From NCBI GenBank assembly GCA_012960315.1, contig DUBN01000059.1, positions 1 through 64,000 of the forward strand: a stretch of DNA of 64,000 nt, read 5' to 3'. Below the pieces are notes generated by a model. That model was given only the letters and a program-made list of their open reading frames with translations, was not told the DNA's origin and did no database searches. Made by a program: the position numbers and the translations under genes. This stretch comes from Acidimicrobiia bacterium. GTDB lineage: Bacteria > Actinomycetota > Acidimicrobiia > Acidimicrobiales > Poriferisodalaceae. Positions 1 through 64,000 of the stretch are shown here, piece by piece; positions within the stretch are counted from its first letter, which is position 1; each line of letters begins with the position of its first letter.

Positions 1-66
1 AGGAGCATTTTGACCAGGACCAGGACCAGGACCAGGAGCATTTTGACCAGGACCAGGACCAGGACC
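1..66. repeat. 33-bp tandem repeat encoding QNAPGPGPGPG
   Basis: Positions 1-33 and 34-66 are identical 33-bp units, and the array may continue past the left edge. The unit is in frame on the minus strand and codes for an 11-residue Pro-Gly motif. The next bases (67-105) are a degenerate Pro/Ala-coding tract. Copy number is likely to vary between strains by slippage. Confidence 0.9.
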
Positions 67-225
67 AGGAGCAGGAGCAGCAGGAGGAGGTGGAGGAGGA
101 GCGTCATGCGAGCCGCCGTGATTGGCTACTGCAGTCGACGAACCGAACAGAATGACAGCCGCGATTAGAGAAACAGCCGTTGCGAAGTGCCCTGACTTTC
201 CCCTACGACTCGCGGATGTGGTCAT
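1..225 (-). CDS. Secreted Pro-Gly repeat protein, 3' end beyond the window
   Basis: Open on the minus strand from an ATG at 225 off the left edge, so the C-terminus is missing. The start overlaps the TAA of the upstream lipoprotein gene (TAATG), which suggests translational coupling; an in-frame ATG at 240 is an alternative. The N-terminus is a clear signal peptide: basic residues (SRRGKSGH), then a hydrophobic stretch ending SSTAVA before NHGGSHD. The mature part becomes a proline/alanine-rich run and then an 11-residue repeat, QNAPGPGPGPG, two copies of which lie in the window. It is probably an exported or surface protein with an extended flexible tail. I do not recognise a family and infer no function. 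Confidence 0.7.
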   Translation of the reverse strand, partial: MTTSASRRGKSGHFATAVSLIAAVILFGSSTAVANHGGSHDAPPPPPPAAPAPGPGPGPGQNAPGPGPGPGQNAP

Positions 226-971
226 TACTTCGTTCCGCATTCAAAGCCTTGTGCCAAGGCGAAGAACGAGTCAGTTACCGCAGCCTGGTCCGCACCGCTC
301 ACCGTGAGAGCGAAGGATCTTCCGCTGCTGCCACATGTCCATCCAGCAATTAGGGCTACGCCAATGAGTTGGTCATTTTCGGATGCGGCGAAAGTCGCGT
401 ATGAGGCTGTTTGGTCGTCAACGTTGAATCCTTCCTGACCAGAGCCTGCGAGGGCGAATGCAAGTCCCGTGGATTGCTGAAGTACTTCGAAGGACCCGAC
501 CACAGACTCACCCGGCGTCAGTGGTTCATCATCAGTTCTCCACAACAGCAGCACACTCACGCCACCAGCCGATGCCAACAACGTGCCTTCGTCAGCGGAG
601 GCCTCCTCGGTGGAGATACCCGTGTAGATGGGTTCGATTGTTGATGGGAGCGGAAACGCGAATCCGTACGTACGGTCTTTCTTGACTTGAGGGATGGTCG
701 CGGGAGTAAATGACACACTGCCATCCTCGTTCTCACTGAAAAACGACTTCAGCGATTTCACTTCCGCGAGAACTTGACTCAATTGATCTTCGACTTTTGA
801 CAGGTCGACAGAACCTTCAGAAGCAGCTTCGACGGTCAGTTGAATTTCACCTTCTGCTGTAGTCGTAGGTGCAGTCTCTTCGCTGTCGCTACCTCCACAT
901 GAAGTGGCCAACAAACTGGTTATAACTACTGCAGTAGCCATAACACGGACAGACCTGCACTTACCGAACAT
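225..971 (-). CDS. Putative lipoprotein of unknown function
   Basis: A 248-residue exported lipoprotein. The start chosen is the ATG at 971, with GGAGAGGA 7 nt upstream; an in-frame start at 1034 would place extra residues before the signal peptide. The signal peptide ends in a lipobox (LLATSC), followed by an acidic, Thr-rich linker. A short amphipathic region (VEDQLSQVLAEVKSLKSFF) may form a coiled coil. The rest is a soluble domain rich in Ser, Gly and Ala, with two cysteines (WTCG and FECG) near the C-terminus that could pair. I do not recognise the domain. It sits downstream of hemW and is coupled to the Pro-Gly repeat protein, so both may act at the cell surface. Confidence 0.75.
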   Translation of the reverse strand: MFGKCRSVRVMATAVVITSLLATSCGGSDSEETAPTTTAEGEIQLTVEAASEGSVDLSKVEDQLSQVLAEVKSLKSFFSENEDGSVSFTPATIPQVKKDRTYGFAFPLPSTIEPIYTGISTEEASADEGTLLASAGGVSVLLLWRTDDEPLTPGESVVGSFEVLQQSTGLAFALAGSGQEGFNVDDQTASYATFAASENDQLIGVALIAGWTCGSSGRSFALTVSGADQAAVTDSFFALAQGFECGTK

Positions 972-1053
972 CAGAAATCCTCTCCGAGCGGCGCCCTCAA
1001 AAAAATAGGAAGATTTGGAATTCGACACCGTCAACTCTAAAAGTACTATCAGG

Positions 1054-1077
1054 AACCGGGCGCTGGTGCCCCGGGTT
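1054..1077 (-). terminator. Possible terminator after hemW
   Basis: The only inverted repeat between hemW and the downstream lipoprotein gene: AACCGGGC pairs with GCCC..GGTT around a short loop, with a small bulge. The T run on the minus strand is not immediate (CCTGATAGTACTTTT), so this is a weak call. Confidence 0.35.
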
Positions 1078-1092
1078 TTGCACTATCGGACC

Positions 1093-2166
1093 TTATTGGA
1101 GCCTGATGGACACTTCATTCGCGAGTAGCCGTCCCTCCACCGTCAGTTTGACTTTTCCCGCAACTTCCGAGGATTCGGTTAAATGTTGGACTTCATCTGA
1201 AACAAACTCTTCCAAGACACCTTCGCTCGTTCGTATAGCCAGCTGGCGTCCTTCAAGCGCCCACGCATCTGGGTCCAATTTTTCTGCGCCTGCTTCAACC
1301 GAGGAACCTTCGGTAATCGCTTTGATGAAACGCTCAGGGGTTCGCATACTCCAGAACCGTCGTTGGGCTAAATGACTATGGGCAGCTACGCCTAAACCCA
1401 GGTACTCGCCTTGTGTCCAATACAACATGTTGTGTTGACAGTGTTCTCCTGGTTGAGCCCAATTAGAGATCTCATAGTTGGCTAATCCGGCGGACGAAAT
1501 CAGTTCATCGGCAAGGAGGTACTTGTCAGCTTGGTCATCATCTTCTGGGTGTCTATCTCTGTCGTCCGCAAGCGGAGTACCTGGTTCAACTGTGAGCGCA
1601 TAGGTGCTGAGGTGTTCGGGGCGCAGAGCTAACGCACTCTCAACGCTGGTCTTCCAATCTGAAATGCTTTCACCTTTTGCGCCGTAGATGAGGTCAAGAT
1701 TGAGGTGGGCGATACCTGCTTCGCGAATAGTTTGAACGGCTTCGTGAACGTTGCGCGGGTTGTGATCACGCCCGAGTGACGTAAGTACGTGGGGAACCAT
1801 GGATTGAACACCCAGGCTCACACGGTTCACCCCAGCAGCTACATAAGTTTCCATTTGTTGGCCGTCAACGAGGTCCGGATTGCATTCGACTGTGAATTCA
1901 GCCGTTGGGGCTATAGGAAGTTCTCGAAAAATACTCATCAGGGTGTCCGCTGGCACCAGATTGGGGGTGCCTCCACCAATAAAAACGGATGTGATATCAG
2001 GGAGATTGGTCGAAGCTGTTCGGGCTTGAGTCCGACAGGCGGCGAGGTATTCATCAATCAGGTGTCCACGGTCGGTCCAGGTCGCGAAAGAGCAATAATC
2101 GCATCGCCGAACACAAAACGGGACATGAAGATAGACACCAAATTTTTGGGTTGCTTCGGCGGTCAC
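1093..2166 (-). CDS. hemW: HemW-like radical SAM protein (heme chaperone)
   Basis: A 357-residue radical SAM protein of the HemN/HemW family. The [4Fe-4S] motif is Cys18-x3-Cys22-x2-Cys25 in YLHVPFCVRRCDYC, followed by GGGTP near residue 65. The residue after the third cysteine that is Cys in true HemN is not Cys here. This favours HemW, which binds heme and passes it to acceptor proteins, over an oxygen-independent coproporphyrinogen oxidase. The length fits HemW. The GTG start shares a base with the TAG of the upstream DUF2797 gene. In actinobacteria and firmicutes hemW commonly lies near hrcA-dnaJ and lepA, as here. Confidence 0.88.
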   Translation of the reverse strand: MTAEATQKFGVYLHVPFCVRRCDYCSFATWTDRGHLIDEYLAACRTQARTASTNLPDITSVFIGGGTPNLVPADTLMSIFRELPIAPTAEFTVECNPDLVDGQQMETYVAAGVNRVSLGVQSMVPHVLTSLGRDHNPRNVHEAVQTIREAGIAHLNLDLIYGAKGESISDWKTSVESALALRPEHLSTYALTVEPGTPLADDRDRHPEDDDQADKYLLADELISSAGLANYEISNWAQPGEHCQHNMLYWTQGEYLGLGVAAHSHLAQRRFWSMRTPERFIKAITEGSSVEAGAEKLDPDAWALEGRQLAIRTSEGVLEEFVSDEVQHLTESSEVAGKVKLTVEGRLLANEVSIRLQ

Positions 2167-3113
2167 TAGAACAGGCTCTCTTGCAGAACAAGTTTGTCTA
2201 ACTCAAAGTCCCCGCGTTCGAGGGGGCGTCCCAGAAGTGGTTGAGTGTCAAGCAGAAAAGTCTCACCAAAGCCCGGACGGTCACACGCTGCGAGGCGGCC
2301 AACCATTGAGTGGATCGTGAATTCGTGGGCGCCGCGAGTGAGCGCACCGGGGTAAGCCACTAAGTCCATCCAGCGTTCATCATTCAACGCCGGGTTCGCC
2401 CATGTCTCGTCAAGTGAACCCCAACCATCTATTTCTTGGGTCCGTAGAACTTTCCCCACTTCGAAGGTTAAGTCTTTGAGGGTGGTTTCAAGTTCACTGT
2501 TTCGTTGTCCTCGTAGGTGACCCGCAAATTTTTTTCTGGTGTCTACCGCTTGACCCAGATCAATGGATTTACTGACAAGGTCTTCGAGTTCACGGACCAG
2601 AAACCCATCTTCGACGTGAGCCACATATTTGGCAAACCAGGCTCCTTGCTCGACCAACCTCTGTCCACCATCAGATCCTCTTGTAGTTCCGACCTTGGTC
2701 GACCCGTCTCGGAATATGGCCACGTAAAGCCGGTGGGGATGTGAAAGATATGCGGCCATTCGCTGGTCAATCGAGTCGCGCCCTTTTCGGTGCGCTTGAT
2801 GCATGTTGGCAGCGGACACGTTGTCAATGACCTGACAACGCTCGCATTGTCGTCCTCGGGTCGATGGCGATAGGCACTCAACGTAAGCGGATCCGTCGAC
2901 AGAACGTTCTGTTCGACCGATACAACGTCCCTGTTTCTCGACATCAGTTCGGAATCGCAGATTCAAACCTCGCGCCTCGACTAACACAGCTGATGGGGTC
3001 TCATCCGTTTGCACTCTCAGCGACGGTTCGTTGTTCTTCCAGCGGATGCCGGTCAGGTAATAGACGCCATCGACTTGGGAGGTCATCTTCTTAGTTGGAT
3101 GCGCTTCAGGCAC
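2166..3113 (-). CDS. DUF2797 family protein
   Basis: A 315-residue protein that I recognise as DUF2797 from its layout: an N-terminal beta-rich part, a cysteine cluster (GRCIG, then ECLS...RQCERC, a likely zinc site), and a segment LYVAIFRDGSTKVGTTR followed by a long helical region. That segment resembles a GIY-YIG-like fold, which is a fold guess and not evidence of nuclease activity. The GTG start overlaps the end of the BldD-like gene by 8 nt, and the stop overlaps the hemW start, so the three are probably co-transcribed. An in-frame ATG at about residue 10 is an alternative start. Function unknown. Confidence 0.6.
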   Translation of the reverse strand: MPEAHPTKKMTSQVDGVYYLTGIRWKNNEPSLRVQTDETPSAVLVEARGLNLRFRTDVEKQGRCIGRTERSVDGSAYVECLSPSTRGRQCERCQVIDNVSAANMHQAHRKGRDSIDQRMAAYLSHPHRLYVAIFRDGSTKVGTTRGSDGGQRLVEQGAWFAKYVAHVEDGFLVRELEDLVSKSIDLGQAVDTRKKFAGHLRGQRNSELETTLKDLTFEVGKVLRTQEIDGWGSLDETWANPALNDERWMDLVAYPGALTRGAHEFTIHSMVGRLAACDRPGFGETFLLDTQPLLGRPLERGDFELDKLVLQESLF

Positions 3114-3618
3114 TCAGCCGAACGCCAAGCTCGTCAAGTCGGTCAGCTACCTCATCTAATGCGGTATCGAGAATGCAAGCAATAGTACGAAGGTCATCTC
3201 GGCGGATCGTCAAGGACGATCCGTTGAACTCTCGTCGTTGGCCTTGAATCATGGTGAGGAAGCGACCCAGTACTGCGGCCTCGGCGCCCGGTACGCGCGC
3301 GAGTCGATCTAGGTTGATGGTGACTTGACGCTCCAATATTGCGCCGGAGTCCTCGGTGATTCCGTCACCACGTGGAAGTAGTTGGCCGACAGGTACTTCG
3401 TAGAAGCGGGCGAGTCGCGAGAGTCGAGGCACGGAAATTGCTCGTTCGCCACGTTCATAGGCTCCAAGCACAGATGCTTTAAATTCGTGGCCGGATTCGG
3501 CCTCCACCTCTTGAAGCGACATGCGTTTCTGGCGACGAACGAGCCGGAGTCGTTCACCGACTCGAAGACTGTAGTTTTCGCCATCAATAAGGTCGCCGCT
3601 CAAGCTCATTTCGGCCAC
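3106..3618 (-). CDS. BldD-like XRE-family transcriptional regulator
   Basis: A 170-residue regulator. An XRE helix-turn-helix domain covers about residues 18-75 (RVGERLRLVRRQKRMSLQEVEAES...YERGERAISVPRLSRLA). A C-terminal domain strongly resembles Streptomyces BldD. BldD dimerises on cyclic di-GMP through an R-x-D-x8-R-x-x-D signature. Here the matching segment (IQGQRREFNG...IRRDDLRTIA) gives R-R-E-x8-R-R-D-D, so the first Asp is Glu. The basic and acidic residues are otherwise in place, so c-di-GMP binding is plausible but unproven. It heads a short operon with the DUF2797 protein and hemW. Confidence 0.82.
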   Translation of the reverse strand: MAEMSLSGDLIDGENYSLRVGERLRLVRRQKRMSLQEVEAESGHEFKASVLGAYERGERAISVPRLSRLARFYEVPVGQLLPRGDGITEDSGAILERQVTINLDRLARVPGAEAAVLGRFLTMIQGQRREFNGSSLTIRRDDLRTIACILDTALDEVADRLDELGVRLSA

Positions 3619-3658
3619 GTACGCTCCCGCTCACTATTCGAACATCTGCGACCATAGT

Positions 3659-4354
3659 TCACGCAGAGTGGTTGTCGAGCAAGTTCGAGCGAAGTAACGA
3701 AAGCGCGGAACCCGCGACCACCGCAGCTGTTTCTGCTCGGAGTACTGATGGGCCTAGCGACACAGTGGATCTATTAGCAGTCTCAGATGGCTCCCATCCT
3801 CCCTCTGGTCCGATGTAGACGATGGGATGTTTAAGTGTGAGCTGGTCGCCCCCGCGGTGAGCGAGTGTCGCGTCGAACATCGATAACGCTTCGGCGACAT
3901 CGCTTGTGTCTCGTATGACTGGCACTTTGACCTGTCTAGATTGCATCGCGGCTTCCCGTGCGACGCGAATTAGTCGATTTCGTTGTTGCTCAGACTTGCG
4001 TGCATCCCACTTCACAACTGATCGAGCTGACGAAAGCAGGTGGATCTCGTCAACCCCAACCTCAGTTAGTTTTTGGACTATCCAAGTAGGCCGGTCACCT
4101 TTGGGAACAACGAAACCAACCGTGATCAACGGGGAGGGTGGGGGTACTTCGATGATGTCTCCAGTCAAGGTCGGTTTATCGTCGAATGCTGCTTGACGCC
4201 ACCGACGCGCACCGTCGCTAAGTGTGAGCGGGTCTCCTTTGCGTAGTCGAAGCACTCGCCTTAAATGGTGGTGGTCTTCGTTTGAAAACTCTGGGGCCTG
4301 GAGATCTTCCACAAAGACATGAGGCCCCGTCGTTCCATCTGGAAGCGCGCCCAT
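3659..4354 (-). CDS. rsmE: 16S rRNA (uracil-1498-N3)-methyltransferase RsmE
   Basis: A 231-residue SPOUT-class methyltransferase that methylates U1498 of 16S rRNA in assembled 30S subunits. The C-terminal trefoil-knot signature is clear: YIGPEGGWEPSE, then LGPSVLRAETAAVVA. The N-terminal PUA-like part carries HHHLRRVLRLRKGD. An open frame extends to 4519 inside dnaJ, but conserved family sequence begins at the ATG at 4354 (MGALPDGTTGPHVFV), 7 bp after the dnaJ stop, so that start is used. hrcA-dnaJ-rsmE is a widespread gene order. Confidence 0.9.
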   Translation of the reverse strand: MGALPDGTTGPHVFVEDLQAPEFSNEDHHHLRRVLRLRKGDPLTLSDGARRWRQAAFDDKPTLTGDIIEVPPPSPLITVGFVVPKGDRPTWIVQKLTEVGVDEIHLLSSARSVVKWDARKSEQQRNRLIRVAREAAMQSRQVKVPVIRDTSDVAEALSMFDATLAHRGGDQLTLKHPIVYIGPEGGWEPSETANRSTVSLGPSVLRAETAAVVAGSALSLLRSNLLDNHSA

Positions 4355-4361
4355 GAGCGGT

Positions 4362-5489
4362 CTACCGAAACGCCGAACGAATTTTGCCAAGGACGGTCCG
4401 GTCCCCTGGATCTGCCACTTCCTCGCCTCGTTGTTCTGCCACTTGACGAAGTTGTTCTTCATCGTCTTTGGACAATTGGGAAGGGATTTCGACTTCGACG
4501 GAGGCCAGCAGGTCGCCACGTCCCCTGCCTCGCCCCTCTAGGCGTGGTACCCCGTGATCGCGAAGCCTAAAGATTTCACCCGGTTGTGTTCCAGGTGGAA
4601 TCGCCAGTTCAACAACTCCGTCGAGGGTTTCGAAGTCGATTCGAGCGCCTAATGCAGCTTGCAACATGGTGATGTGTAGTCGCGCGTGCAGTGTGTCGCC
4701 ATCTCTTACAAATGTGTTGGATTCACCTACTCGGAGGTGAACGTACAGGTCGCCTGGCGGTCCGCCGCGTGGGCCCGCTGCTCCTCGACCGGTAAGACGG
4801 AGAGTGGATCCACTGTCAATACCTGCCGGGACTCTCACTTCATACGACATGGTGTCGCGGCGTCGGCCTTCCCCCCGACACACCGAGCACGGAGAAGGTA
4901 TTTCTTCTCCCAATCCTCCACACGTCGCGCAAGGTGCGGTGGTCACCATTTGTCCGAGGAGGCTCTGTCGCACTTGACGCACCTGGCCAACTCCGCCACA
5001 TGCGTTGCATCTCCGAGCGGACGTGCCTTCGGCGGCTCCTGAACCCGCGCAACTCTCACAAGCTAAGAGCGTTTGTATTTCGACTTTTTTGTCAACACCG
5101 AACACTGCTTCATCGAACTTGAGATCAAGCACTATCTCCTGATCTTCACCTGGAGGAGGTCCGGCGCGTCCTCGGTTTCTGCCTCCTCCAAATGGGTTTC
5201 CCCCAAAAAAGTTTTCGAAGATGTCATTCAGGTCGAAATTGAATGGGTCGCCTCCCATCCCCCCGCTCCGGAGACCATCATGACCAAACTGGTCATATCG
5301 GGATCGAGCTTCTTCATCAGAAAGGACAGCGTACGCCTCACTGATTTCTTTGAATTTCGCTTCTGCTTCTTCGTCGTTGGGGTTCGCGTCGGGGTGATAT
5401 TCGCGTGCAAGTTTGCGGTACGCGCGTTTGAGGTCATCGGGCGATGCGCCGCGATCGACTCTTAACAACTCGTAGTAGTCAGTTGCCAT
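4362..5489 (-). CDS. dnaJ: Chaperone protein DnaJ
   Basis: A 375-residue type I Hsp40, co-chaperone of DnaK. The J domain has His32-Pro33-Asp34. A Gly/Phe-rich linker follows ([14 protein letters not shown]), then four zinc repeats ([32 protein letters not shown]) and the C-terminal substrate-binding domains. No dnaK or grpE lies in the window, so this copy goes with hrcA, like the second DnaJ of other actinobacteria. It follows hrcA by 8 bp. Confidence 0.95.
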
Positions 5490-5497
5490 GAGCTGTT

Positions 5498-6505
5498 TCA
5501 GTCCTCGTGCGGTTCACCCAAAGACTCACCGAGCCGGCTGCTGACTACGTGTACCGCCGCCAGTGCCTTCGGATAATCCATGCGGGTTGGTCCCAGAAGT
5601 CCGATGCTACCGACCTGTTCGCCATCGACCTTGTAGGGCGCAACCACCACCGCACATTGAGAAAGTGGTGCGACCCCAGTTTCTGTGCCGATAGCGACGC
5701 TCAACCCGCGTTCAACTAGGTCACCTAAGAGACTGACCACGAGTAGCTGCTCTTCGAGTACAGCCAGAACTGACCTAATGGTGGAGACTGCATCGAATTG
5801 TCCCGCCATGTTGGCGGTACCACCAACATAAAGTTCCCCGGTCTGAGGTGATTGGGGTGTCAAGGCAGCGACGCTTGTGGCAATGAGGTCATCAATTTCT
5901 CGTTGGCCTGTGGGATTCACTACCGGAACGCTGCCAAGGGACGTGCCTACAAACGCGCTGTTAAGCGCTGCCGAGGCTGCAGCGAGGTGGGAAGTATCGA
6001 CTTGGGCTCCAGCAACGAGTTCGATCATGGATCGTTCGATGGATCCCGAAGAAGTCACGAGCACTAGCAGGAGTCGCCCCCCGCCTAGGTCAACTAGTTG
6101 CGCCGATCGGACGGTAGCTGGGTCGTGCGCTGGTCCAACGACTATGGCGGCGTATGCAGTGAGTTGAGACAGGAGACGGCTGGTATCCGCAAGGCGTTGT
6201 TCGATTTGGCCTTGCGCGTGCCGAAAGAAAGAACTGATCTGCCTGGTTTCAGTCGCATCGAGGTGACCTGGCCCGAGATGGTCTACAAAGTACCGGTACC
6301 CAGCATCGGTGGGTACTCGTCCAGCACTTGTATGTGGCTGCACGAGATAACCGTCGGCCTCAAGGCTTGCCATTTCATTTCGGATCGTTGCTGCGGAGAC
6401 ATCGAGTTTCGATAGATTTGACACTGCACGCGACCCGACGGGTTGGGCAGTGTCTATGAAACTCTCCACAACAGCTCGTAACACTGTCGCCTTGCGTTCG
6501 TCCAC
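5498..6505 (-). CDS. hrcA: Heat-inducible transcription repressor HrcA
   Basis: A 335-residue repressor that normally binds CIRCE elements of heat-shock operons. The N-terminal winged helix reads [26 protein letters not shown]..., with the typical [41 protein letters not shown]-like dimerisation domain follows. The GTG start at 6505 has GGCGGA just upstream. I looked for a CIRCE palindrome (TTAGCACTC-N9-GAGTGCTAA) in the 83 bp upstream and saw none; only a short TTAGT/ACTAA repeat is present. Confidence 0.93.
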
Positions 6506-6588
6506 GTCCGCCGACCTAACGATGGTTTAGTGGCCGAATACTAAGCGCGCTATTGCGCCAGAAGTTGATTATCCATCGGATGGGGGGG

Positions 6589-8373
6589 TCAGTCGTCTAG
6601 CCGTAATGCAGAGACGAACGCCTCATTGGGTACTTCCACACGCCCAATTGCTTTCATTTTTTTCTTGCCTTTTTTCTGTTGTTCTAACAGTTTCCGTTTC
6701 CGGGTGATGTCCCCGCCGTAGCACTTAGCAAGCACATCTTTGCGTTTGGCTTTGACGGTTTCTCGGGCGATAATCCTGCCCCCGATCGCTGCTTGGATCG
6801 GCACATCAAACATTTGCCGCGGAATCAACTCTTGAAGCTTTTCTGCCATACGACGGCCGTATTCGTAGGCGGCGTCACTGTGGACAATGGTGGAAAAAGC
6901 GTCAACGGGTTCACCGTTCAGTAACACGTCAACTTTGACCAATTTTCCGGCCTGATACCCGGCTGGTTCATAGTCCAGGCTGGCATATCCCTGTGTCCGA
7001 CTTTTGAGTTGATCAAAGAAGTCGGTAACAACCTCGGCGAGAGGGATCTCGTAGTGAAGTTCAACTCTTTCGGGAGATAGGTACTCCATTCGAATCATTT
7101 TCCCTCGGCGTCCCTGACACAGTTCCATCACCGTTCCCGTGTAGTTGGATGGAGTGAGAACGCCTATACGCAACATAGGTTCTTCTATCGTTTCGACTGT
7201 TCCCATGTCCGGCAGTTCTGACGGATTATCGATCACCATTGTGGATCCATCGTCGGTAGTGACTTTGTACGCCACTGATGGAGCTGTCGCGATGAGGGAA
7301 AGGGTGAATTCGCGTTCAAGTCTCTCTCGCACGATTTCCATGTGCAGGAGCCCTAAGAAACCGCATCTGAAACCAAACCCAAGGGCGCCCGAGGTTTCTG
7401 GTTCAAATGTCACTGATGCGTCATTGAGTTTTAATTTTTGGAGTGCTTCTCGCAGATCGGGGTATTCGTCGCCGTCGACGGGATAGAGGCCACAGAACAC
7501 CATCGGTTTCGGATCTGCGTATCCGTCGAGAGACTGCTCTGCCGGGTTCCTTACCGTCGTGACCGTCTCACCAGATTTTGCCTGTGCTACGTCTTTAATG
7601 CTGGCGATGAGGTAGCCGACTTCGCCTGGGCCTAGTTCGTTGACCGGCGTAATGGCTGGCGAACGCACTCCAATTTCTTCTGCATCGTGGGTTCCTCCGG
7701 TCTGCATAAATCGAAGCTTTTCGTTGGTGCGGATGCGACCGTTGACAACCCGCATTGAGGACACCACTCCCCGGTACTTATCAAAGTAAGAGTCGAAGAT
7801 AAGGGCCTGAAGCGGTGCGTCAGCGTCGCCTTTTGGCGGAGGTATTCGTTCGACGATGGCATCGAGTAACTCGGCGACACCGTCGCCGGTCTTAGCTGAA
7901 ATGTGCAGCACTGCGTCGGCGGGCAGCCCGAGAACATTTTCGATCTCGCTCGCGTATAGGTCGGGGTCAGCTGCTGGAAGGTCGATTTTGTTTAAAACGG
8001 GAACGATTTCCATGTCATTTTCGATTGCTAGGTAACAATTCGCAAGTGTCTGCGCCTCGATTCCTTGCGCTGCATCAACCAGCAAAACAACACCTTCACA
8101 GGCCGCTAACGATCGACTGACTTCATAGCCGAAGTCGACATGGCCGGGCGTGTCGATGAGGTGAAGAACGTGCCCTTTCCAATTAACTCGAACGTTCTGT
8201 GCCTTAATAGTGATTCCGCGTTCGCGTTCCAGTTCCATCGAATCGAGGTACTGGGCACGCATCGATCGTGCGTCGACAGCGCCGGTGATCTCCAAAATAC
8301 GGTCCGACAGCGTCGATTTTCCGTGATCTATGTGCGCGATGATCGAGAAATTGCGGATACGAGTGAGGTCCAT
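6589..8373 (-). CDS. lepA: Elongation factor 4 (LepA)
   Basis: A 594-residue translational GTPase that acts on stalled or assembling ribosomes. The G1 motif ([10 protein letters not shown]) is at the N-terminus, with DTPGHVDF (G3) and NKIDLP (G4). The C-terminal LepA-specific domain contains [26 protein letters not shown], as in the family. Length is normal. It is transcribed divergently from rpsT, a frequent arrangement in actinobacteria. Confidence 0.96.
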
Positions 8374-8581
8374 CTCGAACTGAAAGGTATCAACGTCAAC
8401 CTCAAATGGGTGATTCTCGAGTCATAAGAAGTGCAGCGCGAATGTCGTTGGCGTCTGCGGGATTGAAGGGTGGGGTTGCTAACCTGAGACGGTTGTTATA
8501 TCTCGTGGCACAGTAGTTCCTTGCTGCTTTGTCGCTGAAAACAAGACAACACCACCTCAAGTCGAAGCAAGAGAAGCACAC

Positions 8582-8842
8582 GTGGCGAACATTAAAAGCC
8601 AAATCAAACGTAACCGCCAAACCGAGACCCGTCGGGTTAGAAACAAAGCGGTTCGCAGTGAACTACGGACTCGAGAAAAGGCTGTTTTAGCTGCGGCTTC
8701 GGCCGGAGAGCCCACCGACGAGCTTCTTCGAGCGGCACAAAAACGCATCGATATGGCCGCCTCGAAGGGTGTCATTCACAAAAACGAGGCCGCCCGCCGG
8801 AAATCTCGACTGAGTAACAAGAGTTCTTCGTCCGATAGCTGA
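8582..8842 (+). CDS. rpsT: 30S ribosomal protein S20
   Basis: An 86-residue, very basic small-subunit protein. The N-terminus ([30 protein letters not shown]) and C-terminal [15 protein letters not shown] are typical of S20, which binds 16S rRNA early in assembly. The GTG start at 8582 gives the conserved N-terminus. A TTATAT about 80 bp upstream could be a -10 element, but I see no good -35. It lies between divergent lepA and convergent holA, whose stop is 2 bp away. Confidence 0.95.
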
Positions 8843-8843
8843 T

Positions 8844-9818
8844 TCAGCGGGTTAGGTGGGCTAAGCGCGCCACCAGAACTTCCATGAGAATGTCACCGTC
8901 GAGAGCAGACTTGCCGCGCAGGTCAAGGTCTGTTTCACCAAGGAGCTCGATGGCTCTACGGATTTTCTTCGGTCCGAGTCGGCGCAACTGGGCAACGGCT
9001 TTTTTCGCTGGGAAACTCGAACCTTTCATACCGAGGTGTGCCGCAGCCTCTTTGTCGTTAGATATCCCTGTGCCGTCAAGGCGAAGCATTCGTTCATAAT
9101 GGGAGTGCAGCGTCGACATCACCTGCAGCGGGTGACGTCCGCCGGCCTTTAACATGCGTTGCAAAACTTCAAGGGCTGCTGTCATATCGCCTCGATCGAG
9201 CGCGTCGGTGAGATCCCATGGAGGCACTCCCCCTTCGTCACCCAAAAACGGCATCACCTCAGCTTCATCAACAGCTGCGTCAAACCCGTAAACGCCTTCA
9301 AGCGTCAGCATTAACCCTGTCAAGCGAGCTACATCCTCACCTAAATGTTCTACGACGAGTTGACGAGCTGTCGCGTCGAGTTTCAATGGGGAGGCGTCGA
9401 AACGCTCTTCGAACCACGCGTTACGAACCCGTCCAGTTCCAGGGGCGCCCACCTTCACCTGTTCTCCACCAGCCGCCTTCGCTACTTCGAGAAGCTTCTT
9501 AGAAACAGCCCCACTCCCCCACTCCACGACCAGGTCGGTCGTCGGCGGCGGGTCACCAAGGAGTTCCACGAGTGGTTTCAGTTCATCGGACTTGAACCTG
9601 TTGAAACCGCGCACTACCACTATTCGGCGATCGCTCAGCAAGGGTGGTGTTTGTACGGCATCAACGACCTGATCGATCGTGTACTCGTCGCCAGTGAGTT
9701 CTTCCAAGACAAGAGATCGGTCTTGCCCACCTACCAACTCATCGATCCGAGCGCGGACCGCATCCCCAAGAAGCGAAGGCTCAGGACCCGAGAACACTTG
9801 AACCGAGACCTTGCCCAC
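8844..9818 (-). CDS. holA: DNA polymerase III subunit delta (HolA)
   Basis: A 324-residue clamp-loader subunit that opens the beta clamp. N-terminal part: VQVFSGPEPSLLGDAVRARIDEL, then DRRIVVVRGFNRFKSDELKPL, as in the AAA+-like first domain. The C-terminal helical collar contains HPLQVMSTLHSHYERMLRLDG and a conserved end (TDLDLRGKSALDGDILMEVLVARL). Delta lacks a working Walker A motif, which fits. The start is GTG, with AAAGGT immediately upstream. Neighbouring rpsT is a common association. Confidence 0.92.
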   Translation of the reverse strand: MGKVSVQVFSGPEPSLLGDAVRARIDELVGGQDRSLVLEELTGDEYTIDQVVDAVQTPPLLSDRRIVVVRGFNRFKSDELKPLVELLGDPPPTTDLVVEWGSGAVSKKLLEVAKAAGGEQVKVGAPGTGRVRNAWFEERFDASPLKLDATARQLVVEHLGEDVARLTGLMLTLEGVYGFDAAVDEAEVMPFLGDEGGVPPWDLTDALDRGDMTAALEVLQRMLKAGGRHPLQVMSTLHSHYERMLRLDGTGISNDKEAAAHLGMKGSSFPAKKAVAQLRRLGPKKIRRAIELLGETDLDLRGKSALDGDILMEVLVARLAHLTR

Positions 9819-9897
9819 ACCTTTGACATTAGCTTCCAGTTTTGGCCGTATCTGACTAGGAACGGCTGTTTTCTGTCAGCACCGACTCTGTCGTGGC

Positions 9898-10605
9898 TCA
9901 GAAAAGCGCTGTCGAAAGTTTTCGACGCCATTCACTTGTTCGAGGATCATCAGGACTCATTACTTCGAGGAGGTCAACGAATCGTTGCCGAGCAGCATCG
10001 TCAACCTTTACCTGAGCAAGAAGTGTTTCAAGTTCGGCATCAACTTCATCTGATTGGCCTGAGCTATCCGAGGTTCGGGCGGCGGCGGCTATACGTCGAC
10101 TCTCAGACGACTCGGGAATTCGTTCCAAGAGACTCAACCCCTCTTCGGCGCGGTCATCTAAAACCAGTAACTCTGCGAGAGCAAGAACAGCTTCAGCGTG
10201 ATCGGATTGCAACTCCAAAGCCGATCGCAGAGATGCTTCATCACCAGCGGCGACAAGCAGATCGATCTGGCTTTCTTCTTCGCTAGGCAATAACCGTCTT
10301 ATGAAATCTTCCAGCATGGGCTCGCCTTGAGCTCCCATAAACCCATCAACTGCCTGACCGTCTTTGAACGCGATCACCATCGGTATCGATTGAACCTTGA
10401 AGGCTTGCGACACACCCGGATTTTCATCAATGTTGATTTTGACGCCAATGACCTTCCCTCCCTGCGCATCAATAACCTTCTCCAAAAGCGGACCCAAGGT
10501 TTTGCAAGGTTCACACCAGGGGGCCCACAGATCGATGACCACTGGAACTTCGTTGCTCTTTTCGACGACCTGTTGCTCGAAGTCTTCGTCGGTGACGTCG
10601 ATCAT
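9898..10605 (-). CDS. Thioredoxin-like protein with C-terminal TPR-like region (YbbN/CnoX type)
   Basis: A 235-residue protein with a thioredoxin domain (about residues 1-110) and an alpha-helical tail rich in Ala, Leu and Glu that looks like degenerate TPRs. The redox motif is Trp30-Cys31-Glu-Pro-Cys34, with Glu where classical thioredoxin has Gly; cis-Pro is in SIPMVIAF. CnoX/YbbN proteins are holdases or co-chaperonins that guard clients from oxidation. The ATG at 10605 has GGAAAGGAC directly before it and gives the usual IDVTDEDFE N-terminus; a TTG at 10644 is less likely. Confidence 0.83.
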   Translation of the reverse strand: MIDVTDEDFEQQVVEKSNEVPVVIDLWAPWCEPCKTLGPLLEKVIDAQGGKVIGVKINIDENPGVSQAFKVQSIPMVIAFKDGQAVDGFMGAQGEPMLEDFIRRLLPSEEESQIDLLVAAGDEASLRSALELQSDHAEAVLALAELLVLDDRAEEGLSLLERIPESSESRRIAAAARTSDSSGQSDEVDAELETLLAQVKVDDAARQRFVDLLEVMSPDDPRTSEWRRKLSTALF

Positions 10606-10700
10606 GTCCTGTCCTTTCCATTCCGCGGTATTGAGGTTCGGCAAGGAGACTAGATCCCAGCAACATGTAGTTTCGAGACCACACCAATCTGAGGAGCGCC

Positions 10701-11717
10701 GTGGTTAAGGGTATTGAGGAAACACCGGTAACGGAATGGCTATCTGCTCATGTCAAAACTCTTAAGGAACCACTTCAGTTTGAGCTAATCATCGGCGGTC
10801 ATTCCAATCTCACGTATCGAGTGACCGACCAAAGTGGTCAAAGATGGGTGCTCCGGCGGCCACCGCTGGATCATGTGCTGAGCGGGGCACATGACATGGT
10901 TCGCGAACATCGCCTGCTTTCCTCACTAGCCGACAGCGAGGTGCCGGTACCCGCGGTGGTGGGTCTTTGCACTGACCCCGAAGTCACTGGCGCGGATTTC
11001 TATGTCACTAACTTTGTTGACGGCCACATACTCAGAGACCCGCTGTCCGCTGCCGCAGTTCCTTTTACACAACGCCAGCACCTGGGAGAACAACTCATTA
11101 GTGCTTTAGCGGCTATTCATTCAGTGGATCTCGAGTCAACAGGTTTATCGGATCTTGGAAAGCGGGAGGACTATGTGGCGCGACAGTTGCGCACCTGGCT
11201 TCGCCAATTCAATGCGATGACTGCCCGAAAGTTACCCATCATTGAACGAGTACACGACGCGCTAGTGGACAATATTCCTGAACAGCGAGAAGCGACGCTA
11301 ATTCACGGAGACTTCAGACTAGATAATTGTCTCGTTACATCGAACGGAGATATTGCTGCAGTACTTGACTGGGAGATCTCTACTTTGGGCGACCCGTTAG
11401 CCGATCTAGGAATTCTGCTTGCCTATTGGAGTGAACCAACCGACGATTTTTTACCGCTTGGCGATGCTGCGACTACCGATCGCGGTTTTTTGAGTCGATC
11501 TGAGCTGGTAACGACCTACCAAAAACAAACAGGACGCGACACCAGCGATACGAAGTTCTTTTTTGCCTTTGCTAGCTGGCGCTTAGCGTGCATTCTGGAG
11601 GGAGTGCATGCCCGATATGTCGGGGGTGCCAATCCTGAGATTCCCGACGAGGTCGAAGTGTTCCCTCACAGCGTCATCTATCTCGCTGAACGCGCAGCCA
11701 CCACACTTGGCGTCTAG
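10701..11717 (+). CDS. APH-family phosphotransferase, ACAD10/11-like
   Basis: A 338-residue aminoglycoside phosphotransferase-fold kinase. Motifs: an N-terminal GGHSNLTYRV nucleotide loop, WVLRRPP with the ATP-binding Lys/Arg strand, the catalytic loop HGDFRLDNCLV, and the metal-binding DWEISTLGDPLADLG. In actinobacteria such proteins usually accompany acyl-CoA dehydrogenases and are thought to phosphorylate hydroxyacyl-CoA or related small substrates rather than antibiotics. The GTG start has GAGGAG 4 nt upstream. An LLM oxidoreductase and HMG-CoA lyase follow in the same direction, which supports an acyl-CoA role. Confidence 0.8.
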   Translation: MVKGIEETPVTEWLSAHVKTLKEPLQFELIIGGHSNLTYRVTDQSGQRWVLRRPPLDHVLSGAHDMVREHRLLSSLADSEVPVPAVVGLCTDPEVTGADFYVTNFVDGHILRDPLSAAAVPFTQRQHLGEQLISALAAIHSVDLESTGLSDLGKREDYVARQLRTWLRQFNAMTARKLPIIERVHDALVDNIPEQREATLIHGDFRLDNCLVTSNGDIAAVLDWEISTLGDPLADLGILLAYWSEPTDDFLPLGDAATTDRGFLSRSELVTTYQKQTGRDTSDTKFFFAFASWRLACILEGVHARYVGGANPEIPDEVEVFPHSVIYLAERAATTLGV

Positions 11718-11767
11718 ACACTTCCGCGCTGCTACATCACCCTCGGGCCTACACTAAGTTCAGGTCT

Positions 11768-12784
11768 ATGAAGATTGACGGCGGTATAGGTGTTGACAGC
11801 GGGTTTGACGGGATTATGGACAAATCTCGTGAGCAGGAAGAGATCGGTTATGACGGTCTATGGGTTCCAGAAACGAGCCATGACCCCTTCACGATGCTTC
11901 CCCTTATGGCCCAGGCAACGGAAAAGGTTGAGCTCGGCACCAGCATCGTGGTTGGTTTTGCCAGAAACCCAATGGACCTTGCATATAGCGCCAACGACAT
12001 CCAATTAATCTCGAAGGGTCGTTTCACTTTGGGTTTGGGCAGTCAGATCAAAGCTCATATCACTAGGCGTTTCTCAATGGAATGGTCTAAGCCAGCGGCC
12101 CGGATGCGAGAAATGATTCTGGCCACCAAAGCAATTTGGAATAGTTGGAACTCTGGAGAGAAGCTCGACTTTCGGGGCGACTTTTACCAACACACGTTGA
12201 TGACACCATTTTTTCATCCGGGTGAGAATCCCTACGGCGCTCCCAAAATGGCTCTCGCGGGCGTCGGACCACTCATGACAGAAGTGGCCGGCGAAACTTG
12301 CGACGTGTTCCTCGCTCATGGCTTCACAACCGAGAAGTACCTACGCGAACAGACTCTTCCTGCACTGGAAAGAGGCGCTGAAAGAGCCGGCCGTACCCTC
12401 TCCGACGTAGAGATCTCTGGGCCGTTGTTCGTCGTCACTGGCAACAACGAGGACGAACTTGAGAAGGCGAAGGAAGGAACCCGTCAACAGATCGCTTTCT
12501 ACGGATCAACGCCTGCCTACAGGGGTGTACTGGAGTGCCATGGCTGGGGTGACATGCAAACCGAACTCAACTCCTTGTCTAAAGAAGGTAGATGGGTGGA
12601 GATGGGCAGCCTGGTGGATGACGAAATTCTTGACGCTTTTGCTGTTGTTGGAGAACCCGAACAAATTGCCGAACAGCTAAAGCAACGTTTTGGAGACATT
12701 GTGCAGCGTCTCAGTTTTTACGCTCCGTACCGATCAGATGCCAAACGTTGGCGCAAAGTGTTCGAAGACCTCAAGGCGACTTGA
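11768..12784 (+). CDS. LLM-class F420-dependent oxidoreductase
   Basis: A 338-residue TIM-barrel protein of the luciferase-like monooxygenase superfamily. Typical elements: YDGLWVPETSHDPFTMLPLMAQATEKVELGTSIVV, ARNPMDLAYSANDIQLISKGRFTLGLGSQ, and a C-terminal VVGEPEQIAEQLKQRFGD. Members of this subgroup generally use F420 or FMN; the substrate cannot be read from sequence. It lies 50 bp after the APH-like gene, and its stop is one base before the HMG-CoA lyase GTG, so the three probably form one operon. Confidence 0.87.
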   Translation: MKIDGGIGVDSGFDGIMDKSREQEEIGYDGLWVPETSHDPFTMLPLMAQATEKVELGTSIVVGFARNPMDLAYSANDIQLISKGRFTLGLGSQIKAHITRRFSMEWSKPAARMREMILATKAIWNSWNSGEKLDFRGDFYQHTLMTPFFHPGENPYGAPKMALAGVGPLMTEVAGETCDVFLAHGFTTEKYLREQTLPALERGAERAGRTLSDVEISGPLFVVTGNNEDELEKAKEGTRQQIAFYGSTPAYRGVLECHGWGDMQTELNSLSKEGRWVEMGSLVDDEILDAFAVVGEPEQIAEQLKQRFGDIVQRLSFYAPYRSDAKRWRKVFEDLKAT

Positions 12785-12785
12785 A

Positions 12786-13709
12786 GTGATAGCGGCTCTT
12801 CCTGAATCGGTGGAGATACGCGAGGTTGGACCCCGCGATGGGTTACAGAACGAGACCACGATTCCGGTCAAAGAACGCATCGCTCTAATTGATGCTCTAT
12901 CAGGCACGGGCCTCGCCGCGATCGAAGCAGCTTCATTCGTTCATCCCAAAGCGATCCCACCCATGGCTGGGTCCGCCGAAGTTATGAAGGGCATCACTCG
13001 TGTCCCGGGGGTTCGCTACCGCGCTCTTGTCCCTAACGAACGAGGCGCTCTAGATGCCCTTGAGTGCGATGCTGACGAAATCGAAGTGGTGATGTCGATT
13101 TCGGAAACACATAACCACAAAAACATCAATATGTCTCCCGACGAGTCAGTCCGACAAATTATTGAACTCACCGATTTAGCCCATCAGAAGGAAACGCCCG
13201 TCGAAGCAATCCTGTCGACCGCATTCGGATGCGCGTACGAGGGTGACATCGCTCCTAACCGGGTCGCTCATTATGCGCGAAGAGTTCTCGACGAGGCAGG
13301 AGTTGACGGGTTGTCCTTTGGTGATACCAGTGGAATGGCAACTCCCAGAGTTGTTCTTGAATTACTAGATGCACTTGAAAACGTCGGCATTGAAACCGCT
13401 CAAATCGGCCTTCATTTCCACAACACGCGAAACACTGGTTTGGCCAACATCATGGTCGCCATGCAGCAGGGCGTTCGACGCTTCGATGCCGCTATCGGCG
13501 GTCTAGGTGGTTGCCCGTACTCGCCGGGAGCGACGGGCAACGTCGCCACTGAAGATGTGGTCCATATGGTCGAAGATTTGGGCGCGTCAACGGGCATTGA
13601 CCTTGAACAGTTAATACAGTGCGGACATCTCGCCGAACAACTGGTTGGACGCCAGTTACCCGCTCAAGTTCTTCGCTCGGGTCCTAGAACCAGAACCATT
13701 AGCAGCTGA
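12786..13709 (+). CDS. Hydroxymethylglutaryl-CoA lyase
   Basis: A 307-residue HMGL-like TIM-barrel enzyme that would cleave HMG-CoA to acetoacetate and acetyl-CoA, the last step of leucine breakdown. Motifs: REVGPRDGLQNE at the N-terminus with the metal-binding Asp, SISETHNHKNINMS, HFHNTRNTGLAN with the metal-binding His pair, and the catalytic-Cys loop GGLGGCPYSPGATGNVATED. A frame runs open from 12690, but the GTG at 12786, one base after the preceding stop, gives the family N-terminus. It ends 8 bp from the convergent CoA-transferase gene. Confidence 0.9.
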   Translation: MIAALPESVEIREVGPRDGLQNETTIPVKERIALIDALSGTGLAAIEAASFVHPKAIPPMAGSAEVMKGITRVPGVRYRALVPNERGALDALECDADEIEVVMSISETHNHKNINMSPDESVRQIIELTDLAHQKETPVEAILSTAFGCAYEGDIAPNRVAHYARRVLDEAGVDGLSFGDTSGMATPRVVLELLDALENVGIETAQIGLHFHNTRNTGLANIMVAMQQGVRRFDAAIGGLGGCPYSPGATGNVATEDVVHMVEDLGASTGIDLEQLIQCGHLAEQLVGRQLPAQVLRSGPRTRTISS

Positions 13710-13717
13710 CGCGAAGG

Positions 13718-14917
13718 TCACGCTACGACACCGTCGGAACGCAAAAGCTGAATCTGTTCCGGGTCGTAGCCAGCCACGCTTTCCAGTATCTGATCGGTAT
13801 GTTGGCCCAATGTCGGTCCAGTGGATCTGATCTGGCCAGGGGTACGAGAGAATCGAGGAACCGGAGCAGCCATGGGAACCTCTTGCCCCAAAATTTCGTC
13901 TTCGTATCGCTCAATCAGTTCGCGAGCCGCGAATTGTGGATCTGTGATCATGTCAGGCGCAGTGAAAATTCTGCCATAGGGAATCGCTTGTTCATCGAGT
14001 AGAGCTTCTAACTCTTCCACGCGTAGCTTGGCTGTCCACCCTGCAATAATTTCATCAAGTTCTGTTTGATTTATTCCCCGACTTTCATGAGTCCTATATC
14101 GGGGATCTTCCGCAAGTTCTGCTCGGTTCATAGCGACACAGATACGTCGAAAGATCGCATCGGCATTACCAGCGATTAAAACGTCTGCCCCGTCCAGAGT
14201 CGAGTAAACGTTCGACGGCGCTACCCCTGGAAGCACGGAGCCCGTGCGCCCTCGTACATGACCTCCCAGGTCGTAGTCAGCAATAGTCGATTCCATGAGA
14301 GCAAATACCGCTTCGTAGATAGCCACGTCGACCTCTTGTCCCCTGCCGCTCCGTTGACGTTCGTTAAGCGCAGCCATTGTCCCGGTCACCGCAAAAAGTG
14401 AAGCGATAGCGTCACCGAGACTTATGCCTGCCCTCGTCGATTGCCTGTCGGGCCAGCCCGTAGTGTGTCGAATGCCTCCCATAGCTTCGCCGATGGAACC
14501 AAATCCCGGATCAGTTGCTCGGGGCCCTGTCTGACCAAACCCTGAGACGTGGGTCATGACAAGGCCTGGGTTGTCACCAACGAGATCGTCGTAGCCAAGT
14601 TGCCAATCGGCAAGCCGTCCCGGAGTGAAGTTTTCTAAAACAACGTCGCTCGATTTTGCCAAACGCCGCACCACTGTCCGTCCTTCGGAGGTGCGCAGAT
14701 CGATAGCAATTGACTTCTTGTTACGGGCAATCGCTGGCCACCAGTAGCTGTGACCGTCAGGGTCGCAGTGACCCCAGCTTCGCATGGGGTCCCCACCGGA
14801 GGGGGGTTCGACTTTGATTATTTCTGCTCCGTAATCTCCGAGTAGCTGACCGGCGAAAGGACCAGCAATAAAACTTCCGAGTTCTAAGACTCGGATTCCC
14901 GTGAGTGGACCAGTCAC
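13718..14917 (-). CDS. CaiB/BaiF (family III) CoA-transferase
   Basis: A 399-residue family III CoA-transferase, an interlocked-ring dimer that moves CoA between carboxylic acids through an aspartyl-CoA intermediate. N-terminal signature: GIRVLELGSFIAGPFAGQLLGDYGAEIIKVEPP. The catalytic Asp is probably in QEVDVAIYEAVFALM. Other family blocks: NKKSIAIDLRTSEGR and VVLENFTPGRL. The GTG at 14917 follows the TAG of the upstream gene by one base and restores the family start; the frame is open to 15049. The substrate is unknown. Confidence 0.88.
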   Translation of the reverse strand: MTGPLTGIRVLELGSFIAGPFAGQLLGDYGAEIIKVEPPSGGDPMRSWGHCDPDGHSYWWPAIARNKKSIAIDLRTSEGRTVVRRLAKSSDVVLENFTPGRLADWQLGYDDLVGDNPGLVMTHVSGFGQTGPRATDPGFGSIGEAMGGIRHTTGWPDRQSTRAGISLGDAIASLFAVTGTMAALNERQRSGRGQEVDVAIYEAVFALMESTIADYDLGGHVRGRTGSVLPGVAPSNVYSTLDGADVLIAGNADAIFRRICVAMNRAELAEDPRYRTHESRGINQTELDEIIAGWTAKLRVEELEALLDEQAIPYGRIFTAPDMITDPQFAARELIERYEDEILGQEVPMAAPVPRFSRTPGQIRSTGPTLGQHTDQILESVAGYDPEQIQLLRSDGVVA

Positions 14918-14918
14918 G

Positions 14919-15290
14919 CTAACTACCCAGAGGGGCGCAATCGCCTTCGCAATCATCACCCTCTTGGGTTGAGGGATTCGCCGGTCGATGCAGCACTCCT
15001 GAAGTAGGAGTAACACAAAGTTCGTTCTCGTCGACGATGCAGTCAGCATCGACGATCATCGAATAGCCGTCTGGTTCATGAGGGGGCCACAACACAACAA
15101 CCTTGGGTCGTTGTTCTACGTTGCGTGCGGCGCTCCGACTAATCGGGCAGCGTAAATTCCCCTGATCAAAACGAAACGTCATGTGTGCGACGTGGGAGGT
15201 CTCATCGTCGCGCACGGTCAACAAAAAAGCGGAATAGCCATATCGTTCCAACTCTGCTTCAAGCTGGCCAGGATCGACAGAAATGCTCAT
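14919..15290 (-). CDS. Small protein, possible FMN-binding split-barrel (PNPOx-like)
   Basis: A 123-residue protein. The pattern of strands (SAFLLTVRDDETSHVAHMTFRFDQGNLRCPISRSAARNVEQRPKVVVLWPPH...YSMIVDADCIV) resembles short pyridoxamine-phosphate-oxidase-like proteins, where the RNV.RP.VVLW segment leads into the dimer interface. The ATG at 15290 is used; an in-frame TTG at 15317 exists. Its stop is next to the start of the CoA-transferase gene, so they are likely co-transcribed. The acidic tail (STQEGDDCEGDC) has two close cysteines. The family call is tentative. Confidence 0.6.
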   Translation of the reverse strand: MSISVDPGQLEAELERYGYSAFLLTVRDDETSHVAHMTFRFDQGNLRCPISRSAARNVEQRPKVVVLWPPHEPDGYSMIVDADCIVDENELCVTPTSGVLHRPANPSTQEGDDCEGDCAPLGS

Positions 15291-15371
15291 GATCGAGAGC
15301 CTAGGCGCCGTGCTCAAGCCAACAAACCTTGAGTTGCATCACAAGGGCGCGCTGGTAGCTTGGGTCTCTTC

Positions 15372-15444
15372 GGGGCTATAGCTCAGTTGGTAGAGCACTT
15401 CCATGGCATGGAAGGGGTCAGGGGTTCAATTCCCCTTAGCTCCA
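15372..15444 (+). tRNA. tRNA-Ala (anticodon GGC)
   Basis: A 73-nt cloverleaf. Acceptor stem GGGGCTA/TAGCTCC with one G-T pair; D arm GCTC..GAGC; anticodon stem CTTCC/GGAAG around loop ATGGCAT, giving anticodon GGC for alanine codon GCC. The T arm is AGGGG-TTCAATT-CCCCT and the discriminator is A. CCA is not encoded. Upstream TTGCAT (15334) and TAGCTT (15356) with a 16-bp spacer may be its promoter. Confidence 0.95.
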
Positions 15445-15463
15445 CGCGAAAATGAATTGAGAT

Positions 15464-15492
15464 GGAGCCATGAACCGTTTGTTCATGGCTCC
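15464..15492. terminator. Perfect 12-bp hairpin, probable bidirectional terminator
   Basis: GGAGCCATGAAC pairs perfectly with GTTCATGGCTCC around a 5-nt loop. It lies 20 bp after tRNA-Ala on the plus strand and 15 bp after the convergent hypothetical gene on the minus strand. The minus-strand flank (ATCTCAATTCATTTT) is the more T-rich side. Confidence 0.75.
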
Positions 15493-15506
15493 GTTACTCA
15501 ACTGCG

Positions 15507-16109
15507 TCAACCAATTTGCCGAAACATCGTTCGACTTATCATTTGGCTGTTCTGGTTCGCGAGTAGCTGTTGAATCGACGCATCGGCGAACATCGCTGTG
15601 CTCGCTTCTTGAAGCGCTGAAAGTGAATCAGTCCACGTGACAGCTATGTACCGGCCGGTGCGTTCCCCAGCAGCGATCATCTGACCGAACCGTTGACCGG
15701 TGCTCCCAGCGCTCATGTGTGACCAGTACGTGTCGGCATTGGACGCCCAGGTGGCATCGTCAATCGGATCACCGCTGACCTGAAGAATTGAACCAAAAGA
15801 TCCGTCAGGTGTTCCTCTTTCGGCTTTGGTTTGCACCAAAACGCGCGAAATCAATTGGATGCCCGCCTCTTGCATCTTCGGAGCTGCCGCAGCACTAGCT
15901 GCCGATATCCCTGCTACAGCAGAATCAATCGAATCGAATTCAACCGCGACTCCGATGACACCTGCCTGTTCGCCACCCATCACCGTTTGGCTAATTCTAA
16001 TTCTCGATGCCCCTGCGGACTCCATGTGTGGACGTGCGTTCGCGTTAAACGCCTTCACAAACAAAGTCGGGTCGGGAGCACGCAACATGTTTGCGACCGT
16101 GTAGCTCAT
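15507..16109 (-). CDS. Hypothetical protein with an internal duplication
   Basis: A 200-residue soluble protein. The ATG at 16109 has GGAGAG 4 nt upstream and is preferred over an earlier start at 16139. The two halves align with each other. The first runs HMESAGASRIRISQ...GGEQAGVIGVAVEF...ISRVLVQ. The second runs HMSAGSTGQRFGQ...AGERTGRYIAVTW...ISRTMFRQ. Each half has a beta-alpha-beta look compatible with a dimeric alpha/beta barrel (ABM/EthD-like), so the gene may encode a fused pseudo-dimer. I do not recognise a named family. It is a lone minus-strand gene facing the tRNA-Ala terminator. Confidence 0.65.
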   Translation of the reverse strand: MSYTVANMLRAPDPTLFVKAFNANARPHMESAGASRIRISQTVMGGEQAGVIGVAVEFDSIDSAVAGISAASAAAAPKMQEAGIQLISRVLVQTKAERGTPDGSFGSILQVSGDPIDDATWASNADTYWSHMSAGSTGQRFGQMIAAGERTGRYIAVTWTDSLSALQEASTAMFADASIQQLLANQNSQMISRTMFRQIG

Positions 16110-16305
16110 CGTCTCTCCTGAGTTTTCGTTGATCTCCACGAGACCAAAGTTGAGTCAGTCAAGCACACGCTCGTGGTGGGTGCCCTTCCAAGTCTCTGTG
16201 CACTAAAGGAGATACTTATCAGCCGCTAACCACTGGGAACCAGCAATCGCGTCGCCGGTGCCTTCAATACCAAAGCTAATTCCAAGGCGTGGAACGGAAC
16301 ATGGA

Positions 16306-17091
16306 TCAGACCAGCGAAGCCTTATTTTTGAGTTCACGGATGTGAGCGAGCCCGCAACGTTCGGCCAGCTTGACGAGCCACCACGCTGCGTCCAAGTCAA
16401 ACCATTTGGATCCGAACCTTGCAGAAGTTGGCAACTCGTGATGGTTGTTGTGGTAGCCCTCACCCGAAGTCAATCCCGCCAGCCAATGCAAGTTAGTTGC
16501 ACTGTTTTGGTAGGGACGCCGACCGAAGGTGTGCCCGACGGCGTTAATAGCCCCAGAAAGCGTTACGTAGCTCAGCACATGAAACCCGAACGCTAGGGGC
16601 CCTTGCCACCACCCCAGCCACACGGATAAAAGCGCAGTAGAGACCAGCAACCCCAGCGGACCACGATCAAACAGAAGTCGGTCCCAACGGTCAGGAGCGA
16701 GGTCTTTCCCCCATTTCTCAACGGTGATGGGGTCGTTCGCCGCGCGCCGGTACATCCAAAAGTTGGTGAACTGTACGCGAATCCAACCAACTTGCGCTGG
16801 AGAATGCGGATCCTCTTCCTCATCGGTATAGGCGTGATGTTTGCGATGAACTGCCGCCCACTCTCGAGCCTTCACGCCCGTTGTTAACCACAAGAAAAAC
16901 CGGAGAAAGAAAGCAACTCCTGGGCGAAATGTGACTGCTTTGTGGGCAAGTGACCTATGCAGGTACGCAGAAGTAGTCAGAGTTGAGACCTGGGTCACGG
17001 TGAAACCGACGAGGAGGGGGAGAAATATCTGCACAGCAGTCCTAGCTCGAAATACCCGAACAGCATGCCCTAAGAAGTGCCCGAAGGCCAC
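16306..17091 (-). CDS. Fatty acid (acyl-CoA) desaturase
   Basis: A 261-residue membrane di-iron desaturase of the Delta-9 acyl-CoA type. Three histidine boxes are present: HRSLAH, HRKHH and HNNHH, with a further GH and NLHW that belong to the eight-His set. Hydrophobic spans flank them (IFLPLLVGFTVTQVSTL, FFLRFFLWLTTGV, LGLLVSTALLSVWLG). It would insert a cis double bond into membrane fatty acids using O2. GTG start at 17091. It diverges from a crotonase gene across a 48-bp gap that carries a perfect inverted repeat. Confidence 0.9.
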   Translation of the reverse strand: MAFGHFLGHAVRVFRARTAVQIFLPLLVGFTVTQVSTLTTSAYLHRSLAHKAVTFRPGVAFFLRFFLWLTTGVKAREWAAVHRKHHAYTDEEEDPHSPAQVGWIRVQFTNFWMYRRAANDPITVEKWGKDLAPDRWDRLLFDRGPLGLLVSTALLSVWLGWWQGPLAFGFHVLSYVTLSGAINAVGHTFGRRPYQNSATNLHWLAGLTSGEGYHNNHHELPTSARFGSKWFDLDAAWWLVKLAERCGLAHIRELKNKASLV

Positions 17092-17105
17092 ACCTGTGCC
17101 AATCC

Positions 17106-17131
17106 TCTCTCAATCGTTTAATTCTGAGAGA
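17106..17131. promoter_or_regulatory. Inverted repeat TCTCTCA-N12-TGAGAGA between divergent genes
   Basis: Two perfect 7-bp arms (17106-17112 and 17125-17131) separated by 12 bp, lying between the desaturase and crotonase starts. Size and placement fit an operator for a dimeric repressor, such as a TetR- or GntR-type lipid regulator. No such regulator is encoded next to it. It could also be a 5' UTR hairpin. Confidence 0.45.
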
Positions 17132-17139
17132 CTGAAACA

Positions 17140-17976
17140 ATGGAACAGTCACACGTCGACGAAGGTGCGGTAACGGTCGAACACGTCGACCGTGTTGCTG
17201 TGGTGCGACTCAATCGCCCAGAACATCTCAACGCTTGGAATCACGAAATTTCTTCTGGGTTAGATGCAGCTCTGCGAGACTGCTCAGAAGACCCTGACGT
17301 TCGATCAGTCGTCATCACCGGCACTGGACGAGCTTTTTGTGCAGGCGCGGACCTTTCAGGTGGGGCCGACACGTTCGACTCAGAACGGGATCGCGACTTG
17401 GAGGACACCAGCGAGGCAAGAACTCCCAAGCTGCTTCCCCATCAGGTGCCAAAACCCGTGATTGCTGCTATCAACGGTCCCGCCGTTGGGGTCGGCGCAA
17501 CCTACCCGCTGATGTGTGACATCCGAATCGCCGCGCAGAGCGCACGCATTGGTTTTGTGTTTAACCGAATCGGAATGTTGCCCGAGTTGGGGTCGCACGC
17601 CCTGTTACCCAGAGTCGTCGGATTTTCGAACGCATCACAATTGCTTATGGGTGCGGAGATAGTCGATGCCGAAAGAGCACATTCGATGGGTTTAGTTTCG
17701 TCGGTGCACCCTGATGAGGAACTGGTGGAAGAAGCCATCAACCTCGCCACGCGTCTTTCCGTCGCCGCTCCAGTTTCAGTAGCAGCAACAAAAAAACTGC
17801 TCTGGAAAGGCCTGTCGCTAAGTTGGGACGAAATGCATGAGATGGAAGAACCGGTATTTGAGTGGGTCGGGCGACAACCTGACTCAGTCGAAGGGATCAA
17901 CGCCTTTCTCGAAAAGCGTCCCGCAAACTGGACTATGAACCCTTCTAGGGATCTACCGAAGGAGTTGTTTGATTGA
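17140..17976 (+). CDS. Enoyl-CoA hydratase/isomerase (crotonase) family protein
   Basis: A 278-residue crotonase. Core motifs: RLNRPEHLNAWNHE, VITGTGRAFCAGADL with the first oxyanion-hole residue, and KPVIAAINGPAVGVGATYPLMCDIRIAA with the second. FNRIGMLPELGSHALLPRVVG follows, where the Glu is in the position of one catalytic acid. It probably hydrates or isomerises an enoyl-CoA; the exact substrate is open. The ATG at 17140 has no clear Shine-Dalgarno sequence, so it may be leaderless or short-leadered. The VOC-family gene follows at once. Confidence 0.87.
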   Translation: MEQSHVDEGAVTVEHVDRVAVVRLNRPEHLNAWNHEISSGLDAALRDCSEDPDVRSVVITGTGRAFCAGADLSGGADTFDSERDRDLEDTSEARTPKLLPHQVPKPVIAAINGPAVGVGATYPLMCDIRIAAQSARIGFVFNRIGMLPELGSHALLPRVVGFSNASQLLMGAEIVDAERAHSMGLVSSVHPDEELVEEAINLATRLSVAAPVSVAATKKLLWKGLSLSWDEMHEMEEPVFEWVGRQPDSVEGINAFLEKRPANWTMNPSRDLPKELFD

Positions 17977-17977
17977 T

Positions 17978-18598
17978 ATGGCAGCATTTGATCACTTTGC
18001 GTTTGCATGTCAAAACCTCGAGGAAGGCGTCGCTCACGTCGAGTCTCTGACAGGTGTACGAGCCGCCCCTGGCGGGCCACATCCGGGAGTCGGGACTCAC
18101 AACGCCTTGCTCTCCCTGGGAAGTGACGTGTACCTCGAAATCATTGCGGCCGACCCCAACCAGGCTGACCCCTCAGGTGCTCGTCCGTTCGGAATAGACG
18201 ACCACCCTGACCCTCGGTTAGCTGCGTTCGCGATTCATCCCGGGGACAGCGAAAGCATTGATGCTGTTGCTGAAAAAATTCGGAACCACGGAACGGATCC
18301 TGGACCGATCGTCGCTATGAGTCGCGTGAAACCCGACGGCGAGGAGATCAGTTGGCGACTGACCCGGTCGAACAGATTGGGATTAGTGCCTTTTGTGATC
18401 GACTGGGGCCATACAGCCAATCCGGCGACAATCACGCCAAAGGGGTGCTCCTTAATAGAGGTTCGTGGGACTCACCCGCAACCCGACCAGATCACTTCGT
18501 TGCATCAACAACTTGGCCTCAGCGTCAAAGTTTCCGAGGGCCCATCGTCGGTAGAAATCATCCTTGAGACACCGAACGGCATGGTCTCACTGTCGTGA
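17978..18598 (+). CDS. VOC / glyoxalase-like domain protein
   Basis: A 206-residue protein of the vicinal-oxygen-chelate fold, glyoxalase-3-like: FDHFAFACQNLEEGVAHVESLTGVRAAPGGPHPGVGTHNALLSLG..YLEIIAADP. Substrate unknown. Two starts are possible: ATG at 17978, one base after the crotonase stop, and TTG at 17969, which overlaps that stop and has AAGGAG 4 nt upstream. Tight packing suggests translational coupling. It converges on the methyltransferase gene. Confidence 0.75.
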   Translation: MAAFDHFAFACQNLEEGVAHVESLTGVRAAPGGPHPGVGTHNALLSLGSDVYLEIIAADPNQADPSGARPFGIDDHPDPRLAAFAIHPGDSESIDAVAEKIRNHGTDPGPIVAMSRVKPDGEEISWRLTRSNRLGLVPFVIDWGHTANPATITPKGCSLIEVRGTHPQPDQITSLHQQLGLSVKVSEGPSSVEIILETPNGMVSLS

Positions 18599-18636
18599 CA
18601 ACCCAGGACCGCCGCTAACAGCACACATCGGGCGAG

Positions 18637-19377
18637 CTATTGCACGCTCGCGTCGTCAATCCAAGGATGTGAGCACTTTGGTCGGCTCGCAATCATCGCG
18701 ATTGAGTTGCGTTGTTTGGGAAGAAGCCAGGTGAGCACACGCAACACTCGTTCGGCCGGTTTGAGTAACAGTTTCCGCATAGTCCACCCTCGGAGGTCCG
18801 CTGTCTCATATGGCAGGTTCAGGCCATAGAAAAAGTTGAAGCCGTGTTCTCCGGTGGGGTCACATGAGCGAATCGTTTTTCGAAACTCACGCTCGGTCCA
18901 ACGATAAATGTGATTCGGGATTGGTCCATTCTCTAACCCTCCAGACAGTCCGCCCTGAGCTTGGACCGCCTCCAACTCATAGCTGGAGCTGAAACCCAGT
19001 CGAATAGCTAAACGCATCAACAATGAATCTCGCGCTTCAATGGCGATGACACCTACAAAACATGTTCGGTACATCTCGGTAAGAGCACGATGAGGTGATG
19101 TGCAGTGATGTAACCCATCGACGACGACTACCCAGGGAAACGATTTTTCGCTGTAACTCAAATTTTGGGCGTCTTCGTGTGCCCAGTGATACGGGGCCAG
19201 ATGTTCAGCTGCCTCTACTGAATCGAGATTTGTAATAGTCACTTGCTCAAATCCCAAGCTACGAAACAAGTCTCGCTCGGATCTTCCACCAGCGACTACA
19301 AGCAATTCATCCGAGCAGTTGATCAGCCCTTTGTCTATAAGGTCCCCAAAGACCTCAGCCACGAATCGGGTGCGCAC
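18637..19377 (-). CDS. Putative SAM-dependent methyltransferase
   Basis: A 246-residue protein with a degenerate class I methyltransferase core: ELLVVAGGRSERDLFRSLGFEQVTITNLD for the SAM loop and acidic strand, HEDAQNLSYSEKSFPWVVVVDGLHHCTSPHRAL for motifs III-IV, then IAIEARDS. The C-terminal part is aromatic and basic, with a hydrophobic helix (ERVLRVLTWLLP) that may touch the membrane. The GTG start follows an in-frame stop directly, so it cannot extend further. Substrate unknown; similar proteins occur among sugar or lipid methyltransferases. Confidence 0.65.
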   Translation of the reverse strand: MRTRFVAEVFGDLIDKGLINCSDELLVVAGGRSERDLFRSLGFEQVTITNLDSVEAAEHLAPYHWAHEDAQNLSYSEKSFPWVVVVDGLHHCTSPHRALTEMYRTCFVGVIAIEARDSLLMRLAIRLGFSSSYELEAVQAQGGLSGGLENGPIPNHIYRWTEREFRKTIRSCDPTGEHGFNFFYGLNLPYETADLRGWTMRKLLLKPAERVLRVLTWLLPKQRNSIAMIASRPKCSHPWIDDASVQ

Positions 19378-19406
19378 TCACCAGACGCTACACCCGCCAA
19401 TTTCTG

Positions 19407-19444
19407 GCACCTAGGGGTGCACATATAAACCATCCTTAAGGGTT
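19407..19444. promoter_or_regulatory. Two short palindromes in a divergent promoter region
   Basis: GCACC-TAGG-GGTGC (19407-19420) and a CCTTAAGG core flanked by AACC and GTT (19428-19444) lie between the divergent methyltransferase and DUF3048 genes. They could be operators. Short palindromes also arise by chance, and no regulator is adjacent. Confidence 0.25.
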
Positions 19445-19485
19445 ACTCTCGGCAGTCGGTAATCATCTTGCGTTGAGGAACCTCG

Positions 19486-20589
19486 TTGTCTTCTCGTCAC
19501 ACTCTCCTTGTCACATCAGTAATCGTTCTTTCGTTAGCTCTTGCTGCGTGTAGCGGTGCAGGAACAAGTTTGCTCTCACGCCCGACTAGTCCCGCGACGA
19601 GCACAACTTTGCCCCCTGCTACGACAACCATCGTGGTAGTGACCTCTACCACCACCTCACCCCCAACGACGACAACAACTGAAACCCCGGTTGTTCCCGT
19701 CGCTCAATTCACGGGAGAAGAAAGAACCCAACCAATTACTCGACCCGCTTTTCTCGTCAAAATCGATAATCATCAGAGAGCTCGTCCACAGTGGGGCATC
19801 AATCAAGCTGATGTGGTGTTTGAAGAGCTGGTGGAAGCCAACATGACGCGGTTCGCAGCAATATTCCACAGTCGTAATGTCACCGATATTGGGCCTGTGC
19901 GCTCAGCAAGAACAGGGGACTTTGAGTTGCTCTCTAACCTCAACACACCTTTGTTTGGTAACTCCGGGGGAAATCCAACCGTTATGCGGTTACTCGATGA
20001 AGTCGACATGGTGCTTGTGGGTGACACCAACGTTGGGCGCGCAGCGTATCGGCGAACCGACGAGAAGGATGCTCCTCACAATTTGTTGACAGGCACGGGT
20101 GAGATTTACGCGTCTGCCGATGGTCGCGGCGGCACTCCTCCGCAAATGTTTTCCTATAGGTCGCAAGGAGATCCTCTACCTCCGTCAGCGCAGCCAATCG
20201 TGGGCGTTGACATTGACTACGGTGGTTACCAAGTTACGTATCGTTGGGATGACGTGTTACAGGGGTGGGCTCGCACCCAAGAAGACACCGACCACGTTGA
20301 CCACGATGGGGTACAGATTGCACCAGAGAACGTCATCGTCCAGTTCGTCAAATACGGTCAAAGTGTGGCTTATGCCGGTTCGCCTGAGGTGAAGATCGTT
20401 GGTCGGGGGGAAGCGTGGGTGCTGACCAAAGGTCATCTGATTGCGGCGACATGGAATCGACCTACTTCTACTGACATCGCAGAATTCCGTGATGTCGATG
20501 GAGCGACGGTGCAGTTAACGCCTGGGCGAACATGGATCGCTTTGCCTCGCTCCGAAACTGCCTTAGTGGTCGAAACGAGCGAGGAATAA
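19486..20589 (+). CDS. DUF3048 (YerB-like) lipoprotein
   Basis: A 367-residue lipoprotein. The signal peptide ends in the lipobox LALAAC; a Thr/Pro-rich linker (about residues 32-72) follows, then a DUF3048 domain: RPAFLVKIDNHQRARPQWGINQADVVFEELVEANMTRFAAIFHS...IGPVRSART. The C-terminal subdomain has VQFVKYG and a GxxWVLTKGHLIAATWNRP segment. The family is widespread in Gram-positive bacteria without a firmly known role, and is assumed to act in the cell envelope. The TTG start has GAGGAA 7 nt upstream. Confidence 0.85.
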   Translation: MSSRHTLLVTSVIVLSLALAACSGAGTSLLSRPTSPATSTTLPPATTTIVVVTSTTTSPPTTTTTETPVVPVAQFTGEERTQPITRPAFLVKIDNHQRARPQWGINQADVVFEELVEANMTRFAAIFHSRNVTDIGPVRSARTGDFELLSNLNTPLFGNSGGNPTVMRLLDEVDMVLVGDTNVGRAAYRRTDEKDAPHNLLTGTGEIYASADGRGGTPPQMFSYRSQGDPLPPSAQPIVGVDIDYGGYQVTYRWDDVLQGWARTQEDTDHVDHDGVQIAPENVIVQFVKYGQSVAYAGSPEVKIVGRGEAWVLTKGHLIAATWNRPTSTDIAEFRDVDGATVQLTPGRTWIALPRSETALVVETSEE

Positions 20590-20602
20590 CCCGGAGCTAC
20601 GT

Positions 20603-21457
20603 TCAGTTCTCATTCGCGCTGTAAATATCGCGCCAATCGAGTTGGTCGTCTTTAGGTAAATGATTGTTGAGAATGGCAAGAGATTGTCGTAACTGGTCGC
20701 ACCGATCAGAACCTATTTTGATCCAGTGTTCACCATCTAATAGGTCGGTGAGTTCTTCAACCCGATGCCGTCCTTGCCGACATTTTGAGCTCGCGCGGTC
20801 GTCATCATCTAGCCATCCTTTCGTGCGTAACTGGGCCCGCGCTTGTTCTGCTTCGTCGGTTGTCCATCCCGCTTCATCGTGGATCCATTGAGCAGGGGCT
20901 TCGTCGACGGCAACTTGGGTGATGACGGACTGGCAACCATCGAGTCCTTCTACCGCGAGAGCTATGAGGTGACAGCCACTTCGATGCTCACGCAACACGG
21001 TGCATCCGTGCCACAACGCCAGGTGAGGATCTTCGGGCCACTCAAGAGCGTTCCAACCTGCAAAGAGTGTCCTTCCGGTTCCGTCGATGCCTTCAACGGC
21101 CTCTCGAGTGATTTGAGCGGCGAGGGAAACTTCAGGACCGTCAAGCAGCCCGCCGAGTTCTCGCTGAAGTGCCCGATCCATACCCCGGTATCTCGCGTCG
21201 AGGATTGCTTCGGGGGCCGAGTATTGCCATGCGTGGGGTATCGCGCGGTGGATTCGCTGAGGGGAGTAATAGAAAAAGAGTGATTGAACGGCTTGCGGCG
21301 AAATAGCGCCGAGCGGCGCGGCTCTAGTCGCGAAATAATTCATCCAGAAACCTTTGAGGCCCACGTCGGCAGCTTCTTCGCGAACTTCGGGAGCCCAGTA
21401 ACAAAGTTGGTGGTAGCGCTCAACTGATTCCCACATTTGGCGTGCAAGTGATGTCAT
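20603..21457 (-). CDS. SCO6745-family protein
   Basis: A 284-residue protein I recognise as the SCO6745/SalK-like family of actinobacteria from MWESVERYHQLCYWAPEVREEAADVGLKGFWMNYFATRAAPLG and FYYSPQRIHRAIPHAW. These are predicted helical proteins, often annotated as helix-turn-helix-like, without known activity. ATG at 21457 overlaps the stop of the upstream LLM gene (ATGA), so the two are translationally coupled. That pairing suggests a shared pathway with an F420/FMN oxidoreductase. Confidence 0.72.
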   Translation of the reverse strand: MTSLARQMWESVERYHQLCYWAPEVREEAADVGLKGFWMNYFATRAAPLGAISPQAVQSLFFYYSPQRIHRAIPHAWQYSAPEAILDARYRGMDRALQRELGGLLDGPEVSLAAQITREAVEGIDGTGRTLFAGWNALEWPEDPHLALWHGCTVLREHRSGCHLIALAVEGLDGCQSVITQVAVDEAPAQWIHDEAGWTTDEAEQARAQLRTKGWLDDDDRASSKCRQGRHRVEELTDLLDGEHWIKIGSDRCDQLRQSLAILNNHLPKDDQLDWRDIYSANEN

Positions 21458-22344
21458 GACTGGCGGCCCAGCACCTCAGATGCCAGCTGCTCTAATTCTT
21501 CAGTCCAATTGGGGGGCGGTGCCACTGGTCGAAGAAGAAATTTGGAGTAGCCGGCGTCTATCCAGGCATCAATCGTTTCCAAAAGCGCGTTTGTTGAACT
21601 CGGAACCAATTGGTCCGGATCGACATCGGGTCGTCGCTGGATCAAGGCATCGCGGGCTGCTCTTGGAAGCGAACCTCTGCTGTAGGTCAGGTTCACTCCG
21701 AAATGTTCGGGATCTATGGTTCTGTTGAATTCGCTCGCGGCGGTTTCGACAAGCAACTTTCTCGCTGCCCCTTCGTTAGGAGTCGAGAGGCCTGGGATGT
21801 AGCCGTCTCCGATTTGGCCGGCCCGACGAAGAGCTCCTTTGAGGGTGCCTCCGAACCATAACTCCAGTGGCTTTTGAAGTGGCAGAGGATCGACCGACGC
21901 TTCCGAAAGTTGGAAGAAAGTTCCTGAGTGGTTGACCGTCTCGCCGTTCCATAGGCGTCGCATGAGGGGCACCATCTCGTCCAGCATTGAGCCTCGTTCT
22001 GAAGCATTCACACCTTGAGCCGCTACTTCATGCGCGTCAGGAAGGCCAAGGACCGCTATGACCAGCAGTCGCCCTGCTGACAAGCGGTCGAGTTGTGCAA
22101 GTTCGCGTGCTAGGCGCACAGGTGCCCTGCCGGGAAATACGACGTGGCTCCCGATTTTGAGTCGTTCGGTTGAACTGGCGGCGTGGGTGAGAGCCACGAG
22201 AGGGTCAAAGGAGCCCGTCAGCATGGTCTCGGGAAGCCAGATCGAATCAAAGTTCAGTCGCTCAAGGTCCTGGCATAGCGGCGCGAATTTTTCGATAGGT
22301 AGATCTGATGTTCCGCGGCATGTGAAACCGAACCGGATTTTCAC
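21454..22344 (-). CDS. LLM-class F420-dependent oxidoreductase
   Basis: A 296-residue luciferase-like TIM barrel. Motifs: LNFDSIWLPETMLTGSFDPLVALTHAASSTERLKIGSHVVF, RAPVRLARELAQLDRLSAGRLLVIAVLG, LELWFGGTLKGALRRAGQIGDGYIPG. Members use F420 or FMN; the substrate is not predictable. The GTG at 22344 overlaps the stop of the nucleoside phosphorylase gene (GTGA), which fixes the start despite an open frame to 22401. The SCO6745 gene downstream is coupled in the same way. Confidence 0.87.
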   Translation of the reverse strand: MKIRFGFTCRGTSDLPIEKFAPLCQDLERLNFDSIWLPETMLTGSFDPLVALTHAASSTERLKIGSHVVFPGRAPVRLARELAQLDRLSAGRLLVIAVLGLPDAHEVAAQGVNASERGSMLDEMVPLMRRLWNGETVNHSGTFFQLSEASVDPLPLQKPLELWFGGTLKGALRRAGQIGDGYIPGLSTPNEGAARKLLVETAASEFNRTIDPEHFGVNLTYSRGSLPRAARDALIQRRPDVDPDQLVPSSTNALLETIDAWIDAGYSKFLLRPVAPPPNWTEELEQLASEVLGRQS

Positions 22345-23120
22345 CGGGGCTCCATAAGCGTTGCAACCGCGGCGCTGTACATGGTGTGGAGTGCTTCGCA
22401 CACTGATGCTTCAGAAAAGAGCGCTTTCCAGCCTTGTTCGCTAAGTACGTCCGAGATACAGACGGAACTCGCGAACGCTGCGCCTCGTAGTTCACACACT
22501 GCCATGAGTGCTGCTGCCTCCATCTCCACAGCGAGCACTCCAGCATCTCGGTGGAACCGTAATTCTTCGATGGTTTCTCTGAACGGTGCGTCGGTGGTCC
22601 ACACTGAGCCCCTCCTGCCTAGAGCATCGCCTAGGGAGGCTTCGAGGCGAGCCGTTAGTTTCGGGTCCGGTCTGACAACAGCGCCGGCCGGCAGGTAATG
22701 GTGCGAAGTTCCGTCGTCGCGAATCGCACCGTGGATCGAAATGATTTGTCCTGGAGTTAGATCAGTCTGGATTCCGCCTGCGGTCCCGATCGAAAGAATT
22801 TGTGTGACACCGGATGCAATGAGCGTCTCAGCGATCACTGCAGCGACAGGGGCGCCTATCCCGAAATCGCCGGCGAGAACTACCCGGCCGGCCGTCGCTG
22901 CGATGGAGTGATACGACCCGGGCGCTCCGAAATCGAGGGGTTGCAGGTCTTCAAGTTTGAGAAGGTGGTTATGTAGCGGTCGGTCGTACACCAATATGGC
23001 TGCTTTGGCATTCCACCTAGCTGGATCGAAACGATTCTGCGATGTCCAGTCGTCGAGTACAGCTTGCGCGGTGATGATATCCGTCGACGAATATTTCTGG
23101 GGAACAGCGGGGACAGTCAC
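22341..23120 (-). CDS. Nucleoside phosphorylase family protein
   Basis: About 259 residues of the PNP/UDP phosphorylase fold. Signatures: AGDFGIGAPVAAVIAETLIASGVTQILSIGTAGGIQ (phosphate and ribose loops) and AVEMEAAALMAVCELRG with the ribose-binding Met-Glu, typical of uridine phosphorylase-like enzymes. It would split a nucleoside with phosphate; base preference is uncertain. The frame stays open far upstream, overlapping rsfS, so the start is not fixed. GTG at 23120 (VTVPAVP...) or 23126 lies just before conserved sequence. Confidence 0.8.
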   Translation of the reverse strand: MTVPAVPQKYSSTDIITAQAVLDDWTSQNRFDPARWNAKAAILVYDRPLHNHLLKLEDLQPLDFGAPGSYHSIAATAGRVVLAGDFGIGAPVAAVIAETLIASGVTQILSIGTAGGIQTDLTPGQIISIHGAIRDDGTSHHYLPAGAVVRPDPKLTARLEASLGDALGRRGSVWTTDAPFRETIEELRFHRDAGVLAVEMEAAALMAVCELRGAAFASSVCISDVLSEQGWKALFSEASVCEALHTMYSAAVATLMEPR

Positions 23121-23220
23121 CGCCACAGCTTGACAGGTTCGCCGCGCCGACAGTCGCCGGTTCTTATGAGCAAGGGGACCAGAAATGCGTTCTGAGTGAG
23201 AGTTCAAGGCTTGTTCCGCC

Positions 23221-23607
23221 CTAGCTCGCGGGGATTCCGTTCTCGTCAAACCTAATCTTGGGAACATCGGACCAAAGGCGCTCAATGTCGTAGAAAGAGC
23301 GGGTTTCCTCATAGAAAACGTGAACGACAAAGAGACCAAAGTCGAGCAATATCCATGTGGCATCCTCGAGTCCTTCGATTCGCAGCGGCCCCTGGCCTCC
23401 CGATGCCTTGACGGCTTCTTCAATCTGTTCAGCTATCCGACGAACCTGGCGCACATTGGACGCGCTAGCAACTACGAACCAGTCGGTGATGCCCAAGACA
23501 TCACCCACGTCAAGTGCCAGGACGTTTGTGGCTTGTAGATCCGATGCGCCCCGCGCTGCCGCTAGTAGGAGTGGGGGCAATAAGTCTGGATCCGAACGGC
23601 TGTTCAT
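23221..23607 (-). CDS. rsfS: Ribosomal silencing factor RsfS
   Basis: A 128-residue RsfS/Iojap protein that binds L14 and blocks subunit joining during starvation. Conserved run: NVLALDVGDVLGITDWFVVASASNVRQVRRIAEQIEEAVKASG, then EGLEDATWILLDFGLFVVHVFYEETRSFYDIERLW. The ATG at 23607 has GGGAGGA upstream and fits the family; the open frame to 23748 runs into nadD and is discarded. nadD-rsfS is a common order. Confidence 0.93.
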   Translation of the reverse strand: MNSRSDPDLLPPLLLAAARGASDLQATNVLALDVGDVLGITDWFVVASASNVRQVRRIAEQIEEAVKASGGQGPLRIEGLEDATWILLDFGLFVVHVFYEETRSFYDIERLWSDVPKIRFDENGIPAS

Positions 23608-23668
23608 CGACGAGCATCCTCCCACCTTCCCTCGCTCAGAGCGAGGACTGTTGTTTCGGGTCGGAGAT

Positions 23669-24244
23669 TTATGACCAATCGAGTCGGTGGAGGTCAATAT
23701 AACTGCGGATTGTTGAGGGGATGCTGTCGCTGGTGGAGGCTCCACCACTCACCAGATCCCTCACCCCCGAACTCGACACATCCACTGATTCAGCTTTGAC
23801 TCGGTTCAGGCGCCAACCGTCCAGTTCGGGGAATAAATAGCCAGGCCGGTCCACCACCGCGACCTCCACAAGCTTTCGAAGTTCATCCGAGCGATCCCAG
23901 CTATCTAATCCAGCAGCAGCGTCTGCCCCAACTACCAGAATTACTTCGTGGCCTCCATCTCGTAATTCCTTAACGGTGTCTATCGTGTAACTCGAACCCC
24001 CGCGCGAGATCTCTAAATCACTCACCTCTATACCGTCGAATCCCTCCGCCAACAGTCGAACCATGGCGAGACGGTGATGAGCTTTTGTTACGGGTCGTTG
24101 ATTAGATTTTTGCCACGGGTCGTTAGCGACGACCAACATCACTCGATCTAGCCCCAAAGCCCTTCGCGCAGCGATCGCTCCCGCCAAATGGCCCGTGTGG
24201 GGCGGATCGAAAGTGCCACCGAACAACCCGATTCGCTGACCCAT
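23669..24244 (-). CDS. nadD: Nicotinate-nucleotide adenylyltransferase
   Basis: A 191-residue nucleotidyltransferase that makes deamido-NAD from nicotinate mononucleotide and ATP. Motifs: GLFGGTFDPPHTGHL with the HxGH ATP site, the NDPWQK loop, LVVGADAAAGLDSW, and SSSGVRDLV, equivalent to the ISSTxIR adenylate motif. ATG at 24244 is used; a GTG two codons earlier exists. No Shine-Dalgarno sequence is visible. First gene of the nadD-rsfS-phosphorylase-LLM-SCO6745 run. Confidence 0.94.
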   Translation of the reverse strand: MGQRIGLFGGTFDPPHTGHLAGAIAARRALGLDRVMLVVANDPWQKSNQRPVTKAHHRLAMVRLLAEGFDGIEVSDLEISRGGSSYTIDTVKELRDGGHEVILVVGADAAAGLDSWDRSDELRKLVEVAVVDRPGYLFPELDGWRLNRVKAESVDVSSSGVRDLVSGGASTSDSIPSTIRSYIDLHRLDWS

Positions 24245-24573
24245 GCACACAGTTTAGAGGCACGGTGACTGGCATCTCCTACTTAGGTGCACTAACATGG
24301 TTTGGTCTGCGATTCGGCCGGGCCCCTGACCGATGTTTGGCTGGAGTATTAACATCGCAGAACAAACCTGACCATTACCGATAGGGCACGCGCCCGCACA
24401 GCGCTGCCTTGACCAAGTAAGAGCGAGAAAGATCGCGACACAACCAACAATGACTTGCCTGATGCTGCGACAGGCGTAAAATCGGTGCCTCTTCTACAGA
24501 GGTGCTACGACTCGAAGATTTCCCCCCTCGAGTCAACGAGACCCGGTCCCCCACCGGTGGAGATGAAAAAATA
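24245..24573. other. 329-bp intergenic region between divergent nadD and the sigma gene
   Basis: No credible ORF. The region holds the promoter proposed at 24455-24482 for the sigma factor and must hold the nadD promoter, which I could not pin down. Short GC-rich inverted tracts (around 24315 and 24390) do not form a convincing riboswitch or terminator. Confidence 0.6.
24455..24482 (+). promoter_or_regulatory. Sigma-70-type promoter of the sigma factor gene
   Basis: TTGCCT (24455-24460), a 16-bp spacer, then TAAAAT (24477-24482). Transcription would begin near 24489, giving a leader of about 85 nt before the ATG at 24574. This is the best -35/-10 match I noticed in the window. Confidence 0.55.
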
Positions 24574-25413
24574 ATGAGTGATTCCGTAGGCCAGTATCTG
24601 AACGAAATTGGTGCAGTGGCCTTATTAACAGCTGACGACGAAAAGATGTTGTCAAAGAAAATCGAACACGGGCGAGATGCTCAAATAACTCTAGAAGGCG
24701 AAGAACTATTAACCACAGCGGAACGTCGTTCCTTGCGTATTGCGGTCCGTGAAGCTGCGGCTGCCCGCGATCGTTTCATTCGAGCCAACTTGCGTCTTGT
24801 AGTTTCTATTGCTCGCCGCTATCCACTCCCCCCTGCCATGGAACTCTTGGATCTCATCCAGGAAGGAAACCTTGGCCTGGAACACGCTGTGGAGAAGTTT
24901 GACTGGCGCAGAGGCTTTAAGTTTTCGACATATGCCACGTTCTGGATTCGACAGTCAATAGGTCGAGCTCTCGATCAAAAAGCGAGTCTTATTCGTCTGC
25001 CTAGCGACCGATCAGCAAGCCTTCGCGCTGCGTTGCGTCATAGCGGTGGAGATAGCGATGGGCTTGACGACGAAAACGCATGGCTCCAACGGATTAGCAC
25101 TCCGACATCTCTCGACAAAAACATCGGAGATGACGGCGATAGCACTTTGGTTGATCTCATAGGCGACGATGCGCCAAGCCCTGAAGATCATGCTCTTGAG
25201 AACGACCGGAAGGAAATGATTCGCGGCCTTCTAGATCGCCTAGACCCTCGGGCCCAGTTGGCCGTAGCACGCCGCTTCGGTTTAATTGACGGCGAAAGCC
25301 ACAGCTATAGGGAAGTCGGCGAAGAGCTCGGCGTGACTGCTGAAGCAGCCCGACGGCTCGTAAAACGAGCCGTAGACGAACTCCGAGAGGACGCTCTAGT
25401 CATCGTCGCTTAG
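24574..25413 (+). CDS. RNA polymerase sigma-70 family factor, RpoD-like
   Basis: A 279-residue group 1/2-type sigma factor. Region 1.2: SVGQYLNEIGAVALLTADDEKMLSKKIEHG. Region 2: RDRFIRANLRLVVSIARRY...LLDLIQEGNLGLEHAVEKFDWRRGFKFSTYATFWIRQSIGRAL, with the core-binding and -10 recognition residues. Region 3 is shortened, and region 4 (YREVGEELGVTAEAARRLVKRAVDELR) is a helix-turn-helix for -35 binding. Being shorter than housekeeping RpoD and lacking a long region 1.1, it could be an alternative HrdB-like factor. The start is ATG at 24574; the frame is open from 24502. Confidence 0.87.
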   Translation: MSDSVGQYLNEIGAVALLTADDEKMLSKKIEHGRDAQITLEGEELLTTAERRSLRIAVREAAAARDRFIRANLRLVVSIARRYPLPPAMELLDLIQEGNLGLEHAVEKFDWRRGFKFSTYATFWIRQSIGRALDQKASLIRLPSDRSASLRAALRHSGGDSDGLDDENAWLQRISTPTSLDKNIGDDGDSTLVDLIGDDAPSPEDHALENDRKEMIRGLLDRLDPRAQLAVARRFGLIDGESHSYREVGEELGVTAEAARRLVKRAVDELREDALVIVA

Positions 25414-25480
25414 TAGGTAGTAACACCCAAACGCGAATCTTCTTTGGCATAACGGTCCTTAAACCTGCACACTTAATATT

Positions 25481-26827
25481 GTGACCACCACCTGGCATCC
25501 CGGCTCCTGGAACGACTGCCCAGCCGGCCAACAACCTGAATGGCCCGAACTCGGCGCTTTAGACGAAGCGTTACACGAACTCGGAGCGCGTCCTCCGCTC
25601 GTCTTCGCGGGAGAGGCTCGCCGTTTAACAGACCAACTCGGACGGGTGGCTACAGGCCAGGCAGTAGTCCTACAGGCGGGCGACTGCGCTGAGTCTTTCG
25701 ATCTAAGCAGCGCTGACGCTATACGCGACAAGTTGAAAGTCATCCTCCAGATGGCAGTGGTACTTCAATATTCTGCGGGTTTGCCTGTAGTAAAAGTTGG
25801 GCGCATCGCAGGCCAGTTTGCAAAGCCTCGATCATCAGGTACTGAAACACGTGACGGCTCCACCCTGCCTAGTTTCCGCGGTCACATAGTCAACGACATT
25901 ACATTTGACCAAAGTTCTCGTCGGCCCGACCCCAAGCGATTACTTCAGGCATATAACACTTCGGCAGCAACGTTAAATCTTTTGCGGGCATTCACTCGCG
26001 GTGGCTACGCCGATCTTCGACAAGTCCACAACTGGAACCAGGAGTTCGTGGCATCAAGTCCGGTAGGGGAACGCTACGAACGTTTGGCGGAAGGGATCGA
26101 TAGGGCGTTGCATTTCATGACCGCATGCGGTTTCGACACTGACGATGCAGCCATGCGCCAAGTTGAGCTTTACACAAGCCACGAAGCTCTGTTGCTGGGA
26201 TACGAGCAAGCTCTTACGCGTCAGGACAGCATCACAGGAGATTGGTATGACTGCTCCGCTCATATGTTGTGGATCGGCGAGCGAACCCGTGAACTTGACG
26301 GAGCGCACATCGAGTTTCTCCGAGGAGTACACAACCCGATCGGTTGCAAACTAGGGCCCTCTACCTCACCTAGTGACGCGGTCGCACTATGTAATGCACT
26401 GAACCCAGATCAAATTCCTGGCCGGCTAACTCTCATTAGTCGCATGGGGGCCGACAAAGTCGGTGATGTGTTGCCAAACATTTTACGAACGGTAACTGAC
26501 GCGGGTCATCCCGTTGTTTGGCAATGCGACCCGATGCACGGCAACACCTACGAAACCGAAACGGGTTTCAAAACAAGAGCTTTCGACGTCATGATGGACG
26601 AGGTCCGCGAATATTTTGATATACATAAAGCGGAAGGCACCTGGCCCGGAGGAGTCCATTGCGAGGTGACTGGCGACGCAGTCACCGAATGCGTGGGCGG
26701 TGGCGACGCATTGTCGGCGGAAAGCCTTGGTGACCGCTACGAAACTATCTGTGATCCCCGCCTCAACGGACGCCAATCGCTCGATTTGGCGTTCCATGTA
26801 GCCGAACTTTTGGCTGACTTCCGTTAA
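25481..26827 (+). CDS. 3-deoxy-7-phosphoheptulonate synthase, class II
   Basis: A 448-residue class II (plant/mycobacterial type) DAHP synthase that condenses PEP and erythrose-4-phosphate at the head of the shikimate pathway. Motifs: QAVVLQAGDCAESF with the metal-binding Cys, VVKVGRIAGQFAKPRS, FRGHIVNDI, LLLGYEQALTR, WIGERTRELDGAHIEFLRGVHNPIGCKLGP, and HPVVWQCDPMHGNTYETETGFKTRAFDVMMDEV. The start is GTG; no Shine-Dalgarno sequence is evident. It follows the sigma gene by 67 bp. Confidence 0.95.
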   Translation: MTTTWHPGSWNDCPAGQQPEWPELGALDEALHELGARPPLVFAGEARRLTDQLGRVATGQAVVLQAGDCAESFDLSSADAIRDKLKVILQMAVVLQYSAGLPVVKVGRIAGQFAKPRSSGTETRDGSTLPSFRGHIVNDITFDQSSRRPDPKRLLQAYNTSAATLNLLRAFTRGGYADLRQVHNWNQEFVASSPVGERYERLAEGIDRALHFMTACGFDTDDAAMRQVELYTSHEALLLGYEQALTRQDSITGDWYDCSAHMLWIGERTRELDGAHIEFLRGVHNPIGCKLGPSTSPSDAVALCNALNPDQIPGRLTLISRMGADKVGDVLPNILRTVTDAGHPVVWQCDPMHGNTYETETGFKTRAFDVMMDEVREYFDIHKAEGTWPGGVHCEVTGDAVTECVGGGDALSAESLGDRYETICDPRLNGRQSLDLAFHVAELLADFR

Positions 26828-26849
26828 TCATTCATATCCGCAGTTACGG

Positions 26850-28280
26850 CTACGCCAAGTGATCAACAAAACCTTCTAGTTGGCGCAAGTTTCGGCACTC
26901 GAACACTCCGTCAGCATGGGTCGCGTATTCGGTAATCACCGAATCGCCAGTGTCCCAATACGACTTCGGTTCTGGGTTGAGCCAGAAAACCGATCTCGCT
27001 TTCTTCGCTGTTTCCTTAACTACCCAAGCGTTGGTTGAGTGATAGTTATTTCGCGCGTCGCCGAGGAACATGACCGTTGACTTTGAGTTGATTTCCGATC
27101 CATATTTCTCCCAAAACACTCCAAACGCGTGACCGTAGTCGGAGTGACCGTCAACCCACACCACGTCAGCCTCAGTATTTACGCGGTGGACGGCATTAGT
27201 GATGTCTTCTTCGTTCTGGAATAGGTGTGTCACTTCGTCAATTCCGTCGATGAACACAAATGAACGCACTTTGCTGAATTGGTTCTGTAAGGCGTACACC
27301 AGATGCAACGTGAAGCGAGCAAAAGCGGCTACCGATCCTGAAATGTCAGCGATAACAACAAGTTCGGGTTTATTGGGCCGAGGGTTACGGAAACGGGGCT
27401 CTGCGGGCACTCCCCCATAGCTGAGGGACTGACGAACGGTTGCCCGAAAATCGAGCGGGCCGCGTCGCTTGTGTTTGCGTTTTCGCGCGAGTCGAGCTGC
27501 CAGTTTTCGGGTGAGGGGTTGGATAGCTTTGCGTATGTTGACCATCTCTTCTCGAGAAGCGTGCATAAAGTCAACATCTTCGGGGAGTGGCTTGCGCAGA
27601 GTTTTTGCCATGGCTTCAACACCGCGATCAGCTACTAATCTTCGGCGAATCTCAGCCTCGATCTCTCGTTTTAGATCTTCGATTCTGTTCTCGTACTCCT
27701 CACGTTCAAGACGTTCTTGGAGCGGCGTCATGTCGTCTTGAGATCTTTCCTGTGCTTCTTCCATCAGCCGGTCAAGCATGCCGTCTAGATCGAGGTTGCG
27801 GAGCGTTCGGTAGAGGTAGTAGGTGCCTCCGACGGGTCGTCCCGGTTCCATTCCAGCAAATTGCGTCACAGCTGCCCGCGCCATCGCTGCCATCATGGCC
27901 TCGTCGGCGTTCATAAGCGCTCTGAAGAGCATCTCAGCGATTTCTTCAGGACTCATGTCCTCCGCTGACCCTTGGCCGCCCATGCCTCGCATTTGTTGAG
28001 ACATCCACTCTTCTAGCGAATCTTCGTCGATTTCGCCGTCTTCGTCGAAAACGTTGTACTCAGGTCCCCGAAGAGAGAAGTAGACCTCGAATACGGTTTC
28101 AAAGGCCTTCCAGTGCTGCTCGTTTTTGACCAACGTCGCAGCGAGCGCGTACTTAAACGCCTCCCGATCTTCAATGGGGATGTGTTTAACAGCTTGCATT
28201 GCATCAAGATTTTCGGTCAAAGAGACAGGAAGTCCAGCGTTACGCAACTGGACGACAAACCCACTCAGGAGATCAAGCAT
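26850..28280 (-). CDS. VWA-domain protein, CoxE-like
   Basis: A 476-residue protein. The N-terminal helical half (to about residue 280) includes acidic and charged segments (EDGEIDEDSLEEWM, ERLEREEYENRIEDLKREIEAEIRRR, likely coiled coil). The C-terminal von Willebrand A domain has a MIDAS motif Asp312-Ile-Ser-Gly-Ser316. The layout matches CoxE-type partners of MoxR ATPases, which together mature or insert metal cofactors of other enzymes. No such client is adjacent. The start is 4 bp after the moxR stop. Confidence 0.85.
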   Translation of the reverse strand: MLDLLSGFVVQLRNAGLPVSLTENLDAMQAVKHIPIEDREAFKYALAATLVKNEQHWKAFETVFEVYFSLRGPEYNVFDEDGEIDEDSLEEWMSQQMRGMGGQGSAEDMSPEEIAEMLFRALMNADEAMMAAMARAAVTQFAGMEPGRPVGGTYYLYRTLRNLDLDGMLDRLMEEAQERSQDDMTPLQERLEREEYENRIEDLKREIEAEIRRRLVADRGVEAMAKTLRKPLPEDVDFMHASREEMVNIRKAIQPLTRKLAARLARKRKHKRRGPLDFRATVRQSLSYGGVPAEPRFRNPRPNKPELVVIADISGSVAAFARFTLHLVYALQNQFSKVRSFVFIDGIDEVTHLFQNEEDITNAVHRVNTEADVVWVDGHSDYGHAFGVFWEKYGSEINSKSTVMFLGDARNNYHSTNAWVVKETAKKARSVFWLNPEPKSYWDTGDSVITEYATHADGVFECRNLRQLEGFVDHLA

Positions 28281-28284
28281 CGTC

Positions 28285-29166
28285 TTAGGCCTCTACTGTC
28301 AATTCCTTGGTCGTCTTGTCAATATCAGACTGATATTTGAGAAGAATGTTTAGCGATTCTTTGGCTAGTTCCACGTCGATGCTTTCGACCCCTAAAAGCA
28401 CCAAGGTGCGAGCCCAGTCAAGGGTTTCTGAAACCGACGGGCTTTTCTTCAGTTCTATCTGTCGAATCGACCGAACAATTCTGGCGATCTGCTCCGCCAA
28501 ATTATTGCTAATACCCTCAACTTTAGCGAGAACAATCTCTTTCTCGCGTTCTAACTGTGGGTAGTCGATGTGCAGGAACAAGCAGCGCCGCTTGAGTGCT
28601 TCAGAAAGTTCTCGAGTGTTGTTAGAGGTAAGGAAGACGAGGGGAATCTGGCTAGCTACGATTGTGCCCAGCTCAGGAATAGAAACTTGGTACTCCGACA
28701 GAATTTCCAGCAGCAGAGCTTCAGTTTCGACTTCCACTCGATCGACCTCATCGATGAGCAAAACAACTTTCTCCTCCGCAGTAATGGCTTCTAACAGCGG
28801 TCGAGTTAACAAGAACTCATCGTTAAAAATGTCGTCCTGAATATCCACCCACTCTTCATTATTCGCATCAGAACCCCGATCGGCTTGAATGCGAAGCAAT
28901 TGCTTCTTGTAGTTCCACTCATACAGCGCCTTAGCTTCGTCTAGGCCTTCGTAGCACTGCAGCCGTATCAGACGAGCATCGGTCATGGCAGCGACTGATT
29001 TAGCTAATTCAGTCTTGCCAGTTCCTGCAGGACCCTCGACAAGCACTGGCTTGCCAAGTTTTTCAGCTAGGTACACGACGCTGGCAATGCCATCGTCAGC
29101 TAGGTATCCAACATCTCTCAGTCCGTCGCGGGTGGACGCGAGATCGCCGAACATTGTGTCGCCCAT
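28285..29166 (-). CDS. MoxR-family AAA+ ATPase
   Basis: A 293-residue AAA+ ATPase, MoxR/CoxD-like. Walker A GPAGTGKT (residues 45-52), Walker B VVLLIDEVDR, sensor 1 region LVFLTSNNTRELSEALKRRCLFLHIDYP with the arginine finger. The start has AAGGAG 8 nt upstream. MoxR ATPases pair with VWA proteins as chaperone-like complexes; its partner is the next gene. It lies 34 bp after proA in the same direction, at the end of a long core operon, so it is probably expressed with it. Confidence 0.9.
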   Translation of the reverse strand: MGDTMFGDLASTRDGLRDVGYLADDGIASVVYLAEKLGKPVLVEGPAGTGKTELAKSVAAMTDARLIRLQCYEGLDEAKALYEWNYKKQLLRIQADRGSDANNEEWVDIQDDIFNDEFLLTRPLLEAITAEEKVVLLIDEVDRVEVETEALLLEILSEYQVSIPELGTIVASQIPLVFLTSNNTRELSEALKRRCLFLHIDYPQLEREKEIVLAKVEGISNNLAEQIARIVRSIRQIELKKSPSVSETLDWARTLVLLGVESIDVELAKESLNILLKYQSDIDKTTKELTVEA

Positions 29167-29200
29167 TTAGGTGTCTCCTTGTCAGGTGCCGGACCTTAGG

Positions 29201-30469
29201 TCATCCACGCGTTTGACCCTGTCCGTTCACGATGTATTTAGTGGTTGTTAACTGCTGAAGACCCATGGGGCCTCGTGCGTGCAGCTTTTGGGTGCTAATG
29301 CCGATTTCGGCACCAAATCCGAACTCTTCGCCATCAACAAACCTAGTCGAAGTGTTGATGAGTACCGCGGCTGCGTCGACCCGTCGCACAAACTCATTCG
29401 CGGCATCTTCGTCGTCGGTAATGATGGCTTCGCTGTGACCTGTGCTGTTCTCACAGACATGGTGTATGGCTTGATCAAGAGTGTCGACGACTCGCACACT
29501 CATTTTCAGGTCAAGATATTCGGTCGACCAGTCCTCTGTTGTCGCCGGGCCAATAGACGGCACAATTGCTCGGGCCATTTTGTCTCCAACAAGTTCGACA
29601 CCTTGAAGGGCTTCCGCTATTTGAGGGAGGAAACGTTCAGCTATGTCGGTGTGGACCACGAGCGACTCCGCCGCGTTGCACACGGAGGGGCGCTGCATTT
29701 TGGCATTTACGACAATGTCGTTAGCTAATTGAAGATTTGCTGCGCGGTCAACATAGATGTGACAGTTGCCATCGCCATCAATCACGTAGGGGACTTTGGC
29801 ATTTTCGACGATTGATGTGATGAGAGACGAGCCGCCGCGTGGGATTAAGCAGTCGATGTATCCGCGCAACTGCATGAATTCAACCGCCGCCTCATGAGAG
29901 GTATCAGTCACTAACACGAGCGCGTCTTCTGCAAGACCTGCTTTCCCGATTCCTTCTCGTAAAGCCCGAGTGATCGCGATGTTGGAGTCGATAGCCCCCG
30001 AAGAACCACGTAGAAAGGCGGCGTTTCCTGATTTAAGACACAGACCGAAGGCGTCGCTCGTCACATTTGGACGGTTTTCGTAGATAATCGCCACGACTCC
30101 GAGAGGTACCTGAACTTTCTTGATTTCCAGCCCGTTGGGTCGTGTCCATTTCTCGACGACCTTCCCCACAGGGTCGGGTAGGTCGATCACTTGGCGAAGA
30201 CCGTTAGCCATTGCATCCACTCGGGCGGGGTCGAGTCGGAGCCTGTCGATGATCGCGTCGGCGGTACCAGAATTCTCAGCGCGGCTGACGTCTGAGGCGT
30301 TGGCGTTCAAGATTTCAAGTGTCGAAGCGGCGAGGCAGTCAGCTGCGGTTCGGAGGGCTTCGTTTTTCTCAGCTGTTGAGGCCGTAGCGATGCTCTTAGA
30401 TGCAGCAGCAACGCGAACTCCGAGTTGCTTCATCGGGGAGATATCGCTCGCTAAGTCGCTTTTCGGCAC
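29201..30469 (-). CDS. proA: Gamma-glutamyl phosphate reductase
   Basis: A 422-residue enzyme of the aldehyde dehydrogenase superfamily, reducing glutamyl-5-phosphate to glutamate semialdehyde in proline synthesis. Motifs: VPLGVVAIIYENRPNVTSDAFGLCLKSGNAAFLRG, LIPRGGSSLI, the catalytic Cys in MQRPSVCNAAESLVVH, and FGFGAEIGISTQKLHARGPMGL. The GTG at 30469 is used; ATG at 30433 is also possible. It follows proB by 53 bp. Confidence 0.95.
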   Translation of the reverse strand: MPKSDLASDISPMKQLGVRVAAASKSIATASTAEKNEALRTAADCLAASTLEILNANASDVSRAENSGTADAIIDRLRLDPARVDAMANGLRQVIDLPDPVGKVVEKWTRPNGLEIKKVQVPLGVVAIIYENRPNVTSDAFGLCLKSGNAAFLRGSSGAIDSNIAITRALREGIGKAGLAEDALVLVTDTSHEAAVEFMQLRGYIDCLIPRGGSSLITSIVENAKVPYVIDGDGNCHIYVDRAANLQLANDIVVNAKMQRPSVCNAAESLVVHTDIAERFLPQIAEALQGVELVGDKMARAIVPSIGPATTEDWSTEYLDLKMSVRVVDTLDQAIHHVCENSTGHSEAIITDDEDAANEFVRRVDAAAVLINTSTRFVDGEEFGFGAEIGISTQKLHARGPMGLQQLTTTKYIVNGQGQTRG

Positions 30470-30522
30470 TTCCGCAGACTATCGCCCTATCTGCCAATAG
30501 ACCCGTTCCTAGTGCTCCTCAG

Positions 30523-31614
30523 TCACTCTGGCGAATTGAGTACAACTAGGTCGTCTCTGTGGACCGCTACGGGTGACATAGCCGATGGAAGGTCTTCTGT
30601 TCGACTTCCTTTCCATTGGTCGACAACGTCGCTATCTAAAGAAATCAGCCCTTTGGCGAACGTTGTCCCGGAGCGATCAACAATTTCGACTGCATCTCCA
30701 GGGCCGAAGCCACCCTCAACTCCGACGATTCCAGCGATCAATAGGGACCCGCCATGGCTTGAGAGGGCTTTCGTCGCTCCGTCGTCTACGATTATTTGGC
30801 CATGTGCTGAGACAGCAAATCCGATCCACAATTTTCTCGCAGCTACATGGGCATCTCGTGCGGGGACTGAAGTTCCGATTCCTGGAACCGCCGAAATTGC
30901 GTCGGCCAGGACGTCTTGTCGATCAGCGGCGGCGATCACTGTCCTGACACCGCTCCAAGACGCCATCTTCGCCGCCGCGAGTTTCGATGCCATGCCGCCG
31001 CTCCCTCGAACGCCGGCGTTTCCTGCGATGTCTTCAATAGATTGGTCAGTTGCGGTGATTTCCTCGATGAGGGTCGCATCAGGTTGAGCTCGAGGATCGC
31101 CAGTAAGTACGCCGGGGGTGTCGGTAAGCAGCACTAACAAGTCCGCCCGCAACAAATTGGCTACTAATGCTGCGATTCGATCGTTGTCTCCGTATCTGAT
31201 CGCGTCATCAGCGACGGCGTCGTTTTCATTCACCACCGGTACAACGTTCAGATTCAACAAATGCTCGAAAGTGGTTTTTGCATGCAGGTACTGATTGCGG
31301 TCTCGGAAGTCATGCGGCGCTACGAGCACCTGACCGGTCGCAACTCCGTGAGAATTGAAAGAGTCGCCGTAGGCGCGCATGAGGTCGATTTGGCCTACAG
31401 CGGAAATCGCTTGTAAGAGTTCAGGCTCGTTGGGTCGCTCTATGCCGAGCCGTTGAACGCCGGCAGTGATTGCGCCTGAGGTAACGACAACGACTTCGTG
31501 GCCTGCGTGGCGCGCGCCGACGACCTCATTCACCAGTTTGGAGAGTGAGGATATATTGACTTCGCCGCTTTCCGTGGTCAGCGATGATGTCCCAATCTTG
31601 ACGATGACGCGCAT
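30523..31614 (-). CDS. proB: Glutamate 5-kinase
   Basis: A 363-residue kinase for the first step of proline synthesis. The amino-acid-kinase domain has VIVKIGTSSLT, VVVVTSGAITAGVQRLG, VNENDAVADDAIRYGDNDRIAALVANLLRADLLVLLTDTPGV and RGSGGMASKLAAAKMA. A C-terminal PUA domain (GQIIVDDGATKALSSHGGSLLIAGIVGVEGGF) is the usual addition. ATG at 31614 with GGAAGG upstream. obgE-proB-proA is a standard actinobacterial order. Confidence 0.95.
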   Translation of the reverse strand: MRVIVKIGTSSLTTESGEVNISSLSKLVNEVVGARHAGHEVVVVTSGAITAGVQRLGIERPNEPELLQAISAVGQIDLMRAYGDSFNSHGVATGQVLVAPHDFRDRNQYLHAKTTFEHLLNLNVVPVVNENDAVADDAIRYGDNDRIAALVANLLRADLLVLLTDTPGVLTGDPRAQPDATLIEEITATDQSIEDIAGNAGVRGSGGMASKLAAAKMASWSGVRTVIAAADRQDVLADAISAVPGIGTSVPARDAHVAARKLWIGFAVSAHGQIIVDDGATKALSSHGGSLLIAGIVGVEGGFGPGDAVEIVDRSGTTFAKGLISLDSDVVDQWKGSRTEDLPSAMSPVAVHRDDLVVLNSPE

Positions 31615-31642
31615 CTGTACCTTCCTAGCCCTATTCCACCGA

Positions 31643-32878
31643 TTAACGGTCGGGCTCGTATTCGAATTGGAACGTTCCGATAATTACAACATCTCCTTCT
31701 ACTGCGCCCGCTCGAGCCAACGCTCGGGGAACACGTAGTTGGGTGAGACGCTCTTGAGCGTGGCTCATTGCGTCAACGTTGGTGAGATCCGAGAGAGCTA
31801 CGGCTCTTAGGGCCTGTCTACCGAGAACTTCGAAGCTTCCGTTGTCGTGTCGAACTACCTGGATTCCTTCAAGAGCCGGCCGGTGAACAACATATTGCGT
31901 CGGTTGATCGTCACTCGTTCGCGCTTTTTCGACGAGTTGGCGGAGTTGCCCAATGAGGGCGTCGATTCCTTGCCCGGTAACAGACGAGATAGTTGAACCT
32001 GTCCAGGCGAGGTTCGCGACGTCTGACTTGGTTCCAACGACCATGCGAGGGCGATTCGACAGGTTCGCGTCGTACTCGGTGAGTTCTCGTATCAGAATTT
32101 CTTCTTGCGTTTCGGGGGTTCGACCTTCCACCTCGGCGAGGTCAACGAGGATGAGTAGCACTCTGGCACGGTCAACGTGGCGTAGAAACTGATGGCCTAA
32201 TCCTTTTCCTGTTGCTGCGCCCTCAATTAAGCCGGGAATGTCAGCTATCACCATTTCGAAGTCACTATCGGCTCGCACTACCCCTAAATGTGGGGAGAGA
32301 GTGGTGAAGGGATAAGAAGCGACCTTGGGTTTGGCCGCTGACACTCTCGAAATGAGGGTGCTCTTTCCCGCGTTCGGGAACCCGACAAGCGCTACGTCCG
32401 CCATCAGCTTGAGCTCTAATCGGAGCCACCGTTCTTCTCCGATTTCTGCCTGTTCAGCGAAGGCGGGTGCTCTTCGTTTGTTCGAAAGGAATCTGGAATT
32501 ACCGCGACCGCCTCGACCTCCAGCAGCGGCTAACCAGCGGTCACCGGCACCCACAAGATCAGCCAAAATTTCGCCGTCAAAGTCGCGGACGATGGTTCCC
32601 TCAGGGACCTTCGCTACTAGATCTTCACCGTTTTTCCCATGTTTCTTTTTCCCTTGGCCGTGGGTGCCGTCGTCGCCGCGACGGAAAGGGAAATCCTGAA
32701 ACGCCAGAAGCGAGGAGACGTTGCGGTCGGCGACTACCCAGACATCTCCGCCTGTTCCTCCGTCTCCGCCATCTGGGCCTCCGCGCGCGACGTGAGCTTC
32801 ACGACGGAAAGACACACAGCCTGCGCCTCCGTCTCCACCTTTCGCGTGAAGGTTGCACTCGTCGACGAAACCCGCCAT
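31643..32878 (-). CDS. obgE: GTPase Obg
   Basis: A 411-residue GTPase of ribosome assembly and stress control. The glycine-rich Obg domain (FVDECNLHAKGGDGGAGCVSFRREAHVARGGPDGGDGG), G domain (GFPNAGKSTLISRVS, DIPGLIEGA, VGTKSD) and a C-terminal OCT domain (VHRPALEGIQVVRHDNGSFEVLGRQALRAVALSDL) are in order. The start is taken at the ATG at 32878, which gives MAGFVDE; ATG at 32908 adds ten residues unlike the family, and neither has a clear ribosome site. Confidence 0.94.
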   Translation of the reverse strand: MAGFVDECNLHAKGGDGGAGCVSFRREAHVARGGPDGGDGGTGGDVWVVADRNVSSLLAFQDFPFRRGDDGTHGQGKKKHGKNGEDLVAKVPEGTIVRDFDGEILADLVGAGDRWLAAAGGRGGRGNSRFLSNKRRAPAFAEQAEIGEERWLRLELKLMADVALVGFPNAGKSTLISRVSAAKPKVASYPFTTLSPHLGVVRADSDFEMVIADIPGLIEGAATGKGLGHQFLRHVDRARVLLILVDLAEVEGRTPETQEEILIRELTEYDANLSNRPRMVVGTKSDVANLAWTGSTISSVTGQGIDALIGQLRQLVEKARTSDDQPTQYVVHRPALEGIQVVRHDNGSFEVLGRQALRAVALSDLTNVDAMSHAQERLTQLRVPRALARAGAVEGDVVIIGTFQFEYEPDR

Positions 32879-32979
32879 GGAGATTGAGGATAGGGGCACG
32901 GAGCGCATTGACTCGAACAGATATAAGTCTTCTTGACGAACTTATGTAGTTGTCAGAGACCGAACCAGGCAGGTGGGAG

Positions 32980-33231
32980 TCAGCTGGTTACGACGTCGAT
33001 GAGTTTGCGACCTTTGCGATACCCAAATTTCACGACGCCATCACAGGTGGCGAAAAGGGTGTCGTCTTTCCCTATTCCTACGTTACGCCCCGGGTGAAAC
33101 TTGGTTCCTCGTTGGCGGATGATGATGCCGCCAGCGCTGATGACTTGACCTGCGAAAACTTTCACCCCAAGGCGCTGCGCGTTGGAATCGCGACCGTTCC
33201 TAGTTGAGCCTCCACCTTTGGTCTTCGACAT
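32980..33231 (-). CDS. rpmA: 50S ribosomal protein L27
   Basis: An 83-residue protein near the peptidyl-transferase centre. [47 protein letters not shown] is diagnostic. The ATG at 33231 has AGAGG 5 nt upstream; the longer open frame overlaps rplU and is discarded. The N-terminus starts directly with the mature flexible arm, so it lacks the cleaved extension seen in some firmicutes. Confidence 0.97.
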
Positions 33232-33232
33232 G

Positions 33233-33544
33233 TCAGCCTCTCGCGATGTTCGTAATTTCGATGGTCGTGTAGCGCTGTCGGTGTCCCCATCGGCGGTGAT
33301 TGTTGGTTTTGTTTTTGTAGATGAAACCGCGAATTTTTTCGCCTTTGGTCTCTCCAACGACGCGGGCTGTAACAGTAGCCCCTGATAGCTCATCAGGGGT
33401 TGACATCACCGCACCATCGTCCACCAACAGTATGGGGTCGAACATTACCTCTGAACCTTCATCAGCCTTGAGCAACTCCACATTAAGAACTTGCCCGGTC
33501 TCAACTTTTTCTTGCTTGCCACCCGTGGCGATAACTGCGTACAT
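33233..33544 (-). CDS. rplU: 50S ribosomal protein L21
   Basis: A 103-residue rRNA-binding protein: [25 protein letters not shown] at the start and [27 protein letters not shown] at the end are typical of L21. The ATG at 33544 gives the family N-terminus; a second ATG four codons earlier (33556) is possible. rplU-rpmA-obgE follow RNase E/G, as in many actinobacteria. Confidence 0.95.
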
Positions 33545-33600
33545 AAGGCTTTTCATGCTACCGGATATGGTGAGTGACCCAACCTAACCAACTGTTTGGT

Positions 33601-35499
33601 TTACATGTTAAGAACTGCCTGGTGCAGTTCGAGACCTCTTCCTTCGCAATGTTCACAGGTATTGCTTACCGACTCTAAAAGTCCCTCTCCGATTCGTCGG
33701 CGAGTCATCTCGACGAGACCGAGATCGGAAACGCCAGATACCTGAGTTCGTGTCTTATCGCGAGCTAGTGCTGTTTCGAAAGTCTGGACCACTTGGTCAC
33801 GGTTTCTCTTTATCTCCATGTCTATGAAGTCGATGACGATGATTCCGCCAATGTCGCGCAGTCGTAGTTGCTTGGCTATTTCTTCTGCAGCTTCAAGGTT
33901 GTTACGAAAAACGGTTTCTTCGAGGTTTGATTTACCGACGTTCTTGCCAGTGTTGACATCGATAACGGTGAGCGCCTCAGTGTGGTCAATCACAAGAGAA
34001 CCGCCCGAGGGAAGCCAAACTTTTCGGTCTACGGCTTTCCGAAGCTGTTCTGAGACGTGATATCGCTCGAAGACGGAGAGTGATTCTTTGGATGGGTCAT
34101 GGAATTCAATTCGGTCGGCAAGGGCTGGAGCGATGGTCTCCATATAGCCCTTCACCTGTTGGAACAGGGCCGGGTCGTCGATTACCACACCGCGATAATC
34201 CCTATTGAATTCCTCTCGAACGACTCGTACCGCGAGTTCAGGTTCGCGGAACAGGAGTGTTGCGCCTTTGGCCTTGCCTGCAAGATCACTTACCTTTTCC
34301 CATTGATCAAGGAGCCTTCGTACATCGCGTTCAATTTCTTCTGCTGTGACGTCTTGAGCCGCGGTGCGAACGATGACACCGTGCTGAGCAGGTTTCACTT
34401 TGTCGAGAATGCCACGAAGTCGCCGGCGTTCTTTATCACCGAGCCGCTTCGAGATGCCGTAGGTGTCACTATTTGGGACCAGGACGACAAAACGTCCCGG
34501 AAGGCTAATTTCGGTCGAAAGCCGCGCACCTTTGTGAGCGATCGGGTTTTTGGTCACTTGACACAGAATGCTTTGACGCGCGGTCAACAGATCTTCAATC
34601 CGTGGTTCGTCTTTTCGACGACCGATACGCGGCCTCGGTTTCTTGGGCTTTGGTGGCGGAGCTTGAGATTTGTCGCTCTCTATGTCGTCAACGTTGTAGG
34701 TGACGTCGCCCCGATATAGGACAGCGTTTTTAGGTGTGCCAATGTCGACGAAGGCAGCTTCCATACCGGGTAAAACGTTTTGGACTCGTCCTAAGTAAAT
34801 ATTCCCATGAATTTCGCTTACGTCGTCCGCTGGGCGGCTGACGTAGTGCTCGATGAGTGACCGACCCTCAAGTACCGCTAGGTGGGTAACTCCTTCATGG
34901 ACGTGCACCAACATTTGGTAACGGCCTACTGGTCGGCCCTTGCGTTCTTTCCCGCGACGTCGTTCAAGTTGGTGTTCGTCAAGGGCGATGGGCGTGTCGT
35001 CAATGATCGCTTCGACAGGCGTCGTATCACGTTCACCTTTTTGTTGCCGTTGAGGGTTCGCATGGTTTTTCCCTCGCCCTTTCCCTCCTCGGCGACGTTT
35101 TTTTCGAGGCGGTTTAGCTGCTTCCGATTCGCGTGTCGCTGGCGGTTCCGCACCGTTGCCTGAGGGGCGTCGGGTGTCACCAACTCGTGGTTTTCGAGCG
35201 GTGGGAGGTTCGGAGGGCTCAGGGCGTTCAGCTGGTGAATCCGCTGAAGTCGTGCTTTTTAACGACCGCGCTCGAGTTCGTTGTTGCCGCCCTGATTTCG
35301 ATTTATTTTCAGATGACGGCTGGTTTGAGAGTGTGCGAGTCCGACTCCGAGGTGAGGTCTCAGTTGGTTTGAGATCATCTCCGTCTTTTGAACTGGAGTC
35401 CTCTTGGGGCCCAGTTTCTCCACCGATAGTTCTGCGTCGTCTTGTAGTGCTCATGTCATTTCGTTCTTTTGGCCCGTTATCGGGTTCGTTGTTATCCAT
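33601..35499 (-). CDS. Ribonuclease E/G family protein
   Basis: A 632-residue endoribonuclease for mRNA decay and rRNA processing. The first 170 residues are low-complexity and basic (RKKRRRGGKGRGKNH), probably disordered and RNA-binding. An S1 domain follows (GNIYLGRVQNVLPGMEAAFVDIG), interrupted by a Pro/Lys-rich insert. The catalytic part has TVIDVNTGKN and IIVIDFIDMEIKRNRD with the metal-binding Asp residues, and ends in the zinc-link CEHCEGRG. It stops about ten residues later, so there is no C-terminal degradosome scaffold. The ATG shares a base with the preceding stop (TAATG). Confidence 0.9.
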   Translation of the reverse strand: MDNNEPDNGPKERNDMSTTRRRRTIGGETGPQEDSSSKDGDDLKPTETSPRSRTRTLSNQPSSENKSKSGRQQRTRARSLKSTTSADSPAERPEPSEPPTARKPRVGDTRRPSGNGAEPPATRESEAAKPPRKKRRRGGKGRGKNHANPQRQQKGERDTTPVEAIIDDTPIALDEHQLERRRGKERKGRPVGRYQMLVHVHEGVTHLAVLEGRSLIEHYVSRPADDVSEIHGNIYLGRVQNVLPGMEAAFVDIGTPKNAVLYRGDVTYNVDDIESDKSQAPPPKPKKPRPRIGRRKDEPRIEDLLTARQSILCQVTKNPIAHKGARLSTEISLPGRFVVLVPNSDTYGISKRLGDKERRRLRGILDKVKPAQHGVIVRTAAQDVTAEEIERDVRRLLDQWEKVSDLAGKAKGATLLFREPELAVRVVREEFNRDYRGVVIDDPALFQQVKGYMETIAPALADRIEFHDPSKESLSVFERYHVSEQLRKAVDRKVWLPSGGSLVIDHTEALTVIDVNTGKNVGKSNLEETVFRNNLEAAEEIAKQLRLRDIGGIIVIDFIDMEIKRNRDQVVQTFETALARDKTRTQVSGVSDLGLVEMTRRRIGEGLLESVSNTCEHCEGRGLELHQAVLNM

Positions 35500-36245
35500 T
35501 ATGTAAGGTCCTTAACTGTTCGCGAGTTTGTTGGCGTTAGCGGTTCACACCGCTCACCTTCGCGTTCGATCCATTGGTGAGTGCGCCTGGCGACTCCAAG
35601 TTCGGCACCTGGCGCTAATATTTCTACGAGTTCGCTCGGTCGAATGACTCGTGGTTTTGCTGCGAGCTCAGCCACAACCATTGGACCGAGTTCTGATGTG
35701 CCATCTATTCGAAGGTCGTGCACACCGCCACGAATATTTTCGCGCAGCGTCTCATTTTTCTTTTTTCGTTCGGCTTCTATCGTCGAGCTTTCCAGAGCAG
35801 CAGCGATGGCCTTTTCAACGCAGTCGGTTTCAGCGCCCCGCATATCGAAACGCCAGGTACAGCTGACAACTGATTCTTGCAACGATGGGCCACCTTTGGG
35901 CTCAAGTACAAGCGCCATGACTTCAAAACCTTTTGGCAAAGCTTCGTTCAGAGTCATTCGTAATTGTTCGGTGCTGTAGGTATTTCCTTCACCCCACCCT
36001 GTGCATACAACATCACCGTCGACAATCGATTTGGGGTCTAGGGGTATGTCTAGGTACTCGGCGTCAGACTCGTAGCAAGTCGGAAGGGCCAAACCAAAAC
36101 TCAAACGAACGCGCGGGGAGAACCCTTCGCTGTAGGTAACCGGGACACCGCTACGTCGTAAAGCCCGCTCGATAATCCGGGCTACATCGCGATGACCTAC
36201 GAAGCGAACCTTTCCAATTTTGGAAAATCTGACTCTTAGTCGCAC
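35499..36245 (-). CDS. DUF2344 (TIGR03936-type) radical SAM-associated protein
   Basis: A 248-residue protein: RLRVRFSKIGKVRFVGHRDVARIIERALRRSGVPVTYSEGFSPRVRLSFGLALPTCYESDAEYLDI. It is the usual partner of the B12-type radical SAM protein encoded just upstream and is fused to it in some bacteria. The role is unknown; an RNA-modification link has been suggested from its neighbours. GTG at 36245 is chosen because it begins the conserved domain and follows GGGGGA; a GTG at 36299 adds 18 unlike residues. A hairpin covers the ribosome site. Confidence 0.82.
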   Translation of the reverse strand: MRLRVRFSKIGKVRFVGHRDVARIIERALRRSGVPVTYSEGFSPRVRLSFGLALPTCYESDAEYLDIPLDPKSIVDGDVVCTGWGEGNTYSTEQLRMTLNEALPKGFEVMALVLEPKGGPSLQESVVSCTWRFDMRGAETDCVEKAIAAALESSTIEAERKKKNETLRENIRGGVHDLRIDGTSELGPMVVAELAAKPRVIRPSELVEILAPGAELGVARRTHQWIEREGERCEPLTPTNSRTVKDLT

Positions 36246-36253
36246 CGGCGTCC

Positions 36254-36271
36254 CCCACCCGTTGGGGTGGG
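36254..36271 (-). promoter_or_regulatory. Hairpin over the ribosome-binding site of the DUF2344 gene
   Basis: On the minus strand CCCACCC-CAAC-GGGTGGG forms a 7-bp GC stem, and its 3' arm runs into the GGGGGA Shine-Dalgarno sequence of the GTG at 36245. It lies in the 58-bp gap after the radical SAM stop. It could limit translation of the second gene, or act as an attenuator. Confidence 0.4.
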
Positions 36272-36303
36272 AGCGACACGTTGACCATCGGAGACGCACG
36301 ACA

Positions 36304-38259
36304 TTATGTGCCTCCTATGCTCGCCCTTGGGCGGAGCTCAACTGGCACTAGATGCCCAGTTGTTAGGTCCTGGCCGGTGCCCTGGCTGCCTCCGTTAGGA
36401 GGAGCGGGCGACGCAACCACGTGTTCGATCCCATATTCAGTGCAGGCCCCGCAGTCGTAACAAGGGGTCCAGCGGCAATCTTCGAGGCCGTAACCAGCCA
36501 ACGCGTCTTGCCAGTCCTGCCATAAAAAATCTTTATGAAGTCCCGCGTGTATGTGATCCCACGGGAGAACTTCGTTTTCTTCTCGATGTCGGTGCACGTA
36601 CCAGTCCAGCGAAAGGCCTGATGCGTTCATCGCTTCTTGCCACAAGCTCAGGTCGAAGTGTTCACTCCACTCTTGGAAGACTCCGCCTCGTCGCCATACA
36701 TGTTCGATGACGCGACCTATCCGACGATCACCTCTGCTGGTGATGCCTTCAGCTGTAGTTGCGTCTGGGGCATGCCATTTGAGTTGAATTCTTTTGTTAC
36801 GGCGAACCTTGTTACGCACTAAGTCAACTTTGCGTTGTAGCTCCTCAGGTTCATTTTGACCGAACCATTGGAAAGGTGTGTGTGGCTTTGGAACAAATCC
36901 ACCAAGCGAAACCGTAACCGACGCTTTCTTGGTGTACTCCGCTCCGATCTCGACACAGTTCTGCGCTAAATCGGCGATACCGAGTGTGTCGTCGTCCATT
37001 TCCGAAGGGAGCCCGGTGAGGAAGTAAAGCTTCATGCGATGCCACCCCTGACTGTAAGCGGAACGCACTGCGCCATAGAGGTCGTCTTCGGTAATCAACT
37101 TGTTGATGATCTGCCGCATTCTCCAAGAACCAGCTTCAGGGGCGAACGTTAAGCCGGTTCTACGGGCGCGTGAAACTTGCGCTGCAACACCCACGGTAAA
37201 GGCGTCGACTCTCAGGCTCGGCAAAGCGATGCTTACCCGTCCACAGGTGCCTGGTTCATCGATGGTGTCGGCGACTACCTGTTCGATGCCGCTGAAGTCA
37301 GCTGTAGATAGCGAGGTAAGACTTACCTCGTCATACCCAGTTCGCTCTAATCCTTTTGACACCATTTCTCGTATTTGGCTGGCTGGGCGCTCGCGAACGG
37401 GCCGTGTAATCATTCCGGCCTGACAGAATCGGCATCCTCGGGTGCAACCCCGAAATACTTCTACATTCAGTCGGTCGTGGACCACTTCGGTGAGGGGAAC
37501 TAACTGATTACGCGGGTAGGGCCAGTCTGCGAGATCGGCGACTGTGCGTTTTTGGATCGTGGGTGGGATGTCGGAGTGGCGAGGTTCGACGCTGACTAGT
37601 TTCGGTCCGTCGTAGACAACGTTGTACATGGAGGGCACATACACACCCGGTATCCGTGCCATGGCATGTAGAACCGTATCGCGACTGCCAGATGGCTTGC
37701 CGCTTTGTCGCCATTCTCCTACGACGTCGGTAATTTCGGCTATGACTTCTTCCCCATCGCCCATGACGAAAAAATCGATGAAATCGGCGAGCGGTTCCGG
37801 GTTATAGGCGCAGTGACCTCCGGCCCCGATAAGCGAATCGGAATCGTCGCGTTCGGAGGCGCGTACACGTAGTCCCGCGAGGTCGATGCAGTTAAGAACA
37901 TTGGTGTAGACGAGTTCTGCAGACAGATTAAAAGCGATGATGTCGAACTCTGCTGCAGGTCGGTGGGTGTCGACTGAAAAGAGCGGTAGCCGGGCGCGTC
38001 GCATCTCTGCTTCTAAGTCGGTCCAGGGCGCGTAGGAGCGTTCTGCGAAGGCATCTGGCCGCTCGTTCAGGATTTCGTACAGAATCTGTAGCCCCTGGTT
38101 GGGCAACCCAATTTCGTAGGTGTCAGGGTAGGTGAGAAGCCACGAGGTGGCTTCGGGCTTGTAAATGTTGGTACGGGCTCCGTCCTCGCAGCCGATGTAG
38201 CGGGCGGGCTTTTCCACCCGAGGGAGGAGCGGCTCGAGCCGAGGCCACAGCGAGGTCAT
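36304..38259 (-). CDS. B12-binding-domain radical SAM protein (TIGR03960-like)
   Basis: A 651-residue protein. The N-terminal part (YPDTYEIGLPNQGLQILYEILNERPDAFAERSYAPW, then FDIIAFNLSAELVYTNVLNCIDLAG) resembles a cobalamin-binding Rossmann domain without a clear DxHxxG. The radical SAM core has CTRGCRFCQAG, and FAPEAGSWRMRQIINK plus MKLYFLTGLP follow. The C-terminus has a cysteine cluster (CRWTPCYDCGACTEYG) likely to hold a second metal site. ATG at 38259 (MTSLWPRLEPLLPRVEKPARYIG) is the family start; the open frame reaches 38451. Activity unknown. Confidence 0.87.
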   Translation of the reverse strand: MTSLWPRLEPLLPRVEKPARYIGCEDGARTNIYKPEATSWLLTYPDTYEIGLPNQGLQILYEILNERPDAFAERSYAPWTDLEAEMRRARLPLFSVDTHRPAAEFDIIAFNLSAELVYTNVLNCIDLAGLRVRASERDDSDSLIGAGGHCAYNPEPLADFIDFFVMGDGEEVIAEITDVVGEWRQSGKPSGSRDTVLHAMARIPGVYVPSMYNVVYDGPKLVSVEPRHSDIPPTIQKRTVADLADWPYPRNQLVPLTEVVHDRLNVEVFRGCTRGCRFCQAGMITRPVRERPASQIREMVSKGLERTGYDEVSLTSLSTADFSGIEQVVADTIDEPGTCGRVSIALPSLRVDAFTVGVAAQVSRARRTGLTFAPEAGSWRMRQIINKLITEDDLYGAVRSAYSQGWHRMKLYFLTGLPSEMDDDTLGIADLAQNCVEIGAEYTKKASVTVSLGGFVPKPHTPFQWFGQNEPEELQRKVDLVRNKVRRNKRIQLKWHAPDATTAEGITSRGDRRIGRVIEHVWRRGGVFQEWSEHFDLSLWQEAMNASGLSLDWYVHRHREENEVLPWDHIHAGLHKDFLWQDWQDALAGYGLEDCRWTPCYDCGACTEYGIEHVVASPAPPNGGSQGTGQDLTTGHLVPVELRPRASIGGT

Positions 38260-38304
38260 TTGCCTCGCAATGCTACAGCGCGGTAGGTCTAAAACAAATG
38301 ACTG

Positions 38305-38338
38305 GTCCCTTTCGCGTGGGACAAACCACGAAAGGGAC
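38305..38338. promoter_or_regulatory. Strong hairpin in the islet
   Basis: GTCCCTTTCG pairs with CGAAAGGGAC, and TGG with CCA inside, around GACAAA with a 2-nt bulge. On the minus strand it is followed after about 10 nt by TTTGTTTTAG, so it may terminate minus-strand transcripts before the radical SAM operon. On the plus strand it sits 13 bp before a possible GTG start of the orphan membrane protein. Confidence 0.55.
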
Positions 38339-38351
38339 CCAGTATCTAACG

Positions 38352-38660
38352 GTGAAGACCAACGCAAGCATCTACATAAGACAAAGCTCCGACGACGGAA
38401 CGTTGATCTCGGACGGCCAACTCCGCGAGCTAGACGGCATCGGCTATGCAATGAGCCTCAGCCAAATTCGCAGGACAGTAAAGTTCGTTGATAACGGCGG
38501 CGACGATGAAGAGCGGTGCGCCTGCAGCAAAAGATTCGGTACCGTCAAGGCCGTGGGATATTGGAAAACCGTGGCCGCCGCCTCAGCGAAGGCATTAGAC
38601 ACCGTGATTTGGGTCGTGTGCATCGGAATTGTTGTCGGTGTGATCATCGTCGTCCTGTAA
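38352..38660 (+). CDS. Orphan small membrane protein
   Basis: A 102-residue protein from GTG 38352, or 120 from ATG 38298, which would put the hairpin inside the gene; neither has a clear ribosome site. It begins with a short soluble part (NASIYIRQSSDDGTLISDG...), has a CAC motif (EERCACSKRFGTV) and ends in one C-terminal hydrophobic helix (TVIWVVCIGIVVGVIIVVL), like a tail-anchored protein. Codons favour C/G at the third position and AGC for serine, unlike the flanking core genes. I recognise no family. Good codon structure argues that it is real; its stop lies in the first 37-bp repeat. Confidence 0.5.
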   Translation: MKTNASIYIRQSSDDGTLISDGQLRELDGIGYAMSLSQIRRTVKFVDNGGDDEERCACSKRFGTVKAVGYWKTVAAASAKALDTVIWVVCIGIVVGVIIVVL

Positions 38661-38694
38661 CGACAAAAGACCGCTCCGAAGGGCTGCCGTTGTC
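38658..38694 (+). repeat. 37-bp direct repeat, copy 1
   Basis: Begins with the TAA stop of the orphan membrane protein and matches 39106-39142 at 34 of 37 positions in the same orientation. Ends GACAA and TTGTC can pair, so it may fold. About 15 bp further on, both copies share a T-rich stretch with TTCTG and GTTAT. Confidence 0.85.
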
Positions 38695-38735
38695 AGGTTG
38701 ATTCTGTTATGCGTCGGTGAGCTTGGCCTTGGGAG

Positions 38736-39011
38736 TCAGTTCGCAGACTTGATGCCGGCGAGCACTCGGGCGCCGAGTTGTGTCGTGCGTTCGGTGTGCA
38801 CGGTGCCTGCCGGCACATCGCACGTCTGGCCGACCAGGAACGTTTCGCTACCGTCCTCGCGTACGAGGATGAACTCGCCCTCAAGCACCATGAGCGACGC
38901 CGAGAACTCGTGGGTGTGAGGTTCACCGTCGCTACCCGGTGGGTACTTGTTTTCACGGATCTCTTCGTACCCCTGCTCAGCTAGCAGTTTGCGGAACTCG
39001 TCCTCGGTCAT
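38736..39011 (-). CDS. Cupin-domain protein
   Basis: A 91-residue single cupin. Motif 1: GEPHTHEFSASLMVLEGEF with two His as metal ligands; motif 2: CDVPAGTVHTERT with the third His. Such small cupins bind a metal and often act as sensors or small isomerases or dioxygenases; nothing here tells which. The ATG at 39011 is preceded by GGAAGGA. It lies between the two 37-bp repeats, and its codons are GC-ending like those of the orphan membrane gene. Confidence 0.8.
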   Translation of the reverse strand: MTEDEFRKLLAEQGYEEIRENKYPPGSDGEPHTHEFSASLMVLEGEFILVREDGSETFLVGQTCDVPAGTVHTERTTQLGARVLAGIKSAN

Positions 39012-39366
39012 CACATTCCTTCCTTTAGGGCTCGCAGAGAGGATCTCATATCTCTGCGGTGTGGTGGGCCGTGATCGTGGTGTGCGTCACTGGGGTTCAC
39101 GAATATAACGACAAAAGACCGCTCTGAATGGCAGCCGTTGTCTGAATTCTGTTTGTTATTCAGCTTCGAGGAGGATGCGCTCGCCAGGGCATTCTTCAGC
39201 CGATACGATTACTGCGATAACCAGTTAGGCATGGGCGTTAAAGCTCGGGCGCAGACTCGCGCACCCACCTTTCATGGTCTCACCGAATGTTTAAGCGGGG
39301 GTCCTGGCGCGGTCTGTTTCGTTGGAACCCAGGCGCTACGGATCTCCCGACAAGGCGGAACAATCT
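39012..39366. other. 355-bp intergenic region of the islet
   Basis: It holds repeat copy 2 and the upstream region of the cupin gene. A plus-strand frame from 39138 has no ribosome site, no recognisable domain and overlaps the ABM gene, so I do not call it. The 50 bp before copy 2 read as a short hydrophobic peptide (VWWAVIVVCV) and might be a decayed end of a gene like the orphan membrane protein; this is speculative. Confidence 0.5.
39106..39142 (+). repeat. 37-bp direct repeat, copy 2
   Basis: Same orientation as copy 1, 34 of 37 identical. The two copies flank the cupin gene, 448 bp apart start to start. No inverted termini or transposase are visible around them. Confidence 0.85.
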
Positions 39367-39735
39367 TTAGCGGACGAACCCATCAATGAAATCAAAGTAC
39401 TCAATCTCAAAGCCTGCTTCGGTGGCCCAATTCTTGAAGTCCTCTGATGCTGGCCCGAAAACGCAAAGTCGCCCACCATCTGTTCGCTCAAGCACCTGGC
39501 CAACGAACTGCCCGCCGGCGAATCTGTCCCCATGAAAAAGACAGTTTTTTGAATCGACGAATGTCTCTAAGAAAGTGAAACGGGTTTCGCCCTCATTCAT
39601 GTAGACGTTGTACCTGAGAGTGCCTGGTTCACCTTCATCGTTAAACGCAACCATTTCGTTGGCGATCTCACGCAGCTCCGCCGCCTTACCAGGAATAATG
39701 TTCAGTTCGTAGGTGATTTGGATCTGCCCGCTCAT
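39367..39735 (-). CDS. Antibiotic biosynthesis monooxygenase (ABM) domain protein
   Basis: A 122-residue protein of the dimeric alpha/beta-barrel ABM type: ITYELNIIPGKAAELREIANEMVAFNDEGEPGTLRYNVYMNEGETRFTFLETFVDSKNCLFHG. Relatives are quinol monooxygenases or small heme-free oxygenases; the true substrate is unknown. ATG at 39735 with AGAGG upstream; an in-frame ATG at 39753 is an alternative. It lies between the islet and the rodA end of the elongation operon. Confidence 0.75.
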   Translation of the reverse strand: MSGQIQITYELNIIPGKAAELREIANEMVAFNDEGEPGTLRYNVYMNEGETRFTFLETFVDSKNCLFHGDRFAGGQFVGQVLERTDGGRLCVFGPASEDFKNWATEAGFEIEYFDFIDGFVR

Positions 39736-39839
39736 GTGCCCGCCTCTGTTCATGTTGCGAAGCTAGTTATTCATCGAATTATTGTCCGCAGATCTGGAGA
39801 CCCGCAAGGAGCGGTCGACACTTCGGGTGACAAGCGCCA

Positions 39840-39854
39840 AGTGAGCGCCTCACT
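39840..39854 (+). terminator. Possible terminator facing the rodA operon
   Basis: AGTGAG-CGC-CTCACT followed on the plus strand by CTTTATTTTCT. No plus-strand gene precedes it closely, so it may stop antisense transcripts or serve as a weak minus-strand terminator for rodA. Confidence 0.35.
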
Positions 39855-39889
39855 CTTTATTTTCTGAGTATGCGCCCTGTTGCTTGACG

Positions 39890-41041
39890 TTACGTCAAGT
39901 GGCGGCGGGCGCTGACGTTGATGACGAGTCCGATAAGCCCAAAGGCTACGACTGTCGATGAACCCCCATGGCTAAGAAAAGGAAGTGGGATTCCGGTAAT
40001 TGGCATGATGCCCATGGTCATGCCGATGTTTTGGAATATTTGAAATGTCAGCATGGATAAGGCTCCCACACAGGCGAACGCGCCGAACAGATCGTTAGAG
40101 GCTCGAGCGATGAACCAGATTCGCGCAAGCATGTAGGCGTAGAGCAACAAGAGCAGGCTCACCCCAACAAAACCGAACTCCTCGCCGAGAGCTGTGAAAA
40201 TGAAGTCCGTTTCTTGTTCGGGGACCAGATTGAGGTTGGTTTGGGTGCCTTGTAACCACCCTTGGCCTCTGAGGCCGCCGGCCCCTATGGCAATTTGGGA
40301 TTGGTTGATGTTGTACGACGCTCCCAGAAGGTCAAAGCCGGGATCCAGGAAAGCGGTGAGTCGCTGTTCTTGTGTCTGTCGAAGAAGCGCCGGTCCGCCG
40401 AGATTGTCGCTGTTGAACATGGCGACCACGACAACTACTCCAATCAGTGATGTCACAAATATGTGTTTGAGTTGGGCTCCGGCAACAAGCAAAACACCCA
40501 TACCGATCGCGACGAAGACCAGCATGGTTCCGAGATCTGGCTGGAGGTAGATAAGCCCTAACGGGACCGCGAGCATCAAATAGGCGTTGGAGAGGGTGAC
40601 CAATCGAAGATGACCTCCCTGATTGGCCACGAAGGCCGCAAGCGCGACTATTACTGCGACTTTGGCGAATTCCGCGGGCTGAATCTGGAAGGTTTGACCT
40701 GGTAGTTCATACCAAGCTCTAGCCCCGTTGCGTTCCACTCCAAAGAACAGCACCCCAACTAGAGCGAGCATGACAACTAAGTAGGCGGAATTCGCGAAGT
40801 CTCTGTAGAGGCGATAGTCAAGGAATGCCGCCGCGAGCATCACCACTATTCCGATGACGACGAAAAGAACTTGGCGTTTAGCAAAAGTTGCTGGGTCTTG
40901 ACCATTGAACTCGAGTATGCGCCAAGTAGAGGAATAGTTGAGTGCTACCCCTATTGCAGATAACACGACCGCTACCAGTCCTAGCGAGTAATCGGCGTAG
41001 CGGAGAGGTGAACGCAGTTCTTTTCGGAGCGGCAGATTCAT
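39890..41041 (-). CDS. rodA: Rod shape-determining protein RodA
   Basis: A 383-residue SEDS peptidoglycan glycosyltransferase with about ten membrane spans. Family features: KRQVLFVVIGIVVMLAAAFLDYRLY, FQIQPAEFAKVAVIVALAAF, YLQPDLGTMLVFVAIGMGVLLVAG, QEQRLTAFLDP, and the C-terminal GMTMGIMPITGIPLPFLSHGGSS with conserved Pro and Ser. The ATG overlaps the PBP2 stop (TAATG). It works with PBP2 (mrdA) in side-wall elongation. Confidence 0.94.
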   Translation of the reverse strand: MNLPLRKELRSPLRYADYSLGLVAVVLSAIGVALNYSSTWRILEFNGQDPATFAKRQVLFVVIGIVVMLAAAFLDYRLYRDFANSAYLVVMLALVGVLFFGVERNGARAWYELPGQTFQIQPAEFAKVAVIVALAAFVANQGGHLRLVTLSNAYLMLAVPLGLIYLQPDLGTMLVFVAIGMGVLLVAGAQLKHIFVTSLIGVVVVVAMFNSDNLGGPALLRQTQEQRLTAFLDPGFDLLGASYNINQSQIAIGAGGLRGQGWLQGTQTNLNLVPEQETDFIFTALGEEFGFVGVSLLLLLYAYMLARIWFIARASNDLFGAFACVGALSMLTFQIFQNIGMTMGIMPITGIPLPFLSHGGSSTVVAFGLIGLVINVSARRHLT

Positions 41042-43170
41042 TAGTCGCGTTCCTCAACGTCGGGGATTCCGTCCCCATCTACGTCTTCGGGAGTATTTGC
41101 TCGGGGAACCTCAATTCCCCACGGGCACCCTTCTGGTACGTAGCCAATAAATGCTTTATGTCCTCGCAGTGCTTCAGGGATCTCAGGGCATTCGGGCTGT
41201 GGCGGAATGAAGGCAACCTGTGGGTCTGGCCATCGTTGTTCGTAAGCACGTAACGCTTCGAAAATTCGTCGAGCAACAGGTGCCGCGGCTTCGCCACCGA
41301 ACCCCGCTTCTTCCATCACTACGGCGACAACGTAACGGGGGTCATGTTGCGGAGCCCAGGCGATGAACACCGCTGAGTCTTCTTTTTTACGTTGCAAAAC
41401 TGGGTTCCGTCCTTCAGCTTGGGCGGTTCCTGTTTTTCCTGCCACTGCATAGCCGCTGCTGTCGTAGCCGTCGAAGGCACGCCACGCGGTTCCTCGCCGG
41501 CTCTTACTTGCCACTCCGTGCAAGCCTTCTCGCACAACTCCTGATCCCTCTGGGAACTCCACGATGCGTTGGATGCGGGGGTTGAATTCGATGACCGACT
41601 CCCCGAACTGCTCGGCCGAGCGAGACACGACTCGCTCGACGATGTTAGGACTGAACAACGTTCCGCCGTTGGCGAAGGTGGCGTACGCGTTGGCCAGTTG
41701 CACCGGTGTGGCTGAAACGAAACCTTGCCCAATTCCTGTGTTGATGTTGTCACCTGGCAGCCACTGAGAAGATTCGCCGTAGGGGTTGTATGCCTCAGGA
41801 TTAGCTTCGAAAAGGCGTCGTTTCAGATCTTCGTCGCCAATCCGACCGCTCTTTTCGAAGGGCAACTGCACTCCGGACTGGCTTGCAAATCCCAGAAGCC
41901 GCGCCATGTCTTGTATGGCCCACTGTTCTTCCCCTCTGATCCAATAGAGATCGTGTGCAACCTTGTAGAAGTAAGCATCACTTGAGCGGGTGATCGCTGA
42001 GGACAGGTCGACAACCCCCAACGGCGCTTTGTCTGCGTTGTAGAACGTGCAACGACCAGTGCAACCATATTTGTCAGGAATTTTGAAATAGCCGATGTCG
42101 TAGTACGCCGCGCGAGGAGATATCAGTCGAGCCTCGAGACCCGCTAGGGCTGTAATGAGTTTGAATACTGACCCCGGGGAGTATTGCCCTTGAATTGCCC
42201 TGTTATTGAGCGCGCCAGGCGCATATGGGTTCTCGAATACTGATTGGTACTCAGCAGTCGTAAGACCTCCCACCAACCAGTTGGGGTCGAAAGTGGGATG
42301 GGATGCCATAGCTAGTACGTCACCGTTGCGCAAGTCCATCACTACCGCTGCGCCACCAATTGAGGGATAAAAAAACCCGCTATCTTCGCTCACGGTTTTT
42401 CGAGCAGCTATCAGGCCCTGCCGGAGATACGACTCGGTCGCAGCTTGAAGATCTGCGTCGATGGAAACGAAGATATCTGCTCCCGGTTCGGCGGGAACTT
42501 CGCTGATGACTCGATGTACCCGGCCCGTGCCGTCAACTTCTAGTTCGGTACGGCCCGGTTTGCCGTGAAGATCGTCTTCGAAGATTTGTTCAATACCTGA
42601 CTTACCCACCCGTTCAGATGGAAGGTACCCAACTTTCAAAAGTCTTTCTTGTTGTCCTGGTGACATCGCCCCCACGTATCCCACGACATGGGCGCCGATT
42701 TCGTGCTGCGGGTAGGTGCGGCTCATCGCCCACTTTGCTTCAACTCCGGGCAGGGATTTCTCTGCCACCCGTAATAGGCCATATTCATCGAGTCCAGAAG
42801 CGACGACTTTTTCGGCAAGCGGATGGGTTTGCTTGTCGTCAAGACGCGAAGCCAACACCAACGCGGGGATATCAAGTAGTTGTGATAATTGCTCGAGTAC
42901 GTAGTCGATTTGGCCTGGGGCGTATCTGGATCTGTCTACGGCGACGATGCCGGTACGAATATTGTCAGCGAGGACCACTCCGTGACGATCAAGGATGCGG
43001 CCCCGCGTGGGTTGAGTCACGATAATTTCAACATGGTTGCGGACGGCTTGATCTGAGAACTCTTCAGCCACAAGCACTTGCAGGTACCAGGCCCGGGTAA
43101 CCAATGCCGCGAAAAGAGCGATGATGAGAACGCCGAGAAATGCCAGCCTTCGACTCAGGTTTTCGTTCAT
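41041..43170 (-). CDS. mrdA: Penicillin-binding protein 2 (elongation transpeptidase)
   Basis: A 709-residue class B PBP. One N-terminal membrane anchor (LAFLGVLIIALFAALVTRAWYL), a dimerisation part with RGRILDRHGVVLADN, and a transpeptidase domain with SxxK Ser334-Val-Phe-Lys337, the second motif Ser396-Ser-Asp398 (Asp as in Escherichia coli PBP2) and KTGTAQ. YGCTGRC may be a metal or disulfide site. The C-terminus extends past the domain with Pro-rich sequence and ends in DVDGDGIPDVEERD, a calcium-binding-loop-like motif on the outer face. It overlaps mreD by ATGA. Confidence 0.94.
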   Translation of the reverse strand: MNENLSRRLAFLGVLIIALFAALVTRAWYLQVLVAEEFSDQAVRNHVEIIVTQPTRGRILDRHGVVLADNIRTGIVAVDRSRYAPGQIDYVLEQLSQLLDIPALVLASRLDDKQTHPLAEKVVASGLDEYGLLRVAEKSLPGVEAKWAMSRTYPQHEIGAHVVGYVGAMSPGQQERLLKVGYLPSERVGKSGIEQIFEDDLHGKPGRTELEVDGTGRVHRVISEVPAEPGADIFVSIDADLQAATESYLRQGLIAARKTVSEDSGFFYPSIGGAAVVMDLRNGDVLAMASHPTFDPNWLVGGLTTAEYQSVFENPYAPGALNNRAIQGQYSPGSVFKLITALAGLEARLISPRAAYYDIGYFKIPDKYGCTGRCTFYNADKAPLGVVDLSSAITRSSDAYFYKVAHDLYWIRGEEQWAIQDMARLLGFASQSGVQLPFEKSGRIGDEDLKRRLFEANPEAYNPYGESSQWLPGDNINTGIGQGFVSATPVQLANAYATFANGGTLFSPNIVERVVSRSAEQFGESVIEFNPRIQRIVEFPEGSGVVREGLHGVASKSRRGTAWRAFDGYDSSGYAVAGKTGTAQAEGRNPVLQRKKEDSAVFIAWAPQHDPRYVVAVVMEEAGFGGEAAAPVARRIFEALRAYEQRWPDPQVAFIPPQPECPEIPEALRGHKAFIGYVPEGCPWGIEVPRANTPEDVDGDGIPDVEERD

Positions 43171-43685
43171 CGGTCAGAAGTGATTGGTGAAGATCTCAGA
43201 GCAAGCGACCAACGAACGAGGGGACTCAGCAAAGCGGCTATTGGGATGGCAGCTACTGCAGTCACTAGAGCTATATCCCCAAGTTCTCGTCGACTGACAT
43301 ATTCAAGGCCGATAAGAACACCGAAACTGGCGAATAGTGCGGTCGCTGTAGCCCCAAGCAAAGCGACCGTTAAGGCGCGTGTGATCACACTCCATTCAGC
43401 GACGTGAGCAGATGCCGAACCCGCGGCGAAGCCAATGAGCGAGAACGTCAGAGCAGTCATTCCAAATGGTGTTTCCAAAGCCAGGTCAATCATCAGTCCG
43501 ACCATAAATCCTGTCAACGAGCCATTTTGTGGAGTGAGGTGTAAGCCCACTAACACAACCAATATCAGCGGCAAATCGATGACATAGCCGCCGAGTCGAA
43601 AATGCGGCACGACCGATACCTGCAAAATAAAGACGGTCGCGAAAACCGCTCCGAGCCGCAATGTGATTATCGCCCCCAAATTCAT
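43167..43685 (-). CDS. mreD: Rod shape-determining protein MreD
   Basis: A 172-residue membrane protein with about five hydrophobic spans (AVFATVFILQVSVVPHF, IDLPLILVVLVGLHL, TALTFSLIGFAAGSASAHVA...). MreD is poorly conserved, so the call relies on size, topology and position. Overlaps at both ends (ATGA with mreC and with mrdA) show a single translational unit. It couples MreB and MreC to the wall machinery. Confidence 0.87.
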   Translation of the reverse strand: MNLGAIITLRLGAVFATVFILQVSVVPHFRLGGYVIDLPLILVVLVGLHLTPQNGSLTGFMVGLMIDLALETPFGMTALTFSLIGFAAGSASAHVAEWSVITRALTVALLGATATALFASFGVLIGLEYVSRRELGDIALVTAVAAIPIAALLSPLVRWSLALRSSPITSDR

Positions 43686-44602
43686 GGTGCAGAACCTTCG
43701 GATTCGACTTCCGTTATTTCATCTTCTGGTAGTCGGTCGACGATGACCGGCTCAGGCGCGTCCGGGTAGAACAAGAGCACCTGAACCCAGCGGAGTCTGT
43801 CTAGATCAGCGGCCGGATGAATCGTGATGCGCTGAGTTCCCTGAACTGCGTTGGGAACCACATCGACAACTGTGCCAATAAGAAGTCCTTCAGGAAACGT
43901 GCTTCCTTGGAAGCCGCTGCTCACCACCGTCTCACCTGGGATGACCACCGTGTCTAGTTCAATAAAACTGACTTCTAATTCGCGATTATGTCCGCGTCCG
44001 GATGCAATACCGTCATCGCCTGATCGAACCATTCGGACTCCAACATCGAAGTTGGGGTCGGTAAGTAACTCCACCTGAGATCGGGTTATCGAAACATTGG
44101 AGATTCTTCCAATTACACCCGCTCCGGTCTCGACGGGCATGCCGACGGCAATACCGTCACGTGAACCTTTGTCCAACTCGAGGGTGCGTTGGTAATTTGA
44201 TATCGGCGCGTCGATAACGCGTGCAGTTCGTCGTCCTACTTGAGCTACCCGGTCTCGAGCGCCTAAGAGCGCTAACAACGACTTGCGTTCGCGTTCGATC
44301 TCTCCCACTTCGAGCACCGAATTTTGAAGTTCCGCTATTTTCGCTCGTAATAACGCGTTTTGTGCCTCGAGGTCGTCGTAGCTGGTTACGGCCTCCCAGG
44401 CTCCTCCGACTGGTTCAAAGATGCGCGTTGAATTCGATCTAAGGGGTCCCAGGGCATCAAGCACAGCGCTACGAGCTGTGTCTATGGCTCCACCTTCGGT
44501 GCGAACGTCAAGAGTGATCAGAACTATTGATGTGAGAACAAGTAAAGCGAGCCGGAATCGTGAACTCCGGCTCCTTCGTGTAGTTGAGCGACGCAAGACC
44601 AC
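43682..44602 (-). CDS. mreC: Cell shape-determining protein MreC
   Basis: A 306-residue bitopic protein: a short cytoplasmic N-terminus (RRSTTRRSRSSRFR), one membrane helix (LALLVLTSIVLITLDV), a coiled coil around ENALLRAKIAELQNSVLEVGEIERERKSLL, then the beta-rich MreC domain (TARVIDAPISNYQRTLELDKGSRDGIAVGMPVETGAGVIGRISNV). It scaffolds PBP2 and MreB. The C-terminus is acidic and extra to the domain. It follows mreB by 9 bp. Confidence 0.93.
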   Translation of the reverse strand: MVLRRSTTRRSRSSRFRLALLVLTSIVLITLDVRTEGGAIDTARSAVLDALGPLRSNSTRIFEPVGGAWEAVTSYDDLEAQNALLRAKIAELQNSVLEVGEIERERKSLLALLGARDRVAQVGRRTARVIDAPISNYQRTLELDKGSRDGIAVGMPVETGAGVIGRISNVSITRSQVELLTDPNFDVGVRMVRSGDDGIASGRGHNRELEVSFIELDTVVIPGETVVSSGFQGSTFPEGLLIGTVVDVVPNAVQGTQRITIHPAADLDRLRWVQVLLFYPDAPEPVIVDRLPEDEITEVESEGSAP

Positions 44603-44611
44603 CAGTTCCGC

Positions 44612-45655
44612 TCAGTATTGATCGCCCGATGAGAACAGCACACCGCGAAGCACTTCAAACTCTTCGAGTGCTTGTCCAGAACCGCGGGCAACCGCGTAAA
44701 GGGGGTCGGTAGCAATTCTAATGGGCATCCCTGTTTCATTCGCCAACCGCTGATCTAAACCGCGGAGCAGCGCACCTCCACCAGCAAGCACGATTCCTTC
44801 ACCCATGATGTCCGCCGCTAATTCTGGTGGGGTTCGATCGAGTGTAGATTTGATGGCGTCGATGATCGAACTGATCGGTTCTTCCAACGCTTCACGTATT
44901 TCGACACTACCCACCGTAACGGTCTTTGGCAGACCAGTCACAAGATCCCGCCCACGAATTTCCGCATACATTTCGTCGGCGAGTGGCCACGCTGAACCCA
45001 ACGCGACCTTTACTTCTTCAGCAGTGCTGTCACCGAGGGCGACACCGTATTCCTTCTTGACATATTGGGTGATTGAGTCATCGAGAACGTCGCCACCCAC
45101 GCGCGCTGACTGAGCTGCGACCATTCCCCCTAAGGAGATAACAGCAACTTCGGTAGTTCCGCCGCCGACATCGACGATCATGCTGCCGTGTGGCGATTGA
45201 ACAGGAAGACCCGCCCCAATCGCTGCCGCCATTGGTTCCTCGATAATGAATGCTGGTTTTCGCGCGCCGGCGTATTCAGCGGCTTCTTGCACGGCTCGTT
45301 GTTCAACACCTGTAATCCCTGATGGAACGCAAATAACCATGCGCGGCTTTGCCCAGCGACTTCCTGAGACCTGTTCGATGAAGTAGCGAAGCATTTTTTC
45401 GCACACATCGAAGTCGGCGATAACTCCGTCTTTCAGAGGTCGAATAACTTGTATGTGAGCTGGGGTTCTGCCGGCCATACGTTTCGCGTCGTGCCCTACG
45501 GCCAACGGAGTCCCGGTCGTAACGTCGAGCGCTACGACCGATGGTTGATCCAGGACAATTCCTCTGCCTCTGACGTACACGAGCGTGTTAGCGGTTCCAA
45601 GATCTACTGCGATGTCTCGAGCACCGAAGCTTCTCATTGCGCCGCGTTTTCTCAT
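44612..45655 (-). CDS. mreB: Rod shape-determining protein MreB
   Basis: A 347-residue bacterial actin that directs side-wall synthesis. Phosphate-1 motif IAVDLGTANTLVYVRGRG, phosphate-2 MIVDVGGGTTEVAVISLGG, adenosine motif GIVLAGGGALLRGLDQRL, and EEPMAAAIGAGLP. ATG at 45655 overlaps the stop of a candidate 28-codon ORF (ATGA); another in-frame ATG lies six codons later. A full mreBCD-mrdA-rodA set implies a rod-forming or elongating cell. Confidence 0.95.
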   Translation of the reverse strand: MRKRGAMRSFGARDIAVDLGTANTLVYVRGRGIVLDQPSVVALDVTTGTPLAVGHDAKRMAGRTPAHIQVIRPLKDGVIADFDVCEKMLRYFIEQVSGSRWAKPRMVICVPSGITGVEQRAVQEAAEYAGARKPAFIIEEPMAAAIGAGLPVQSPHGSMIVDVGGGTTEVAVISLGGMVAAQSARVGGDVLDDSITQYVKKEYGVALGDSTAEEVKVALGSAWPLADEMYAEIRGRDLVTGLPKTVTVGSVEIREALEEPISSIIDAIKSTLDRTPPELAADIMGEGIVLAGGGALLRGLDQRLANETGMPIRIATDPLYAVARGSGQALEEFEVLRGVLFSSGDQY

Positions 45656-45738
45656 AACAGCGCACCGCTCTCATCTGCAAGAAGGTCCACCTGTGCCTGA
45701 GCGATGCTCCCTCTTGGGATGGCGGGTCGGCGGGTCAT
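45652..45738 (-). CDS. Candidate 28-residue ORF between ndk and mreB
   Basis: An ATG at 45738, 10 bp after the ndk stop, opens a 28-codon frame (MTRRPAIPRGSIAQAQ..., ending in an acidic LLADESGALL) whose TGA overlaps the mreB ATG as ATGA. GGAAAA lies just upstream. It fills the gap almost exactly, as a coupled small gene or leader peptide would. No family is recognised, and a chance ORF of this size is quite possible. Confidence 0.4.
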   Translation of the reverse strand: MTRRPAIPRGSIAQAQVDLLADESGALL

Positions 45739-45748
45739 GGTTTTCCAG

Positions 45749-46168
45749 TCAGATGCCCGGAAAGAAAATATTGATTTCGCGTTCAGCAGATTCGTGCGAG
45801 TCGGATCCATGCACAAGGTTTTCGGTCACCATGAGTCCAAAGTCACCTCGAATCGTTCCGGGCGCGGCGGTCGCTGGATTCGTAGCGCCCATTAAGTTTC
45901 GCACGACCGCGTAAATCTCGTCGCCTGCATCATCGGGACCTTCGACAACCATCAACATCGCTGGCGAGCGCGTAACGAATTTGATGAGGTCCTCGAAGAA
46001 GGGTTTCCCATCGTGCTCTTGGTAGTGGATTCCGGCGGTGTCGCGATCGATTGTTCGTAATTCTGCTCGGCTGAGCGTCAGCCCCTTGCGTTCGATCCGG
46101 GCGATGATCTCACCGACCAGTCCTCGTTCCACAGCGTCAGGCTTACAAATCACGAAAGTACGAGGCAC
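45749..46168 (-). CDS. ndk: Nucleoside-diphosphate kinase
   Basis: A 139-residue enzyme that moves the terminal phosphate between NTPs and NDPs through a phosphohistidine. [41 protein letters not shown], and the active-site segment [19 protein letters not shown]...[17 protein letters not shown] with the catalytic His. GTG start with AGGAG 5 nt upstream. Confidence 0.97.
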
Positions 46169-46214
46169 TTAAACTCCTGGAACGGATTTATGTCAGTCGG
46201 CCGTAAGACTACCG

Positions 46215-47537
46215 CTAGGTGTTACGGAGTTGACTTCGGGCCTCCGAGGCAACGTACAAAGAGCCGGTCACGAATACAGTGCCGCTTTCCCCTGCTAGCT
46301 CAATGGCTCGGTCAAGTGCATCGGCGACACGAGGAACAGTCTCTATGCGCGGACCACAATTTTTGAGGGCAATGCCAAGGGTTTCAGCGGCAATAGCTCG
46401 TGGCCAGTCGGCGGCAGTCGCGATGATTACCGAGAATTCTGTGCCTCGAACGGCGTCCACAAATTCGACCGGGTCATGTGGTCGGTTGGTTCCCATAACC
46501 AAAATCGGGGCTTGTTCGTTGGAAAAGTCGTCGAAAAGCGTTTCAGCTGCGACCTCGGCAGCGGGCGGATTATGAGCCCCATCCACGATAACCAGAGGTT
46601 GTCGTTGCATAACCTCAAACCGCGCTGGCAGTTCGAGCCGCGCAAACGCTTCCGAAACGACGTCATCGTCTAACTGTCGACCAAAGAACGCTTCTACTGC
46701 GGCGACTGCAGTGGCTGCATTTTGTGACTGGTGGGCGCCGTTGACAGGGAGAAAAATGTCTTCGTGGCGACCATACGGGGTCACTAGGTCAACTAGCCGG
46801 CCGCCCACAGCGAGTCGATCTTCGATGACGTCGTAATCGCTACGGCCGCACCACAGTTCACGATGTTGGGTTGCTGAGACGATGTCAAGAAGTTCTGGTC
46901 TGGTTTCGCCACAAATGACGTGCGACCGGGGAGAGATAATGCCCGCTTTTTCGTGGGTCGCGTCCGCGATCGTGGGGCCAATGATTTCCAAATGATCCCG
47001 ACCGATGTTGGTGAGCACCACCACTTCTGCTTCGATGATGTTCGTAGCGTCCCAGCGTCCGCCCATTCCGACTTCGATGACATTGACATCAACTGCGGTC
47101 GCTGCGAACCAGTTGTATGCCGCTGCGCACAAAATCTCGAAATAGTTCGGTGTTTCGCCCGTCGATTCGAGAACCCATGGTTCAACTTCGGCCACCTCAG
47201 CAAGTGCTTGTGTCATGGATTCATCGTCGAGAGGTTTGTTAGCGATCATGATGCGGTCGTTTACGCGGTCGATGTGAGGCGATGTGTAGCTACCTACGTC
47301 GAGACCAGTCGCGCCGATGAGTTCGACCACCATTCGAGACGTGCTTCCCTTACCGTTCGTTCCAGTGATATGGATCGCCGGGACGTCGTGTTGCGGGTCG
47401 CCCAAAAGCGCCATAAGGGCCCGCATACGGTCTAAAGATGGGACGGCCAGCTCATTTCCACCCAAATGTTGTTCAAGGTTGTAGTGGTCTTTGAGCCAGT
47501 CCATAGCGTCGGCATAACTACCGATTTGGTGTGACAT
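46215..47537 (-). CDS. folC: Folylpolyglutamate / dihydrofolate synthase
   Basis: A 440-residue Mur-ligase-fold enzyme adding glutamates to folates. Motifs: HITGTNGKGSTSRMVVELI (P loop), SYTSPHIDRVNDRI, VIEVGMGGRWDATNII, TNIGRDHLEIIGPTIADATHEKAGI, and VDGAHNPPAAE. The ATG at 47537 gives the family N-terminus (YADAMDWLKDHYNLEQHLGG); the open frame back to 47603 runs into clpX. A clpX-folC-ndk order occurs in several actinobacteria. Confidence 0.94.
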   Translation of the reverse strand: MSHQIGSYADAMDWLKDHYNLEQHLGGNELAVPSLDRMRALMALLGDPQHDVPAIHITGTNGKGSTSRMVVELIGATGLDVGSYTSPHIDRVNDRIMIANKPLDDESMTQALAEVAEVEPWVLESTGETPNYFEILCAAAYNWFAATAVDVNVIEVGMGGRWDATNIIEAEVVVLTNIGRDHLEIIGPTIADATHEKAGIISPRSHVICGETRPELLDIVSATQHRELWCGRSDYDVIEDRLAVGGRLVDLVTPYGRHEDIFLPVNGAHQSQNAATAVAAVEAFFGRQLDDDVVSEAFARLELPARFEVMQRQPLVIVDGAHNPPAAEVAAETLFDDFSNEQAPILVMGTNRPHDPVEFVDAVRGTEFSVIIATAADWPRAIAAETLGIALKNCGPRIETVPRVADALDRAIELAGESGTVFVTGSLYVASEARSQLRNT

Positions 47538-47571
47538 CTCGTTAGTTGAAGTTCGGCGGGTAACGCTCCGC

Positions 47572-48837
47572 TTATGACGCCTGGCGCTCGCCACCGCTGT
47601 CATCCCTACGCGGCACCAGGGTTGGATTCACTTTGTCGAGGACAACTTCGCGATCGATGATGCAGCGAGCGATGTCTTCTCTGCTGGGCATTTCGTACAT
47701 GACGCCAAGTAGGACTTCTTCAAGGATCGCACGCAAGCCTCGCGCTCCTGTGTTTCGAAGCAACGCTTGGTCGACCACTGCGCCGATGGAGTCGTCAGTA
47801 AATTCAAGTTCGACACCATCGAGTTCAAACATCCGCTGATACTGCTTCACCAACGCATTGCGGGGTTCGGTAAGTATCCGCGTTAAAGCTGAGTGGTCGA
47901 GTTGGTCAACCACGCCAACTACTGGGAGGCGTCCAATGAATTCGGGGATCAGCCCGTACTTTTGAAGATCTTCTGGCAACACCTCGGCTAGCAAGTCCAG
48001 GTTGGCTCGTTCGTTAACAGATTTGACATCGGCTCCAAAACCGACGGCACGTTTCCCGATCCGGTCAGCGATGACGCGCTCAAGGCCGTCGAAAGCACCC
48101 CCGCATATGAACAAAACATTGCTGGTGTCGATCTGTAAGAACTCTTGGTGGGGATGCTTGCGACCACCTTGGGGGGGCACAGAGGCTTGAGTCCCTTCAA
48201 GGATTTTCAGCAAGGCTTGTTGCACGCCCTCCCCTGAAACATCGCGGGTAATTGAGGGGTTTTCAGCTTTGCGTGCGATCTTGTCGATTTCGTCGATGTA
48301 GATGATGCCGGTTTCCGCTCGCTTGACGTCATAGTCAGCGGCTTGAATGAGTTTCAATAAAATATTTTCGACGTCCTCTCCGACGTAACCTGCTTCGGTA
48401 AGCGCTGTAGCGTCGGCGATCGCGAACGGGACGTTAAGCATGCGCGCCAAGGTCTGAGCCATCATGGTTTTCCCGCATCCGGTCGGACCTATCAACATGA
48501 TGTTGGACTTGGCGATTTCGACGTCGGATTCGAGACTTGTCTCAAATTGGATGCGTTTGTAGTGGTTGTATACCGCTACAGACATGATTTTCTTTGTTCG
48601 TTCTTGGCCGATGATGTAATCGTTGAGAAAGCCGCAAATTTCTGCGGGCTTGGGAACATCGTCAAAGCTGACTTCAGAAGTATCAGCTAGTTCTTCTTCG
48701 ATAATTTCATTGCACAGATCGATGCACTCGTCGCAGATGTATACGCCCGGACCGGCGATCAGTTTTTTGACTTGTTTCTGAGATTTACCGCAAAAAGAGC
48801 ACTTCAGCAGCTCTCCGCCCTCTCCGAATTTCGCCAC
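47572..48837 (-). CDS. clpX: ATP-dependent Clp protease ATP-binding subunit ClpX
   Basis: A 421-residue AAA+ unfoldase. The N-terminal zinc domain has CSFCGK...CDECIDLC. Walker A GPTGCGKT, Walker [14 protein letters not shown] pore loop, IGF-type ClpP-binding region ([10 protein letters not shown]) and RH loop are present. GTG start. It feeds unfolded clients to ClpP, encoded upstream across a 188-bp gap in which I see no gene. Confidence 0.96.
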
Positions 48838-49025
48838 GTTGTCTGTACCTCGTTCCGGTGATCCAACCCGATTTCGGTCAATAGCCGTCTGCTAAGGATG
48901 GCACAGCCGGATCAGAACGCGGTGACGTTAAGACCGGTGATGCAGACCACCTGGAGCATTGACTCTCTCTTTAGGGAGTAGAGGTTGAGAGTACCTAGGG
49001 ATTGGGTGTCTGAACAGCAAAAATA

Positions 49026-49658
49026 TCAGACAGCTCGGATCGGCCCATCTTCGACGACTTCACGGCTTTCTATTACGTCGTCAATGATCCCGTATTCTTT
49101 AGCGGCTTGGGCGTCCATGATGAAGTCTCTGTCAGTGTCGTTGTGGATGCGGTCCAGCTCTTGTCCGGTGTGGTGAGCCAAAATTCCTTCGAGGAGTCCT
49201 CGCATCCGGTCTATTTCACGGGCGGCCAATTCAATGTCAGTGGCCTGGCCCATCGCCTGCCCGTAGGGCTGATGCAGGAGTACTCGAGCGTGTGGGAGAG
49301 CCATCCGCTTTCCTGGGCTGCCCGCGGCCAGCAGCACTGCGGCTGCTGAAGCTGCTTGACCCAGGCAGATAGTTGTTATGTCGTTGCGGACGTATTGGCT
49401 GGTGTCATATATAGCGAACAGAGCGTTGATGTCTCCGCCTGGCGAATTGATGTAGATGTTGATGTCACGATCGGGGTTCTCAGATTCGAGGTGAATCATC
49501 TGCGCACAAACCAGGTTGGCGATGGTGTCGTCGATCGGGGTTCCGAGGAAAATAATGTTTTCTTTGAGTAACCGCGAATAGAGGTCGTAGGCGCGTTCGC
49601 CTCGATTGGTTTGTTCGACGACCGTGGGAACTAAGTAGTTCTGTGCCTCAAGGCTCAC
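49026..49658 (-). CDS. clpP: ATP-dependent Clp protease proteolytic subunit
   Basis: A 210-residue serine peptidase. The catalytic Ser104 is in [14 protein letters not shown], His129 in LLHQPYG, and the Asp in the [15 protein letters not shown] segment. The [11 protein letters not shown] and [12 protein letters not shown] blocks are typical. The GTG shares a base with the tig stop (TAGTG). Only one clpP lies between tig and clpX, whereas many actinobacteria carry a clpP1-clpP2 pair here. Confidence 0.95.
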
Positions 49659-51142
49659 TATTCGTCATCCTCCTGTGAATGCTCTTCATTTTCGGTTTCC
49701 GCACTGTCAACCGTACCGTCATGGTCTTCTTCTGAATTGTCGGAATCTGACAGGTCGGGAAGTTCGAGGTCATCGCGGTTGATGGTGTTTCCCTCTGAGT
49801 CAATCAATTCGACTTCAGCAACCAACCATTCCAAGGCTTTACGTTTGCTGATTTCGGCCATGAGCGGTCCGAGTCCATCGCCATGATCTTCGATTTGGTG
49901 TCGAAGTTCAGGAACCGATGTTTCGAACTGCTCAGACATGCGTTCCAGTTCTTCTTCTAACTCGTCGTCGTCAACCTCAATCGATTCTCTTTCGACGATC
50001 GAACGAAGGGCCAAGTCCACTTTGGCTGATCGTTCTGCAGCGTCGCGCAACTCGACGGTGAAAGATTCTGGCTCCTGCCCGGTCATCTGCATCCAGGTTT
50101 CAATGTTCATTCCCTGGCCCTGTAGCCGCATCGCCAGTTGCTGTAGTTGTTCAGACATTTCTCCGTTGACCATGGAATCGGGAATGTCTTCTTCAACTAG
50201 TTCGGCCAGTGCAGTTGCTGTGTTTTCTCTCATTGCTGCGTTCGCCTGAAAGATTCGCATCATTCGCATGCGTTGAATAGTTTCCGACTGCAGTTCCTCC
50301 ACCGTCTCATGATCGGTATTTTCTTCGACCCATTCGTCGTTGAGTTCGGGTAGTACTTCTTCTTTAACTGCGTGAACTTTGATTTCAAAGTCGATCGTGA
50401 CGTCTTCTTGCATCGGGTGGTCGGCGTTGAAGCTGAGTTCATCGCCTGCGCTTACTCCCTCGAGTTGAGAGTCAACCTCCTCGACGATTCCGCCGCTTCC
50501 CACTGAGTACAAGTAGTCATCGGCGGTGAGTCCTGGGAGTGATTCGCCGTCAACGGTTCCTTGAATATCGATAGATACCTGATCACCTGAAGCTGCGGGG
50601 CGTTCCACGTCGATGAGTTCAGCGGATTGGCGTCGTTGTACATCGATTTGTTCTTGGACTTCTTCATCGCTGGGTGCCGGATTAGATATTTCGACTTTCA
50701 GGTCTTCGTAACCTCTGATTCTGATGCGGGGTCGGGTCTCGACGACTGCTTCGAAGCAAACTAGGCCGCTATCTTCACCGCTTGTTAGGGAAAGTTCAGG
50801 GGCCGCTATGACGTCAACGGCTTCGGCTCGGACGGCGTCTGCGTAGTAGCCCGGAATGGCATCTTCTAGTGCTTGGCCTCGGGCATATTCGCTGCCGATG
50901 TGTGATTCGAGGACTGGCCGTGGGACTTTGCCTTTCCTAAATCCTGGAATTTTGATTTCTTTGGCGATTTTCCGAAATGCTTGATCGATGGCGTCGTCAA
51001 AAGTTTCTTCATCGACTTCGACGGTCAGCTTGATCTTGGGTCCAAAGGTGCGCTCTTGGGCTTCGCCAGCATCATCTGACTCTTCTGCTTCGGAGGCAGC
51101 GGCAAGGTCATCGGGGTCGACTTCGGTCACGGTGGTCTTCAC
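49658..51142 (-). CDS. tig: Trigger factor
   Basis: A 494-residue ribosome-bound chaperone with prolyl isomerase activity. After a short acidic N-terminal extension comes the ribosome-binding domain with [15 protein letters not shown]. The FKBP-like domain follows ([20 protein letters not shown]...[24 protein letters not shown]), then the helical chaperone domain. The C-terminal tail is strongly acidic ([21 protein letters not shown]). The N-terminal extension ([24 protein letters not shown]) is unusual; in most trigger factors the ribosome-binding domain starts within a few residues. Confidence 0.94.
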
Positions 51143-51202
51143 AAGGGCCGAATTCTATCGGGCGGTTCCGTTGTCCCCTATTGCAGTTCACGACTGAGTT
51201 TG

Positions 51203-51274
51203 AGCGGGCGACGAGAATCGAACTCGCATCATCAGCTTGGAAGGCTGAGGTTCTGGCCATTGAACTACGCCCGC
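51203..51274 (-). tRNA. tRNA-Gly (anticodon TCC)
   Basis: A 72-nt cloverleaf on the minus strand. Acceptor GCGGGCG/CGCCCGC, anticodon stem TCAGC/GCTGA with loop CTTCCAA, giving anticodon TCC for GGA. T arm GCGAG-TTCGATT-CTCGT and discriminator T, as usual for tRNA-Gly. CCA is not encoded. It lies about 60 bp upstream of tig in the same direction and may share its transcript. Confidence 0.95.
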
Positions 51275-51307
51275 GAACCCGGCCAGACTACCGGTATCGA
51301 GCCCTTG

Positions 51308-52414
51308 CTACAGATCGAAGGGCAAGTCAACGACGATCGCCGGTCGCCATCCGGTTGGTGTGTGAACCTGCAATTTGGTACCTGGAAGGTTTTGCGGGAC
51401 CTCTACGATCGCTAATCCTAAATTTCGTTCGTATCGCGGCGAGTAGACGACAGCTCGGGTTTGACCAGCGTAGGAGCCGTTGGGAGTTTGTAGTCCCACC
51501 GGTTCTGGGTTCGCCTCGAGAGGCTCCCCATCGATCAATAGACCTTTTAACTCCCGGGTCGGCCCTTCGGCTCGTTTGGCAAGCAACGCATTCTTTCCCA
51601 CAAAGTCGTGAGTTGCGCCCAGATCTATATAGCTACCGATTGCGGCCTCGAAGGGGTCACTCTCGGCGTCGGTGTCGGAGCCCCAGGCGAGAAGAAAATT
51701 TTCGATTCGTTCAGCGTTATTGGGCGCACCCACTCGAATGCCATGGGGCTGTCCGGCTGCCCAAATGAGATCCCACAATTGGTCTCCTTTGCTGCCGTCT
51801 TCAAGGAAAAGTTCGAAACCGCCTTGTTTACTCCAACCTGACCGGCACACGACTAGAGGAATACCTTCATGGTGGATCCGTCGAAAATGGAAGAACTTCA
51901 GTTCGTGCACCCATTCTCCGAACACAGCCGCGACGGTGTCTGTTGCGCTCGGGCCTTGAACGGCTAACGGAGAAACATCTGGTTCGCTTACTTCGACATC
52001 GTCACCGCGTTCACCGCTAATCGCGCGTATCCACAAAAGGACGTCCGAGTCTGCGATTGAGAACCACACCGTGTCCTCATTAACTCTTAGTACAACGGGG
52101 TCGTTGATGAGACGGCCGTCATAATCGCACAGTGGCGCGTACTTGGCGACGCCGATTCGGAGTTGTGACAAGTCGCGGGCACTTAAGTATTGGCAAAGTT
52201 CGAGGGCGTCGGGGCCTTGAACCTGTACTTGGCGTTGACAACCCACATCCCATAACGAAACCCTCTGAGTTAACGCCTCATAATCTGCGGTTGGGTCATC
52301 AGTGGCTATGGGCAGAACCATACGGTTGTAGACCGTTGCTACCGTCATCCCCGCGGCCTTCGACCGGCCATAGAAGGGAGAGGTCCTGACCCTGGGTCCC
52401 TCAGTGAGTTTCAT
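51308..52414 (-). CDS. dmdA: Dimethylsulfoniopropionate demethylase DmdA
   Basis: A 368-residue GcvT-fold protein. It carries long stretches I recognise from the SAR11 DmdA: WDVGCQRQVQVQGPDA, LSARDLSQLRIG, LINDPVVLRV, WFSIADSDVLLW, EPDVSPLAVQGPSA, and RSGWSKQGGFELFL followed by LWDLIWAAGQPHGI and NAERIENFLLAWGSD. These separate DmdA from ordinary glycine-cleavage T proteins. It would transfer a methyl from DMSP to tetrahydrofolate, giving methylmercaptopropionate. ATG at 52414 is used; a TTG at 52423 is possible. No dmdB, dmdC or dmdD lies nearby; an SDR gene is just upstream. Confidence 0.85.
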   Translation of the reverse strand: MKLTEGPRVRTSPFYGRSKAAGMTVATVYNRMVLPIATDDPTADYEALTQRVSLWDVGCQRQVQVQGPDALELCQYLSARDLSQLRIGVAKYAPLCDYDGRLINDPVVLRVNEDTVWFSIADSDVLLWIRAISGERGDDVEVSEPDVSPLAVQGPSATDTVAAVFGEWVHELKFFHFRRIHHEGIPLVVCRSGWSKQGGFELFLEDGSKGDQLWDLIWAAGQPHGIRVGAPNNAERIENFLLAWGSDTDAESDPFEAAIGSYIDLGATHDFVGKNALLAKRAEGPTRELKGLLIDGEPLEANPEPVGLQTPNGSYAGQTRAVVYSPRYERNLGLAIVEVPQNLPGTKLQVHTPTGWRPAIVVDLPFDL

Positions 52415-52447
52415 GTTCGGCAAGTTACCGGTTCGTTTCGTTCCCTT

Positions 52448-53401
52448 TTAACGGGAGTCAAAATAATTGAGGTGGCCGCGTTCAACAATTCGCTGCAGGA
52501 ACTCTGGTTCGTATGCGAATTCAGGGTCCTCGCGGACAAGTTCGTCGAGCACGATTGCGTCGTCACCAACCAGGATTCGCCAACTCTTCTCACGCACCCC
52601 GTCGAGAATGATGGCAGCTGCTTCAGCTGCCGTGGTGGGGGCGTCATCCCTAAACCGTTCGCCCCGAGAAACAACCAGTTCGGTCAGATCTGCGTCACTC
52701 ATTTGGTCCACATCGGTGCCTCGTTCAGCCAGAGTTTTTCGAATCCGTTCGAGGTCAGGGCCACCATGCGCTGCAGTGCTATTAAGAGCAATCGAAGTTC
52801 CTATATGGCCGGGCATGACGACGTGTGCCATCACATGGGGAGCGTGAAGGCGAAGGTCGATGTTGAGGGCTTCGGTAAAGCCTTTGACCGCAAATTTCGC
52901 TGCACAGTACGCCGTATGAGGGACGTCAGGTCCAACAGTCGCCCAAAAACCGTTGATGCTGCTGGTGTTCACTATGTGGCCCTCTTCGCTGCGAATGAGG
53001 AGCGGCAGAAATGCGCGACATCCGTGATACACCCCGCGCCAGCAGACGTCGAAAGTTTTTTCCCACGCCATTCGGTCCTCATCAGTCACGAAACTTCCGC
53101 CGCCTCCGATGCCAGCGTTGTTGAACACTAAATCGACATGCTCAACTGCGTGTCGGGCTTCAACTTGGCTACGAAACGCCAACATGTCAGCTTCGTCTGC
53201 TACATCGCAAACGTGTGAGGTCACCCGTACGTCGTCCGTCGTTTCCAAAAGAGCGAGTCGTTCGGTTTCCATCATGTTGTCTGGGCTGACGTCACACATC
53301 GCGACGTGGCATCCCGCTGCTGCAAGTTGTCGCACTAACTCGCGACCCATGCCGGTGCCGCCTCCCGTCACTATGGCCATTTTCCCGTCGAAATTACGCA
53401 T
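52448..53401 (-). CDS. Short-chain dehydrogenase/reductase
   Basis: A 317-residue classical SDR. Cofactor loop AIVTGGGTGMGREL, NNAG in DLVFNNAGIGGGG, catalytic Ser in IVNTSSINGF, and Tyr-x3-Lys in TAYCAAKFAVKGF. The acidic residue after the second strand (CDVS) favours NAD. ATG at 53401 has GGAGG 4 nt upstream. The substrate is unknown. It precedes dmdA by 33 bp in the same direction, so a link to sulfur or methyl metabolism is possible but not shown. Confidence 0.85.
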   Translation of the reverse strand: MRNFDGKMAIVTGGGTGMGRELVRQLAAAGCHVAMCDVSPDNMMETERLALLETTDDVRVTSHVCDVADEADMLAFRSQVEARHAVEHVDLVFNNAGIGGGGSFVTDEDRMAWEKTFDVCWRGVYHGCRAFLPLLIRSEEGHIVNTSSINGFWATVGPDVPHTAYCAAKFAVKGFTEALNIDLRLHAPHVMAHVVMPGHIGTSIALNSTAAHGGPDLERIRKTLAERGTDVDQMSDADLTELVVSRGERFRDDAPTTAAEAAAIILDGVREKSWRILVGDDAIVLDELVREDPEFAYEPEFLQRIVERGHLNYFDSR

Positions 53402-53492
53402 GGCGCCTCCTGTCAAAAATCAATGGTTTCAGTTACTTTGTCCGTTTGTCATCTAGAACTGCAAGACCGACTATTTGAAGAACGGGGAATCA

Positions 53493-54881
53493 ATGCTGCA
53501 CAATACCGAGGTGACTCACCCAGGGTTTCGAAAAATTTTCATAGCGGCACTATGTCTCCTCGTGCTCGGTTGTTCCGGCGGGGCCGTACCAACTTCGACA
53601 CAAGCCGATCCAACCCAAACAAGTGCGGGTTTGATCATCGCTACCGATTCCACAGTGGCACCGGCAACAACCGTCGCTTCTGCTAACCCGTCAACTACCA
53701 CCACATCGGGTGGCGTTTCCATGTTGGCAGTTTCAGGTGACCCCACTTTGCAGTTAGATCACACCAGTAACGCCCCCACCTCCGACGCTTTTGCTCCTTC
53801 GGTGATGCCTGACACTCCCATGGGTCGAATTGGTTACACCAGATATGTGTTCGCACGAAGCGGCGAACAGATTATTCCGGCACTGATCGAGGGTCCCAGA
53901 GGCAGTCAGACACGCTGTCAAAAAGTTGAATTGCCTTGTTCATTCGGAGATCTCAAAGCACTGTTGGACTCTGGGGCTGAGATACCTTCAACCCTCAACA
54001 TGAACCGCTCTGAGTTAACTCAGCTGGTGACGCAGTTAGGTGAAGTCGCAGGAGCATTGGAGCAATACAGCGATGTGAACGATGCATGCGCCGCGGGTTA
54101 TCGACCTGATGGCACTCAAACTCCGAACATGGGGTCGCACTTCACTAACTTTCCCTTGATCATCGACGGAAAATTTGACCCAGCGGCACCCGAAATTCTC
54201 TTGTTCGTATCAGCTGATGACGCCACTCCCCCGTTTGGCGCGCTGGGGCGCTGCAAAGACGGTGCATGGAAGGGTGGTGAAGTAGAGATCGCTGGTGCCG
54301 CGTTCTATATGCCGTTCGCTTTTGCTGGCGACGATCATTTCGAAGGGTTCAGTGGCCCATTAGACAATTGGCATGTTCACTACAACTTGTGTCGCCTTGC
54401 GGGGCAAGACGTGACGGTGCTGCCTTCAGTGTGTTCTGGGGAGGACGACGGTCCTTTAGACCGCCCCCAAGGTTTCGCGAGCGAAGGGTGGATGATCCAC
54501 GCTTGGGCCGACACCGGACACGACAACCAACTTGGAGCTTTCTCCATGTGGAACCCTTCTATTTGGCCTTTGTCGGACCCCGAAGCTGTTGGCGAGGGCT
54601 CTCTGGGCTCAAGAACGGCGAGCAACACCAATCTGATCGCCGACTTCGATTATCAGGTAGCGGAAGCGGCCGTACCTGGAAAGATTTCCTTTTTTAACGC
54701 CGACCCTGAGGCTCACAGCGTTACGGCTGGCACTCCTGAAAATCCGACAGGTGAGTTTGATAGTGGTGTTGTTGGTGGTGGTACAGCCGCGACCATCGAG
54801 ATTTCTCAGCCTGGGACCTACGAATTTTTCTGTTCACTCCATCCGGGAATGAGAGGCGCAATCACTGTTGGTGGCAGTTGA
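53493..54881 (+). CDS. Lipoprotein with C-terminal cupredoxin domain
   Basis: A 462-residue exported lipoprotein. Signal peptide and lipobox (LLVLGC), then a Ser/Thr-rich linker. The middle part has HFTNFPLIIDGKFDPAAPEILLF and a His-rich stretch (DNWHVHYNLC...GWMIHAWAD) that suggests a second metal site. The last 90 residues form a plastocyanin-like domain with copper ligands His (EAHSVTAG), Cys, His and Met (FFCSLHPGM). It may be an electron carrier or copper-handling protein. ATG at 53493 follows GGGGA; a TTG at 53475 is less likely. Confidence 0.82.
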   Translation: MLHNTEVTHPGFRKIFIAALCLLVLGCSGGAVPTSTQADPTQTSAGLIIATDSTVAPATTVASANPSTTTTSGGVSMLAVSGDPTLQLDHTSNAPTSDAFAPSVMPDTPMGRIGYTRYVFARSGEQIIPALIEGPRGSQTRCQKVELPCSFGDLKALLDSGAEIPSTLNMNRSELTQLVTQLGEVAGALEQYSDVNDACAAGYRPDGTQTPNMGSHFTNFPLIIDGKFDPAAPEILLFVSADDATPPFGALGRCKDGAWKGGEVEIAGAAFYMPFAFAGDDHFEGFSGPLDNWHVHYNLCRLAGQDVTVLPSVCSGEDDGPLDRPQGFASEGWMIHAWADTGHDNQLGAFSMWNPSIWPLSDPEAVGEGSLGSRTASNTNLIADFDYQVAEAAVPGKISFFNADPEAHSVTAGTPENPTGEFDSGVVGGGTAATIEISQPGTYEFFCSLHPGMRGAITVGGS

Positions 54882-55093
54882 TCAACATCTCACTAATTGA
54901 CATTCAGATGGTTACCTAAAAGCAAAGAACTCGAAGACAATTTTGTACAAACCGCCGTCGGTGCTGCCCTGGATGTGGTGGCCTTCTGTGTCGATTCCCC
55001 AGTGATGGACACGCGTACCAGGGCGCGGCTAAGCAAGGTTCGCCCGGGTCGAGGCACAACCGGTTGGCTTTATTCTTATGGGGCTCTGGTCGG

Positions 55094-55471
55094 TTATAGA
55101 AGCGAGAAGAAAATCATGAGCATTCCGACCCAACTCACAACGAAGGCGAGGGTGCGGACGTAGGCGATACCCAGAATGTGTACGACCGCGTGTACCAGGC
55201 GGGCCCAGAAGAAGATGCCCGCCCCTGTGGCTGCGTTGACGTCTGTTAGGTGAGCGATAATCACCAGAGCTGCGAAGGCTGGCAGATTCTCGACCAAGTT
55301 AAGATGTGCTCGCTGGGCTCGTTGGGCCCATGCGGCAGGGGCCGGTGGGTCTTCCGGATAGGTCAGAACGTTCCCGAGCCCTTGACTTTGGATGCGTTCG
55401 AGTACATATGGGAGCCAGAGCACGCTGCAGAGAAAAGCACTCCAGGCGAGGTAGCTGAGATCAGTGTCCAC
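55094..55471 (-). CDS. MAPEG-family membrane protein
   Basis: A 125-residue protein with four hydrophobic spans. RAQRAHLNLVENLPAFAALVIIAH and FFWARLVHAVVHILGIAYVRTLAF match the MAPEG family (membrane-associated glutathione and eicosanoid metabolism). The bacterial role is unclear, and glutathione use is not expected in actinobacteria. GTG at 55471 has GGAGGG 4 nt upstream; an ATG at 55483 is an alternative. It converges on the cupredoxin gene across 212 bp in which I see no gene. Confidence 0.82.
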   Translation of the reverse strand: MDTDLSYLAWSAFLCSVLWLPYVLERIQSQGLGNVLTYPEDPPAPAAWAQRAQRAHLNLVENLPAFAALVIIAHLTDVNAATGAGIFFWARLVHAVVHILGIAYVRTLAFVVSWVGMLMIFFSLL

Positions 55472-55546
55472 TTGACCCTCCATCAATATTAGGTACCCGT
55501 CAACTTAGACCTCGGCTCGTAATTTTTCGTTGACAAGGGATCTATT

Positions 55547-56641
55547 TCATTCGAGTTCAACAGTTGGGCATGTTCGCCGACCACCGGTCGGGTTGTGCAC
55601 TCGAGCTCGCTCGATCAGTGGCGTACCGACGTCGTCTGTTGTGAGAAATGTTTCTATAGCTGTGGCAATCGGGTGCGCAACAAGTTGAACGTAGTTCTCT
55701 GTCGCAAGGAATTTGCCTTCTGAAGGGCTGGCGAGATAAGCAATTTCGAGAAGAGCATTAGTGGTCTGCGGTTTGCGGACGAGACTGTAAGCGTCATCTC
55801 CGGCTGAGTTGACCACTCGGAGGGCTCCTGCGTCCCAGCGAGATGTCCATTGAATACCTTCGATAGCGTCAAGTACTTCAAACACCTCTTGGTGCAGCAG
55901 TCCAGCCAGACGAGCTGATCCATCGTCTCCAGTCTGAGCGAATACTTCGGTGCCCGGCTTGTTTGATTTTGCTGCGGTCGGCGCGTTGTGGTGTATCGAA
56001 ACGAAGGCTTCGGCGTTGACGGCATCTCCCAGGAAGACCCTCTCATCCAACGACATGTAATAGTCCCCAGCGCGGGTCAACATGGTAGGGATTTCTCTTA
56101 ATTCAAGTAGTCCCGCGACCGCAAGCGCGACTTGGAGGTTGAGTCGACTCTCGGCAAGACCAGTAGGGCCTCGCGCTCCCGGGTCTTTCCCTCCATGCCC
56201 AGGGTCGAGAACGACTCTGATGTCGCGCACGGGAGTGGCTGTTGAGACGCTTTTCACATCGCCGCACGGGTCAACTACTAGCCATCCGTCAGTATTTATC
56301 TCTGAGACACGGACGACGATGCCGTTGTTCGTGATAGCGACGGTTGGAGCGAACACCGTGGTGGTCACCGTCGGCGTTGATGTTGTTGTCGACGTTGTCG
56401 TTGTAGTTTGTGGCACGGTTGAAGTGGGTGACGGCGGAGCGGAATCGGCCACCGCGTCAGGCATTGTTGTACTGGTTGTGGAAACCGCTGGTTGTGTGAT
56501 GTTCACAGTCGAGCGTTGGGTGGTGTTGGTAGGTGTCGTCTGGTCAGCCTGCGTTGACTCAGAAGACGCGCAGGCCACCAGTAGCACGACCGCTACGCCG
56601 CTAAGGACCACCGAACGAGTTTTTTGAAGCCGGGAATGCAC
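55547..56641 (-). CDS. N-acetylmuramoyl-L-alanine amidase (Amidase_3) lipoprotein
   Basis: About 364 residues: a lipoprotein signal (VVLSGVAVVLLVAC), a Thr/Ser-rich linker (about 80 residues), a small beta domain, and a zinc amidase domain. Zinc ligands are His in VVLDPGHGGKDPG, Glu in GLAESRLNLQ and His in SIHHNAP; the catalytic Glu is in NALLEIAYLASP. It cleaves the bond between MurNAc and the stem peptide, for wall remodelling or cell separation. GTG at 56641 gives a normal signal peptide; the frame is open to 56863, and an ATG at 56698 overlaps the upstream gene. Confidence 0.85.
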   Translation of the reverse strand: MHSRLQKTRSVVLSGVAVVLLVACASSESTQADQTTPTNTTQRSTVNITQPAVSTTSTTMPDAVADSAPPSPTSTVPQTTTTTSTTTSTPTVTTTVFAPTVAITNNGIVVRVSEINTDGWLVVDPCGDVKSVSTATPVRDIRVVLDPGHGGKDPGARGPTGLAESRLNLQVALAVAGLLELREIPTMLTRAGDYYMSLDERVFLGDAVNAEAFVSIHHNAPTAAKSNKPGTEVFAQTGDDGSARLAGLLHQEVFEVLDAIEGIQWTSRWDAGALRVVNSAGDDAYSLVRKPQTTNALLEIAYLASPSEGKFLATENYVQLVAHPIATAIETFLTTDDVGTPLIERARVHNPTGGRRTCPTVELE

Positions 56642-56675
56642 GCCGCTGCAAGCTATCTGTGTCAATTGAATTTGA

Positions 56676-57266
56676 TCACTGAATCGGATCGATTTCATCG
56701 GCAAGATCAGCGACCATTTGCGGAAAATCTGGTGACGCGGCTCTGCCAACAAGATGACGTGCGAGTTCTTTGATCGGTCGATCCCATGAGACGATAAGAA
56801 ATGGTGTGTTGGCGTCGCGGTATTGGTCGATAATCGCGGCGCTGTTTTGCAGGTCCCCTTCAAGGTCGGCTTCTGGTATGTCCTCCGGGTCGAACACCGG
56901 CACCGAAGTTTGCGCGGGTGGGGGTGAAAGAATCACTCCTTGTGATGAAAGCCCGCTAAGTAGAGCCACCACAGAGAGTTTCGTGGTTGTTTCACCACGA
57001 AATATTAATACTGTGCGTCGCCGCGAGATCTGATCCAGCACAGCAACTTCTTCAGCCAACGTTGTCGGATGCGCAGCATCACCGTCCACGTCGACGATGA
57101 TGCTGAGATTGCTTGTGACTGCTGCGATGGCAGCGGCTTCGACACATTCGGAACCAGGTGGTCCGGTGACAACTGTCCCCCAAATACCGTGCTGGTCTGC
57201 CTCGCTAGCTAGCCGGCGGCGGTCATGGTGGCTGCTAACTTTTCGGAGATCTAGAACGAGTCTCAC
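56676..57266 (-). CDS. Short luciferase-like protein
   Basis: A 196-residue protein that looks like a cut-down LLM barrel: MRLVLDLRKVSSHHDRRRLASEADQHGIWGTVVTGPPGSECVEAAAIAAVTSNLSIIVDVDGDAAHPTTLAEEVAVLDQIS parallels the first strands of its neighbour, but the cofactor-binding middle and the C-terminal region are missing or changed. Its GTG overlaps the stop of the full-length LLM gene (GTGA), so both are made together. It may be a non-catalytic partner subunit, or a decaying paralogue. Function unknown. Confidence 0.6.
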   Translation of the reverse strand: MRLVLDLRKVSSHHDRRRLASEADQHGIWGTVVTGPPGSECVEAAAIAAVTSNLSIIVDVDGDAAHPTTLAEEVAVLDQISRRRTVLIFRGETTTKLSVVALLSGLSSQGVILSPPPAQTSVPVFDPEDIPEADLEGDLQNSAAIIDQYRDANTPFLIVSWDRPIKELARHLVGRAASPDFPQMVADLADEIDPIQ

Positions 57267-58210
57267 CGTTGCACCCCGAGTTCTTGGACCAGTGGCGAAA
57301 GTTCTTGCCCGATGCGCTCAATAACTTCTACTAGTGCTGTGCGCGGGGGCTGGTCGTATCCGACGCGACAGACCACTAGGTCGACGTCGTAGCCTTCGAA
57401 GTCCTCCGCGATCTCTTCCGCTGATCCGACTGTGGCTGAACGCTCAACTTCGTCCATTGACGCTTCGATTTGGCTGACGAAATCGACCCCTGTTTTGTCT
57501 GCACCCCAGCCAAGGCCTGCATAAACCAAGTAGCTGGAACGCACCCATTCAAGGGCCTTACGTCGTTCGCTTTCGGTATCGACAATCCACAGGTTACGAA
57601 GAAGTCCAATCGGAGGTGGTGTTCCGCCCGGCGAACCTGATGTTTCCCATTCTGTGCGATGAGCTGCAATGAGGCCATTCACGACGTCTCGTGAAAACGC
57701 GCCCGAGATAAACAACCCGAGGCCGCGTCGTCCGGCCCGCCGCGCCGCTTTTTCGCTGCTGACTCCCACCCATGTCGGGGCGCTCACCGCCGTCTGGAGC
57801 GCGTCGAGACCTGAGTTCATCAATTGCAGGCGGTTGCTGATGAGTTCATCTTTGATCGTAAATTCGATAGGCCGGTAGCCCATGCCGACCCCCAACTGGA
57901 ATCGGCCTTGTGATTGCGCATCGAGAAGATTGACGGCGTTCGCCACCCGGTTCGGTTCGTGAAGAGGCAGTAATAGGACTCCGGTACCGACTTCTAACCG
58001 TTCGGTGGCTGCGAGCGCTGCGGATGCTGCGGGCAGCAAAGCCGGGCAATACCCGTCGTAGTAGGCGTGATGTTCTGACAACCAAAGACTATGAATGCCG
58101 TTGTTCTCAGCTAAGCGGGCGTCATCGACGAGTTCTTGGTAAGCCTGTTCAAACGATCGCGGGTTTGTGGCAGTCGATTGAAGACACCAAAGCCCAATTC
58201 CCATGTCCAT
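57263..58210 (-). CDS. LLM-class flavin/F420 oxidoreductase
   Basis: A 315-residue luciferase-like TIM barrel: ENNGIHSLWLSEHHAYYDGYCPALLPAASAALAATERLEVGTGVLLLPLHEPNRVANAVNLLDAQSQGRFQLGVGMGYRPIEF. The SEHH block and the VGMGYR loop resemble the alkanal-monooxygenase side of the family more than the two F420-type LLM proteins elsewhere in the window. The C-terminus carries SAEEIAEDFEGYDVDLVVCRVG. No clear ribosome site; two ATGs are close together at the start. Confidence 0.83.
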   Translation of the reverse strand: MDMGIGLWCLQSTATNPRSFEQAYQELVDDARLAENNGIHSLWLSEHHAYYDGYCPALLPAASAALAATERLEVGTGVLLLPLHEPNRVANAVNLLDAQSQGRFQLGVGMGYRPIEFTIKDELISNRLQLMNSGLDALQTAVSAPTWVGVSSEKAARRAGRRGLGLFISGAFSRDVVNGLIAAHRTEWETSGSPGGTPPPIGLLRNLWIVDTESERRKALEWVRSSYLVYAGLGWGADKTGVDFVSQIEASMDEVERSATVGSAEEIAEDFEGYDVDLVVCRVGYDQPPRTALVEVIERIGQELSPLVQELGVQR

Positions 58211-58267
58211 GACACAGTGTGGCTCGCGAAGCGGGGTTCGCGCAGGACAAAAGATGGGCTACCGCGT

Positions 58268-58627
58268 TTAGCAGTTATCGAACTTCTCTCGCGCCTGTTC
58301 GCGTTGTTCGGGTTCTGCGGCGACCGAAATTTCGTTAGCTGCGAACAGAAGACATGTTTTCGATGCGCCTTGTTGAATTTTTGTGTCGATCTCAGTGGCC
58401 AACGGTGTGCACAGATCTTGTTTTTCATAGCCCGCCCCTCGTCGGCAGGCTCGCAAAAAGTTTGCTTTATGTGATTCATTCCATTGCGCAGCGCTACTAC
58501 ATCCTGATCCGAGCAACAGAGCTGCCAAAAGAAGGAGCGCCTTCCAACGCTTTTGCGAATTCACCTCGCCACGACGGTCTGTTGGGTTGTTGCCGCTTAG
58601 CGTTGTCGGCGAAGGCGACCTTTTCAT
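58268..58627 (-). CDS. Small putative lipoprotein
   Basis: A 119-residue protein. After a polar N-terminus comes a signal peptide (RWKALLLLAALLLGSGC) with the lipobox cysteine at residue 43. The mature 76 residues contain four further cysteines (LRACRRG, DLCTPLA, KTCLLFA and the last residue), probably two disulfides, in a helical context. The ATG at 58627 lies 3 bp after the hydrolase stop, but a GTG at 58564 would give a more normal-length signal peptide. Unknown family. Confidence 0.65.
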   Translation of the reverse strand: MKRSPSPTTLSGNNPTDRRGEVNSQKRWKALLLLAALLLGSGCSSAAQWNESHKANFLRACRRGAGYEKQDLCTPLATEIDTKIQQGASKTCLLFAANEISVAAEPEQREQAREKFDNC

Positions 58628-58630
58628 GGG

Positions 58631-59530
58631 CTAGAGGTGTTCACCGACAAATACGAGATCCACGTCAACCACTTTGTGGAATAGGTCGGAGTTCTCATAA
58701 AGCAACCCAAAATGTCCACCGTCAATATTTTCCCAAACTTTCGCCGCGGCGATACTGTCGAAACATTGTCGTGTAACTGCTGGCGACGCCTGTGCAACTT
58801 CGTCATCGGATGCAACAACGAACAGCGTCGGGACGGTGAGTTGGGCAGCCGCTACAGGCACCGAGAGTTCAGGTGCTGTACGTACGATGATGTCAACGTC
58901 GTTTGACCACAATGATTCTGGGCGCTGGCCGTACGTTTCGGCATAGTCGCGGGCAGCATCAAAGTTAAGTATGACGGGAGCTTCTGAAGTAGGCAGATCA
59001 GCAAACCGAACCGAGACGGTGGCAGCTGGTTCGTCGGTTAGGTCGCCTTCCTCCCAGTAAGCCTTCATCGCGGCGAAGTCGCTCGAATCGGCGGCGGGCT
59101 CCACATATTGTTCTCCGCATCCTGGGGTGTGGGCGATGACACCCGTGACTCTTGAGTCGAATGCCGCGACGAATTGCACGGTTGCGCCGCCCATGCTTTC
59201 GCCCCACACAACAACTTGATCAGTTGTCACCCCTGCAACGTTCAGTATGTGAGTGATGGCGTCGCTGTAGCCGCGAATTTGACGCCACTGGTCAACAGCG
59301 AATCGCGGTTCGCCGTCGCTAGTTCCAAAGTTACGGTGGTCGTAGGCAAAAACGTGATGACCAGCCGCGGCGAGGTGACCGGCAAAAGTGTTGATCGACA
59401 TGTGCGCAGTTGCCGAAAATCCGTGCGCCATAACGATCAGCGTGGCTTCGGGGGTGGCGGATTTGTGGAGTCTCCCTCGCAGCGTCGCGCCTTCTGATTC
59501 GAACTCGATGTTCTCGTAGGTATTAGTCAT
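58631..59530 (-). CDS. Alpha/beta hydrolase
   Basis: A 299-residue serine hydrolase. Oxyanion strand IVMAHGFSATAHM, nucleophile elbow VVWGESMGG with the catalytic Ser, acid in FVVASDDEVAQ, and His in IDGGHFGLL. N-terminal FESEGATLRGRLHKS resembles the dienelactone-hydrolase or peptidase-S15-like group. Substrate unknown. ATG start; it is 31 bp after the NIPSNAP-like gene and 3 bp before the small lipoprotein. Confidence 0.85.
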   Translation of the reverse strand: MTNTYENIEFESEGATLRGRLHKSATPEATLIVMAHGFSATAHMSINTFAGHLAAAGHHVFAYDHRNFGTSDGEPRFAVDQWRQIRGYSDAITHILNVAGVTTDQVVVWGESMGGATVQFVAAFDSRVTGVIAHTPGCGEQYVEPAADSSDFAAMKAYWEEGDLTDEPAATVSVRFADLPTSEAPVILNFDAARDYAETYGQRPESLWSNDVDIIVRTAPELSVPVAAAQLTVPTLFVVASDDEVAQASPAVTRQCFDSIAAAKVWENIDGGHFGLLYENSDLFHKVVDVDLVFVGEHL

Positions 59531-59561
59531 TGTTAGGCCTCGTTGGTCGTTGTTCCCGTTC

Positions 59562-59864
59562 TCATCCCAGATCTGCGGCGGGTGTTACGTAGCTGAGGTG
59601 CATCTGAGCGACAGGTGAGCTAAACCCGTCGAAGGCATCAGCGCGTTCTGGAGATTCGTTATATACCGCTAGGGCTGATTCGAAAGCTTCAATGTCGCCG
59701 GGATAGCTAACGGCCCAGACAAATTCGCTATTTTCGTTGTCCGCGTAGGCGAATTCGATTTTGAATCCGTATTTGTCGCGCACAGCTGCAATGGTGGGGA
59801 ACCAAGCAGCCAGGCGCTGTAACCCGCCGGCTTCAACCTCATAGCGTCGCAATTGGATAGTCAT
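59562..59864 (-). CDS. NIPSNAP-like small protein
   Basis: A 100-residue protein: TIQLRRYEVEAGGLQRLAAWFPTIAAVRDKYGFKIEFAYADNENSEFVWAVSYPG resembles NIPSNAP-type dimeric alpha/beta barrels (LRRY at the start, FVW.V.YPG in the middle). Function unknown. ATG at 59864 is preceded by GGAG at 6-7 nt; an open frame to 59912 is not used. It diverges from the amidase gene. Confidence 0.7.
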   Translation of the reverse strand: MTIQLRRYEVEAGGLQRLAAWFPTIAAVRDKYGFKIEFAYADNENSEFVWAVSYPGDIEAFESALAVYNESPERADAFDGFSSPVAQMHLSYVTPAADLG

Positions 59865-59947
59865 AGTTATCTCCGATCCCAGAGTGAGCATCATTTCACA
59901 CAACGGCATCACTGCATCTAATGACCCTCTGAAGGTAGGTTCCTTTC

Positions 59948-61420
59948 ATGTCTGCTGATGCTGAGTCTCACATTTTAGGTCTTCGATCTGCGCGCGAGTT
60001 GTTAAGCATGCTCGCTGAGCGTGAGATCTCGAGCGTTGAACTACTCGAACACTTCGTGCAGCGAAACGAAGCCCTACATCCGCACATCAACGCGATTGTG
60101 ACGCTCGACATTGACCAAGCCGAGGCCACAGCGAAAGCATCGGATCAACGCCGCATGGCGAACGACGATGTCGGTGAATTAGCTGGTTTGCCAATGACAA
60201 TCAAGGACGCGATCGCGGTTCGGGGAATTCGTTCGACGGGTGGGGCCGTCGAACTAGAGAATCACGTACCTACGCACGACGCCGAGGTCGTCGCCAAAAT
60301 CAGAGACGCTGGTGCAGTGATTTTTGGCAAAACGAATCTTCCCCGCTGGTCCGGTGACGTGCAGGCCTTTAACGACATTTTCGGCACAACAAACAACCCT
60401 TGGAAACTGGACTGCGGTCCCGGCGGTTCGTCGGGTGGAGCGTCAGCTGCATTGGCGTCGGGGCTGACTGCCTTGGACATTGGAACCGATATCGGTGGAT
60501 CGGTTCGTCTACCTGCTCATTTCGCTGGGGTTTGTGGTCATAAGCCAAGCTTTGGGGTCGTTTCACAAATCGGTTACATCGATCATGTTTCGTATGGTCT
60601 CAGCGAAGCTGACGTCAACGTTTTCGGTCCGCTCGCTCGAACCGTTGATGATCTGGGGCTGTTGTTCGACGTCATTCGCGGACCACGTAACGATGCCAGC
60701 AGCGGTTGGAGATTAGAGCTACCCGCTACGCGGGGCACCGCTAAGGAACTTAGGGTCGCTGCCTGGCTCGACGATCCTGATTGTCCTGTCAGCGAAGCCG
60801 TGTCGAGTGTGTTAACAGACGCGGTCACAGCAATGGAATCCGATGGCATTTCTATTGACCGTTCAGCACGTCCGGGGGTGCCGTTCAACGATGTGCGTTC
60901 CGTCGGACAACTGTTGATTTCAGCTGCAACATCACCTGGGCGCACCGAAGAAGAGACCGCTGCGTTGCAAGAACTCGCGGCTGATTCTTCTGCAAGCCCG
61001 ACAATGCGTATGCGAGCGCGGTCCTCCACCATGTCGCACCGAGATTGGCTGTTACTTACCGAAGCACGCGATACCAACCGCCGCCTATGGGCCCATTTCT
61101 TTAATGACTTTGACGTGTTGTTAGCGCCTGTGGCCTTCGTACCAGCCTTCGAACACCAACACGAAGGAAACCTGTACACCCGCACTTTGACGGTTGACGG
61201 AACAATTCGCCCCTACTCAGATCTCATCATTTGGACCTCTCAGTTCGGCTACGTGTATCTTCCTTCCACCGTTGTTCCCGCTGGATGGACAGATGACGGG
61301 CGACCCGTAGGTATTCAGGTAGTAGGCCCATACCTCGGCGACCGCACCACTCTGGAATTTGCACGGTATTTGGAGACTCTCCTCGGTGGGTACCGCGTAC
61401 CTCCCATTGCTTTCACCTGA
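59948..61420 (+). CDS. Amidase signature enzyme
   Basis: A 490-residue amidase with the Ser-cisSer-Lys triad: Lys86 in MTIKDAIAV, the Gly/Ser block CGPGGSSGGASAALASG (Ser161/162) and the nucleophile Ser185 in DIGTDIGGSVRLPA. It hydrolyses an amide bond; relatives act on aryl amides, lactams or Glu-tRNA(Gln). No gatB or gatC is adjacent, so a catabolic amidase is more likely than GatA. ATG at 59948 follows AGGTAGG at about 8 nt. Confidence 0.9.
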   Translation: MSADAESHILGLRSARELLSMLAEREISSVELLEHFVQRNEALHPHINAIVTLDIDQAEATAKASDQRRMANDDVGELAGLPMTIKDAIAVRGIRSTGGAVELENHVPTHDAEVVAKIRDAGAVIFGKTNLPRWSGDVQAFNDIFGTTNNPWKLDCGPGGSSGGASAALASGLTALDIGTDIGGSVRLPAHFAGVCGHKPSFGVVSQIGYIDHVSYGLSEADVNVFGPLARTVDDLGLLFDVIRGPRNDASSGWRLELPATRGTAKELRVAAWLDDPDCPVSEAVSSVLTDAVTAMESDGISIDRSARPGVPFNDVRSVGQLLISAATSPGRTEEETAALQELAADSSASPTMRMRARSSTMSHRDWLLLTEARDTNRRLWAHFFNDFDVLLAPVAFVPAFEHQHEGNLYTRTLTVDGTIRPYSDLIIWTSQFGYVYLPSTVVPAGWTDDGRPVGIQVVGPYLGDRTTLEFARYLETLLGGYRVPPIAFT

Positions 61421-61553
61421 GGCGAAAAGAATCTCGTTGAGGCTCACCTTGTTCCATCTGGATCAGAACGGGCCCGACCTCGGTCGCCCCTCACGCCGTC
61501 ACTCATTCCTCAACCCTCACCGTTTAGGACCCCCCACCCCCACATAGGCTTCT

Positions 61554-62345
61554 GTGATGATCAAGGAACTCACAGACGAGCATGTCGCTCTGTACCTTGA
61601 CCGAATTGGAGTGGAGGCTTCATCTGTGACGGTCGATCACGATGGCCTAGCTGCGCTTCAATATGCGCACCTCACCAGCGTGCCGTTCACAAACCTCGAT
61701 GTATATGACCACCTGCCGGTGACAACATCACTCGACTGGTCTTTGCCCGCAGTACTGGAGGGTCGTGGTGGCTGGTGTTTCGTGTTGAACGGAGTTTTCG
61801 CAGCGCTACTTGAAGCGTTGAACTTTCGAATAGCTCGCATGAGTGCACTGGTGGTACTGACGGACACACCGTCACCAATGGAAGACCACCTCTGCATTCG
61901 GGTCGATCTTGATGAACCCTGGCTAATCGACGTCGGGTTCGGGGAGTCGTTCACTCGCCCGTTACCACTCAACAGCGATGCCGTCGTCAACGACGTTGCT
62001 GCTGGTCGACGATTTCGCTTGACCAAGAGAAACGACGGGCGCCGCCAACTCGAATCCGAACAGCACGTCGGTGGCGAGCCTCATTGGCGAGCGGACTACC
62101 ATTTTGCTGCTGATAGTCGCGAACTGGCCGACCTCAGCGACGCGAACGACTATCTGTGTGCAACCTCGGGATTGTCCTGGACCGAAAAACGATTCTCCAC
62201 GAGACTTACCGATGATGGCAGAGTCACCCTGCTCCATGACCGGATCAAGTTCACGCCACGGTACGGGAATGAACATGTCGTAACCCTTAATGATGAAGCA
62301 GCGTGGGAAGCGGCACGTCAGCGGCATCTGCCAACACCTACTTGA
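61554..62345 (+). CDS. Arylamine N-acetyltransferase
   Basis: A 263-residue NAT with the Cys-His-Asp triad: Cys75 in RGGWCFVLNG, His112 in MEDHLCIRV, Asp126 in WLIDVGFGES. The enzyme moves acetyl from acetyl-CoA to arylamines or hydrazines; in mycobacteria a homologue sits in a cholesterol-catabolism locus. GTG at 61554 or ATG at 61557. It follows the amidase gene by 133 bp; together they could release and acetylate an arylamine, which is inference. Confidence 0.9.
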   Translation: MMIKELTDEHVALYLDRIGVEASSVTVDHDGLAALQYAHLTSVPFTNLDVYDHLPVTTSLDWSLPAVLEGRGGWCFVLNGVFAALLEALNFRIARMSALVVLTDTPSPMEDHLCIRVDLDEPWLIDVGFGESFTRPLPLNSDAVVNDVAAGRRFRLTKRNDGRRQLESEQHVGGEPHWRADYHFAADSRELADLSDANDYLCATSGLSWTEKRFSTRLTDDGRVTLLHDRIKFTPRYGNEHVVTLNDEAAWEAARQRHLPTPT

Positions 62346-62379
62346 ACAAGACACAGTTTGTAGGCATCACCTAAAAACC

Positions 62380-62413
62380 GAATGGGGCGGAGCCTGCCGG
62401 CTCCGCCCCATTC
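62380..62413 (-). terminator. Intrinsic terminator, 15-bp perfect stem
   Basis: GAATGGGGCGGAGCC pairs with GGCTCCGCCCCATTC around TGCC. On the minus strand it is followed by GGTTTTTAG, as for an intrinsic terminator of the ABC substrate-binding gene, 26 bp after its stop. It can also stop the convergent acetyltransferase transcript. Confidence 0.88.
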
Positions 62414-62439
62414 ACTTGACATTATTGAGCTAATTCAGC

Positions 62440-64000
62440 TCACCGGCATCCGCCTTGATCCTTGTCCCACCGACAGTTCGGGGTTCCACCGTTCAAGTCC
62501 AATATGTCGCCAACCTGGGTCCATGTCTGCACTTCGGCATCGAACTGGCTGAAGTCGGAACCTTCCACGAAGTAGGCGTCAGCGGCACCATTCAAACCCG
62601 TTTGGATTCCATCGAGAATCTGCGGGTGATAGATGGCGATATTTCTGACAGCAAGGATGAAGTTGGTCCGACTCAGGCCTCCAGGCAACGAAGCAGCCAC
62701 TCGCAACATTTCAGTATGCGGGTAGCCGTAGCTCACGCCTGCCGCGTACAGCGAAATTGCGGGGTCAAGCCCTTGATCTTCGAGCATGCCGTTAATAAAG
62801 GAAATGAACGGCTCATCAGCATGCTTGGGGTCAGTGGAGTCCTTATTGCCGCCACCCACGACATACCAATCATGTGCGGCCATGCCTGCTGGCTTCATAT
62901 ACGCGGCGATTGCTTTACACACCGATGGAGTGAATGCCGCATCGAGCGTGGCGAGCAAACCAGCAGCCTCGACTTCCTGAATGGCCAGAACGCAAGGGTT
63001 ACCGGCAGTCATGGAGATAAACACATCCGGTTCAAACGCGGCGATGGTAGTGACCTCGTTAGTCAGCGTTGGTGCCGCCGGATCATGTCTCACCGGGAGG
63101 TACTCACTGACCACGTCCGGGTTCAACTCGGCGTACAGCTCGAAGCCGATCTCATATGCGAGACCGAAGTCGTTGTCCATAACCAGACCTGCGACCTTTA
63201 CGGGAAGCTGGTCGGCAAGGTTGTTCTTAATCCAGGTACCCCAAAGCACCGCTTCGGTGGAGTACGACATGTGTAGGCCGCTAGTCCACGGATGGTTCTC
63301 CGGGTCGCCCCAGGCCGGGTGGCCAGTCATCACGAACGGATGTGGGATGCACTCATCGTTGATCTTGTCGTAGACAGCCAACGTGTTAGGCGAACCAAGA
63401 GTCAACAAGGCGAAAACATTCTCCGACTCGATCAACTCGTCGATGAACTCAATGGTTTGAGCCGCAACGTAGCCGTCGTCTTTGACTAACAGCACGACGT
63501 CTCTACCAGCTATGCCACCATCAGCATTGACGGTTTGCAAGTAGGCGTTCCAACCCACACCAAGGTTTCCGTATGCCGCCAGGTTTCCAGACATCGCGGT
63601 TGTGTGACCGATCCGAATTTCGGTGTCAGTGATGCCCGAGTTATTTGACCAGTCACTTGGGCAGTCATTGAGGTCAATTTCAAAACCTGCGGGCCCGCGA
63701 AGGATGTTGTCGTCCCCGACACCCCATTCACCGGCGTCCATCTTGGCTGTGATTTTCGCGATCATTTGCTGACGGTTGTACGCGGCCTCTTCCCAGATGC
63801 CGTCGATCGTTGATCGATCAAAAGTCACCTCAGCTTCTTCTTCCTCCTCGTCAGCCTCTAAAGCTTCGTCAATGTCCTCTTGAGAAAGGACACCACCAGT
63901 CTCTTCTTCAGAAGAACTAGAAGCAGACGAGTCAGAGTCATCGTCGCTACCACCGCATGACGCGGCCACCATCGCAAACACCACGAACAACGCCAATAAG
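62440..64000 (-). CDS. ABC transporter substrate-binding lipoprotein, branched-chain amino acid type, 5' end outside
   Basis: At least 518 residues of a periplasmic-binding-protein type 1 (Leu/Ile/Val-like) lipoprotein. The frame is open to the right edge, so the true start lies beyond 64000. The visible signal end is FVVFAMVAASC, then a long acidic/Ser-rich linker. The domain has TEIRIGHTTAMSGNLAAYGNLGVGWNAYLQTVNADGGIAGRDVVLLVKDDGY, typical of the family. Ligands include amino acids, amides and urea. The permease and ATPase genes are not in the window and may follow elsewhere. Confidence 0.87.
   Translation of the reverse strand, partial: LLALFVVFAMVAASCGGSDDDSDSSASSSSEEETGGVLSQEDIDEALEADEEEEEAEVTFDRSTIDGIWEEAAYNRQQMIAKITAKMDAGEWGVGDDNILRGPAGFEIDLNDCPSDWSNNSGITDTEIRIGHTTAMSGNLAAYGNLGVGWNAYLQTVNADGGIAGRDVVLLVKDDGYVAAQTIEFIDELIESENVFALLTLGSPNTLAVYDKINDECIPHPFVMTGHPAWGDPENHPWTSGLHMSYSTEAVLWGTWIKNNLADQLPVKVAGLVMDNDFGLAYEIGFELYAELNPDVVSEYLPVRHDPAAPTLTNEVTTIAAFEPDVFISMTAGNPCVLAIQEVEAAGLLATLDAAFTPSVCKAIAAYMKPAGMAAHDWYVVGGGNKDSTDPKHADEPFISFINGMLEDQGLDPAISLYAAGVSYGYPHTEMLRVAASLPGGLSRTNFILAVRNIAIYHPQILDGIQTGLNGAADAYFVEGSDFSQFDAEVQTWTQVGDILDLNGGTPNCRWDKDQGGCR

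Follow-up and report, generated by a model that had tools for sequence, protein, structure and literature searches.

The window, a 64,000-nucleotide stretch of an acidimicrobiian contig, encodes a DmdA-like protein that is placed in a sister clade to DmdA proper and lies outside the DmdA clades A–E. The protein is labelled DmdA-like, not DmdA proper, because it scores 363 bits against a cut-off of 410 bits in the curated DMSP demethylase model, falls into a separate supported clade, and is kept apart from DmdA proper by an AU test. The family is known and the clade is a variant of it; the useful points are that this clade, here termed clade III, stands separately and that DMSP is only a putative substrate. 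The names clade I, II and III are labels coined for the present analysis only.

The DmdA-like gene and its locus

The reading frame lies on the minus strand, starts with ATG at 52414, ends with a stop codon at 51308–51310 and encodes 368 amino acids, and the plus strand across 51308–52414 contains 14 stops. A first-pass annotation had noted a frame at this position, leaving its strand unstated, and had quoted five sequence blocks as shared with SAR11 DmdA; the frame is real, and all five blocks (WDVGCQRQV, LINDPV, SIADSDV, EPDVSPLAVQGP and RSGWSKQGGFE) are found in the protein. Both the GCV_T and the GCV_T_C Pfam domains are present. The gene is single-copy in the window genome, where the remaining GcvT-fold matches score at most 61 bits.

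Table 1. Features of the DmdA-like locus in the window.
Feature	Position	Strand	Remark
DmdA-like THF-dependent methyltransferase of clade III (368 aa)	51308..52414	-	GCV_T and GCV_T_C domains; function predicted
Short-chain dehydrogenase/reductase (SDR), directly upstream, 33 bp gap	52448..53398	-	Matches generic SDR models only
tRNA-Gly (TCC), between the DmdA-like gene and tig	51202..51274	-	Context only; no part in the function
Housekeeping block tig, clpP, clpX, folC, ndk, downstream	45749..51142	-	Context; fixes the location across marine relatives

The gene order SDR, DmdA-like, tRNA-Gly, tig, clpP, clpX, folC is constant across the marine members of the family, where the tig block adjoins the DmdA-like gene. 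Most marine members retain the SDR and DmdA-like pair, as does a second genus group of the family, and the DmdA-like gene itself is present in most of the GTDB family. One orthologue (L232, G011:C24:15102-16168) is broken into two frames with stops at the joint, either by a sequencing error or as a decayed copy. The relatives that bear names are MAGs of marine Acidimicrobiia (MED-G95, ETNP, Arabian Sea and 'Candidatus Microthrix' UBA MAGs), hence the window organism is very probably a planktonic marine acidimicrobiian. The earlier proposal of either transfer or an overlooked clade was near the truth in its second part, represented by clade III; recent transfer into the window genome is not supported, given the fixed location and the family-wide presence. 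The observation that dmdB, dmdC and dmdD are not adjacent agrees with the window gene list.

Similarity to DmdA and GcvT

The best match among solved structures is Pelagibacter ubique DmdA (3tfh; E 4e-79, 270 bits), followed by Thermotoga maritima GcvT, the best of the GcvT structures, with 114 bits. The earlier statement that the sequence blocks are those of DmdA rather than GcvT is thus borne out. In BLASTP, the identity to P. ubique DmdA is 36.6% across 361 residues. An AlphaFold model computed from 42 aligned relatives (mean pLDDT 93.9) superimposes on 3tfh with a TM score of 0.95 and a Z score of 46.5, compared with Z scores of about 41 for GcvT structures. In length and in the three-domain GcvT fold, the protein is like the DmdAs of clades A–E, such as those of P. 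ubique (3tfh) and Ruegeria pomeroyi. The score of 362.8 bits in the NCBIfam DMSP demethylase model NF009133 is below its curated equivalog cut-off (410 bits), and the GcvT model gives 153 bits against a cut-off of 300. GcvT, DMGDH, TMAO demethylase and LigM share the fold and the folate site, but have about 17–27% identity, other signature residues and another place in the tree. A separate GcvT candidate of the window genome, encoded on contig C4, falls on the outgroup side of the tree.

Phylogeny and distribution

The main tree was constructed by maximum likelihood in IQ-TREE from 81 rows (LG+C20+F+G4 PMSF model; supports below are UFBoot/SH-aLRT). Clade I is DmdA proper and includes Pelagibacter, Roseobacter, Gammaproteobacteria and four actinobacterial proteins (100/100). 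Beside it is group Ib, which is small (92/83). Clade III, which holds the window protein (100/99), is next to clade I. Clade II consists of Phaeobacter plasmid paralogues and proteins of terrestrial Actinobacteria and haloarchaea (100/99), and is split from clades I, Ib and III together at 100/99. A long, fully supported branch divides this DmdA superfamily (I, II, III) from GcvT and DMGDH. A quick tree of 161 rows gave the same picture. When the window family was constrained to group with clade I, the likelihood was worse by 65 log units (AU p 0.0077). The first-pass annotation had named the protein DmdA and proposed a tree with DmdA clades A–E and GcvT/sarcosine dehydrogenase outgroups; the protein does group with DmdA and not with GcvT, DMGDH or YgfZ, but the name holds only in the wider sense, since both the model score and the AU test place it outside DmdA proper.

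Clade III is widespread, with members in marine and freshwater Acidimicrobiia and Alphaproteobacteria. Among 396 Actinomycetota genomes, only four have a protein above the NF009133 cut-off (492–527 bits). About 63 further genomes, the window genome included, have matches of about 284–375 bits, many with two to four copies, and two genomes carry both the above- and the below-cut-off kinds. Clade I and clade III genes coexist in the genomes of L155 and L152. The four clade I DmdA genes of the sampled Actinomycetota are L036, L037, L038 and L039 (genomes G128, G145, G364 and G204); no dmdB/C/D-like gene was seen near them, and an AcuI-like gene is near one. Up to four DmdA-like genes per genome, some in tandem, occur in G082, G096, G120, G154, G165, G282 and others (family f41).

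Conserved residues

In alignment numbering, Hernandez et al. 2020 (PMC7487153) described S99, E178 and Y180 as folate-site residues and W171 as DMSP-specific. Placed on 3tfh by spacing, an inferred mapping, these residues are S122, E204, Y206 and W197; the window protein has S119, E201, F203 and W194, that is, the folate serine and glutamate are kept and the tyrosine is replaced by phenylalanine. At position 206, Tyr occupies every one of the 20 clade I rows, the SAR116 rows and those of the dmd-operon alphaproteobacteria in clade III; Phe stands there in 18 of the 19 window-family rows and in all MedAcidi rows. W197 is a weak marker, being Trp in 13 and Tyr in seven of the 20 clade I rows. 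Clades I and III have in common A154, F178, Q200, G201 and E238 (3tfh numbering); clade II has Q, Y, E, L/V and R at the same five positions, and E200 occurs in GcvT-type rows as well. All 19 window-family rows have Phe at position 243, next to the R239/E241 motif; this is a private feature of the family, the residue being mostly Gly elsewhere.

The window protein shares with the DmdAs of clades A–E the S122/E204/W197 positions and the residue signature that sets them against clade II and GcvT. It differs from them in its sister-clade position, its score below the NCBIfam cut-off and the replacements of Y206 and G243 by Phe, and its gene has neither dmd nor acuI neighbours.

Genomic context of related genes

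Neighbours related to DMSP degradation are found in several alphaproteobacteria of one subclade of clade III, different from that of the window family. In Marivivens sp. LCG002, the clade III gene precedes genes for an AMP-binding protein (DmdB), an acyl-CoA dehydrogenase (DmdC) and DmdD; in Rhizobiaceae (L125), it is near genes for a crotonase and an SBP56 protein (MtoX family). Other members of this subclade have a DmdD-like neighbour (L141), a crotonase and an acyl-CoA dehydrogenase (L142), or a crotonase (L131, Ahrensia). The Marivivens protein (WP_285772510.1), which its annotation describes only as a glycine cleavage T barrel protein, belongs to the same clade as the window protein with 47–49% identity and is likewise below the cut-off (360 bits). 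Unlike the window gene, it is encoded in a DmdB-DmdC-DmdD operon, and its subclade retains Y206 and G243.

In MedAcidi-type Acidimicrobiia, the gene of the choline dehydrogenase BetA (TIGR01810, 799 bits against a cut-off of 732) is directly upstream of the clade III gene, which overlaps or follows it. The overlap is 4–7 bp in four cases (L116, L098, L112 and L130), which suggests translational coupling. The marine actinobacterium MedAcidi-G2B, whose genome is of the MedAcidi type reported by Mizuno et al. 2015, has the clade III gene only. Its protein is, like the window protein, an acidimicrobiian member of clade III with Y206F; however, its gene overlaps betA where the window gene follows the SDR gene, and its group lacks Phe at position 243. 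Other Acidimicrobiia clade III genes are near DMGDH-like/MttB-like genes (L235, L109; L135) or a gene for a methyl-THF:corrinoid methyltransferase (MeTr; L103), and in Planktomarina (L124) MttB-like and BetA genes are nearby.

In SAR116 and relatives (L117, L089, L095, L097, L102 and L133), a gene for a threonine-aldolase/GntG-type PLP enzyme is directly upstream of the clade III gene. On Phaeobacter and Loktanella plasmids, clade II genes annotated only as GcvT-type (L068, L069 and L071) are accompanied by genes for acyl-CoA synthetase, crotonase, OsmC or SBP56, and could encode further DMSP-type demethylases.

The DmdAs of SAR92 bacteria (HTCC2207, H921 and H231) are outside clades A–E and work in complementation (PMC10746254). 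By their description, with about 35–40% identity to reference DmdA, they resemble the window protein; unlike it, they have been shown to function by complementation and are encoded in a dmdA-acuH-dmdB-dmdC cluster. In 321 genomes from the class of one gammaproteobacterial locus, members of clades I, II and III are all present, but neither a named SAR92 bacterium nor an unambiguous dmdA-acuH-dmdB-dmdC cluster was found. Functional DmdA-like proteins are also cited for Vibrio and Psychrobacter (PMC13310141).

Other relevant genes of the window genome

A genome search for dmdD, proposed in the first-pass annotation, yielded no orthologue in the window genome (the best of 45 crotonases has 31% identity, 83 bits), and MtoX (SBP56) is absent from it, as there is no PF05694 match. 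MtoX is not obligatory in DMSP demethylation, and DmdB and DmdC belong to generic FadD/FadE-type families, which makes them poor discriminators. The missing DmdD is not decisive because SAR11 and SAR116 lack dmdD too (PMC8547437). A double CaiB protein on contig C63 was checked as a candidate DddD, but its best named models are other CoA-transferases.

Contig C45 (L223:790-19068) carries a cluster of genes for MeTr, a corrinoid reactivase, an MttB-like protein, BetA (804 bits), formate dehydrogenase, EtfAB and a DMGDH-like protein. Given this content, the cell probably oxidises methyl groups via tetrahydrofolate (THF) and handles betaine by the C45 system. We screened 17 clade III genomes for MttB-family, S-methyl_trans and DMGDH-like proteins, and MttB-family and DMGDH-like proteins are encoded in all 17, including the streamlined MedAcidi. 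Their genes as neighbours are therefore weak evidence, and the idea that Acidimicrobiia depend on the DmdA-like enzyme alone to turn glycine betaine into dimethylglycine is rejected.

Proposed reaction and substrate

DmdA, with which SAR11 bacteria demethylate the algal compound DMSP, transfers a methyl group to THF without redox change (reviewed in PMC5395565), and the window protein is most likely a THF-dependent, redox-neutral onium demethylase of the same kind. The methyl donor of the GcvT-fold enzyme would be a small onium compound, an S-methyl sulfonium or an N-methyl ammonium, and the products would be 5-methyl-THF and the demethylated acid. DMSP is the single likeliest candidate substrate, with chances that we would put at about even; the product would be methylmercaptopropionate (MMPA). 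With no DmdD or MtoX orthologues, MMPA, if made, would pass to generic beta-oxidation enzymes; alternatively, the enzyme could mainly feed the C1 and energy supply via 5-methyl-THF.

The DMSP reading is favoured because clade III alphaproteobacteria (Marivivens, Rhizobiaceae and Ahrensia) have dmdB/C/D- or MtoX-like neighbours. The 3tfh match, the fold, the place in the tree, the residues common to clades I and III, and S119/E201/W194 also speak for it. The functional DmdAs of SAR92, outside clades A–E, are a further point in its favour. Against DMSP stand the score below the cut-off, Y206F, Phe at 243, and the lack of adjacent dmd genes, DmdD and MtoX. Moreover, the dmd-type operons belong to another clade III subclade, and the nearest Acidimicrobiia relatives outside the family adjoin choline/betaine genes. 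In Acidimicrobiia, the clade III gene is paired with an SDR (window family) or a choline dehydrogenase (MedAcidi), a pairing that does not point to one substrate.

A somewhat less probable but serious competitor is the same chemistry on a quaternary ammonium or another sulfonium osmolyte: glycine betaine, a derivative of choline or of hydroxylated betaine, DMSOP, or gonyol-type compounds. The SDR or BetA could then act on an alcohol that this route produces or consumes. The betA genes directly upstream in MedAcidi, overlapping in four of them, the DMGDH-like, MttB-like and MeTr neighbours (L235, L109, L135, L103), the MttB-like and BetA genes of Planktomarina L124, and Y206F together with G243F in the window family are consistent with it. 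As to glycine betaine, however, the enzyme is not needed where MttB-family and DMGDH-like proteins occur in 17/17 genomes, such neighbours are common in these genomes, and a cluster for MeTr, reactivase, MttB-like protein, BetA, formate dehydrogenase and DMGDH is present on another contig of the window genome itself. That the protein is a genuine DmdA which simply evolved rapidly in Actinobacteria is very improbable: the 36–40% identity to characterised or annotated DmdA is akin to distances within clade I, and the folate and Trp positions are conserved, but clades I and III are each monophyletic with full support, a grouping of the window family with clade I is rejected by the AU test, and other Actinomycetota do have true DmdA of clade I (492–527 bits), the L155 and L152 genomes holding both a clade I and a clade III gene. 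The GCV_T and GCV_T_C domains would also fit an ordinary protein of the GcvT, DMGDH-like or folate-binding YgfZ/IBA57 type, yet this identity can be practically dismissed, being ruled out by the tree and the scores: GcvT reaches 153 of the required 300 bits, the intervening branch is long and fully supported, and the genome has its separate GcvT candidate on C4.

Implications

The first-pass annotation regarded DmdA in an actinobacterium as a surprise. This surprise is reduced, since a 2015 study had already attributed dmdA to marine Acidimicrobiales (Mizuno et al., as cited in PMC6309047) and Acidimicrobiia are among the dmdA carriers in MAG surveys (PMC7494906 and PMC13280387). The dmdA calls of PMC13280387 were made by a profile search with 40% similarity and 1e-30 as thresholds; the survey papers do not show whether their Acidimicrobiia dmdA calls are clade III genes. 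We consider it a minority possibility that clade III forms a family of its own, as yet without a name, of THF-dependent onium demethylases whose Acidimicrobiia branch has a non-DMSP substrate, so that a part of the 'dmdA' in ocean surveys would not be DMSP demethylase.

The abundance of dmdA serves to estimate how much DMSP is demethylated and how much is turned into DMS, and Acidimicrobiia recur in the lists of dmdA carriers drawn up by profile searches. If the Acidimicrobiia 'dmdA' forms a sister clade that acts on a different substrate, estimates of DMSP demethylation would shift. If DMSP is in fact the clade III substrate, the curated model with its cut-off of 410 bits would have missed an entire clade of DMSP demethylases.
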